From Anaerolineae bacterium (GTDB taxonomy: Bacteria; Chloroflexota; Anaerolineae; JAFGEY01): a stretch of DNA of 41,083 nt. The notes under the pieces are model-generated. The model had not been told where the DNA came from, did no database searches, and worked only from the letters and a program-made list of their open reading frames with translations. Both the position numbers and the translations under genes were made by a program. Within the stretch, counting starts at the first letter, position 1, and each line of letters begins with the position of its first letter. The stretch is from NCBI GenBank assembly GCA_016783145.1, contig JADHXD010000027.1:1-41083 (forward strand), given 5' to 3'. Below, in pieces: positions 1-41,083 of this stretch.

Positions 1-172
1 CCGGGTCATTCGTCACCACAACGATCTCTGTGACGACCTCACCAAGCCGCCGGACAACCCTTTCGATCAGTGAGAGGCCGCCGCTCTGGAAAAGTGCCTT
101 GTCCTGTCCCAGCCGGGAGCTTGTCCCACCGGCCAAGATGATGCCGCTGACGCTGTTGTTGTCCGAATCCAA
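1..172 (-). CDS. mobA: Molybdenum cofactor guanylyltransferase MobA, N-terminal part (runs off left edge)
   Basis: Only the first 57 or so codons are in the window; the gene continues beyond base 1. The reverse strand reads SGIILAGGTSSRLGQDKALF, the nucleotide-binding loop of MobA/GlmU-type nucleotidyltransferases (LAGG-x3-R-x-G-x-DK), then a helix and a strand ending in VVVTND. MobA transfers GMP from GTP to molybdopterin in the cytoplasm. The frame has no ATG before the loop; the likely start is the TTG at 172, and another TTG near 275 would add an unlikely Trp/Arg-rich stretch. It lies divergent from fdhD, which fits a shared role in maturing a molybdenum formate dehydrogenase. A related nucleotidyltransferase such as MocA cannot be excluded from this fragment. 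Confidence 0.8.
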   Translation of the reverse strand, partial: MDSDNNSVSGIILAGGTSSRLGQDKALFQSGGLSLIERVVRRLGEVVTEIVVVTNDP

Positions 173-343
173 TGCCCCTGTCCATTGCTCAGGCGCTTGG
201 CCGCGCCCGATCGCCCGTGAGCCAAGCCGGACTGTCCAGTTCCGCTCGCAGGTGATCCATGCGCAGGCATGGCGCAAGCTGCACTAAAGTGCCTTGTAGT
301 CAGTATACCAGAGATCCGCCGGCATAGCAAAGAGATAAGCGAC

Positions 344-1189
344 GTGACCCACAACGCAGATAACCAGAACTCTAGCATCCCTTGGTCGATCCAGCGCATC
401 CGAGCGGGCGAGCGCCAACCGGCGGATGAGCGCGTCATCTTGGAGGAACCGCTCGAGATCCTCGTCAACGACCTGCAGATCGCCGCCCTGATGCGCATGC
501 CGGGCCAGGAGAAAGAACTGGCGGCTGGGTTCTGTATCAGTGAGGGGTATGTCCGGACCATCTCGGACATCTTGCTCATTCATCACTGCGGGCAAGGACT
601 GGCTGCCCCTGGCGACGAGTCGGAGGATGCCCTCAGCTCGCGCAACCGGGTGCAACTGCGCGTGAGGACAGAGGGGTTTTCGCCGCCTGACCGTCTCGAC
701 GTCGTGCGCCTGATCCGGTCGGGATGTGGTGCGGCCGAGGTGAGCGCCCTGTGCGAGGATCTCCCCGCAGTGGCCCACGGCCTACGCGTGCCCGTTTCCA
801 CGATACTGGGGCTGGACCGGGCTATGCGAGCCCTGCAGCGCACCCACCAGCAGGTCGGAGGCACGCACGCTGCAGCCCTCTTTGAGGCCTCTGGGGAGGT
901 CGTGACGGTCGCAGAGGACATCGGACGACACAACGCAGTGGACAAGGCCATTGGCTACTGCCTGCTCTGGGGGATCCCGCTGCATGACAAAGTGCTGGTC
1001 ACCTCCGGTCGCGCCAGCTATGAAATGTCCACAAAGGCCATCCGGGTTGGCATCCCCATTGTCGCCAGCATCTCTGCCCCCACATCGTTGGCCGTGCAAC
1101 TGGCCCAGGACCGTGGGCTCACCCTGATCGGCTACTTGCGCGGAGGCCGGATGAACGTGTACACTCACCCGGAACGGCTGGACGGCTGA
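344..1189 (+). CDS. fdhD: Formate dehydrogenase accessory sulfurtransferase FdhD
   Basis: FdhD passes sulfur from a cysteine desulfurase to the molybdenum cofactor so that formate dehydrogenase becomes active. Family motifs seen: VILEEPLEILVN near the N-terminus, GGTHAAALF, AEDIGRHNAVDKAIG, VTSGRASYEM and a C-terminal GYLRGGRMNVYTH. The region equivalent to the CxxC sulfur-relay motif of E. coli FdhD reads SGCGAAEV, so only the first cysteine is kept. I chose the GTG at 344 (281 residues) because it gives the usual N-terminal length; an ATG at 269 would add 25 residues without a clear ribosome binding site. The divergent mobA start and this start leave about 170 bases for promoters, but no convincing one was seen. 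Confidence 0.9.
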   Translation: MTHNADNQNSSIPWSIQRIRAGERQPADERVILEEPLEILVNDLQIAALMRMPGQEKELAAGFCISEGYVRTISDILLIHHCGQGLAAPGDESEDALSSRNRVQLRVRTEGFSPPDRLDVVRLIRSGCGAAEVSALCEDLPAVAHGLRVPVSTILGLDRAMRALQRTHQQVGGTHAAALFEASGEVVTVAEDIGRHNAVDKAIGYCLLWGIPLHDKVLVTSGRASYEMSTKAIRVGIPIVASISAPTSLAVQLAQDRGLTLIGYLRGGRMNVYTHPERLDG

Positions 1190-1228
1190 GGGAACCGTCC
1201 ACTGTTGTCATTGAACGGAGCCGCATCT

Positions 1229-2032
1229 GTGAACACGATCCGCGTCTTGGACCTGAACATCTGGAACTATAACGAGCCCTGGCCAGCCCGCCGGGACCTG
1301 ATCCGCAGCCTGATCGCGGACTCGAACCCGGACATCGTCGCCCTGCAAGAAGTGCGCTTCCACGACTCGGCGCACGATCGGAGGCATCAGGCGGATCAGA
1401 TCTTGGATGGGCTGTCCGGATACACGGCGGTGTGGCATCCGGCCCACCACTGGCCCCCCCACACGGGCGAGGGCCAGGGAAAACAGTGGGAGGGACTGGC
1501 GATCCTGAGTCCCCACCCCATCGTCGACCAGGCGCTCACTCGCCTCTCCATGGCGATAGATGATCCACGCGATACCTTCCAGCGCCTCGTCTTGGGTGCT
1601 CAGGTGCGAACGCCGGCCGGGCTCTTCTGGCTCTACAACACGCACTATCCCCTGAGTGCGCAAGCCCGCGTCCGGGTGGTCACCGAATCGCTCGCCTTTA
1701 TCACAGAACAGGCGGGCGATGAGCCCTTTGCGTTTACCGGCGACCTGAACGCGGAGCCGCAGGACCTGCCGATCCAGTACCTCACTGGACGGGCAGAGAT
1801 CGACGGACGGCGTGGCCACCTGGTCGATGCCTGGACAGCCTGCCATTCCGACGAGGCAGGCTACACCTTCTCGGCGTGGGAACCGCACAAGCGCATTGAC
1901 TACCTACTCGTACCCCGCTCTGTCCGGGTTCAGCAGATCGCCGTCGTCGGCAGGGCGTCGGGCGAGGGGGAGGTCACGCCCTCCGATCACTGCGGCTTGC
2001 TGGCCACGCTGAGCATCGGAGGCACGGACTGA
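1229..2032 (+). CDS. Endonuclease/exonuclease/phosphatase family hydrolase
   Basis: 267 residues with the complete active-site set of the EEP (DNase I-like) superfamily: Asn in LDLNIWNY near the N-terminus, Glu in LQEVRF, GDLNAEP in the middle, RIDYLLV and a terminal SDHCGLLA. These metal-dependent enzymes cleave phosphodiester or phosphomonoester bonds in nucleic acids, lipids or sugar phosphates; the substrate cannot be read from sequence. No signal peptide or membrane segment is visible. The GTG at 1229 is preferred because GGAG lies eight bases upstream; a TTG at 1205 would give eight more residues. The next gene starts one base after this stop codon, so the two are probably co-translated, perhaps in a sugar-phosphate or phospholipid pathway. 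Confidence 0.85.
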   Translation: MNTIRVLDLNIWNYNEPWPARRDLIRSLIADSNPDIVALQEVRFHDSAHDRRHQADQILDGLSGYTAVWHPAHHWPPHTGEGQGKQWEGLAILSPHPIVDQALTRLSMAIDDPRDTFQRLVLGAQVRTPAGLFWLYNTHYPLSAQARVRVVTESLAFITEQAGDEPFAFTGDLNAEPQDLPIQYLTGRAEIDGRRGHLVDAWTACHSDEAGYTFSAWEPHKRIDYLLVPRSVRVQQIAVVGRASGEGEVTPSDHCGLLATLSIGGTD

Positions 2033-2033
2033 C

Positions 2034-2855
2034 ATGCAGCTCTGCTTGAGCGCGCGTTCATCGGGGGACGCTTCGCTGGAGGGTCAGGTTCAGGCTGCGG
2101 CATACGCCGGATTCAGATGCATCGATCTGTGGGCTCCAGAGCTCGAGGCATACCTGAGCAGCTACCATGTGGCTTTTCTCGATGCAACTTTGGGTGAACA
2201 CGGCGTCTACGCAGCAGCAGTCAGCGGCACAGAGCCTCTGCTTTTTCGTACCCGGACCGAGTCTCTTGTGATTCAGGCCCACTTCTTGGAGCTGTGCACG
2301 CGCCTTGACGCCTTGGGCGGTGGGCTCGTTCTTGCTTACCCGGGACCACGACCTGACTGGATGGCATCTGACAGCGAGAGCGCTGACTGGGCTGTGCACA
2401 CACTGCGGGGCCTTGCAGATCTGGCTGCGCCATTCGATGTGAGGGTTGCCTTTGAGTTCCGCGCGGGCGTGCACAGCCTCGTCCGCTCATTGGCGCAGAG
2501 CCAAGAGATCATCCGTCGCACTGCACGGCGCAACGTGGGCCTGTCTCTGAGCACAGTCGAGTTCCACCGCAGCGGAGGCTTGCCGCAACAGCTCGACACC
2601 GTCGATATGGAGCAACTGTGGTTCGTGCACCTTGGCGATGCCAGGGATGCTTGCACGGAGACGATGCGTCCGGAGGAAGGAACACTCCCTGGCCATGGAG
2701 ACATCCCTCTGCAGGCGATCTGCGGAAAGCTGGCGGAACGCGGATTCCTTGGGCCATACGGCGTCCAGGTCTATGCCCCCCCGGGTGACCTGGCGGAGGC
2801 CGCGCGCGCTGCGCGGGACGCTGTGCTGGAGATGTTCATGCCCTCACCTGCGTGA
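2034..2855 (+). CDS. Sugar phosphate isomerase/epimerase-like TIM barrel protein
   Basis: 273 residues with the pattern of the xylose isomerase-like/AP endonuclease 2 TIM-barrel family: YAGFRCIDLWAPE on strand 2, acidic and histidine metal-ligand candidates in FEFRAGVH and FVHLGDARD, GHGDIPLQAIC and a final GVQVY strand. Family members isomerise or epimerise sugars, or cut inositol derivatives, using a divalent metal. The substrate is unknown. It starts directly behind the EEP hydrolase gene with no room for a promoter, so it belongs to that transcript. A perfect hairpin follows the stop codon. Confidence 0.8.
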   Translation: MQLCLSARSSGDASLEGQVQAAAYAGFRCIDLWAPELEAYLSSYHVAFLDATLGEHGVYAAAVSGTEPLLFRTRTESLVIQAHFLELCTRLDALGGGLVLAYPGPRPDWMASDSESADWAVHTLRGLADLAAPFDVRVAFEFRAGVHSLVRSLAQSQEIIRRTARRNVGLSLSTVEFHRSGGLPQQLDTVDMEQLWFVHLGDARDACTETMRPEEGTLPGHGDIPLQAICGKLAERGFLGPYGVQVYAPPGDLAEAARAARDAVLEMFMPSPA

Positions 2856-2863
2856 ATGCAACG

Positions 2864-2894
2864 GACCTATGGGTTCTCACTGATCCCATAGGTC
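2864..2894. terminator. Hairpin between convergent genes
   Basis: GACCTATGGG and its exact reverse complement CCCATAGGTC are separated by 11 bases, nine bases after the stop of the TIM-barrel gene and before the stop of the convergent lipoprotein gene. There is no T-run on either side, so it is a bidirectional end-of-transcript hairpin by position rather than a classic intrinsic terminator. Confidence 0.55.
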
Positions 2895-2936
2895 TGAACG
2901 AGTCACTCCAGCATAGCCAGGTTCGGCAGAACAGAC

Positions 2937-3932
2937 CTACGGCGTGAACCCTCCACTCTCCCCGGACTTGAGCGCCGATGCCGCGAACAACCCGCTTTGC
3001 GCCATCCAGCGGCGCATATCCGGGTCATCCGCGATCTCGTCGGCCAAGGCCTGCACCTGTGCATGGTGCGACACCACGTTGCCCTCGACATCGAAATCCA
3101 GATCGATGCGCCCGACATATTCTCCCCTGCTTCCAGCGGACACAATCAGGGCCCCATTCACATCGAGAGCAGGTAGGTACACCTCTCTGTCCTTGCCCGA
3201 AACGATCAGGTCGATTTCGGGCACGACCTGGCCCAGGTTGATGTCGTACATCGCGCCCAGGTGTGAGAGCACAACAATCGCGTCGACATCCTCCTTGATC
3301 GCCGCGACAATGTCCACCAGCGTGGACACCGGCTCCAAGACCTGCATCTGGTCCTGCGTCACTTCTGCGGCAATCTTGGGATCGGTCAAGCCGATCAGCG
3401 CCACACGGTGGCCCCCTCGCTCGACAACCTCATAGGCGCGATCAAAGACGTCCCCTGTCTGCGGGTCAAGCGTATTGGCCGAAAGCACGGGGAACCCGGC
3501 GACCTCAATCTGCTCGCGAAGGATGTCGAATCCCATGCGAAAGTCCATCCCTCCCAAGGCCACGCCATCGTAGCCCATCTGGTTGAACGCCTCGGCCAGC
3601 AGCTTGCCTTGCTCTCGATCGCCCATACGCTGCAGGGTCAGCAGACTGTCGCCCGAATCCACCAGCAGCACGTTCGTTGCGCTCTCTCGCACAGATCGGA
3701 TATAGGCCGCCCGCCGGGCCAAGCCACCCACCGCAGGATCGCATGCACACGGCTCCGTGTATCCCCACCCATCGTTGGTGTACAGCACCGTCAGTGAGAA
3801 CGGCCCCGGTGCTGGGGTCGGCGAAGGCGTCGCTGCTGGCGTCGAGCAAGCCACCACGCCCAGTACGACGACCCACAAGATCCCCGGCCGAATCCACCCC
3901 TTGCTGCTGCTCATCACCTTCCCACGACCCAT
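2937..3932 (-). CDS. Lipoprotein with 5'-nucleotidase-like metallophosphatase fold, degenerate active site
   Basis: 331 residues. A signal peptide ends in a lipobox VVAC (Cys29), followed by a Thr/Pro-rich linker, so the protein is probably lipid-anchored outside the cytoplasmic membrane. The body resembles the N-terminal domain of UshA-type 5'-nucleotidases; the C-terminal substrate domain is absent. Asp55 in TND, Asp96 in DSGD and His225 in LSHLG remain, but the His of the NDxH motif is Trp57, the catalytic Asn-His of GNH is Gly-Met (129-130), and the GHTH pair is replaced by Lys248 and Arg250. A Cys-x-Cys (63-65) sits in EPCACDPAVGGLARRA. It is therefore probably not a normal nucleotidase and may bind a ligand or metal instead. 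The start could also be the ATG at 3914. Confidence 0.75.
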   Translation of the reverse strand: MGRGKVMSSSKGWIRPGILWVVVLGVVACSTPAATPSPTPAPGPFSLTVLYTNDGWGYTEPCACDPAVGGLARRAAYIRSVRESATNVLLVDSGDSLLTLQRMGDREQGKLLAEAFNQMGYDGVALGGMDFRMGFDILREQIEVAGFPVLSANTLDPQTGDVFDRAYEVVERGGHRVALIGLTDPKIAAEVTQDQMQVLEPVSTLVDIVAAIKEDVDAIVVLSHLGAMYDINLGQVVPEIDLIVSGKDREVYLPALDVNGALIVSAGSRGEYVGRIDLDFDVEGNVVSHHAQVQALADEIADDPDMRRWMAQSGLFAASALKSGESGGFTP

Positions 3933-3952
3933 CGCAACACCCGCATCACAAG

Positions 3953-3982
3953 AAAAGGCCAGGTCCGTGTTCGGCCTGGCCT
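3953..3982 (-). terminator. Intrinsic terminator of the SPFH transcript
   Basis: Read on the minus strand, AGGCCAGG pairs with CCTGGCCT across 11 bases and is followed directly by TTTCT. It lies about 40 bases after the SPFH gene stop and 20 bases before the lipoprotein start, so it should separate the two transcripts. Confidence 0.7.
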
Positions 3983-4023
3983 ATCACCGAATGGGGAAAG
4001 CGCCTGAATAAAAGCTCTCCGTA

Positions 4024-5076
4024 CTATCCCTGGGTCGCCCCGCAGCTGCTGCAGAACTTGGCGCCGGCAGCCACTTCGTGTCCACACTGAGGACAGAAGC
4101 GCTTGCCTGATTCAGCCGGGAGCTCTTTCCCACAGTTGCTGCAAAACTTGTTCCCTGCCGGGTTCTGTTGGCTGCACGAAGGGCATGCCACCGTGCCCGC
4201 GGCTGCTGCGGCAGGCGCCGCGGCCTGCTGGGGCCCCTGGACACCCTGGAATGCCTGGCTCATCATCTGTCCCAGGCCCACTCCCGCGCCGATCCCAACG
4301 CCCGCACCGGCCAGATTCCCACCGGGTGCGTTCGCCGCATCGCGCATCGCATCCGCAGCCTGGAGCTGTATGTAGGTCTGCATGTCGATCAGGCCCATGT
4401 CGCGCAGTTCCTGCGCGGTCTTGGCAGAAGGCGTGATCTCGGCGACCTTAAAGTCAACCAGCACCAGACCCATCGCTGCAAAGTCGTCTTGCGTCTTGGA
4501 GACCATCAGCTCGCTGATGTCGGCGGTCAGGCTCTGGATCTCAAAAGCCGACTTTTTCAACGTGCCTACCGCATCGCGAAACTGAGTCAGCACGGCTGCC
4601 CGCAGCCAGTCCTGGATGTCCTCTCGCCCATAGCTGCCTCGTCGTCCCACGATCTCTTCAACAAAGAACTTGGAGTTCGAGACCTTCATTTTGAAGGTTC
4701 CGTACGCCTTGAGCAGAGATGCCCCCAACCCGATGCCCGGGTGCATGACCGGGATTGGGTTGGGCGTGCCCCATCCCATATCGGGAAAGACGCGGGTATT
4801 GACAAAGTAGGCCTCGGCGGTGAACGGCGTGCGGTTGCCAAACGCCTTGCCGATCAGATCCACCAGAAACGGGATGTTGGCGGTGGTCAGCGTGTGCCTG
4901 CCAGGGCCAAACGTATCCAGCGCCTTCCCGTCTCGGACAAAGACCGCTTCTTGTCCGGGCCCAACGATCAGTTGCGAGCCAATGCGAAAATCGCCAGAGG
5001 TATGCTCGGGAAAGCGGCGAACCAGTTCGTCCGCACCCATATTGGGGATTTCGATCACGTCAAAAATGCGAGCCAT
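4024..5076 (-). CDS. SPFH-domain protein with two C-terminal zinc ribbons (YdjI-like)
   Basis: 350 residues. Residues about 25-230 form an SPFH/band-7-like domain of the 'virion core protein' type (IGSQLIVGPGQEAVFVRDG near the start). A Gly/Ala/Gln-rich linker (about 255-295) leads to two zinc ribbons with Cys pairs 298/301 and 312/315, then 328/331 and 342/345. There is no transmembrane helix, so the protein is cytoplasmic or peripheral. B. subtilis YdjI, an SPFH protein of this type, belongs to the YdjGHI membrane-stress module that recruits PspA. A strong GAGGAGGA lies six bases before the ATG, and the gene follows the helical protein gene by 28 bases in one operon. Zinc ribbons of the same style begin the FHA protein encoded at 10990, which suggests a link between the two gene groups. 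Confidence 0.85.
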   Translation of the reverse strand: MARIFDVIEIPNMGADELVRRFPEHTSGDFRIGSQLIVGPGQEAVFVRDGKALDTFGPGRHTLTTANIPFLVDLIGKAFGNRTPFTAEAYFVNTRVFPDMGWGTPNPIPVMHPGIGLGASLLKAYGTFKMKVSNSKFFVEEIVGRRGSYGREDIQDWLRAAVLTQFRDAVGTLKKSAFEIQSLTADISELMVSKTQDDFAAMGLVLVDFKVAEITPSAKTAQELRDMGLIDMQTYIQLQAADAMRDAANAPGGNLAGAGVGIGAGVGLGQMMSQAFQGVQGPQQAAAPAAAAAGTVACPSCSQQNPAGNKFCSNCGKELPAESGKRFCPQCGHEVAAGAKFCSSCGATQG

Positions 5077-5104
5077 TTTCCATCCTCCTCAGATCGCTTC
5101 AGGT

Positions 5105-5620
5105 TCAGGCCATACCGGTGAGCACGCCTTTTCGGCGGCCGTATAGATCTCGCAGCCGAGAGATGGTCTCCGTCAAGTCACGGATGGCACCGGTCAGCCC
5201 TTCTCCGTTCTCCACTGCCGCTTGCAGCGAGTCGACGCACGCGGCGATCGCCTCAGACTGGGTGAGCAGATCCTCGTCAAAGGCATAGAGCGCATCAAGC
5301 TCCTCTTCCTTGACCTTGACGGCGTCAAACAAGCCAGAATACCCATACGCAGCCGTGTGCACGGTGTCCGCCAGGGTCTGCAGGCGCCGTCGTGCCGTGC
5401 CAATCTTTTCCACGTTCTCGATGTGCTCGATGCCCAGATTCCCCTGGATCTCTTCGATGTGCCGGCGCTGCTCGGTCAAGACACCATAGATGTGGTCCCG
5501 TAGCAGCTTGTCCGCCTCGCGGCGCATCTCTTTCTCTTTGTATCCCTTGTATCCAGGGATCTTGGCAACAAGCTTCTCAAACCCGCCCATTCCGTCCGCT
5601 ACAACGTCCCGCATATCCAT
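5105..5620 (-). CDS. Helical protein of unknown function, co-transcribed with the SPFH gene
   Basis: 171 residues, apparently all-helical with charged heptad-like stretches (for example KEKEMRREADKLLRDHIYG and LTEQRRHIEEIQG), without Cys clusters, signal peptide or membrane segment. I do not recognise the family. The start at 5620 is fixed by an AAGGAGGT seven bases upstream; longer reading upstream adds an Arg-rich tail with no support. It is the first gene of a two-gene operon with the SPFH/zinc-ribbon protein, so a role as its partner or as a PspA-like effector is plausible inference. A promoter lies about 95 bases upstream. Confidence 0.75.
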   Translation of the reverse strand: MDMRDVVADGMGGFEKLVAKIPGYKGYKEKEMRREADKLLRDHIYGVLTEQRRHIEEIQGNLGIEHIENVEKIGTARRRLQTLADTVHTAAYGYSGLFDAVKVKEEELDALYAFDEDLLTQSEAIAACVDSLQAAVENGEGLTGAIRDLTETISRLRDLYGRRKGVLTGMA

Positions 5621-5715
5621 CGCTCGTACCTCCTTGAGATGACTTTTACGCATCGCCTGAGACAACCATCCGCCGCGACGGCGAAACAGGCTCGCATCCA
5701 TCGGGATCCTGACCT

Positions 5716-5744
5716 ATTATAGCCGATCTTGCCCCCAAAGGCAA
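5716..5744 (-). promoter_or_regulatory. Promoter of the helical protein/SPFH operon
   Basis: On the minus strand TTGCCT (5744-5739), a 17-base spacer and a perfect TATAAT (5721-5716) match the housekeeping sigma consensus. Transcription should begin near 5709, leaving a leader of about 89 bases. Confidence 0.75.
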
Positions 5745-5856
5745 AGTCTCGATACCAAACGTCCGAACAGATGCATCCATGCTAGCACAATGCTTGCACC
5801 ACCTCGTGACATCCACCCGACCTCTGGGTGACTTAACGCTGACCTAACGAAAACGA

Positions 5857-5882
5857 TCCCACGGGTTCCGTACCACGTGGGA
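5857..5882 (-). terminator. Probable terminator after the TM2-like gene
   Basis: On the minus strand TCCCACG and CGTGGGA form a seven-pair stem with a 12-base loop, followed by a T-rich CGTTTTCG. It lies about 65 bases after the stop of the small membrane protein. The rest of 5745-5948 shows no gene. Confidence 0.55.
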
Positions 5883-5948
5883 CACGCGCGCGCTCCTCCC
5901 ATACCTCGCAGTCCGGGTAGCCCGCAGATCCGCAGACTCCCGGATCAA

Positions 5949-6218
5949 TCACCCTTGCCTGCGGCTCAACCAGCGATAGGCCAGGTATCCCGAGATCGCG
6001 CCGACGATCAGGTTCTGGGCCGGCCAGACCGCGCACCATACCCCCAGCGTCATAATGGCGAGTGCCAATCCAAATGCCCAGTCCAGGAGCCAATATCCGA
6101 CCATAAAGATCAGACCCCACATCACCTGTCCGGCATATACCCAGCCCATGCCAGGGAACCCAAAGAAGCCACCTGCGATTTCCAATACGAGCGCCAAGAA
6201 TGGGTCTTTTCGAGTCAC
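5949..6218 (-). CDS. Small TM2-like membrane protein
   Basis: 89 residues with a Gly-rich hydrophobic first half (FFGFPGMGWVYAGQ, like the start of TM2 domains), two to three predicted membrane helices and a basic tail (YRWLSRRQG). The function of such proteins is unknown. The GTG start at 6218 is supported by GGGGAG nine bases upstream. The gene faces away from the kinase-led operon at 6631, so the two share an intergenic region and might be co-regulated. Confidence 0.75.
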   Translation of the reverse strand: MTRKDPFLALVLEIAGGFFGFPGMGWVYAGQVMWGLIFMVGYWLLDWAFGLALAIMTLGVWCAVWPAQNLIVGAISGYLAYRWLSRRQG

Positions 6219-6630
6219 TGTCAGTTCTCCCCTTTCCTATGAACCGGTTGCGATTCTTATACGAAGGCGCGCGCTCAAAGGTTGCAGGTAGGAGATGGCG
6301 TAAACCCCCGGCAGGGACAAAGCGATCCACCGCTCTGCTCTGCAGTGCGAAAGGGGACCGGCGCGCGTACCTTGCCGAAACCCGACATTCTATGTTATAA
6401 TAGCACAAGATACTTCGTCCCAGACACGTCTCCTGGCCTGTCGCCATGGCTGCAGGTGCGCTGGTTCCCGTATGGCTGGAGATTCCAGGCCAACGTGCGG
6501 CATCGCTTGGCATCTTGCAGTGCAGACCGATTCCATAGCGGAAGGCTCTGGGCACACAGCAGCGATGGCGTCTTGATAGGGTAAGGGGTCGCCCTGCGCT
6601 TGAAGAAGATGCGATGCACAAGGATAGTCC
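6219..6630. other. Intergenic region between divergent membrane protein and kinase genes
   Basis: 412 bases without a convincing gene. It holds the kinase operon promoter (6372-6401) and an unusually long leader of about 220 bases before the kinase ATG. Within the leader an ATG at 6445 opens 30 codons but has no ribosome binding site. I found no strong hairpin or known riboswitch motif. Confidence 0.6.
6372..6401 (+). promoter_or_regulatory. Promoter of the kinase-led signalling operon
   Basis: TTGCCG (6372-6377), an 18-base spacer and a perfect TATAAT (6396-6401). The start of transcription should be near 6408, about 220 bases before the first codon. Confidence 0.75.
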
Positions 6631-8565
6631 ATGAGTCTGCATCGAACACAGCAACCCAGTGCTCAGGTTGAGAGCAAGGAGCAAGGCTCTCTCGCGCCTG
6701 GCTCGGTCGTCCAGCAGAGATACCAGATCCTTGAGCTCGTCGGCAGCGGAGGCTTTGCCTTTGTGTACAAGGCGCGAGACCTGAGGTTTGAGAAGGCCTC
6801 CAGGATCTGTGCGGTGAAAGAGATGTACAACACCATCACCGATCCCAGCCTGCGCAAGCTAGCCGCGCGAGACTTTGACCGCGAAGCCAACGTGCTCGCT
6901 TCTCTCAACCACGATGCGGTGCCCAGCATCTTTGACTATTTCACCGAGAGCGACCGCATCTATCTGATCATGGAGTTCATCGACGGCCAGGACCTGGAAA
7001 GACTCATCGACTCAAGCCCAGAGCCCGTCGCGCAGAACAAGGTGGTGGATTGGGCCATCCAGATCTGCGACGTGCTGAGCTACTTGCACAGCCACAAGCC
7101 CGAGCCGTACGTCTTTCGCGATCTCAAGCCCTCGAACATCATGCTCAGCCAGCGCAGCAAGATCATGCTCGTGGACTATGGCATCGCCAAGGTGTTCCAG
7201 CGCAACCAGAGAGGGACCATGATCGGCACGGAGGGCTACTCGCCGCCCGAGCAGTATCGAGGCGCTGGAGAGCCGCGGGGCGACCTCTACAGCCTGGGCG
7301 CGACGATGCATCACATGTTGACCAAGCGCGACCCGCGCCTGGAGCCTCCGTTTTCGTTCCACGAACGCCCAATACGAGACATCAACCCCGATGTACCCGA
7401 GATCCTCACGTCGATCATCGACAAACTGCTGGAATACGACGTCGAGCGGAGATTCGGGTCAGCGGCCGAGCTAAAACAGGCTCTGCTGACGCTGACAACG
7501 CCAACCGCACTGCCAGCGCCAACCGCACTGCCAGGGGGACCCACCGTCCCCATTCCCCTGACCTCTGCTGTATCCTATGGACAGACAGGCAACGTGGTTC
7601 CGATATGGGAATTCTCCTGCGAGGACGAGATCGGCTCGTCACCAGTGGTCTCAGATGGGGTCCTATATGTCGGGTCGTTTGACCACAACTTGTATGCTCT
7701 GGATGCCAAGACGGGCGAGTTCATCTGGAAGTATCCAACGGACGACAGCATTTCATCCTCTCCGTGTGTGTGGGAAGACCTGGTCTTGGTCGGTTCCGAG
7801 GACCATATGATGTATGCTATCCAGAAGGGTAGCGGCGGGATCGCATGGTCTGCTCCGACCAAGGATCGCATTCGCGCCTCTCCACGCTGCCACCCACTGG
7901 GGCACGTGTTCTTTGGCTCTGATGACCACTGCTTCTACAACCTGAGCGTGCGCAATGGGCGACAGGTCTGGGCGTATAGCGAGACAGAGGGCCCCATCCG
8001 GTCCTCCGCAGCCTTGTCGGACGACCTCGCCTACTTTGGGTCGGATGACACGAATGTCTATGCGATCAGCATCCAGACCGGAAAACGCAAGTGGAGGTTC
8101 TCGACGAGCCGGCCTGTCATTTCCTCCCCCCTTTTCTATGAGGGACTGCTCTTCTTCGGATCGCTGGACTCGAGCTTCTACGCGGTGGATGCAGTCTCGG
8201 GATGGGCCGTTTGGAGCAGGCGTACACAGAGCTGGATCGTTTCCAACCCGGCCGTCCACGAATCCCTGGGCTTCATCTACATCGGCTCAGGAGATCGAAC
8301 CGTATACGCCTTCGAATACAGCAGAGGGCGCCAGGTCTGGAAGTTTGAGACCGAAGGCCCTATTGGTTCCTCACCGGCGGTGTCTGAAGAAGCGGTGTAC
8401 ATCGGCTCGAGCGATGGATACCTGTACAGCTTGGACGCCCGGACAGGTGAACTGCGGTGGAAGTTTCACGCTGGTAGCCGGATCAACTGCACTCCGATGA
8501 TCTCGAATGACATGGTTTTCGTCGCGTCGATGAACAACCACAAGGTCTTTGGGTTGCTGCTTTAA
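6631..8565 (+). CDS. Ser/Thr protein kinase fused to an eight-repeat PQQ-type propeller
   Basis: 644 residues. Residues about 31-287 are a Hanks-type kinase: glycine loop VGSGGFAFVY, Lys63 in AVKE, FRDLKPSN (Arg163, Asp164, Asn169; the usual His of HRD is Phe), DYG at 182-184 in place of DFG, and SPPE in the activation segment. A Pro/Thr/Ala linker (about 289-310) leads to eight repeats of about 40 residues of the type SSPVVSDGVLYVGSFDHNLY, typical of PQQ/Trp-docking beta-propellers. There is no hydrophobic segment, so kinase and propeller should both be cytoplasmic, unlike most kinases with an outside sensor domain. It heads an operon with a PP2C phosphatase and an FHA protein, which probably form one phosphorylation circuit. 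AAGGA six bases before the ATG supports the start. Confidence 0.95.
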   Translation: MSLHRTQQPSAQVESKEQGSLAPGSVVQQRYQILELVGSGGFAFVYKARDLRFEKASRICAVKEMYNTITDPSLRKLAARDFDREANVLASLNHDAVPSIFDYFTESDRIYLIMEFIDGQDLERLIDSSPEPVAQNKVVDWAIQICDVLSYLHSHKPEPYVFRDLKPSNIMLSQRSKIMLVDYGIAKVFQRNQRGTMIGTEGYSPPEQYRGAGEPRGDLYSLGATMHHMLTKRDPRLEPPFSFHERPIRDINPDVPEILTSIIDKLLEYDVERRFGSAAELKQALLTLTTPTALPAPTALPGGPTVPIPLTSAVSYGQTGNVVPIWEFSCEDEIGSSPVVSDGVLYVGSFDHNLYALDAKTGEFIWKYPTDDSISSSPCVWEDLVLVGSEDHMMYAIQKGSGGIAWSAPTKDRIRASPRCHPLGHVFFGSDDHCFYNLSVRNGRQVWAYSETEGPIRSSAALSDDLAYFGSDDTNVYAISIQTGKRKWRFSTSRPVISSPLFYEGLLFFGSLDSSFYAVDAVSGWAVWSRRTQSWIVSNPAVHESLGFIYIGSGDRTVYAFEYSRGRQVWKFETEGPIGSSPAVSEEAVYIGSSDGYLYSLDARTGELRWKFHAGSRINCTPMISNDMVFVASMNNHKVFGLLL

Positions 8566-8626
8566 GAGGCCGGCTTTCACGCGATCGTCCCCAAGATGGT
8601 GGGCCAAAGGCCAGGTGTGATCGCCA

Positions 8627-9484
8627 ATGAGACTGTTCCAGAAGTTGTTCGGGAAACGGGGCTCCTCTTCCTTGCTGCCCTCGCCTACAGAAGAAGGGAA
8701 CGAGAGCAAGGGCCACACGCTTGTCGTCGGGGCGCTCACAGACAAGGGCTGTGTTCGTGAGCGGAACGAAGACGCGCTCTTTACCCTGAGCACCGTCTTT
8801 TCACAAGATGAAGAGATGCTGCCTATGAGCCTGTACATCGTCGCCGATGGTATGGGAGGATACGAAGGAGGCCAGCAGGCCAGCGCCCTGACGGTGCGCC
8901 TGGTAGCTAACTGGATACTGAGCAAACTCTACCTTCCCTACCTGCTGGATGAAGGGCATTCTGCCGACCGCAGGCCGATCAACCAGGTGTTGACCGAGGG
9001 GACAGTCATCGCTAACGGCAAGGTGTTCGAGGCGTGCCCCGGCGCAGGAACAACGCTGACCTGTGCGTTTGTACTGGGCACAAATGCTTTCCTGGCCCAC
9101 GTCGGTGACAGCCGGGCATACTTGGTCAGCCGCAACACGATCCGCCAGATCACGACCGATCACTCCTTGGTCAACCGGTTGGTCGAGCTGGGCCAGATCA
9201 CACCGGAAGAAGCCAAGATACATCCGCAGCGCAACATTCTCTACCGTGCCCTGGGACGCGCCGGCAACCTGGAGGTTGACACACATCTCCAATCTCTGCC
9301 CTTGAACAGCTCCTTGTTGCTGTGCAGCGACGGGCTGTGGGGAATGATCCCGGAAGCGGAAATGCTCAAGATCATCAACGCCGCGCCGTCGCCGCAGGTT
9401 GCCTGCAATCGCTTGGTCGCCCAAGCCAAAGAGAACGGCGGGGAAGACAACATCACGGCCATCTTGGTCCAGGTTCGGGGCTAA
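8627..9484 (+). CDS. PP2C-family protein serine/threonine phosphatase
   Basis: 285 residues with the metal-binding motifs of PP2C/PPM phosphatases: RERNEDA, VADGMGG, GDSRAYL, SDGLWG and GGEDNIT. These enzymes remove phosphate from Ser/Thr using two Mn/Mg ions. The first 30 residues are a short basic and Ser-rich extension before the catalytic domain, with no membrane helix. It lies 61 bases after the kinase gene and presumably opposes that kinase, as in the Stp/Pkn pairs of other bacteria. Confidence 0.95.
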   Translation: MRLFQKLFGKRGSSSLLPSPTEEGNESKGHTLVVGALTDKGCVRERNEDALFTLSTVFSQDEEMLPMSLYIVADGMGGYEGGQQASALTVRLVANWILSKLYLPYLLDEGHSADRRPINQVLTEGTVIANGKVFEACPGAGTTLTCAFVLGTNAFLAHVGDSRAYLVSRNTIRQITTDHSLVNRLVELGQITPEEAKIHPQRNILYRALGRAGNLEVDTHLQSLPLNSSLLLCSDGLWGMIPEAEMLKIINAAPSPQVACNRLVAQAKENGGEDNITAILVQVRG

Positions 9485-9518
9485 TACAAGGTCGGGATGG
9501 GGGAAACGAGAGCCACAT

Positions 9519-10997
9519 ATGGATGTGCATCGAGACTACTACCTGGCGCTAGGTGTCAGGCCAGCGGCAACGCAGCCAGAGATCAAGAGAGCCTATCGGG
9601 CTCTGGTACGCCGTTTCCATCCCGATGCCAGTTCGGCACCAGATGCCAGGGAGCGGTTTGAGCAGATCCAGGAAGCGTACGCGCTCCTGAACGACCCGGA
9701 AAAGAGGCGTGCCTACGATCTGTGGAGAGAGCAGGAGGGGCTGGCAAGAAAGCAAGCGGTGGGGCTCAAGCACCTGGTCAGCCACCGCACCCTGCCGCTG
9801 GCGGACGAAGAGCAGATCCTCTATGTGATGGGTCAGATCTCCCCCAGTCCCCATGTCAGGGCACAGCGCCTGCCGTTCAACGTGTGCCTGGTCTTGGACC
9901 GCAGCACCTCGATGCAAGGAGTGCGGCTGCAGCGCACCAAGGACGCGACGAACTTTATCGTGAACTTTTTGGAGGACTCGGACGTTTTCTCCCTTGTGAC
10001 ATTCAGCGATCGGGCAGAGGTCGTCATTCCCGCTCAATCCAAACTCGACAAGGCCTTTGCCCGGGCTCGGGTCAGCACGATCCGCAGTAACGGTGGCACA
10101 GAAATCCTGCAGGGCCTGCTCGCCGGACTGCGCGAGATCGATCGTTGGCATTCCCCGAACATGATCAATCACGTCATCTTGCTGACGGATGGGCAGACCT
10201 ATGGTGGGGAGAGAGAATGCCTGGCCGAGGCTCGAGCCGCGGGCCGTCGACAGATCAGCATCACGACGATGGGGATCGGCCAAGACTGGAATGAGAAACT
10301 GCTGGACGACATCGCTCGCAGCAGTGGCGGTACGTCAACCTACATCGATTCTGCGTCCAAAGTAACCACCTTTTTCCGAGACTGTGTCCAGACTCTCGCC
10401 ATGATCGTGGCACGAGACCTAGAGCTGACCGTGCGCCTCCCCGAGGGCATCCGCATCCAGGAAGCGTTTCGGGTCTCTCCCCAACTGGAGCAGTTGCCTG
10501 TGGATCGCGGCGTGATCCGTCTCGGGCAGCTCAGCGCAAAGCAGCCGTGCTCGTTCCTCATCGAGTTTCTGATCCACCCGGATGCTGCCGGCCCTCTGCG
10601 GGTCGCACAGCTCGAGCTGACGGCCGATGCGCCTGTGGCAGAGCAGCACAGTCAACTGATCAAGCAAGACATCGTGATCCAGATCGAAAAAGACCTGCCC
10701 GGTCTGGAGCCTGTGCCGCCGATCATCACCACCACACTGGGCAAGCTGTCCATCTTTCGAATGCAAGAAAAGACAATGAGGGATCTGGAAAGAGGTGCCG
10801 TGGAGCGAGCTAGCCAGCGACTGGAGACGATGGCCACACGCCTGCTGAACATCGGCGAAAACGAACTGGCCAAAGCTGCATTGCTGGAAGCAGGTCGACT
10901 GGCTCGAACGGGACAGGTCTCGCCAGAAGGTCGGAAGAGGATTCGCTACGGTACACGAGGTCTGTCCATCCTGCCCAAGGAGGTGGGCCGTGACTAG
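9519..10997 (+). CDS. J-domain/von Willebrand factor A fusion protein
   Basis: 492 residues. Residues 5-70 are a DnaJ J-domain with the diagnostic His34-Pro35-Asp36. Residues about 119-320 are a von Willebrand A domain with an intact metal site: Asp127-x-Ser129-x-Ser131, Thr194 and Asp224 in LLTDG. The rest (about 335-492) is a beta-rich segment and a helical tail. J-domains stimulate DnaK-type chaperones, and vWA domains mediate metal-dependent protein binding, so the protein may couple a chaperone to a bound partner; this is inference. The start at 9519 has GAGAG six bases upstream and places the J-domain at the N-terminus; an upstream in-frame start inside the phosphatase gene is unlikely. 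The end overlaps the FHA gene by eight bases. Confidence 0.9.
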   Translation: MDVHRDYYLALGVRPAATQPEIKRAYRALVRRFHPDASSAPDARERFEQIQEAYALLNDPEKRRAYDLWREQEGLARKQAVGLKHLVSHRTLPLADEEQILYVMGQISPSPHVRAQRLPFNVCLVLDRSTSMQGVRLQRTKDATNFIVNFLEDSDVFSLVTFSDRAEVVIPAQSKLDKAFARARVSTIRSNGGTEILQGLLAGLREIDRWHSPNMINHVILLTDGQTYGGERECLAEARAAGRRQISITTMGIGQDWNEKLLDDIARSSGGTSTYIDSASKVTTFFRDCVQTLAMIVARDLELTVRLPEGIRIQEAFRVSPQLEQLPVDRGVIRLGQLSAKQPCSFLIEFLIHPDAAGPLRVAQLELTADAPVAEQHSQLIKQDIVIQIEKDLPGLEPVPPIITTTLGKLSIFRMQEKTMRDLERGAVERASQRLETMATRLLNIGENELAKAALLEAGRLARTGQVSPEGRKRIRYGTRGLSILPKEVGRD

Positions 10998-11496
10998 GTG
11001 CCCCTCTTGCGGCGAGCACCATCCACTGAACACACTCTTCTGTGATGAGTGCGGCGCGTTTCTCTTGGCAGAGGAGTACCAGCCCACAGATATACTGGCA
11101 GCCGAAGATGTGGACTGGATGGGAACCGAGCTGCCTGCCGTCACCAGCGCGGGCGACACGATCACCCGACAGGTCACGCTTCGTGTGTCCGTTGTGGACA
11201 GCGGGCGCCAGGTTGAGTTTCCTCTCAGCAAAGAGATCAGCATGGGAAGACTCGATGCCACGACCGCAAGCTTCCCGGACATCGATCTGACAACAGACGG
11301 CGCTCTGGAGAACGGAGTTTCTCGTCGGCACGCCAAGATCGTGCTCAAAGGTGCCGATCTCTTTCTCGAAGACCTGGGAAGCGTGAACGGCACGTTCCTG
11401 AATGGTAAGCGACTGACTCCCTACCTGCCTCACGCCTTGAACAGCGAGGATGAGATCCGGCTGGGAAAGATCCTGATGCGCGTTCAGGTGAACTGA
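10990..11496 (+). CDS. Zinc-ribbon and FHA-domain protein
   Basis: 168 residues. Cys4, Cys7, Cys18 and Cys21 form an N-terminal zinc ribbon. Residues 62-166 form an FHA domain with the conserved Gly86-Arg87, Ser111-Arg-Arg-His114 and Asn133-Gly134 that read phosphothreonine. A Thr-containing acidic linker (about 32-60) lies between them and could be a kinase target as in GarA/OdhI, but this is a guess. The GTG start overlaps the end of the J-vWA gene, a sign of translational coupling. It is the likely reader of the kinase encoded at 6631. Confidence 0.9.
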   Translation: MTRCPSCGEHHPLNTLFCDECGAFLLAEEYQPTDILAAEDVDWMGTELPAVTSAGDTITRQVTLRVSVVDSGRQVEFPLSKEISMGRLDATTASFPDIDLTTDGALENGVSRRHAKIVLKGADLFLEDLGSVNGTFLNGKRLTPYLPHALNSEDEIRLGKILMRVQVN

Positions 11497-11510
11497 CCAA
11501 GGAGTAAGCC

Positions 11511-11753
11511 ATGCCCACTGTAATTGTTCACGTTATGAACGAAGACCCCTTTGTGGCCGAGATCGAGAAACTTCCCGAGCCAGCCGACCAGTGCATCACG
11601 TTCACGAACCCTCGGAGGAGGGACAACAAACCACTGCACTTTGTGACCAATGAAGCGATCTCGGTGATCTACCCGTGGCACCGGCTCAGCTTCCTCGAGG
11701 TGATGCCAGGTGAAGAGTCGCAAGGCGAAGTCGAGCTGTTCTTCCGTCCTTGA
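11511..11753 (+). CDS. Unknown 80-residue protein at the end of the kinase operon
   Basis: 80 residues, acidic, probably beta-rich, with no Cys, signal peptide or membrane helix. Recognisable segments are MPTVIVHVMNEDPFVAEIE, PRRRDNKPLHFV and WHRLSFLEVMPGE. I do not recognise a family. An AAGGAG six bases before the ATG and a 14-base gap to the FHA gene show that it is a real gene of the operon. It may be a ligand or regulator of the FHA or vWA protein; nothing in the sequence proves this. Confidence 0.75.
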   Translation: MPTVIVHVMNEDPFVAEIEKLPEPADQCITFTNPRRRDNKPLHFVTNEAISVIYPWHRLSFLEVMPGEESQGEVELFFRP

Positions 11754-11875
11754 TCGATGGCGGAGGGCGTCCCCTGAGGGCACGCAAAACACGGACGCAT
11801 GCCATCGTGCCTCTCCAGGGCCACGGTTGAGCGCCCCCTGCGTTCATCAGGAGTTCTGACAGGGAGACCTTGCTT

Positions 11876-12598
11876 ATGAAGGGAGCTGAAAAGAAACTGA
11901 TCCTGGCCGTCGATGACGAGCCCAAGATGACTCGGTTCATCCGTATGAACCTGGAACTCGAGGGATACCGAGTCAGCGAGGCCACGAATGGGCTGGAGGC
12001 GCTGGAAAAGACGCGTCAAGAGCTGCCCGATTTGGTGCTGCTCGATGTCATGATGCCAGATATGGATGGCTTTGAGACACTGCAACACATCCGGGAGCTT
12101 TCCAGCGTCCCGGTGATCATGCTCACCGTCAAGAGCGAAGAAGAGGACAAGGTACGCGGCCTCGAGTTGGGCGCCGATGACTATGTGACCAAACCCTTCT
12201 CCTCCAGAGAGCTGACCAGTCGGATCAAGGCGTTGTTGCGACGGGCAGAGATGCCCACTACGATGGAAAAGACCGTCGTCAAGATCGATGACCGGCTGTC
12301 CATTGACTTTCAACGGCACGATGTATGGGTCGGCGACGAGAGGATCAGACTCCGACCGACCGAATACCAGCTGCTCTATCACCTGGTCAGCAACACCGGA
12401 TGGGTAATGAGCCATGACACACTCCTGTCCAAGGTCTGGGGTCCTGAGTACCGCGACGAGATCCAGTACCTGCGCCTATACATCAATTACCTGCGCCAAA
12501 AGATAGAGGAGGATCCCGCGAACCCGCGCTACATCCTGACCGAACGAGGAATTGGATACAGGTTCGTAGACCACCGCCAGCGCGACGCAACCAGCTAG
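11876..12598 (+). CDS. OmpR/PhoB-type response regulator
   Basis: 240 residues. A receiver domain (about 7-120) has the acidic pair Asp13-Asp14, phospho-acceptor Asp57 in [11 protein letters not shown], the Thr in IMLT and Lys in TKPF. A winged-helix DNA-binding domain (about 140-235) ends in RGIGYRF. The ATG at 11876 is preferred over a TTG at 11870 because AGGGAG is nine bases upstream. No histidine kinase gene is adjacent; the nearest in the window is the soluble kinase ending at 33468, so it is an orphan here. It sits 122 bases behind the 80-residue gene and may be read partly from the same promoter. Confidence 0.93.
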
Positions 12599-12646
12599 AC
12601 AACCAGCCATCCACACTGAGCACACGTCAGACCGACACACTCGTGG

Positions 12647-12683
12647 CACGGAGGACACTGGCACTCTCGAAATGTCCTCCGTG
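12647..12683 (+). terminator. Hairpin after the response regulator gene
   Basis: CACGGAGGACA and its exact reverse complement TGTCCTCCGTG are separated by 15 bases and followed by TTT. It stands 48 bases after the stop of the response regulator and about 50 bases before the first FemX-like gene, so it may end one transcript or attenuate the next. Confidence 0.55.
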
Positions 12684-12735
12684 TTTGCATCCCAATGCAA
12701 GGGACCACATTCGCGCTGACGCTGCAGGAGACCAA

Positions 12736-13761
12736 ATGCACGTCGATGATCGGATCACACCCCACGAATGGGATCGCTTCGTCGCTTCCCATCCAGACGG
12801 ACACGTACTGCAGACATCGGCCTGGGGTGCGCACAAGTCTTGCTTTGGCTGGCAGTCCGAGCGCATTGCCATACGACACCAGAACGATGTGATTGCCGGG
12901 GCTCAGGTGCTCTTTCGCCGTCTTCCCTTGGGTTGGACGCTTGCGTACGTGCCCAAGGGTCCTCTGGTGGACCTTGGTGACGCCAGCGCTCGCCAAGTCT
13001 TTGAGGCCCTGCACGAACGTTGCCACGCCAGGCGAGCGATACTGCTCACCATCGAGCCCGACCAGGTCGCGTCGCCTGGTCTGTCCACGCAGTTGGCCGG
13101 GTACGGGTTTGTGGCTGGCAAACGCCCCATTCAGCCCAGCAGCTCCCTGCTCATCGACCTGGACGGCACTGAGGATGACCTACTCCAGCGCATGAAGAGC
13201 AAGACGCGCTACAATATCCGCCTGGCCGAGCGCAAAGGAGTGCGCGTTCGCCAAGGAAGCAGGCAAGACGTCGTGGTGTTCAACCGGCTGATGGACACCA
13301 CGGGCGAGCGCGACGCCTTTGACATCCGCAGCCCGGAATACTATGAGCGAGCCTACAAGCTCTTTGTGCCCCTGGATATGGCTCGACTGTTCATCGCCAC
13401 GTACCAGGACCAGCCGATAGCTGGACTGATGGCTTTCGCCTGTGGTCCAAAGGCGTGGTACTTGTTCGGTGCGTCGGGGAATGAGCACCGCGAAAAGATG
13501 CCCAACTATGCCCTGCAGTGGGCGGCCATCCGTTGGGCCCGGGCACGCGGCTGCCATACCTACGACTTGTGGGGCGTGCCCGATGAGAGCGAGGGTACGC
13601 TGGAAGCACAGTTCTCAGAACGCAGCGATGGACTATGGGGCGTCTATCGGTTCAAGCGCGGCTTTGGCGGCAGACTGGTGCGTTATGCCGGAGCGTTCGA
13701 CTATGTGTACAGCAGGCCGCTGTATGCGCTCTACGCCCTGGCACTGAGGCTGCAGCAATAG
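12736..13761 (+). CDS. FemX-like peptidyltransferase (lipid II bridge-forming family), copy 1
   Basis: 341 residues of the FemABX family, which fold as two GNAT domains and add an amino acid from aminoacyl-tRNA to the peptidoglycan stem peptide. Family features: LQTSAWGAHK near the N-terminus, YVPKGPLVD, MKSKTRYNIRLAERKGV, a GASG-x8-MPNYALQWAAIRWA block, YDLWG and a C-terminal FKRGFGG. The ATG at 12736 has AGGAG upstream; reading further back only adds 31 residues crossing a hairpin. The next gene is a paralogue of about the same length in the same direction, 50 bases away. Which amino acid is added cannot be seen. Confidence 0.88.
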   Translation: MHVDDRITPHEWDRFVASHPDGHVLQTSAWGAHKSCFGWQSERIAIRHQNDVIAGAQVLFRRLPLGWTLAYVPKGPLVDLGDASARQVFEALHERCHARRAILLTIEPDQVASPGLSTQLAGYGFVAGKRPIQPSSSLLIDLDGTEDDLLQRMKSKTRYNIRLAERKGVRVRQGSRQDVVVFNRLMDTTGERDAFDIRSPEYYERAYKLFVPLDMARLFIATYQDQPIAGLMAFACGPKAWYLFGASGNEHREKMPNYALQWAAIRWARARGCHTYDLWGVPDESEGTLEAQFSERSDGLWGVYRFKRGFGGRLVRYAGAFDYVYSRPLYALYALALRLQQ

Positions 13762-13811
13762 CTGGTTCCACCGCACGGGGACCACAGATCCCAGGAGCAC
13801 GCTCGCACCCG

Positions 13812-14846
13812 ATGCGCCACCAAACGGTCACCGATCGACGACAGTGGAACGAGGCCTTGCTGACCCTGGGCACAAGCCACGTGCTGCAGTCCTGGGACTG
13901 GGGCAAGGTCAAGGAGCGACACGGATGGACCCCCGTCCGTTTCCTGTGGACAAAGGCGGACCGTCCTGTGGCGGCGGCTCAGGTCTTACGCCGACCGCTG
14001 CCCCACACCCCCTGGGGCGCGATGTACGTCCCCAAGGGCCCGGCCCTGGATTTCACCGACGCCGACCTCCTCACGCGCGTGCTGTCTGACCTGGAGGCTC
14101 ACGCTCGCCGGCAGCACGCGGTCTTTGTCAAGATCGATCCCGACACCGATCTGCCCGACGTGAGGCGGTCCCTTCTCTCCCGCGGCTGGCGATACTCAAC
14201 CGAGCAGATCCAGTTCCGCAACACGGCATTGCTTGACCTGACCGGATCGGAAGCGGACCTGCTGGCAGCGATGAAGAGCAAGACGCGTTACAACGTCCGG
14301 TTGGCGGCGCGCAGAGGCATCACGGTACGCGTGGGCACAGGCAAGGACATCCCCCCCTTCTACGAGATGTACGCGGAAACAGGAGCACGCGACGGTTTCC
14401 TCATCCGTCCCTTTGAGTACTATCGCGACGCCTGGCAGACATTCCTGGACAACGGCCTGGGCCATATGCTGCTGGCGCAGGTGGAGGACGAACCGATCGC
14501 CGGCCTGATCCTGCTCCGCTTTGGGACGTGGGCGTGGTATATGTACGGGGCGTCGACAGACGTGCATCGCAACCGCATGCCAAACTATGCGTTGCAGTGG
14601 GCTGCGATCCGCTGGCTCAAGTCGGTCGGCTGCACGGTGTACGACCTGTGGGGCGCCCCAGATACGCTCGACGAGAGCGACCGGATGTGGAACGTCTGGA
14701 GATTCAAGGAAGGACTGGGGGCAGAGTTCGCACCGCACATTGGGGCATATGACTATCCGACATCGCGAGTGCTCTACTGGGTATATACGGTCATCCTGCC
14801 CAGGTATCTCGCCTGGCTGCGCCGCCGCAACAGCCAGGGCCTCTGA
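13812..14846 (+). CDS. FemX-like peptidyltransferase, copy 2
   Basis: 344 residues, a clear tandem paralogue of the gene just upstream: shared blocks include LQSWDWGKVK, YVPKGPALD, MKSKTRYNVRLAARRGI, the MPNYALQWAAIRWLK block, YDLWGAPD and FKEGLGAEF. The role is the same, a non-ribosomal peptidyltransferase building a cell-wall cross-bridge or a related tRNA-dependent product. The ATG at 13812 fits the length of copy 1, although the ribosome binding site is weak (AGGAG is about 13 bases away). The two copies may add successive residues of a bridge, as FemA and FemB do in staphylococci; this is inference. Confidence 0.88.
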   Translation: MRHQTVTDRRQWNEALLTLGTSHVLQSWDWGKVKERHGWTPVRFLWTKADRPVAAAQVLRRPLPHTPWGAMYVPKGPALDFTDADLLTRVLSDLEAHARRQHAVFVKIDPDTDLPDVRRSLLSRGWRYSTEQIQFRNTALLDLTGSEADLLAAMKSKTRYNVRLAARRGITVRVGTGKDIPPFYEMYAETGARDGFLIRPFEYYRDAWQTFLDNGLGHMLLAQVEDEPIAGLILLRFGTWAWYMYGASTDVHRNRMPNYALQWAAIRWLKSVGCTVYDLWGAPDTLDESDRMWNVWRFKEGLGAEFAPHIGAYDYPTSRVLYWVYTVILPRYLAWLRRRNSQGL

Positions 14847-14958
14847 GCCGCCTCACGCGAGGGACTGGCCCGTCCTGGCGCCTGCGGGCGTCTCTCACAC
14901 CCAAGATGACGGTGCCCCCACTCAAGTGCGCCCTGGCGCTGCGCCCACGGACTGGGGC

Positions 14959-15708
14959 TCAACTCTCGATCATCCGCTGCCAGCTGGCCTCGATCAGACC
15001 CCGAAACAGGCCCAACTGCTGTGGGTCGCCAGCCGCCAGATTCTCCGGGTGCCACTGCACCCCAACGACAAAAGGGGCATCTCTGTGCTCTATCCCCTCG
15101 ACCACTCCATCGGGCGCGCGCGCAGTGACTACGAATCCCGGTGCCACGTCCTTCACTGCCTGGTGATGGCGGCTGTTGGTCCAGCAGGCCAGCGTCCCGA
15201 GCGCAGCCGCCAATTGCGTGTTCTGCTCGACGTGAACGAGGTGAGCGCGATGGGAGCGCGGGTACTCGGGCGCGTTGCAGGCGTGACAGAGACCGTCCGG
15301 GACCTGCGCCGGGATATCCTGGTACAAGGACCCACCGGCGACGACATTGATCACTTGTATGCCCCGACAGACCGCCAGCACAGGCATGCGATCTTCCAGC
15401 GCCCATCGCGCCAACGCGAACTCCGCCTCGTCCAGCGCCTCGTCCACCTGGCCCAGCCGTGGATGGGGCTCTTGGCCATAACGCCACGGGGCCACGTCTA
15501 CACCGCCAGGAAACAGCAGGCCATCCACACGATCGTAGATGCTCCGCCAAGCGCGCTGGCCCATTTCGAGGGGAATGATCACCGGTGCGCCGCCAGCCAA
15601 CACGACTGATCGAGCGTATGCTTGTCCCTGCCCATACAGGGCATACCCAGACCACTGTTCCGATTTGTCTTTTCGCGCGATCAAGCCGATCACCGGCGTG
15701 CCGTTCAC
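14959..15708 (-). CDS. Gamma-glutamyl-gamma-aminobutyrate hydrolase family protein (class I amidotransferase-like)
   Basis: 249 residues of the peptidase C26/PuuD family. The nucleophile Cys is in VLAVCRGIQVINV, the His-Glu pair in GVQWHPE, and the oxyanion region in LLFPGGVDV. Members cleave gamma-glutamyl bonds, for example gamma-Glu-GABA in putrescine breakdown or folate polyglutamates. The GTG at 15708 is preferred, with GGAGGG seven bases upstream. The gene lies downstream of rplS on the same strand, but an intrinsic terminator separates them. No other putrescine genes are near, so the substrate stays open. Confidence 0.87.
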   Translation of the reverse strand: MNGTPVIGLIARKDKSEQWSGYALYGQGQAYARSVVLAGGAPVIIPLEMGQRAWRSIYDRVDGLLFPGGVDVAPWRYGQEPHPRLGQVDEALDEAEFALARWALEDRMPVLAVCRGIQVINVVAGGSLYQDIPAQVPDGLCHACNAPEYPRSHRAHLVHVEQNTQLAAALGTLACWTNSRHHQAVKDVAPGFVVTARAPDGVVEGIEHRDAPFVVGVQWHPENLAAGDPQQLGLFRGLIEASWQRMIES

Positions 15709-15740
15709 CGTGCCACCCTCCGCTCGCCCTCCTTGTGAAC

Positions 15741-15780
15741 GCAAAAGAGCGCAGGATGACTCCTGCGCCCTCGCTTTGCT
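15741..15780 (-). terminator. Intrinsic terminator of rplS
   Basis: On the minus strand GCGCAGGA and TCCTGCGC form an eight-pair stem with a four-base loop, followed by TCTTTT. Weaker outer pairs (GCAAA with TTTGC) extend it. It begins about 16 bases after the rplS stop codon. Confidence 0.75.
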
Positions 15781-15796
15781 GTCTGGTTCTCAGCGC

Positions 15797-16147
15797 CTAG
15801 ATACGCTTCTCACGCAGCCGCGCGGCCTTGCCCTTGCGATCCCGCAGATAGTACAGCTTTGCCCGACGGGTGTACGCGTGGCGCAGAACCTCAACCCTCT
15901 CGATTCGAGGGGAATGTCGCAGGAATGTACGCTCGACGCCAATCCCGTGCGAGGCAGTGCGCCGCACGGTAAAGTTGGCGTTGATCCCTCTGCCCCGGAT
16001 GCGCATAATGATTCCTTGGAACACCTGGACGCGCTCTCGGTTGCCTTCTACGATCCGGGCGTGCACGCGAACCGTGTCTCCAGGTCGAAGGCGAGGGATA
16101 TTGGGATTGGGTTCTGTGTATTCGACCGACTTTAGCAACTCTGACAT
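15797..16147 (-). CDS. rplS: 50S ribosomal protein L19
   Basis: 116 residues, the usual L19 length, with PRLRPGDTVRVHARIVEG, VQVFQGIIMRIRGRG, FTVRRTASHGIGVERTF and a terminal LYYLRDRKGKAARL. L19 sits at the interface of the ribosomal subunits. The ATG at 16147 follows GGAAGG at a usable distance. The same frame stays open for another 172 codons upstream, but that stretch contains the rplS promoter and leader hairpin and is not coding. The trmD, rpsP and rimM genes that often accompany rplS are absent here. Confidence 0.97.
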   Translation of the reverse strand: MSELLKSVEYTEPNPNIPRLRPGDTVRVHARIVEGNRERVQVFQGIIMRIRGRGINANFTVRRTASHGIGVERTFLRHSPRIERVEVLRHAYTRRAKLYYLRDRKGKAARLREKRI

Positions 16148-16168
16148 CTGGCTACCATCCTTCCAGCA

Positions 16169-16213
16169 AACCAGGTTTTGCCGTCGCGTCGCACGGGGGG
16201 CCAAAACCTGGTT
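16169..16213 (-). promoter_or_regulatory. Hairpin in the rplS leader
   Basis: On the minus strand AACCAGGTTTTG and its exact complement CAAAACCTGGTT form a 12-pair stem with a 21-base GC-rich loop. It lies inside the leader, after the promoter at 16239-16267, and its 3' arm ends 21 bases before the rplS start, just ahead of the ribosome binding site. No T-run follows, so it is not a terminator. Autoregulatory leader RNAs for L19 are known in other phyla; this could be a local equivalent. Confidence 0.6.
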
Positions 16214-16238
16214 GTTGACTCTAATTGAACGAATGGAG

Positions 16239-16267
16239 ATTATAGCACGGTTTGGCGCCAATGGCAA
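16239..16267 (-). promoter_or_regulatory. Promoter of rplS
   Basis: On the minus strand TTGCCA (16267-16262), a 17-base spacer and a perfect TATAAT (16244-16239). Transcription should start near 16232, giving a leader of about 85 bases. Confidence 0.8.
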
Positions 16268-16268
16268 A

Positions 16269-17126
16269 TCATGGCTGAGGCGGGGAGCCAGAGCCTGGAG
16301 GAACTGTCTCTCCATCAGGGAGCTCGCGCAGGTACTGGCAGGAGACAAAGCGGACGTCCTCCCAGACGTGTCCTTCAGCGACAAAGGTGTCGATATCGCG
16401 AATCCAGCGCTTGCGACCATCCTCCAGGCGATAGATGTGCGGGCTCTCTGCGCACTTGAGGAGGACGTGCAGCGGGGGCCCGAACTCATAGCGGTCCAGG
16501 TACCCGTCCGGCACAATGTGCACATCTCCCCAGGTAAAGCCATAGTGCTCAAAGGCATCCAGGCTGCTGATCCAGCGGAATTCGCCATCCCGAAAGACAT
16601 AGATCTCGACGTCGTCTTCCTCCTTGACCACAAAGCCATCGCGAACGACAAACGAAGCTGCATCGGGCATTGCAGTAGCCAAGGTCGTGCCGTGCCGGTT
16701 CAAGGGTACGTTGATCAGCACGATGGCGATCAACAGCCACGCCGCAAGACGGCGCATCAAGCGTGCTGTGTGAGGAGGCCCCTCTGCGAAAGGTGCAGGC
16801 GGCTCTGCCGGCTCGCGCTCTGGCACAGACAACAGCGGCTCGGGGACCGCAGGCTCGAGAAACGGCGGCAGCGTTCCCTCGGTTTCCGGCTCTGTCCGCA
16901 CGGTAGACACCTTTCCGGCCTCGGTGTCTTTCACAGGAGAAGGGGGCATCTCAGGCGCGAGATCTGTACCCAGGCGTGTCTCTTCTGCGAGCCGCCCAGC
17001 TTTGTCGTCGACAGGACGTGCGATCGAGGCGCTCCCGACCACGTCCGCAGCTCCCAGACGCTCTCTGATCTCCTCGATCAGCAGATCGAGCATCTGCTCC
17101 ATACGAGACGGCCGTTGCTCATTCAT
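16269..17126 (-). CDS. Membrane-anchored protein with two outside repeats
   Basis: 285 residues. An N-terminal cytoplasmic part (1-120) is rich in Pro and Glu with an amphipathic start (MEQMLDLLIEEIRERL). One membrane helix lies at about 126-142 after RLMRR, so the C-terminal part should face outside. There two repeats are seen, at 173-205 (IYVFRDGEFRWISSLDAF) and 228-262 (IYRLEDGRKRWIRDIDTF), of a type I know from Chloroflexota cell-surface proteins; their ligand is unknown. It is the last gene of the padR-led group, seven bases after the preceding gene. Confidence 0.75.
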   Translation of the reverse strand: MNEQRPSRMEQMLDLLIEEIRERLGAADVVGSASIARPVDDKAGRLAEETRLGTDLAPEMPPSPVKDTEAGKVSTVRTEPETEGTLPPFLEPAVPEPLLSVPEREPAEPPAPFAEGPPHTARLMRRLAAWLLIAIVLINVPLNRHGTTLATAMPDAASFVVRDGFVVKEEDDVEIYVFRDGEFRWISSLDAFEHYGFTWGDVHIVPDGYLDRYEFGPPLHVLLKCAESPHIYRLEDGRKRWIRDIDTFVAEGHVWEDVRFVSCQYLRELPDGETVPPGSGSPPQP

Positions 17127-17133
17127 CAGTCCC

Positions 17134-17823
17134 TCACCTCACTATGACAAAGCCCAGCAGCTCGCCGATACTGGCAAAGATGTTGGTGTAAAAGTTGCCG
17201 CCCAATTGGCGAAGGAGCTCGAACTTGAGACCGGGTGCGCCGATAAAGGGACGTAGCGTCCAGGCCATCTGACTGCCCACAAAAGCATAGACCGTGATCC
17301 ACAGCCACATCACCGCTCGCCTTCCACATCCCCCCTCCTGACCTCCCGCGGATACAGACTCCATTCCCTGGCCCAAGAAACGCACACCGATCGCGCTGGC
17401 GATGGCAAACACGCCCACGTTGAGCAACTTGAAGAACTGATAGTTGCTCGTCGTCAGCAGGAAAAAGAGCACGATCGGAGCCAGGCTGAGTAGCAGCACT
17501 GCCGTCACTGTGATCGCCGTCAGGATCAGGCAAAAGTTCTGTGTCAGGCTCTGGTTCGAGCCGAATATCAGGTTGAAAAAGTAGAGCGTTGGCGAGCAGA
17601 TGATCAGAGTCGCCAGAAACAGCAGGGGCAGTTTAACAGCAGAACCGAGCGTTTGCCACAGGCTGTGCGTCGAGCCCATCACCATACCATAGAGCGCGAA
17701 AAACGTGACGCTGGATATCAGCATCGCGCGCATCTTGGGCTTCAGATCGATTCCCTGACGGATCTCGGCAAAGAAACGGCGACGGTTTCGCAGAATCGTC
17801 TCAATGACGGCCAAGTTATTCAC
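17134..17823 (-). CDS. Polytopic membrane protein of unknown function
   Basis: 229 residues with about six hydrophobic segments (for example MLISSVTFFALYGMVM, LPLLFLATLIICSPTLYFF and LSLAPIVLFFLL) and a basic N-terminus (ILRNRRRFF). I do not assign a family. The GTG at 17823 is supported by GGAGG eight bases upstream; a GTG at 17832 overlaps that site. It sits 30 bases after the HAAS-type gene and seven bases before the repeat protein gene, so the three are co-transcribed and probably act together in the membrane. Confidence 0.8.
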   Translation of the reverse strand: MNNLAVIETILRNRRRFFAEIRQGIDLKPKMRAMLISSVTFFALYGMVMGSTHSLWQTLGSAVKLPLLFLATLIICSPTLYFFNLIFGSNQSLTQNFCLILTAITVTAVLLLSLAPIVLFFLLTTSNYQFFKLLNVGVFAIASAIGVRFLGQGMESVSAGGQEGGCGRRAVMWLWITVYAFVGSQMAWTLRPFIGAPGLKFELLRQLGGNFYTNIFASIGELLGFVIVR

Positions 17824-17853
17824 GCTACACACCTCCTGCTGGATAGGGTACTC

Positions 17854-18330
17854 TTACCAGCGCAATACGGGCAACGTAACGACGGCGATCGACAGTGCCC
17901 AGAAGAACACCCAGGACACCAAGGCGTAGCGCCAACGGGGAAGCTTGAGCAAGGGTATCAGCAGCACAGCCAAAGCGACCGTCCAGAACACAGGCCGAGC
18001 GAGGACCTCTTGCCAACCATCTGCTGTCCCGTATGGACTAAAGACCAGCCAGCGCAAGACCAACGCGCAGAGGACCGGCAGTGCGGCCGCAATCACACCG
18101 TCAGCGGTCCCCCATCCTGCGTGGACGTCCTGTAGTTCGTGCCCCAGGTCCTCCAGGCCAAAGTGCGCGGCCGCTTGCTTTAGGGCCTCGGGACCGTCCA
18201 GACCCTGTGCTTCGGCCACTGCTGCCACTTCCTCCAGGTGAGCGCGGATCTCTGCCAGGACATCGTTTTCGGTCTCTGCATCGAGATCCAGGTCTCGCCG
18301 GATGTGCTCCAGTACCTCGTCCACCGTCAT
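17854..18330 (-). CDS. HAAS/DUF1700-like membrane protein next to padR
   Basis: 158 residues. The N-terminal 60 or so residues are helical (MTVDEVLEHIRRDLDLD, EIRAHLEEVAAVAEAQG, ALKQAAAHFG), like the 'permease prefix'/HAAS domain often encoded next to PadR regulators. The C-terminal half has three hydrophobic segments (about 78-95, 110-125, 130-155). The ATG at 18330 is preferred because it begins the HAAS-like domain and GGAGG is about ten bases upstream. The pairing with PadR suggests it is the regulated membrane target. Confidence 0.78.
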   Translation of the reverse strand: MTVDEVLEHIRRDLDLDAETENDVLAEIRAHLEEVAAVAEAQGLDGPEALKQAAAHFGLEDLGHELQDVHAGWGTADGVIAAALPVLCALVLRWLVFSPYGTADGWQEVLARPVFWTVALAVLLIPLLKLPRWRYALVSWVFFWALSIAVVTLPVLRW

Positions 18331-18435
18331 TTGGCCAATGCCTCCCAGGGAAAGAGCAGGCCAGCTCTGGGTCAGAGCATACCCCGATGCCGCCCGCCCC
18401 ACAGACTGCCAAGCAGATCTCCTCTGGCCAACGAC

Positions 18436-18786
18436 TCACGAGCGCGCCTTGTCCACTCCGAGGAGAAGATTCATGCCGTGACGGAAGCTGTCCCACTGCC
18501 GGAGCTCTGCATCCAGTTGGCGGCGTCCCTTCTCGGTAACGGCGTAGACTTTGCGCCGCCGAGTGCCAGGCTGTCCCAGCCAGTGGCTTGCCAGCAGGTC
18601 TTCCTTCTCCATGCGGTGCAGCGTCGGATAGATCAGCCCTTCTTTGAAGCGGAAGGTCCCTTCACTGCGCGCCTCCAGGCGCTGTATGATCTCATACCCG
18701 TGCAGGGGTTCCTCCGCATCCCTCAGGAGCTTGAGGATCACGACCCGAGTTGTCCCCTTGCGCATCTGGTCGAGTTGGCTCGCCAT
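18436..18786 (-). CDS. PadR-family transcriptional regulator
   Basis: 116 residues, a typical short PadR: winged helix with ILKLLRDAEEPLHGYEIIQRL, FRFKEGLIYPTLHRMEKEDLL and VYAVTEKGRRQLDAEL, then a short C-terminal dimerisation helix. PadR proteins repress transporter or stress genes until a small ligand binds. The ATG at 18786 is preferred; extension upstream would cross the promoter and a palindrome. It is the first gene of a minus-strand string with three membrane proteins. A palindrome directly after its promoter suggests autoregulation. Confidence 0.92.
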   Translation of the reverse strand: MASQLDQMRKGTTRVVILKLLRDAEEPLHGYEIIQRLEARSEGTFRFKEGLIYPTLHRMEKEDLLASHWLGQPGTRRRKVYAVTEKGRRQLDAELRQWDSFRHGMNLLLGVDKARS

Positions 18787-18804
18787 CTCTCTTTTCCTTG
18801 GACT

Positions 18805-18816
18805 CTTATGCATAAG
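18805..18816. promoter_or_regulatory. Palindromic operator candidate of the padR operon
   Basis: CTTATGCATAAG is a perfect 12-base palindrome lying between the predicted transcription start (about 18822) and the padR ATG. A partial second copy overlaps the -10 region. Its AT-rich ATGCAT core resembles known PadR targets. Confidence 0.6.
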
Positions 18817-18828
18817 TTCATTATGCTT

Positions 18829-18857
18829 AGTATAGCACAGTTTGGGATAGATGTCAA
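18829..18857 (-). promoter_or_regulatory. Promoter of the padR operon
   Basis: On the minus strand a perfect TTGACA (18857-18852), a 17-base spacer and TATACT (18834-18829). The rest of the gap to 19069 shows no gene. Confidence 0.8.
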
Positions 18858-19068
18858 GAGATCTCGATCGCAGATCGCAGGGCTCACACAGTCGAGGAAG
18901 GAATCTCCGGGGATCATCCACCTATGGCACGCGTGTCGCCAGCCCTCGTACCTTGCACATGGCGACGAGATGCATCGCGGCATCGGGCACCCACAACGGG
19001 TCAGGCCGATACCTGGTACCAGATAGAGTATGCGAGCTGCCACATCTGGGGAGGAGGACCCTCGGGCG

Positions 19069-20415
19069 CTAGGTCCGTTTGTCTCGGCCGGCCTGATAGA
19101 TCGGGCCGTACACCTGTCGGTCAAAGACCACGCAGCCGGTCTGGCCTCCGTCGCGCATAATCTGCGTGCAACGGCTACACGTAATACAACACTTTTTGGG
19201 TGCCAGCGCGCCGTCGTTTACGAGATCCCGCGCAAAGTCTGGGTAGGCAAACGCCCCGCGGCCCAATCCGACCAGGTCTGCATCGCCACGGCGGATGGTG
19301 GCGGCTGCAGCATTCCCCAGGAACTGTCGCAACCAGCTATAGCCCGATGCCACAACCACCATCTCGGGCACTGCACGCTTGATCTGGCGGGCCACATCGA
19401 TGATCCGGGCCACGCCCAGCAGTGGATGCTCGTCTGGCACGCGCCCGCCCAGCACAGGGACGTCATAGGGGCGGTTGATGTGCGGCGTAAAGTAAGGATT
19501 CCCAGCCGTGATGTTGACCATCTGCATTCCGCGCTCGCGCAGGCCACGCACGAAACGGATGGGCTCTGTCAGATCAGGGACCAGGGGATCACGCTCGTCC
19601 ACCCCCCAGCCCCAGGGATAAGGATGCCCGTCGTACGCATTCAAACGCATCGTGACCATCAAACCAGGCACCTCATCGTGGATGCGCTCTACGATGGCAT
19701 AGTGCAGACGGGTCCGGTTTTCGAACGCCCCCCCATACTTGCCGGGGCGGGTGTGCGCGGCCAGCAGCTCAGAGGGCAAGTAGCGGTGGCAGCTCTTGAC
19801 ATCTACCGCGTCAAAACCGGCCTCCTGGGCAAGCGCGGCGGCTTCCACCCAACGGTCCTGCAGTGCGTCAAGCTCATCGTCGCTGATCAGCGGATAGTCT
19901 TCGGGGATGCCCATCGCCTTGTCCAAGACACCGTCGTGATGGGCGATGACCGGTGCGGGCTTGCCGTCTGGCTTGGAATAGCGTCCAGAGAAAGTCAACT
20001 GCAGCACGGTCAGCGGGCGGAAACCAGGCCCGTTCGCCTGGCGAGCCAGTTGGAGGCTGTGCTCCAGCATCTCTCGCAAGTGGGGCAGCGTCTGCCTGGT
20101 CAGCGTCAACTGGCGGGGATTGGCCCGTCCCGCGTGTTCGATCGCCGTGGCCTCAAACCACAGCAGGCCTGCTCCTCCGCGCGCAAATCGCTCGTACCGG
20201 CGGATCGTCAACTCGCCTGGACGACCATCGCGCTCGCCGTCGCATCCCTCCATCGGATGCACGGCCAGGGCATTCGGCGTTTCGTATGACCCCACCTTCA
20301 CCCGGTGCCTCAAGGGCGCAAGGTCTTCATCGAACTCGAGGTCCAGCCCCAATTCCTCTACCCTGCGCCGCAGCTCATCCAACGTCTTGAATCGAAATCG
20401 CTCGTGACTTCCCAC
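19069..20415 (-). CDS. Old yellow enzyme-type NADH:flavin oxidoreductase with Fe-S motif
   Basis: 448 residues. A TIM barrel of the OYE family begins at about residue 35 (VKVGSYETPNALAVHPMEG) and includes AVDVKSCHRYLPSELL in the active-site region, FENRTRLHYAIVERI and VGLGRGAFAYPDF. Near the C-terminus a CxxCxxC-x10-C pattern (CITCSRCTQ to TGC) matches the 4Fe-4S ligands of trimethylamine dehydrogenase and 2,4-dienoyl-CoA reductase. The FAD/NAD domain of those larger enzymes is missing, so another protein must supply electrons. The usual barrel histidines are shifted (SCHRY in place of AAHGY). The substrate is unknown. It is read alone from its own promoter. Confidence 0.88.
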   Translation of the reverse strand: MGSHERFRFKTLDELRRRVEELGLDLEFDEDLAPLRHRVKVGSYETPNALAVHPMEGCDGERDGRPGELTIRRYERFARGGAGLLWFEATAIEHAGRANPRQLTLTRQTLPHLREMLEHSLQLARQANGPGFRPLTVLQLTFSGRYSKPDGKPAPVIAHHDGVLDKAMGIPEDYPLISDDELDALQDRWVEAAALAQEAGFDAVDVKSCHRYLPSELLAAHTRPGKYGGAFENRTRLHYAIVERIHDEVPGLMVTMRLNAYDGHPYPWGWGVDERDPLVPDLTEPIRFVRGLRERGMQMVNITAGNPYFTPHINRPYDVPVLGGRVPDEHPLLGVARIIDVARQIKRAVPEMVVVASGYSWLRQFLGNAAAATIRRGDADLVGLGRGAFAYPDFARDLVNDGALAPKKCCITCSRCTQIMRDGGQTGCVVFDRQVYGPIYQAGRDKRT

Positions 20416-20463
20416 GCGTATCCCATCCTTCCTTCGACCCGAACCAGGCAGAGAGCGTGCGCC

Positions 20464-20492
20464 AGTATACGCCGCTCAGGCTGAATTGTCAA
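20464..20492 (-). promoter_or_regulatory. Promoter of the flavin oxidoreductase gene
   Basis: On the minus strand a perfect TTGACA (20492-20487), a 17-base spacer and TATACT (20469-20464), about 50 bases before the GTG start. The remainder of the gap to rimI holds nothing I recognise. Confidence 0.8.
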
Positions 20493-20610
20493 TCGTCCCT
20501 GCGGCCTCTCCACAGATGCAGGAGAGTGGGTCAGGACCCCGTGCAGGCGCTCGGGTGGCCCAGGCCGATCGGTGAACGGCAGACCAACAGGGCTTGTTCA
20601 CCTCACCCAC

Positions 20611-21246
20611 TCACTGTTCAGTGCGAGACGTCGCCAGCCTCCTCCTGAGCACGGCCTTTAGCCTGGCATACTCGTCCCGGAAAGCAGTCTCCTTCACGCA
20701 CGGAGTGGTCATGATCAGGGCATCCTCATCGTTGTCGCGGTAGTACCGTTTCCGTCTGCCGACCTCGACAAAGCCAATCCTGCGGTACAGACGCTGGGCC
20801 ATCACATTGGAGACGCGTACCTCAAGCGTCACTTCGGACGCCCCGCGCAGGATCGCCGCGTCGATCAGCGAGGTAAGCATCATCTCCCCCAGGCCGCGCC
20901 CTCGCCAGTCAGGGTGAATGGCGAGGGTGCTGACGTGTGCTTCGTCCACGATGTTCCAGAAGCCGCCATAGCCTACGACAGGCACGGCGCCGTGCCTGCG
21001 CAGCAGATGGCGCGCATTCGGATGTTCTGCGACCACAAGGGGGCTACGCGGTCGCATGACCAGGTAAACCGAGAGATCGTTCCGAGTCAGCTCGTACCGA
21101 TATGCCGTGGCGGGCCAAGGCGCAGGGAAAGCCACTTGCTCGATCGGCATGATCTGGGGGAGGTCGGGTACACGCATCAGATCGACACGATAGGGTACGC
21201 AGAGATCATCAAAAGGGAACTCGGGAGGCAGCACTAGCTGGAGCAT
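20611..21246 (-). CDS. rimI: Ribosomal protein S18 alanine N-acetyltransferase RimI
   Basis: 211 residues with a GNAT domain: VGYGGFWNIVDEAHVSTLAIHP, the acetyl-CoA loop RGRGLGE, then EVTLEVRVSN and AQRLYRRIGF, all typical of RimI. RimI acetylates the N-terminal alanine of ribosomal protein S18. It is longer than E. coli RimI (148 residues), with an N-terminal extension of about 25 residues, an insert near MRPRSPLVVAEH and a basic C-terminal tail. Its ATG follows the tsaB stop without a gap, so the two genes are translationally linked. Confidence 0.9.
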   Translation of the reverse strand: MLQLVLPPEFPFDDLCVPYRVDLMRVPDLPQIMPIEQVAFPAPWPATAYRYELTRNDLSVYLVMRPRSPLVVAEHPNARHLLRRHGAVPVVGYGGFWNIVDEAHVSTLAIHPDWRGRGLGEMMLTSLIDAAILRGASEVTLEVRVSNVMAQRLYRRIGFVEVGRRKRYYRDNDEDALIMTTPCVKETAFRDEYARLKAVLRRRLATSRTEQ

Positions 21247-21921
21247 CTACGCCTGCGAAGTGTGGAGATAGATCGGGACGATCGTAGCGACGTCATCCCG
21301 CTCGCCCCGCTCGTAGCGCTGCCAGGCCAGCTCGGCCAAGCAGGCCGGCCTGCGCATCGCCTGGGACGGAGAGGCAAACACCACGTCGGATTCGACGCGT
21401 TCAAAGATATAGTCCTTTTCCTTGCGGCTCAGCTCGCCCGAAACCAGGCAGCGACCAGTCAGCAGTTCTATCAGGCCATCGAGCGTGGTCAAGCGTATCC
21501 CGCCGCGCTGTCGCCACTGCCCTCGGTAGCGCGCATATCGCGCCGCGCACAGTCGCCGCCGACCCGCCTGGATCACGGTCCAAATCGGCCGCCGCTGCTC
21601 GGCGTGTTGATAGGCCAGGATGTCCAGCGTGGGCACGCCGAGGATGGGTATGTTCTGTGCCTGCGCCAAGCCTTTGGCCACACTGAGCCCAATCCTCAAG
21701 CCCGTAAAGGACCCGGGCCCAAGCGTCACGCCAACCGCAACGAGGTCTGCTGCGCTTGAGCCCTGTCGTTCAAGCATTTGCACCAGAGCAGGCATCAACT
21801 CAACAGAGTGATTGTTGCGCGATCGCCAATACGACTCGCTGCGGACCGCGCTTCCGTCGTATAGCGCCAAACCCGCGAATCGAGTGGCTGTATCGATCGC
21901 CAGCAAGAGCGGATCGCTCAT
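21247..21921 (-). CDS. tsaB: tRNA threonylcarbamoyladenosine biosynthesis protein TsaB
   Basis: 224 residues of the ASKHA-fold family: LLLAIDTATRFAGLALYDG at the N-terminus, then HSVELMPALVQML and the TLGPGSFTGLRIGLSVAKGLA block diagnostic of TsaB. TsaB acts with TsaD and TsaE to make the t6A modification at position 37 of ANN-reading tRNAs. It lies six bases after tsaE and abuts rimI, the widely conserved order of these genes. tsaD is not in the window. Confidence 0.95.
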   Translation of the reverse strand: MSDPLLLAIDTATRFAGLALYDGSAVRSESYWRSRNNHSVELMPALVQMLERQGSSAADLVAVGVTLGPGSFTGLRIGLSVAKGLAQAQNIPILGVPTLDILAYQHAEQRRPIWTVIQAGRRRLCAARYARYRGQWRQRGGIRLTTLDGLIELLTGRCLVSGELSRKEKDYIFERVESDVVFASPSQAMRRPACLAELAWQRYERGERDDVATIVPIYLHTSQA

Positions 21922-21927
21922 CGTCCC

Positions 21928-22425
21928 TCAGACTCCAAAAGCCATATGCTTGAGCCGCCTGACCATCTGCTCGTGTTGGGTGCCAAAGCCGCGCAGGGTC
22001 ACGCCTCGCTTCATATCGTCGATGTGGCGCAGAGTGATGCGCAGGTAGTCGTCAGGCCACAGCTCGGCGACTCGCTCGGCCCACTCGATTGCGCACACGC
22101 CATCGCCGTACAGGTACTCATCCAGGCCAAAGGTCAGCGCGGTCTTGGCATCCACAATACGGTACAGGTCAACGTGATACAACACAAGCCGCCCCCCTCT
22201 GTACTCGTTGACCAGCGTAAACGTCGGGCTGGTGACACGGTCCACCGACCCCACCCCCCGCCCCATGCCCTGTACCAGGCACGTTTTGCCTGTCCCCAGA
22301 TCGCCGACCAAGCAGACGACTTCCCCGCCAGTGAACAAACGCCCCAGTCTGGCTCCCACACGTCGTGTCTGTTCGGCGCTGTGGCTGATAAAGTCCACAG
22401 TGTGCTCGTCCAATATCGGTGCCAC
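21928..22425 (-). CDS. tsaE: tRNA threonylcarbamoyladenosine biosynthesis ATPase TsaE
   Basis: 165 residues with a P-loop GDLGTGKT (41-48), [21 protein letters not shown] and IEWAERV, the signature of TsaE. It drives the TsaB-TsaD complex during t6A synthesis. The GTG at 22425 is preceded by GAGGAGG very closely (two bases), which is tight but the only plausible start. It is the first gene of tsaE-tsaB-rimI and has its own promoter, divergent from murA. Confidence 0.95.
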
Positions 22426-22452
22426 AACCTCCTCCCTCTGTCAGGTACGAGT

Positions 22453-22481
22453 ATTATACACCAGGATTCACAGACTATCAA
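22453..22481 (-). promoter_or_regulatory. Promoter of tsaE-tsaB-rimI
   Basis: On the minus strand TTGATA (22481-22476), a 17-base spacer and a perfect TATAAT (22458-22453), only about 20 bases of leader before the tsaE start. Confidence 0.75.
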
Positions 22482-22562
22482 GAAGCGCACCACATCGTGG
22501 CTTCGTAGGCAAATCGACGGGCAAACACCGCACAGAGACCCACATAAACTCGGGAAACAGCC

Positions 22563-22591
22563 TTGACGGAACCGGCTGCCTGGGGTACAAT
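22563..22591 (+). promoter_or_regulatory. Promoter of murA
   Basis: TTGACG (22563-22568), a 17-base spacer and TACAAT (22586-22591), divergent from the tsaE promoter. The leader before the murA ATG is about 93 bases. Confidence 0.75.
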
Positions 22592-22690
22592 ATCAACTGT
22601 ACTCTAGTTATGTCGCCATGCGCTGAGTGCACGACCAGGGACTTGAGATGCAGCCGCACGTCATCCGCTCACTCCGAGGGGGGTTCACCG

Positions 22691-23980
22691 ATGGCCAAAT
22701 TGATCATCGAAGGGGGATATCCACTCAGCGGCGTTGCTACGCCCAGCGGGAACAAGAACGCCGCCCTACCCCTGCTGGCAGCTTGTTTGCTGACCGACGA
22801 GCGCATCACTCTGCACAACCTGCCTCGGATCCGTGATGTGTGGACAATGATCGACATCCTCCAGGACATCGGGGTGGAAGTGGAGGAGCTGGCCCCGCAC
22901 AGCGTTGCCCTTTGCGCAAAAAACCTGAGGTCTACTTCACTGGATCCGCTCCTGTGCCAAGAGATCCGCGCCTCCATCCTGTTTGCGGGCCCGATGCTCG
23001 CTCGCCGTCACCAGATCAGACTGCCGCCGCCAGGTGGCGATGTCATCGGGAGGCGGCGTGTGGATGTCCACCTGCAGTCGTTCAAGGCCCTCGGCGCCGA
23101 GGTCGACCTGAACGGTGGGTACCAGATAACAACCAAAGGGCTGCGCGGCGCTTCGATCTTTTTGGATGAGGCCAGCGTGACTGGCACGGAAAACGCGATT
23201 ATGGCCGCCAGCATGGCCAAGGGCACTACCGTGATCCGCAACGCAGCAAGCGAACCTCACGTCCAAGAAGTGGGCCGCTTTCTCAATCGTATGGGCGCGC
23301 ACATTGAAGGAATCGGAACAAATGAGCTGACCATCCACGGCACGGACAAGCTGCACGGCGCAGAGTGGACCATTGGTCCCGATCACATCGAGGTGGGCAG
23401 CCTCATCGGCCTTGCCGCCGTCACCGGTGGAGAACTGTGTGTAAGAGACGCTGGCACGCCCAACTTGCACATGACACGCCTGATGCTGGAGCGGCTCGGC
23501 GTGCACATCGACATCCAGGGAAACGATGTGTGTGTGCCGGGAGGACAGGAACTGCGGATCATCTCCGACCTGGACGGAGCCATTCCCAAGATCGACGACG
23601 GTCCCTGGCCCCACTTCCCGGCAGATATGATGAGTATCGCCCTGGTCATTGCTACTCAGTCATCAGGAACCGTCCTGATCTGGGAAAAGATGTTCGAGAG
23701 CCGGCTGTTCTACGTGGACCGGCTGATCGGCATGGGAGCACGGATCGTCCTCTGCGACCCTTGCCGTGCCGTGGTGATCGGTCCCACCAAGTTGCGGGGC
23801 AGCCCGTTGTACAGCCCTGACATCCGAGCCGGGATGGCTCTACTGATCGCTGCGCTCTGTGCCAGGGGGCAGAGCTCCATCGACAACATCGAGCAGATCG
23901 ACCGCGGATATGAGCAGATCGAGTGCAAGTTGCTTGCCCTGGGCGCCCACGTAGAGAGGGTAGACGACGACTGTCTGTGA
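22691..23980 (+). CDS. murA: UDP-N-acetylglucosamine 1-carboxyvinyltransferase MurA, Asp-type active site
   Basis: 429 residues. MurA transfers enolpyruvate from PEP to UDP-GlcNAc, the first committed step of peptidoglycan synthesis. Seen: [16 protein letters not shown] (conserved Lys22), [13 protein letters not shown], the active loop [30 protein letters not shown] and [14 protein letters not shown]. The residue matching the catalytic Cys115 of E. coli is Asp117 here. Asp variants (for example in Mycobacterium) stay active but are not alkylated by fosfomycin. The ATG at 22691 has GAGGGGGG seven bases upstream; the open frame continues back over tsaE but only as noise. It faces the FemX-like genes only functionally, not in the same transcript. 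Confidence 0.96.
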
Positions 23981-24074
23981 CAACCGCCCGCGGCGAGTCG
24001 GCCCTGCCGCCGAGGCGCCCCCCGCAGAGCCGTGCACTGTTCGGGTATCCCTGACCAACGGGCAAATACCGCGA

Positions 24075-24116
24075 AAGGACCCGTTTCTGGCGCTGACGCG
24101 CGAGAAACGGGTCCTT
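24075..24116. terminator. Long hairpin between convergent murA and zinc-ribbon genes
   Basis: AAGGACCCGTTTCT and its exact complement AGAAACGGGTCCTT form a 14-pair stem around a GC-rich 14-base loop. It lies 94 bases after murA and 37 bases from the stop of the convergent gene. No T-run follows on either strand, so it would work as a bidirectional end signal or RNA-end protector. Confidence 0.6.
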
Positions 24117-24153
24117 GTGTGTACCGTGGGGCGAGACCTGACTGGATGACCGG

Positions 24154-24519
24154 CTATTCTTCCCTATCCCTGCGGAGCCACATCACCAGCAGTACGACCA
24201 AGCCCACGCCAAGGGCCAAGCCAACCAGGGCCAAGAGCAGTCTTTGGCGATCGGCCGAGGTCCGAGGCAGCGCCACGGAAGCGCTCACAAGTCCTCGCTC
24301 CTCAGCAGGGGGGACGTCCGGAAGTTCCTCACGAGCCACATCCCTGAAACGATCCCCTTCCTCAATGAGCATCACAGGAATGTCATCCCGGATGGGATAC
24401 TTGCGGGAGCAGTCCCGGCAGATCAACCAGTTTCCTGCCAAACCCAGCAGTCCCGCCTCAGGACCCTCCCGCACGCAGTTGGGACAGCGCAGAATGTCGA
24501 GCAGCTCTTGACTCACCAC
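24154..24519 (-). CDS. Trm112-like zinc-ribbon protein with C-terminal membrane helix
   Basis: 121 residues. The first 55 match the Trm112/YcaR family: ELLDILRCPNC, a second CRDC pair and a YPIRDDIPVML end. The two Cys pairs probably hold zinc. Unlike the free YcaR type, this protein continues with an acidic linker and one membrane helix (about 93-114) with an RRDREE tail, so the zinc ribbon is tethered to the membrane. Two consecutive GTG codons (24519 and 24516) can start it, the second at the better distance from GAGGAGG. It follows the Ca2+ ATPase gene on the same strand by 25 bases. Confidence 0.8.
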   Translation of the reverse strand: MVSQELLDILRCPNCVREGPEAGLLGLAGNWLICRDCSRKYPIRDDIPVMLIEEGDRFRDVAREELPDVPPAEERGLVSASVALPRTSADRQRLLLALVGLALGVGLVVLLVMWLRRDREE

Positions 24520-24544
24520 CTTACCCTCCTCATCAGGGTGAAGC

Positions 24545-27400
24545 CTATACAGCGACCTGGGCCTGCCTCTGGCGCTGTGCCTGTCGCAGCAGAATCGCCT
24601 TGTGGATCTCGGCGGTCACTGCCGGCACCAGCATCAGTGGGAACACCACCAGCCAGTCGTTCAGGCTTAGGGGCAGATTCCCAAAGATGGTTGTATTCAA
24701 CCCGGGAACGTAGACCGTCGCCAGCAGCACAAGCAGCGACAGCAGGACGGCCCACTGCATCCACTTGTTGCTGAAAAGGCCGACCGCGAACACTGGATAC
24801 CGCTCCGACCGCGCCGTATACGCCCGGAACAGCTCGGAGGCCGAAAGGGTGACAAAGGCCATCGTCTGCGCGTGCCGGATATCCTCGAACCGAGCCATCC
24901 CGATGTAGAACGCAGCCAGCACGGCCCCTGCAATGGCAATCATCTGCACGACCGTCCCCCAGACCATCTCTCCATTGATGATCGGCTCGTTGACCGGACG
25001 GGGCTCAAGATCCATGATGTCCGGATCGCCTTTCTCCATTCCCAGCGCCAGAGCTGGCGCTCCGTCCGTGACCAGATTGAGGACCAGCAACTGGAGGGCA
25101 GTCAGAGGCAATGGCCAGTTGGCGATCATCGCCACAAAGAGGATCATGATCTCGCCCATGTTGCAGGAAAGGAGATAGTAGACGAACTTGCGGATGTTGG
25201 AAAAGATGACCCGTCCCTCCTCCACCGCTGAGACAATGGAGGCATAGTTGTCATCCATAAGCACCATATCGGCCGTTTCCTTGGATACGTCTGTTCCGGT
25301 GATGCCCATCGCCACACCGATGCTGGCTCGCTTGAGGGCCGGTGCATCGTTGACCCCATCTCCTGTCATAGCCACGATGTGCCCTCGCCGCTTGTGGGCA
25401 TCCACAATGCGCACCTTGTGCTCAGGAGAGACACGCGCATAGACAACCACGTCATCCACCATCTCGGCCAGTTCCTCATCGGAGACCTGGTCCAGATCTC
25501 TCCCCGAGAGGACGTGTCCCTCGATCGCGTCGTCCCTGCGCAGCAGCTCCAGTTCCTTGGCGATCGCCACGGCCGTGTCCTGATAGTCTCCCGTGACCAT
25601 CGCCGTTTTGATCCCTGCGTGCTTGGCCTTGGCGATGGCAGCACGCACCTCAGGCCTGGCGGGGTCGATCATACCTGCCAGGCCAATAAAGATCAGGTCT
25701 CGCTCGATGAGCTCTGGGGTCGGCTTGTCCGGCAGCTCATCCAGCGGGCGATAGGCAGCGCCCAGCACTCGGAGCGCGTTTGAGGCCAGTTCGTGATTGA
25801 CCTCCAGAACACGTGCTCGCCGCTCTGCGGTCATCGGATAGACCTGCCCGTCCACATAGATCTGGTGGCAGAGCTCAACCATGAGATCGGGCGCACCTTT
25901 GACATAGGCTTCGTGTGAGCCATCTTCCATCCGATGGATCGTCGTCATCCGCTTGCGCCCCGAATCGAAAGGCACTTCATCCACCCTGGGATACCGAGCC
26001 TCCATCTCTGCCTTCCACATCCCCGCCTTGCCCGCCAGAACCACCAGTGCGCCCTCGGTCGGATCGCCGATCATCTGCCACGCTTCTTCTTGATCGCCGC
26101 TGTTCTCATCCGTGCGCTCGATCCGGGCATCATTGCACAGCAACGACACCAAGCCCAGCTTGGCCAATCCACGGTAAGCATCTGGCGTGACGCTGTTTCC
26201 GTTCTCACTGAACTCGCCCGCGGGAGTATAGCCGCGACCGCTGACCTGCATCAGCGTATCGTCCGCATACGCCGCGGTCACGGTCATCTGGTTCTGGGTG
26301 AGCGTTCCTGTCTTGTCGGAGCAAATGGCAGTGGCCGAGCCGAGCGTCTCTACCGCGGGCAGCCGGCGGATCAGCACGTTTCGGCGAACCATCTCCTGCA
26401 TGCCCAGAGCCAGGCAGATGGTCACCACAGCGGGCAGCCCCTCCGGTACCGCCGCAATCGCCAGGCTGACGGCAATCATGAACATCTCGATCAAGGTCTC
26501 TACCGAAGCCGCAAGGTATTCGCGCGGACCCGCCGAAAAGATCAAGGACAGATCCGTATCGCGCACGATGCCAATGAGGCCCACAAAGCCGCACACGACC
26601 AACGCCGCGATGCCCAGCCACTTGCCTAGCTGCTCGAGTTTGATCTGCAGGGGCGTGAGATCCTCTCCGGCCTCCTGGATCATCTCGGCGATCTTGCCGA
26701 TCTCGGTTTTCATCCCAGTGGCGACCACGATCCCCCGTCCGCGTCCGTAGGTGACGATGGTGCTCATATATCCGCAGTTCCGGCGATCTCCCAGGCCGGC
26801 GTCCTCGACCACGGTCTGGGAGGCGAACTTTTCCACTGGCACGGATTCGCCGGTCAGTGACGCCTCCTCGATGCGCAGATTAAAGCTCTCGACGAGACGC
26901 ACATCGGAAGGCACATAGTTACCGGTCTCCAGGATCACCAGGTCGCCTGGAACCAGATCGGCGGCGGAGATGGTCTCTTGGCGCCCGTCGCGAATCACCG
27001 TCGCGTTCGGCGCCGACATCTCCTTCAAGGCCGCCAGCGCTTGCTCGGCCCGCCCCTCCTGCACCAACCCCAGAATCGCGTTGAGGACCACGATGGCCAT
27101 GATCGCGCTGGCATCGATGAACTCGGTCATCTCACCGGTTTTGTTGAATTGGCTCCAGCCAATGACTGCCGAGATGATGGCCGAGGCGATCAGGATCAGC
27201 ACCAGGAACTGATTGAGCTGATCCCACAGACGTGAGAGAAAGCTCGGACGAGCCTGCTCGGTCAGAGCGTTCGGACCAACCCGTGCCAGCCTCTCCGCAG
27301 CGTCGGCAGCCGCGAGACCTTTCCGCAGATCGACGTGCAGCTTGCTTGCCGTTTCGTCAATGGACAGCGTATGCCATTTGTGAGTTTCGTTTGCTTCCAT
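24545..27400 (-). CDS. SERCA/PMCA-type (P2) calcium-transporting P-type ATPase
   Basis: 951 residues, full length for the class. Phosphorylated Asp362 in [15 protein letters not shown] in the actuator domain, KGAPD in the nucleotide domain, and [11 protein letters not shown]. Residues matching the two calcium sites of SERCA are present: PEGLP in helix M4, CNMGE in M5, [13 protein letters not shown] in M6 and SASELFRAY in M8. It should export Ca2+ (Mn2+ is an alternative) from the cytoplasm, driven by ATP. Start ATG at 27400. It has its own promoter at 27492 but lies in line with the DUF211 and VIT1-like genes, so it may also be read from their promoter. Confidence 0.95.
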
Positions 27401-27491
27401 ACCGCGCTATCCCCTTCGCGCTCAAGCATCAAGAACACAGATCAGGATCTTGCCACAAGATGGGCCGATGCCAATACCTCATAGGAATGGG

Positions 27492-27519
27492 ATTATACCA
27501 CAAGCTACACCCAGTGCAA
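27492..27519 (-). promoter_or_regulatory. Promoter of the calcium ATPase gene
   Basis: On the minus strand TTGCAC (27519-27514), a 16-base spacer and a perfect TATAAT (27497-27492), located right after the stop of the VIT1-like gene. The leader is about 85 bases. Confidence 0.6.
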
Positions 27520-27521
27520 CC

Positions 27522-28109
27522 CTACTCGAGCAGGTAGCTCAGCGCGATCGAAACTGCGCCAGCGATAACCGTCTTGAGGCCCGATACGATCAGGTTCTCT
27601 TTCGAGATGTGCCCCAGAAAAAGGCCGAGCCCAAAGAGCGTCATCAAGGCCATTCCGATCGACGCATAGTACCCCCACTCAATGGAAGGAAGCATCTGGA
27701 TCACAAAGAAGGGCAGCAGGACCAGGAGCGAAGCGAGAAAAGGTGACAGTCCATCGACAACGGCAACGACGACTGCTGCCATCCGAGACGCCTTCCCGAT
27801 CTTGGTATCCTGGAGATCGACCAACGTCTGCTTTTCCAGTTCGTCGATCTCGCGACGGCGCTCCGCAGACTCGGTGAGATAAGAGCCCCACAAGCCCGAG
27901 ATCCCCATTGCCAGAGAGGTGGACAATCCGGTGACCACGATCACTCGCGGCTCACGGACTCTGGCCATATAGTTGCCCATCAACACGCCAATCATCGTCA
28001 GCACACCGTCAAAGGCGTTCATGGCAAAGTACCGGCGCGCCATTTCGCCCACATCGGCGATCTCGCTGTACTCTAGCCATTTCCGGAACTGCATACGCAG
28101 CGGGGTCAT
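27522..28109 (-). CDS. VIT1/CCC1-like membrane protein (TIGR00267 type)
   Basis: 195 residues resembling the VIT1/CCC1 iron/manganese transporter family in its TIGR00267 branch: FAMNAFDGVLTMIGVLMG in the first helix, LSTSLAMGISGLWGSYLTE in the second, a charged loop (ERRREIDELEKQTL) and three further helices. Five membrane segments in all. The transported ion is not known for this branch; Fe2+ or Mn2+ are the family substrates. It starts 16 bases after the DUF211 gene, in one operon with it. Confidence 0.8.
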   Translation of the reverse strand: MTPLRMQFRKWLEYSEIADVGEMARRYFAMNAFDGVLTMIGVLMGNYMARVREPRVIVVTGLSTSLAMGISGLWGSYLTESAERRREIDELEKQTLVDLQDTKIGKASRMAAVVVAVVDGLSPFLASLLVLLPFFVIQMLPSIEWGYYASIGMALMTLFGLGLFLGHISKENLIVSGLKTVIAGAVSIALSYLLE

Positions 28110-28125
28110 ACTGATCTACCTTATT

Positions 28126-28425
28126 CTATCCCTGGTAAGGATCTTGGGGTGTGCTGGCATCATCTATGATGATCTTGCCAGCCACCACCTCATCTATCGA
28201 GTGAATCGCACCGCCGTTGTCGGCGATAATCGAGCTGATCGCATCAAAGCCAAGGTTACTGCCCTCGATCGTGATTTTGGCGTTCTCTACCTTGCGGTCC
28301 ATCTCGTAGATGCTGATATTGACCGCCTCCACTCCGGGCAGCTCGCTCAAGAGCTGCGCCAGCTCGATAATCGTCGGGTCATGTGGCTTCAGTGTATCTA
28401 GCACCAGCCGCCGAATCCGTCCCAT
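28126..28425 (-). CDS. DUF211-family protein
   Basis: 99 residues, matching DUF211 over its whole length: MGRIRRLVLDTLKPHDP, LSELPGVEAVNISIYEMD, ITIEGSNLGFDAI and GGAIHSIDEVVAGK. The family is small, ferredoxin-like in fold and mostly known from archaea; its function is unknown. The ATG at 28425 is fixed by AGAAGG five bases upstream. It is the first gene of an operon with a VIT1-like protein and a calcium ATPase further on, which suggests a role in metal homeostasis. A terminator lies directly upstream of its ribosome binding site. Confidence 0.9.
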   Translation of the reverse strand: MGRIRRLVLDTLKPHDPTIIELAQLLSELPGVEAVNISIYEMDRKVENAKITIEGSNLGFDAISSIIADNGGAIHSIDEVVAGKIIIDDASTPQDPYQG

Positions 28426-28592
28426 GTTGTCCTTCTCCTCTCCAACAAAAAACAGCAAAAGTAGCAGCGTCCATCCCGTCGGGATCGGCACCGCTACCTT
28501 TGCTGCATTACTACACTCACGTAATGACTACTATCAGGGCCAGGGTCCGAGTCTTGCTCGCTCATTACCTTCGTTTCAAGAATCGCCAATCT
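28426..28592 (-). promoter_or_regulatory. Attenuator-like leader of the DUF211 operon (riboswitch candidate)
   Basis: About 165 bases between the predicted transcription start and the DUF211 ATG. On the minus strand segment 1 GTAATGA (28568-28562) can pair with segment 2 TCATTAC (28527-28521), enclosing a small CGAG-CAAGA-CTCG hairpin and a CCCTGGCCC stretch. Segment 2 can instead pair with segment 3 GTAATG (28511-28506), which directly abuts the terminator stem. The two pairings exclude each other. No match to a riboswitch class known to me was found; the motifs of yybP-ykoY (Mn2+), NiCo, fluoride and T-box leaders are not evident. Confidence 0.6.
28447..28505 (-). terminator. Intrinsic terminator inside the DUF211 leader
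   Basis: On the minus strand CAGCAAAG pairs with TTTTGCTG, then GTAGC with GCTAC and further inner pairs up to ATCCC-GAC-GGGAT; two mismatches interrupt the stem. TTTTTT follows directly. The terminator ends about seven bases before the ribosome binding site of DUF211, so transcription must read through it for the operon to be expressed. Confidence 0.8.
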
Positions 28593-28598
28593 ACTCAT

Positions 28599-28627
28599 AC
28601 TATACCAGCATTGCCCAAACTTGTCAA
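28599..28627 (-). promoter_or_regulatory. Promoter of the DUF211/VIT1-like operon
   Basis: On the minus strand a perfect TTGACA (28627-28622), a 17-base spacer and TATAGT (28604-28599). The region 28628-28820 between this and the next promoter shows no gene. Confidence 0.8.
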
Positions 28628-28821
28628 ACCCTACCAGCAAGCTCGCTTCGCTCGCGCAGACAGGGGCGCGTTCGTAATCGGGAGACAGAGCAGACCCCCG
28701 GCCCGTGGAATCCGTCTGGACCTCAATACTCTTCATATATTTAGGGCATCAATCGATATCAAGGCATCGGGCACCTCTGGCCCTCCCCAGACGGCACAAA
28801 CACGCGCCAGGTGACCCCTGT

Positions 28822-28850
28822 TTGACAGGGATACTGCTCCGATGTATACT
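28822..28850 (+). promoter_or_regulatory. Promoter of the Gfo/Idh/MocA oxidoreductase gene
   Basis: A perfect TTGACA (28822-28827), a 17-base spacer and TATACT (28845-28850). Transcription should start near 28857, 50 bases before the ATG. Confidence 0.8.
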
Positions 28851-28906
28851 CGGCCGTGATTTTGAGTTAGAGCGCGACACACACTTCCAGGGGAGGCAAT
28901 GCGGGT

Positions 28907-30040
28907 ATGGACGTCGTACGATTCGGAATCATAGGTGTTGGAGGAATGGGCAACGGGCATGCGCGCAATATGCCCCGAATCACCGAGGCCAGGCTGACCG
29001 CGGTGTGCGACACTTCCCCAGCGGCTCTTGAGGCGGCAAGGGACGCCTACGAGGTGCCCGACTTTGATACGCACATAGAACTCCTCGACAGTGGACTGGT
29101 GGACGCAGTCCTCATTGCCACGCCGCACTACTTTCACCCGCCTATCGCCTTCGACGCGATGCGCAGGGGGATCCACGTGATCAGCGAAAAGCCGATGGCG
29201 GTCACCGTGTCTGGGGCCGACGCGATGATCGAGGCGGCGCGAGAGACGGGCGTCGTATTTGCAGTGATGTTTCAGCAGAGAGCCAAGCCGATCCATCAGG
29301 CAGCCAAGAGACTGGTCGATGAGGGACGGTTGGGTCCGATCTACCGCACGTCGCTGGTCGATGCACACTTTCGCAGCCAGGCATACTATGACTCCGCAAG
29401 CTGGCGAGCGACGTGGAAGGGGGAGGGTGGCGGAGTGCTGCTCAACCAAGCGCCGCACGGCATGGACATCTTTACCTGGCTGGGTGGTACGCCCTCACGA
29501 GTGAATGCCCACGTATCTACTTTCCAGCACCACATCGAGGTAGAGGACGAAGCCGCTGCTCTGCTCGAGTACCCGAACGGGGCAATCGGCTATATCCTGG
29601 AAACGGTGAACGAAGTCCCGACGGGGATGCGCCTTGAGCTCTGTGGAGAGAAGGGCAAGCTGCTCTTGGACGACCAGGGATTGCGCTTCTGGGAGGTCAA
29701 AGAGGGCGTGCGCGCCTTTTCCGACTGCACCGACCAGATGTGGGGCCGGCCTGAGGTGATACCGATCGAGATACCGGTCGAATCCCGTAGGACCGGTCAC
29801 GCGGATATCGTGCGCAACGTGGCCCGGGCGATCCTGTATGGCGACCCGTTGATCTCTCCCGGCAGCGAAGCACTGTCCAGCCTGGAACTAGCGGATGCGA
29901 TGCTGCTCTCGGGACACAGAGCCAAGCCGGTGGACATTCCGCTGGACCGCGGCGAGTATGACGCGTTCATCGCCGAGATGCAGGCCAAGTCCAAGGACAA
30001 GGTCGTCGAGGACAAGCGGATCACAGACCCCAACCACTGA
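28907..30040 (+). CDS. Gfo/Idh/MocA-family NAD(P)-dependent oxidoreductase
   Basis: 377 residues. The N-terminal Rossmann fold shows GIIGVGGMGNGHARN, and the family lysine is in ISEKPMAVT. The substrate domain carries GGGVLLNQAPHGMDIFTWLGG, where the His in PHGMD is the usual catalytic or ligand position. Members oxidise or reduce sugars, inositols and related polyols. The substrate is not predictable. It is a single-gene transcript with its own promoter and a long perfect hairpin 10 bases after the stop. Confidence 0.92.
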   Translation: MDVVRFGIIGVGGMGNGHARNMPRITEARLTAVCDTSPAALEAARDAYEVPDFDTHIELLDSGLVDAVLIATPHYFHPPIAFDAMRRGIHVISEKPMAVTVSGADAMIEAARETGVVFAVMFQQRAKPIHQAAKRLVDEGRLGPIYRTSLVDAHFRSQAYYDSASWRATWKGEGGGVLLNQAPHGMDIFTWLGGTPSRVNAHVSTFQHHIEVEDEAAALLEYPNGAIGYILETVNEVPTGMRLELCGEKGKLLLDDQGLRFWEVKEGVRAFSDCTDQMWGRPEVIPIEIPVESRRTGHADIVRNVARAILYGDPLISPGSEALSSLELADAMLLSGHRAKPVDIPLDRGEYDAFIAEMQAKSKDKVVEDKRITDPNH

Positions 30041-30050
30041 GATACGTTGA

Positions 30051-30083
30051 GGACTGTGGAGGCACTGCGTGCCTCCACAGTCC
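30051..30083. terminator. Perfect 14-pair hairpin between convergent genes
   Basis: GGACTGTGGAGGCA and TGCCTCCACAGTCC are exact complements with a five-base loop, located between the oxidoreductase stop and the stop of the convergent MuiA-like gene. No T-run follows. By position it ends both transcripts. Confidence 0.7.
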
Positions 30084-30088
30084 CTCTC

Positions 30089-31696
30089 CTAGTCCTCGGG
30101 CAGCCCCACAAGCGTTTGGTTCCGTGGTGCAGAAACCGTGAACTCGAAGCGCAGGGTCCGGCTCTCTTGCGGCTGGAGTCCCAGCTCCCACGTCAATTCG
30201 CCCTGCTCGCTCTGTCCAGTGGGGGGCGGGTCGATCTCTTCCGCTTTGACTCTGATGTCCTCGTGTCCGGCAACAGGCAACTGGTCGCCCACAACGACCT
30301 TGGCCGGACGAGGCAGCAGGTTCTTCACCTCAGTCTCGTAAGCATAGCGGATCAAGCGGCGATCACCGATGAACTGCTTGGCCACTTCCTTGAGCACGAG
30401 CTTGCGCACTGCGGTGATCCGGTCGTCGATGCCCAGTGTGGTTTCAAATTCCTCCTGAGGAGCGACCAGGGGAAGCGTCGCACGGCCCACGAATTCCCCG
30501 CCATGGAATAGAGATACCGCTCCGGGCAAGAGCGTTACCTGGGAGTCGTTGACCACCTTGGCCCGGCGGTACACCTCATCGATCAGCTTGGGAACCGTCA
30601 GGTAATCCAGCTCTGGCCTGAACTCAAGCACTCGGACTGCCGTCTCGTGCGGCGTGTTATCAGCCGGGATCTCTGCTTTGCGCGGGATGTGATAAGCCAC
30701 AGCAGCCCCACTGACATCCACCTCAGCCTGCAGTGGCTCGGCAGCCATGAACATGTCCTCCCCGCCCAGAGCCTCCTCCATCTCTGCGCCCTCGTCAAGG
30801 GCTGCTTTCGTGGCCCCTGCGGGAGCCCGCCTCAACCTGTCCCTGCCACCTCTGCGGGTCGCGAGCGGCTCGTAGACCTGGATGTACCAGGGTGACAGCT
30901 TGGGCAGCTCTGCCGAAACCGCCGGACGCGCCGTCGAGAGGGTCAGATCGACGTTGGGCCAATCTTCCCCAGTGGACTGCTGCACCTGACCCAGGTATGT
31001 GAGCTCCACCCGGGGTTCCCCTACCCCTTCGATCAGCCGCAGATCGTATTGAGGTCGCCAGTGCGCGCCACCTATCGTGGTGTACTCGAGCTCTAGCGCG
31101 AACTGACCATCCGTCAGAACCTCCAGGCCGATGGTCGCCGTATACCGCTCCCGAGGGCTTGCGCCCGCGAGGCGTTTCAGCTCCATCTCGAGCACCTTGA
31201 TCTCGGCTGCGAGCTCTCGACGCCGCACAGCGATCTCGCGCTTCCGGCCGCTGAACTGGGCGTGTTGCGCGCCGACAAAAGAGAGGAGCGCGTCACCATC
31301 CGCCACTTTGGCCCGTCCGAGGCCGATCCCGCGGGCCAGGTTCTCGCCAGCGTGTTCGCTGATGCCGGTGAGCATGCCCAACTGGCTGTCCAGCAGCGTC
31401 GCCTCGTCCTGCAGGACCTGATCGCCGTCCAGTTTCTCCTGGAGCCGGCGCTTCAGGTCCGCGGCTGGCACAGACGGGGTCTCCGTGAAGAAGGTGCGGC
31501 GCACATCCACGCCGAGCAGCCGCACCCGCGCTGTGCCCTCTCCGCTGGCCCGCACCGAATCCGGATCGAGAAGCAGTGTCAGGTCCTGAACCGTCAGTTC
31601 GTGCGTCCCCACTTCCAGCTCCACAGTGTTCCGCCGGGTGACACGAGCTCGGTCCTGGTACACCGTGACCGCGATAATCGGAAAGTCAATATCCAT
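30089..31696 (-). CDS. MuiA-like protein (DUF4139/DUF4140)
   Basis: 535 residues matching the 'mucoidy inhibitor MuiA' family: an N-terminal beta domain (PIIAVTVYQDRARVTRR, with VGTHELTVQDLTLLLDPDSVRASG), a coiled-coil middle (about 85-180), and a large C-terminal DUF4139 domain starting at YTTIGGAHWRPQYDLRL and LTYLGQVQQSTGEDWPNVDLTLSTA. No signal peptide is visible, so it appears cytoplasmic. The biochemical role is unknown. It overlaps the M14 carboxypeptidase gene by 11 bases, so the two are translated together. Confidence 0.85.
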   Translation of the reverse strand: MDIDFPIIAVTVYQDRARVTRRNTVELEVGTHELTVQDLTLLLDPDSVRASGEGTARVRLLGVDVRRTFFTETPSVPAADLKRRLQEKLDGDQVLQDEATLLDSQLGMLTGISEHAGENLARGIGLGRAKVADGDALLSFVGAQHAQFSGRKREIAVRRRELAAEIKVLEMELKRLAGASPRERYTATIGLEVLTDGQFALELEYTTIGGAHWRPQYDLRLIEGVGEPRVELTYLGQVQQSTGEDWPNVDLTLSTARPAVSAELPKLSPWYIQVYEPLATRRGGRDRLRRAPAGATKAALDEGAEMEEALGGEDMFMAAEPLQAEVDVSGAAVAYHIPRKAEIPADNTPHETAVRVLEFRPELDYLTVPKLIDEVYRRAKVVNDSQVTLLPGAVSLFHGGEFVGRATLPLVAPQEEFETTLGIDDRITAVRKLVLKEVAKQFIGDRRLIRYAYETEVKNLLPRPAKVVVGDQLPVAGHEDIRVKAEEIDPPPTGQSEQGELTWELGLQPQESRTLRFEFTVSAPRNQTLVGLPED

Positions 31697-33374
31697 TCTG
31701 TAGCTCCACTTCTACAGTAACCTTCCCCGCGCGCTCGTGGCGCGCAGTGAGCTTGACCGTGCCCCCACTGGGAGCACGTACGACCCATTCGACCTTGGCC
31801 CGTTCCTCGGTGGCGTCGTCTGCATCGGGAGCGACAGGCTTGTAGGCCCGGCCTTCCAGTTGCCCCAGCTCCTCCCGAGGCTTGCCCGTCTCCAACGTCA
31901 CGCCCTCGGGCAATTCGATCTCGCACACCACACCGCGCACCAGCTTTTTCGCGAGCGCCTTCTTGGTGACATAGCTGGGCAGCCAGCCGGTGTTGTGAAC
32001 GACCATGCGTACGCGGTACGACCCCGCGCCCAGGGGCTTTGCATCGACCTCGTACAGCTCGAGACGCGGCGAGATCAGCAGATGCCAGATCAACCAGTCC
32101 GCAAAGGGGGCGATCTCTGCCTCCAAGAACTGTGAAGGAGGGTTGTAGAACGCATAGAGCCGGTCCCAACCTCCGAGCTCGACCGGTCCCAACTGAGGAT
32201 GGTCAAACGAATACCAATCCACGTACCCCCTGCCCCCGAGCACCTCATCGCTCCACTTGAGCAGCTTGAGGTCATCTTCCAGGGGATGCTCGCGATACCA
32301 GTCAATAAACTTGTACTCCTCAATGCCAGCCTGGCGCTGTGGGCTCCAGATCTCTACCGTGCAGGCGAACAAGCCCATGTGATCGTACATCCAGGAATCG
32401 AACCCACCCGTAATTACCTCGTTGGGATGGTAGCGGAAGTCGTGATACACCGATACTGCGGGATAGCCGGTGATCTCGGTGCCTTTCTGGCCGATTTTTT
32501 GGTACGTCCATAGATCCTCAGCCGGGAAGGCCTTGTCATCTCTGTCATCGTACGGCCGCAGCAGCACGCCGCTGTAGGTGTGAAAGGCGACGCCCCCTGT
32601 GATGTTCGGATGATCGGCCACAAAGCGTGCGACGTTCCCGACCTCCGGCTCTGACGTCGGATAGGGCCCGGCGCCCTTCTGCTCGTGCTCCTGGCGCCAA
32701 TTCACTGGGAAGTTCCGATTCAGATCCAGCCGCTCCTTCTTGGGCCGGATGCGAATTGTGACCCCATCATAGTCCTCGATCAGTCCCTCGGCGAGCAGCC
32801 GGTAGTACTGGCCACCCGTTTCGGTTGGATCGCGACGCACGAGGAGACGCGGTTCCTCAGGACACACTTTCCACGTCCCGCTGGGGTCCGGGATCCGCAT
32901 CATCAACATCCGTCCGTCGCCGTCGATATCCTGCTCCATCAGACCACCGATCGGCTCCTCATCGTGCGGGTAGGGCCGCGTGCTGGAGCGGATCAGTCTG
33001 GGCTTGTCTGCCAGTGCCCACTCGGCACCATCGGGATTCACCCTCGGGCAGATGTAGAACGCCCGGGCATCCAGGCAATACGAGACGTCAGGGGACTTGG
33101 CGTATTCCGTCACCAAGCGATGGATAAGGTAGAGACACGCACTGGAAGGCGAGACCTCTGAGGCGTGGATGTTCCCATCAACCCACAGTGCAGGCTTGTC
33201 CCTGTCCTCACCCGCTGCAAAGCAGGTCACTGTGACCATCCAGACATCACGTCCTTCGTAGCTCTTGCCGATGCTCTCCAGGCGCACCAGATGGGGGTAT
33301 TCTTTTGCGTACCCGCGCAGAATATGCGTCAGGTCTTCGTAGCGGTAGTACCTGTCAAATTGCACGTCTGGCAT
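31686..33374 (-). CDS. M14-family zinc carboxypeptidase
   Basis: 562 residues. The zinc ligands are His70 and Glu73 in DGNIHASE and the later His in VAFHTYSG; the catalytic Glu is in CTVEIWSPQ. NPDGAEWAL and LDLNRNFPVNW are family motifs. M14 enzymes remove C-terminal residues from peptides, including cell-wall peptides. The last 130 or so residues form an extra beta-rich domain. No signal peptide is seen, so a cytoplasmic or unconventionally exported enzyme is implied. It is preceded by AAAGGAGC and lies 93 bases after the histidine kinase gene, on the same strand. Confidence 0.9.
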   Translation of the reverse strand: MPDVQFDRYYRYEDLTHILRGYAKEYPHLVRLESIGKSYEGRDVWMVTVTCFAAGEDRDKPALWVDGNIHASEVSPSSACLYLIHRLVTEYAKSPDVSYCLDARAFYICPRVNPDGAEWALADKPRLIRSSTRPYPHDEEPIGGLMEQDIDGDGRMLMMRIPDPSGTWKVCPEEPRLLVRRDPTETGGQYYRLLAEGLIEDYDGVTIRIRPKKERLDLNRNFPVNWRQEHEQKGAGPYPTSEPEVGNVARFVADHPNITGGVAFHTYSGVLLRPYDDRDDKAFPAEDLWTYQKIGQKGTEITGYPAVSVYHDFRYHPNEVITGGFDSWMYDHMGLFACTVEIWSPQRQAGIEEYKFIDWYREHPLEDDLKLLKWSDEVLGGRGYVDWYSFDHPQLGPVELGGWDRLYAFYNPPSQFLEAEIAPFADWLIWHLLISPRLELYEVDAKPLGAGSYRVRMVVHNTGWLPSYVTKKALAKKLVRGVVCEIELPEGVTLETGKPREELGQLEGRAYKPVAPDADDATEERAKVEWVVRAPSGGTVKLTARHERAGKVTVEVELQNGY

Positions 33375-33467
33375 GCCTTTTGCTCCTTTGGTCTACGTGC
33401 GGGATCGACTCCTCTCTGCTCACAGAGAGAGCAAGGCGGAACGTGGGGACAACTCATCAAAGACAGG

Positions 33468-35381
33468 TCAGTCGGAGGTAGGGGCATAGGAGAACGGCGA
33501 CCTGACCTCGACCGTCCTGATCGGGCTCTTGACAGGCAGGACAACGTGAAACTGGCTCCCCGGACAGGTCTGCTCGTCGTGTCGCTCGCTCTTGACCCAG
33601 ATCTTGCCACCATGGGCATCCACAATGCCTTTTGCGATGGCCAAGCCCAAGCCAGGACCCCCTCCCTTGAACTTTGTCTTGCCTGACGAATGCAATGCCA
33701 CGCGACCTGTCTGGTAGAACTTTTCAAAGATCCGCTCTTGATGCTCGATGTCGATGCCGATGCCCGAATCCGCGAACACGACCTCAACCCACTCCTCCTC
33801 CGCCTCTCCTTCCAGCGTCCAGGCATCGATCTCGATGCTGCCGCCATCCGGAGTATACTTGATCGCGTTGAGAAGCAGGTTGTCAAAGACCTGGAACAGG
33901 CGCTGCGAATCCGCCTCGATGTAGGGCAGCTCGCGGAAATCGCCCAAGAGGAGCGCGAGGCGGCGCTCTTGGAGGGCCTGTGCGTTTTTGTCGGCCAACG
34001 TGTGGACGAGATTGCCCACGGAGGTCGGAGCGGGACAAAGATGCAGAATCTGGCCGTCGATCATGGAGACATCGATCATCTTCTCGATGATGTCATACAG
34101 CCGCTCGCCACCCTTGATGATCCCACCCAAGATCTTGACCAGCATGGGGTTGCCCCGGATCGTGGAATCGTCCTGCAGGATATTAGAGTACCCATGGATC
34201 AGGGTTAGCGGGGTCTTGAGTTCGTGAGCGGCGATGTTGATGAAATCTGACATCGTCCGACCGAGCCTTTCCAGATCGCGGTTCGTCCGTTCCTGTTCCT
34301 TGTTGATCTCCTCAAGCTCCGACGTGCGCTGCCGGACCTTTTCTTCCAGATCCTGGTTGAAGCGAGTGATCCGGGTGTACAGTTGGGCATTCTCCAGGGC
34401 AACGGCGGCTTGCTCCGTGGCCGCCTGCACAAAGCTGGCAATGGACGAGTCAAAAGATACCGCCTGAGGCTCTGCCTCGATCACAACGACGCCGAGCGGT
34501 CGCGTCTCACTGAGCATAGGGATAGCCATCGCCGTATGGCCGTCAAAGATCGATGCCAGCGCATCTCCCTGGCTGGAGAGCCGTTGTCGCTTGCGAGTCC
34601 GGAGAGCCCGCGTCAGAAACGAGGAGGATGTGCTCAAGGGCAGCGTGACGTCTGCCATATCCGATTCACCCTGCCCTTTGCAGACGCCTACCCGCAAGGT
34701 ATCCTCCGATGTAACGAGCCATATACTGCAGCGATCGACGGCCGGGTGGGCAACCAAGTTGCTCGCAATTGCCCCGAGCATCTCGCGAATATCCAGCGTC
34801 GAACTGACGGTCCTGGAGATGGTGTACAGCGAATGTAGCTGGCGAAAGGCTCGCTCCCGCTCCTCTCCCGCCTGCGCCAGCCGTTGCGTCAAAAACTCCA
34901 ACTCATCTACTCGCTCGTTGAGCGCGGCCTCGGTCACCTGGGCATATGCCTCGACCAACACACCTGTGCTGTGATCGAGGATCGGATCGAGAAGATCCAG
35001 CACTTCCTGGGCGTCAGCAGGTGCGAATTCTTGCGAGATCAGCCGCCACAGGGTCGACTTGAGCTCCAGGGGGAACTGCAGGATCTGCCGGATGTCATAG
35101 TTCTGACCGACGCGCTCCCTGACCAGATTGCGCAGCATCCCATCCATCTCATCGGTCTCGCCAGTGACGACAGCCTGGCACAGACGGTCATAGTAGATGA
35201 GAAAGACGTGGTGCCTGAGATCTCGGGTGGTCCGTCCCAAGCTCTCAAGCCCACCCTTCCGCATTAACTCTGCCATCCACCTGGGCAAGACCAGGCGCTC
35301 TCTTTCGCTCAGCCAGCGTTGCAGGTTGTTGGCTCGATCCGACACTGCGCACATATGGACACTACTCGATCCGTTCCCCAT
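33468..35381 (-). CDS. Soluble sensor histidine kinase with RsbRD-like and GAF domains
   Basis: 637 residues, no membrane helix. The N-terminal helical domain (about 15-170) resembles the RsbRD/RsbT co-antagonist N-domain (LRHHVFLIYYDRLCQAVV). A GAF domain follows (about 185-345), then a coiled coil and HisKA with His386 in AAHELKTPLT. The ATPase domain has NLLLNAIKYTPDGG, DSGIGI and GGGPGLGLAIAKGIV. It senses a cytoplasmic signal and phosphorylates a response regulator; none is next to it, although an orphan regulator lies at 11876. The ATG at 35381 or one nine codons later may be used. Confidence 0.92.
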   Translation of the reverse strand: MGNGSSSVHMCAVSDRANNLQRWLSERERLVLPRWMAELMRKGGLESLGRTTRDLRHHVFLIYYDRLCQAVVTGETDEMDGMLRNLVRERVGQNYDIRQILQFPLELKSTLWRLISQEFAPADAQEVLDLLDPILDHSTGVLVEAYAQVTEAALNERVDELEFLTQRLAQAGEERERAFRQLHSLYTISRTVSSTLDIREMLGAIASNLVAHPAVDRCSIWLVTSEDTLRVGVCKGQGESDMADVTLPLSTSSSFLTRALRTRKRQRLSSQGDALASIFDGHTAMAIPMLSETRPLGVVVIEAEPQAVSFDSSIASFVQAATEQAAVALENAQLYTRITRFNQDLEEKVRQRTSELEEINKEQERTNRDLERLGRTMSDFINIAAHELKTPLTLIHGYSNILQDDSTIRGNPMLVKILGGIIKGGERLYDIIEKMIDVSMIDGQILHLCPAPTSVGNLVHTLADKNAQALQERRLALLLGDFRELPYIEADSQRLFQVFDNLLLNAIKYTPDGGSIEIDAWTLEGEAEEEWVEVVFADSGIGIDIEHQERIFEKFYQTGRVALHSSGKTKFKGGGPGLGLAIAKGIVDAHGGKIWVKSERHDEQTCPGSQFHVVLPVKSPIRTVEVRSPFSYAPTSD

Positions 35382-35462
35382 TGCCTACTCGGGTCGCTGT
35401 CTGTCATCCATCGTGGAGGGGTATGGTTGAGCATCGTGATTGGCACCGGAAGCTCTGTTTTT

Positions 35463-35491
35463 ACTATAACGCATTTTGGGCCGGATGTCAA
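35463..35491 (-). promoter_or_regulatory. Promoter of the histidine kinase gene
   Basis: On the minus strand a perfect TTGACA (35491-35486), a 17-base spacer and TATAGT (35468-35463). It probably also serves the carboxypeptidase and MuiA-like genes downstream. Confidence 0.8.
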
Positions 35492-35511
35492 TCGACCCTC
35501 AGGGCCGTGAC

Positions 35512-35540
35512 TTGTGTCGAGTACACTTCGCTGATACAAT
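35512..35540 (+). promoter_or_regulatory. Promoter ahead of the MFS pseudogene and ABC genes
   Basis: TTGTGT (35512-35517), a 17-base spacer and TACAAT (35535-35540), divergent from the kinase promoter. If active it would transcribe the pseudogene and the ABC exporter genes behind it. Confidence 0.55.
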
Positions 35541-35559
35541 ACGCAATCTCGCTTCCCGG

Positions 35560-36666
35560 TGCGCCACGTGCGGCACACATGCATCGTCTGCAGGGATGCT
35601 TCTGGCTGCCGGCGGATCCTGGATTGGCAGCTAGCTCTACCTTGGGATCTCTGACCATCACCTTTCGCAGCGGAACACTGACCTACAGGCTTGGGATCGG
35701 CACCCTGTTGCTCGCGAGCTGCATCGTTGGCGGACTGGGATACCTGGGATACGCCCTGGCGCCCACGTGGCCGGTCGTCGTGCTGTCCAGGCTGGTGGCT
35801 GGGGTAGGCATCGCCTCCATCAACCCAGGGATCAACACCTACTTTGCCGCCAACGAGAGCGCAGGGCGAATGAACTGGCTGCACGCGTGCTTTGGGCTTG
35901 GGGCGACGATCGGACCGGTAGTGATGTCCTCCTTGCTCAGTGCAGGACACTCCTGGCGCTGGGGACGTGCAGTCGTCGTGGTCGCCTACGTGTTGCTGGC
36001 TATGTGCTTTGGGCTGACGCTCAGGCGCTGGCCGCAGCCTGCCCGGTCCCTGGGCGTCGCTTCCCAACCCTCAGCCAAGGCTCAGGACAGCGACACGTTG
36101 AGGCCCCGTAGTGTGGCTGAGCGTTCTGCTCTTCTTCACGTTTACCGGGATGGAGGCCTCTTCGGGTCAATGGTCGTACACCTTGTTCACCGAAGGGCGG
36201 GGGGATCAGTGCCCAGACAGCCGGAATGTGGATCAGCGTATACTGGGCGAGCATGACCCTGGGACGGGTCTTTTTCGGTATCGTGGCGGACAAGATCAGG
36301 GTGACCTGGTTGGTACGGATCTGTATGGGCGGTGTCCTCTTGGGCGCGCTGCTGATCTGGTCAGATATCGCTCCGGCGCTCGCGTTCCTGGGACTCGCGC
36401 TGGCCGGGTTTGCCTTGTCGCCGCTGTTCCCAGTTCTCACCTCAAACACACCTGAGCGGCTTGGGGCCGAACACGCGGCGAATGCGATCGGCTATCAGAT
36501 CACAGCGGTCAAGCTGGGCCTCGCCGCCATCCCGGCTCTGGGGGGCGTGTTGGCAGAAAGGCTGGGGGTGGAGAGCATCGGTCCGTTTCTTATCGCCGTG
36601 TCGGTTGCCATGCTCCTTCTGCATGAAGCAACCGAAAGGACCCGCCTCAAGATCGAGCACAAGTGA
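35560..36666 (+). pseudogene. MFS transporter pseudogene with at least four frameshifts
   Basis: Reading three frames in turn gives one MFS protein: RAAHMHRLQG; after a shift near 35595 MLLAAGGS; after a shift near 35620 the long piece with YRLGIGTLLLASC, INPGINTYFAAN and MNWLHACFGLGATIGP; after a shift in the C4 run at 36104-36107 VVWLSVLLFFTFTGMEA and TLFTEGRG; after a shift in the G6 run near 36200 ISAQTAGMWISVYWASMTLGR through to EHK at the stop. About the first 40 residues of the usual family N-terminus have no recognisable counterpart. The neighbouring genes are intact, which argues for true decay. The last 441 bases can be read as an isolated 146-codon frame, but it has only the second half of the protein. 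The ABC gene starts 15 bases later. Confidence 0.8.
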
Positions 36667-36681
36667 GCTTTGGAGTGGCCT

Positions 36682-38487
36682 ATGCACAAGCGCGAGTTTA
36701 CGGTCGAAGGCGAATATCGATACAATCGAGCAGGGCCCGCACGCTGGATCATCTCGCACGTGATGCGCTATCCACATTTTCCCATCGCTGTCACCTTGAT
36801 GGCGATAGCGGCAAACTGGCTCAACAGCCGCGCCCCGCTTTACCTGGGGCGCGCATTCGACCACGTCATCAGCCCCGAGCGAAACGTCCGCACGTTGCTG
36901 ATTCTGGCGCTCAGTCTGCTGGGATTCAGGTTGGGCACGGCGGCGATTGATGTCGTGCGTGGCGTGATCAGCGAGTTCGTGGCTCAGCGCCTCGAGCGTG
37001 ATGCGCGAGAAGAGCTATACATCAGCTTGTTGGGCAAGAGCCAGACGTTTCATAGCCGCCAACGCATCGGCGACCTTATGGCGCGGGCGACGAACGACGT
37101 GCGACAGCTCAACCTGATGTTCAGTCCCGGTGTTCGGTTGATCCTGAGTTCTTTGATGAGCCTGATCATGCCCATCCTCGCCATCGGCTCTATCTCTCCC
37201 AAGCTGCTGCTGGGACCCCTGGTCTTTGTCGTCGTCTTGGGTCTGACGATCTGGCACTATACACGACAGCTCAACCCGGTCGCTGAAGCGCAGCGAGAGC
37301 AGTTTGGGGAGATGAACGCTGGACTAGCTGAATCGGTCTCCGGTATCGAAGTAGTCAAGGCGACCGCCCAGGAAAGCCAGGAACAGGCCAGGTTCTCCGA
37401 GAGCGCTGCTCGCTACCGCGACCTGTTTGTCAAGCAGGGCGAGATCCAGGCTCGCTACCTTCCGCTGTTGGCTTACTATATCATGCTGGCAGCGAGCTTT
37501 ATGCACGCTCTCCTCCTCTACTTGAATGACACGATCACCCTGGGTAGCGTCATCGCCTTTATGGGATTGCTGGGCCTGCTTCAGTTTCCGACCTTTATCT
37601 CGATCTTTACCTTTACCCTCGTCGAACTGGGCGTCGCTGGCGCAGAGCGCATCTTGGAGCTGATCAAGGCCGAGACAGAGCTAGATGAGAACAGGGCAGG
37701 CCGCGAGCAGTCGATACGAGGCGAGGTCGTCTTTGAGAACGTCGGCTTTGGTTACAACGGCAGCACCGTGCTGCGCGGCATCAGCTTTCGTGCCCAGCCT
37801 GGGGAGACCATCGCCATTGTTGGGCAAACCGGGTCCGGCAAGTCAACGCTGACCCAGTTGATCAATCGCATCTATGATGTGGACGAGGGGCGCGTCCTGA
37901 TCGACGGCGTGGACGTGCGCGACTGGAACATCGCTTCCTTGCGCTCTCAGATCTCGACCATAGAGCAAGACGTCTTTCTCTTTGCACGCTCCATCGCAGA
38001 CAACATCGCCTTTGGGGTCGGCAAGCAGGTGACGCGAGACGAGATCGAGCGCTGCGCTAGAGAGGCGCAGGCTCACGACTTTGTCCTTAGCTTTGAAAAA
38101 GGCTACGACACCGAGGTCGGCGAGCGCGGTGTGACGCTCTCTGGAGGTCAGCGACAGCGCATCGCCATCGCCCGCGCCTTTCTCACTGACCCCAGGGTCT
38201 TGATCCTGGACGATTCGACCAGCGCCATCGACAGTGCGACCGAGGATCAGATCCAGGCGGCGATGCACAAGGTGCAGCAGGGACGCACCACCTTCCTGAT
38301 CACCCACCGCCTGTCCCAGATCCGGTGGGCCGACCGCATCCTGGTGCTGCGCCAGGGCGGGCTGGTCGATCAGGGCACTCACGACGAGTTGATCCGCCGA
38401 TGTTCAGCCTACCGCCGCATTTTCGCACGCTATGAGGTCGACCTGCCTCCCCTGGAGGGAGAGGCGTGCAGCCTGGGCGATGGATGA
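36682..38487 (+). CDS. ABC exporter half-transporter, NBD with degenerate Walker B
   Basis: 601 residues: six-helix membrane domain (about 30-310) followed by an ATPase domain. Walker A GQTGSGKS (381-388), signature LSGGQ (486-490), Walker B LILDDSTSAID with Asp511 in place of the catalytic Glu, and switch His in LITHRLS. Loss of the Glu marks the 'degenerate' half of heterodimeric exporters such as TM287/288 or BmrCD. The ATG at 36682 has GGAG six bases upstream; a TTG at 36670 is less likely. The partner gene lies 154 bases downstream. Substrate unknown; lipid or drug export is typical. Confidence 0.95.
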   Translation: MHKREFTVEGEYRYNRAGPARWIISHVMRYPHFPIAVTLMAIAANWLNSRAPLYLGRAFDHVISPERNVRTLLILALSLLGFRLGTAAIDVVRGVISEFVAQRLERDAREELYISLLGKSQTFHSRQRIGDLMARATNDVRQLNLMFSPGVRLILSSLMSLIMPILAIGSISPKLLLGPLVFVVVLGLTIWHYTRQLNPVAEAQREQFGEMNAGLAESVSGIEVVKATAQESQEQARFSESAARYRDLFVKQGEIQARYLPLLAYYIMLAASFMHALLLYLNDTITLGSVIAFMGLLGLLQFPTFISIFTFTLVELGVAGAERILELIKAETELDENRAGREQSIRGEVVFENVGFGYNGSTVLRGISFRAQPGETIAIVGQTGSGKSTLTQLINRIYDVDEGRVLIDGVDVRDWNIASLRSQISTIEQDVFLFARSIADNIAFGVGKQVTRDEIERCAREAQAHDFVLSFEKGYDTEVGERGVTLSGGQRQRIAIARAFLTDPRVLILDDSTSAIDSATEDQIQAAMHKVQQGRTTFLITHRLSQIRWADRILVLRQGGLVDQGTHDELIRRCSAYRRIFARYEVDLPPLEGEACSLGDG

Positions 38488-38548
38488 CACGAACGAGTTC
38501 GCCGAGAGCTGCTCGGCCTGTACGCTCAAGAGGGCAGGCCGGCAGCAT

Positions 38549-38627
38549 TGGATCGGCGATCAACCAGTTTCCGCGAAAGCGGGCTGCATGTAGGCGCGAA
38601 ATCGCAAGTTATTTGATCGCCGATCCA
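38549..38627 (+). repeat. Structured intercistronic element between the two ABC genes
   Basis: TGGATCGGCGATCAA (38549-38563) and its exact complement TTGATCGCCGATCCA (38613-38627) can form a 15-pair stem. The 49 bases between hold CCGC-GAAA-GCGG and GCG-CGAAAT-CGC, so a three-way junction of one long stem and two capped hairpins is possible. The AGGAGG of the second ABC gene begins four bases after the stem. It could tune translation or stability of the downstream half of the exporter; this is inference. Confidence 0.65.
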
Positions 38628-38641
38628 TAGCAGGAGGCTCT

Positions 38642-40489
38642 ATGGGATTCATCCTTCACGGTCTGGATACTGAAAGCTACGATCGGACCTACAGCGACCG
38701 CGAGTTGGTCCGGCGTATCGTGGGCTACTTTGAGCCCGAGCGGAGACGCATGATCTTGGTTGCGACCATGATCCTTCTCAACTCGGGTTTCAACACAGCC
38801 CGGCCCCTGCTCATCACGCGGGGGATCGATATGCTGGCTGCCGGCCCTACCACAGGAGCGATCGTCCTGCTTTCCCTGACGATCATGACCCTGGGAGCTG
38901 TCGCCTGGATCCTCAACTTTTGGCGGCAGCGCGCTTCGGCGACCGCGACGGGCAACGTCGTGCTCAAGCTGCGCCAAGATGTGTTCAAAACCGTCACCGA
39001 GCACGACATGTCCTTCTATGACGAAAACTCGTCGGGCAGGATCGTGAGCCGCGTCACCTCAGACACGCAGGACTTTTCTCAGGTCGTCACCCTGGTGATG
39101 GATTTGATGAGCCAGGTCGTGCTGATCGTCATCCTGCTGATCGTCCTTCTCTTCATCAACTGGAAACTGACGCTGCTCGTGCTGTCCACAGCCCCCTTTA
39201 CGGTCCTGCTGTCGCTAAGTTTACGAAAGATGGCCCGCCAGGTGACTCTGCAGGCAAAGCAGGCGCGAGCGACTGTAAACGCCAACGTTCAAGAGTCGGT
39301 CAGCGGCATTGGCGTGGCCAAGAGCTTTCGCCAGGAGCAGGCCTTGTATGGCGAGTTCCAGGACATCAACCAGGAAACGTACGTCATCGGACTGAAGCGG
39401 GGCATCGTCCTGAACAACATCTTTCCGGCGCTGGACGTGATGGCTGCGTTGGCCACGGGTCTCATCGTCTACGCAGGAGGAGCCAGCGCGATCCGCGGAG
39501 AGATCACCCCCGGCACGTGGTACCTGTTCATCCAGGCACTCAGCCTGTTTCTCTTTCCGCTGACCAGCATTGCCTCATTCTGGAGTCAGTTCCAGGATGG
39601 GCTCTCTGCCGCCGAGCGCGTTTTTGCCCTGATCGATGCTGAGCCCAAGGTGATCCAGACGGACAGCCAGCCAGTAGGCACGCTGGAGGGCAAGATCGAG
39701 TTTCACGGGGTCTCTTTTGCCTACAGGCCAGGTGAGGACGTACTTGAGGACTTTTCGCTGACGATCGCGCCTGGGGAGACTCTGGCCTTTGTCGGGCACA
39801 CCGGAGCAGGCAAATCGAGCCTGGCCCGATTGATCGCCCGTTTCTACGAGTTCCAGGACGGGCAGATCCTGATCGATGAGAGAGACATCCGCACCCTGAA
39901 CCTGACCGAGTACCGCAGGCAGATCGGGATGGTTCCACAGGCTCCATTCCTCTTCTCTGGCACGCTGCTGGACAACATCCGCTACGGCGTGCCCGGTGCC
40001 AGTGAGGATGAGGTGCTGATGGCAGCACGAGGAATCGGCAACGGCGACTGGCTGGACGATCTACCGCAGGGATTGCATACGGATGTGGGTGAAAGAGGGG
40101 CGAGCCTTTCGATGGGCCAACGCCAGCTCGCAGCCCTGGCCCGCGTGCTGATCCACGACCCGGCGATCCTGGTCCTTGACGAAGCGACCGCCAGCGTCGA
40201 TCCGTTCACGGAGGCCCAGATCCAGGAAGGGCTGGAGGTCGTATTCCGGGACCGGACGTCGATCATCATCGCGCATCGACTGTCCACGGTCAAGAATGCG
40301 GACCGGACCATCGTCCTCGAGGGTGGCAAGATTATCGAGGAGGGCACTCACGATGGGTTGCTCGAGGCAGGCGGACACTACGCCGACCTCTACAACACCT
40401 ACTTTCGTCACCAGTCGCTGGATTACAGACCTTGGGAAGGGGAGATGGGCATCAGGTTACCTCTAGCAGTAGACAGAGACGTGGTCTGA
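38642..40489 (+). CDS. ABC exporter half-transporter, NBD with degenerate signature motif
   Basis: 615 residues: membrane domain (about 35-330) and ATPase domain. Walker A GHTGAGKS (385-392), Walker B LVLDEATASVD with the catalytic Glu514, and switch His in IIAHRLS are normal, but the signature reads LSMGQ (489-493) in place of LSGGQ. This is the mirror image of the upstream gene, so the pair should form one heterodimer with one working and one degenerate ATP site. AGGAGG four bases before the ATG is a strong ribosome binding site. The C-terminus (about 590-615) is a short tail beyond the ATPase domain. Confidence 0.95.
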   Translation: MGFILHGLDTESYDRTYSDRELVRRIVGYFEPERRRMILVATMILLNSGFNTARPLLITRGIDMLAAGPTTGAIVLLSLTIMTLGAVAWILNFWRQRASATATGNVVLKLRQDVFKTVTEHDMSFYDENSSGRIVSRVTSDTQDFSQVVTLVMDLMSQVVLIVILLIVLLFINWKLTLLVLSTAPFTVLLSLSLRKMARQVTLQAKQARATVNANVQESVSGIGVAKSFRQEQALYGEFQDINQETYVIGLKRGIVLNNIFPALDVMAALATGLIVYAGGASAIRGEITPGTWYLFIQALSLFLFPLTSIASFWSQFQDGLSAAERVFALIDAEPKVIQTDSQPVGTLEGKIEFHGVSFAYRPGEDVLEDFSLTIAPGETLAFVGHTGAGKSSLARLIARFYEFQDGQILIDERDIRTLNLTEYRRQIGMVPQAPFLFSGTLLDNIRYGVPGASEDEVLMAARGIGNGDWLDDLPQGLHTDVGERGASLSMGQRQLAALARVLIHDPAILVLDEATASVDPFTEAQIQEGLEVVFRDRTSIIIAHRLSTVKNADRTIVLEGGKIIEEGTHDGLLEAGGHYADLYNTYFRHQSLDYRPWEGEMGIRLPLAVDRDVV

Positions 40490-40754
40490 GGTTTGCCATA
40501 CTGCCCGATCGAGAGTCGGCCACTCGAGAACATCAATCCTACCCGAGACCGGTGATCCCACCCCTCCAGCAGGCACGAGTAGGTGGGGAGGAGCAGGAAG
40601 AAAAGAGCAGCGACCCAAGCCGCCCTCCCTGTCCTTGATAGGGCTCGGTCTGACGCTCTCACGAATCCGAACCGTGCCCCCTAGTCCCCCAACCCCAGCG
40701 GGCATAGTCACCCTGCTCCACCAAGCCATGCCCTCCCGGGTAGGTCGAACCATG
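40490..40754. other. Intergenic region without recognised features
   Basis: 265 bases after the ABC genes. Open frames exist on both strands but show no ribosome binding site or recognisable protein. No promoter or strong hairpin was found. Confidence 0.5.
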
Positions 40755-41083
40755 CTATCTTCGGTCCGCCCACCTCCGGCTGCGGCGCATCATCCAGTCA
40801 CGATCTCGTCGCCCCGCAACCACTCCACCTCGCCCCCACTGAGCCGCGCGCCGCCGCATCGCGATGGTGCGCTGCCTCCGCTTGAGCCGCACCTCCGCGC
40901 ACGCCCAGGCCAGCTTATGCAGCCTATGGAGCTCTCGCCCCTCCTCCTCTACCCTCCTGGCAGCCGCCGTCGCGAGCCGATCGAGGGTCCCCGCCAAGGT
41001 GGCCAGGCCTTGGTCAGTCTGGATGGCGAGGAGCAGGCCGTCGAGGGAGGGGATTTGATCGTGATCCACCCGCAGGTGGATCA
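40755..41083 (-). CDS. Possible partial gene, unknown Arg-rich protein
   Basis: A minus-strand frame open to the window edge, with a TAG stop at 40755. The readable part includes DHDQIPSLDGLLLAIQTDQG and helical LAWACAEVRLKRRQRTIAM, then an Arg-rich tail (MMRRSRRWADRR). A GTG at 41069 could start it, but there is no ribosome binding site and the frame continues upstream. No family recognised. It may be the end of a longer gene or a chance frame in GC-rich DNA. Confidence 0.35.
   Translation of the reverse strand, partial: IHLRVDHDQIPSLDGLLLAIQTDQGLATLAGTLDRLATAAARRVEEEGRELHRLHKLAWACAEVRLKRRQRTIAMRRRAAQWGRGGVVAGRRDRDWMMRRSRRWADRR
41062..41083. repeat. Inverted repeat at the right edge
   Basis: TGATCCACC and GGTGGATCA are exact complements separated by CGCA; the stem might continue past the window. 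Its role is unknown. Confidence 0.4.

Follow-up and report, generated by a model that had tools for sequence, protein, structure and literature searches.

A DUF211 gene and the VIT1-like gene behind it, located in a 41,083-nucleotide stretch of DNA from contig 217 of an Anaerolineae-type metagenome assembly (the window), are probably gated by premature termination of transcription. We lean toward a default-off transcription attenuator ahead of the two genes as the explanation. The sequence places a predicted promoter, an unstructured leader and a predicted terminator in front of DUF211, beside a divergent upstream gene and with no space for a second promoter; termination in the cell and regulated read-through are what we infer. 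RNA polymerase would start near position 28592, transcribe about 140 nt and meet the strong terminator before the DUF211 ribosome site, and DUF211 and the VIT1-like gene would be expressed from read-through transcripts only. The terminator would be overridden by an external machine acting on the unstructured leader or on the terminator 5' arm. Judged from its sequence, the leader appears to be a genuine, terminator-gated new instance of an ordinary kind of regulatory element. The features are collected in Table 1.

Table 1. Features of the DUF211 region, in coordinates of the window.
Feature	Position	Strand	Description	Evidence
Promoter	28599..28627	-	TTGACA, 17-nt spacer, TATAGT; TG before the -10	11/12 consensus match
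Leader	28506..28592	-	87 nt, predicted start to terminator; poorly structured	folding compared with shuffles
Segment GUAAUGA	28562..28568	-	pairs with 28521-28527	sequence, folding
Possible leader ORF	28494..28565	-	MSEQDSDPGPDSSHYVSVVMQQR; ATG to TAG, 23 codons	sequence
Segment UCAUUAC	28521..28527	-	strand common to both weak alternative pairings	dyad unique in genome
Segment GUAAUG	28506..28511	-	pairs with CAUUAC, 28521-28526	sequence, folding
Intrinsic terminator	28447..28505	-	24-pair interrupted hairpin and U6	energy, shuffles
Shine-Dalgarno region of DUF211	28431..28443	-	GGAGAGGAGAAGG	sequence
DUF211 gene	28126..28425	-	99 aa; ATG at 28425	PF02680, E 1.6e-34
VIT1-like membrane protein	27522..28109	-	195 aa	PF01988; TIGR00267 below cut-off
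Candidate separate ATPase promoter	27492..27519	-	TTGCAC, 16-nt spacer, TATAAT; TG before the -10	sequence, by eye
Type IIA Ca2+-type P-ATPase	24545..27400	-	951 aa	best NCBIfam TIGR01522, 707 bits; cut-off 798 not reached

The consensus promoter and the long interrupted terminator stem of the original prediction, which had been made from the sequence alone, were both borne out. TTGACA lies at 28627-28622 and TATAGT at 28604-28599; the transcription start is predicted at about 28592, a position inferred from the -10 element, and the terminator begins about 90 nt past it. As expected of an intrinsic terminator, a stable hairpin (C28505-G28453) passes directly into a U-rich run (U6, 28452-28447), and the DUF211 Shine-Dalgarno sequence begins just after the end of this run. 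The hairpin has a folding energy of -37.1 kcal/mol (z -7.8 to -8.0), which was reached by none of the shuffled sequences (0/500 and 0/200), and no stronger combination of hairpin and T run occurs anywhere in the window, whichever strand is read.

The next gene upstream encodes a Gfo/Idh/MocA oxidoreductase; it starts at 28907 and has its own promoter at 28822-28850. Because this gene is divergent, the terminator does not lie behind it. The promoter scan found no second promoter for DUF211, and the stretch from the U run to the start codon is too short to fit one. With a divergent upstream gene and no space for a second promoter, the DUF211 and VIT1-like genes should therefore be transcribed through the terminator; as the sequence reads, the polymerase arrives at DUF211 only by read-through, unless a transcript begins within the stem. 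A terminator that lies between a promoter (28627-28599) and its first gene, and that serves no gene upstream, is the general layout of a transcription attenuator, as the original prediction had recognised. The promoter's consensus match and TG, the strength of the terminator, and the divergent neighbour with its own promoter all argue for the attenuator.

Measured against a rough background, a terminator shortly before the start codon is an uncommon arrangement in the source genome. A terminator-like hairpin, even one weaker than that before DUF211, was found 15-75 nt before the start of just 4 of 401 genes in sampled contigs (0.54 Mb), which were annotated by a simple gene caller that missed the DUF211 start itself; this rarity also favors the attenuator. 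Hairpins with a T run shortly before a start codon occur in the same genome at loci L085 (minus strand, 8126-8163), L098 (minus strand, 10697-10750) and L074 (plus strand, 776-823), and none of the three had an Rfam match. Locus L083, also of this genome (minus strand of contig 120, about 5144-5260), contains a gene that was judged by eye from its start to be Ca2+/cation exchanger-like. The gene has a divergent neighbour and a TATACT -10 element immediately followed by a hairpin, and an inverted repeat of 10 perfectly matched bp (GTCGTGGTAT...ATACCACGAC) spans both the -10 and the hairpin.

The leader folds less well than shuffled sequences do. Its energy is -11.5 kcal/mol against a shuffle mean of -17.5 to -17.7 (z +2.1 to +2.2), and 499/500 and 199/200 shuffles were at least as stable. 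Such poor folding suits access by a ribosome or a protein. Two mutually exclusive pairings had been proposed among three leader segments; the segments are complementary as described, but the pairings are weak, and neither of them extends into the terminator stem. The pairing GUAAUGA(28568-28562)/UCAUUAC(28527-28521) has -6.7 kcal/mol and was matched in stability by 154/200 shuffles, and CAUUAC(28526-28521)/GUAAUG(28511-28506) has -3.6 kcal/mol (33/500 and 12/200 shuffles as stable). A competition between 7 and 6 strict Watson-Crick pairs was found in none of 1000 shuffles, and in 361 of 1000 when G-U pairs were allowed. A 6-mer present three times in 87 nt occurred in 59/5000 shuffles and in 97 of 1414 real 87-nt segments of the window. 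The CATTAC-N9-GTAATG dyad was considered as a DNA operator and set aside; it is unique in the genome and thus has no regulon support.

The original prediction could name no strand that clearly invades the terminator stem. In our folding, no antiterminator fold was better than shuffles. This held for the nascent leader at the stage when the 3' arm is yet to be transcribed (z +0.6) and for the nascent leader up to 28480, where 361/500 shuffles were at least as stable, or 686/1000 when the leader part alone was shuffled. Pairing of GAUUGGC (28591-28585) with GCCGAUC appeared in the nascent fold, but was rejected as no better than shuffles. These results weigh against the attenuator; the requirement for an alternative fold does not apply to attenuators that are blocked by a protein or a ribosome.

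Override by an outside machine is most likely, in preference to a small-molecule or ion aptamer. Within the attenuator reading, a ribosome on the short leader ORF is the best candidate, and a tentative one: a ribosome finishing the 23 codons would cover the terminator 5' arm, and the polymerase would pass. The ORF's stop (28494) lies within this arm, and with an unstructured leader before it a ribosome could cover the arm and permit read-through; the poor folding and the position of the stop are points in favor of the attenuator. On the other side, the ORF has a poor ribosome site, with AAGG just 2 nt before the ATG (by eye), and thus falls short of the translatable start expected for a leader peptide; ATG ORFs of at least 20 codons that end in the terminator also arise by chance in 5% of shuffled leaders. 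The predicted peptide is acidic- and proline-rich near its start (MSEQDSDPGP). In Salmonella, where a short ORF exerts control over an Mg2+ transporter, acidic residues have been reported to destabilise ribosomes on that ORF (PMC8092293); for the peptide considered here this parallel is only a lead. Otherwise, an RNA-binding protein would override the terminator; besides the ribosome, the data are compatible with such a protein or with simple leakage.

No relative of the leader was recovered. The leader matched no Rfam family at gathering scores, and at E values up to 10 gave only chance matches far below threshold; a hit to a known family, which the original prediction had named as evidence against itself, did not occur. 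BLAST against 60 relatives returned the self match only. A covariance model of the leader, built from this single sequence and limited in reach, found no leader relative in 47 homologous DUF211 loci, 396 Anaerolineae genomes or 400 Chloroflexota genomes (the two genome samples partly overlap and come to about 800 together), the nearest of which share only the class with the source of the window. The genomes contained terminator-hairpin look-alikes only: the outside matches lay mainly over the terminator hairpin and beside unrelated genes, and the best of them (28.8 bits), flanked by a superoxide dismutase-like gene and a transporter gene, was discarded. Among genomes that share the class at closest, the attenuator thus has no conservation in its favor, and the same outcome of the covariance search that the original prediction had suggested counts against a riboswitch.

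The DUF211 homologues were gathered from Anaerolineae. Many of them lie behind unrelated genes (by eye, methyltransferase-like and sugar-nucleotide-like) and have no leader. Terminators precede 4 of 47 homologues and 10 of 277 other genes; the lack of a significant enrichment (p 0.13) counts against the attenuator. In its favor, the DUF211 gene of locus L014, whose genome belongs to the class but is distant, is preceded by TTGACA-16-TATAAT, a leader and a terminator, with about 35 nt to the ATG; the order is that of the window, and the sequence is unrelated. Against the attenuator, terminators are frequent near other genes in the L014 genome. Locus L055 has a weaker version of the arrangement, with an ATPase gene directly upstream to which the hairpin could belong as terminator. 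The DUF211 gene of locus L046 is preceded, at a distance of about 60 nt, by a long near-perfect hairpin (GGTATATGTGGGGGTGCGGG, about 20 bp); the hairpin is absent from the near relative L045, and from this comparison looks as if it had been inserted.

Read-through could also be constant. A leaky terminator that does not switch, and that holds operon activity at a fixed low fraction of promoter activity, would agree with the failure to find an antiterminator, an aptamer or conservation, and with the few other genes of this genome that have a hairpin between promoter and start codon. However, a stem of -37 kcal/mol followed by U6 should terminate nearly fully, and a weaker promoter would serve equally; we think such a damper unlikely. 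It is improbable that the region encodes a small RNA (about 146 nt) between a promoter and a terminator that both belong to it, and that DUF211 transcripts arise by read-through or begin at an unseen start in the stem. A strong promoter and a strong terminator about 140 nt apart would suit such a gene, but no second promoter was found, the U run stands directly before the DUF211 ribosome site, the 87 nt are little structured, and no relatives were detected.

The original prediction took the neighbouring genes to point to a metal ion as signal. Solved structures that resemble the DUF211 product are MTH889-like (2raq, 3bpd, 2x3d). The VIT1-like gene follows DUF211 after 16 nt and adjoins it in 39 of 52 loci, whereas an ATPase gene, in the window 121 nt beyond the VIT1-like gene, is near DUF211 in only 3 of 52 (window included; several of the loci are short in both counts). 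About 90 nt ahead of the ATPase start lies a candidate separate promoter, which scored below the threshold of the promoter scan and was identified by eye. This candidate promoter weakens the metal inference, and together with the rarity of the ATPase near DUF211 it makes the link between leader and calcium thin. DUF211 and ATPase genes are neighbours in other Anaerolineae too, in a different order; at both L055 and L050, DUF211 directly follows a Ca2+-type P-ATPase gene that has the same orientation.

We give little credence to a lineage-specific attenuator that responds to Ca2+ (or Mn2+/Fe2+), with a small aptamer, the acidic leader peptide (EQDSDPGPD) or a protein, for instance DUF211 itself, as the mediator; if true, control of DUF211-VIT1 termination by Ca2+ (or Mn2+/Fe2+) would be an unreported class of divalent-cation attenuation. 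A metal-ion riboswitch, in which 28592-28506 would form an aptamer whose bound form prevents the terminator, we regard as quite improbable. The layout, the ion transport gene families, and the existence of exclusive pairings that are rare in shuffles in their strict Watson-Crick form would fit it. Against this, 499 of 500 shuffles were at least as stable as the leader, the leader has no Rfam match and no relative in the 396 Anaerolineae genomes, 400 Chloroflexota genomes and 47 DUF211 loci, neither pairing reaches the terminator, and the ATPase has its own candidate promoter. A new riboswitch class would be expected to have a conserved, covarying aptamer and a stable domain before the terminator; neither was found, the former among class-level relatives. 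The riboswitch and its metal signal are thus unsupported. It is very improbable that the hairpin is incidental to a coding region, with translation from GTG 28491 extending DUF211 by MPIPTGWTLLLLLFFVGEEKDN: the frame is open from 28491 into DUF211 and AAAGG 5 nt before the GTG is a fair ribosome site, but most of the homologous loci that were read start with M-G-x-x-R-R-L-V-L-D behind their own Shine-Dalgarno sequence, as at 28425, no other hairpin of the window comes near this one in strength, and the open frame through the terminator (28491-28425, minus strand) is probably due to chance.

DUF211 is an uncharacterised family, and judged by titles and abstracts in the library that was searched, we found no literature on its function or regulation. 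A terminator gate would give a handle on its signal, and a condition that raises read-through would reveal the stimulus to which the operon answers. For the present, the finding amounts to one more attenuator-type leader.

Leader-peptide attenuators, of the trp type or as in Salmonella mgtCBRU with mgtM and mgtP (PMC8092293), resemble the window with its promoter, possible short leader ORF and probable attenuation before the first gene, and the Salmonella system also shares the ion-transporter genes. In contrast to these, the ORF in the window lacks a run of control codons and a good ribosome site, and the leader has no demonstrable antiterminator and no conservation among class-level relatives. 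The yybP-ykoY Mn2+ riboswitch, which precedes nearly all screened bacterial UPF0016 cation-transporter genes (PMC7380456), resembles the window in that a leader stands ahead of cation-transport genes; however, the leader in the window is unstructured, has no Rfam match, and precedes a different first gene. With intrinsic (Rho-independent) terminators the window shares a stable hairpin that is directly followed by U6, but here the terminator separates a promoter from its first gene, instead of following a gene.
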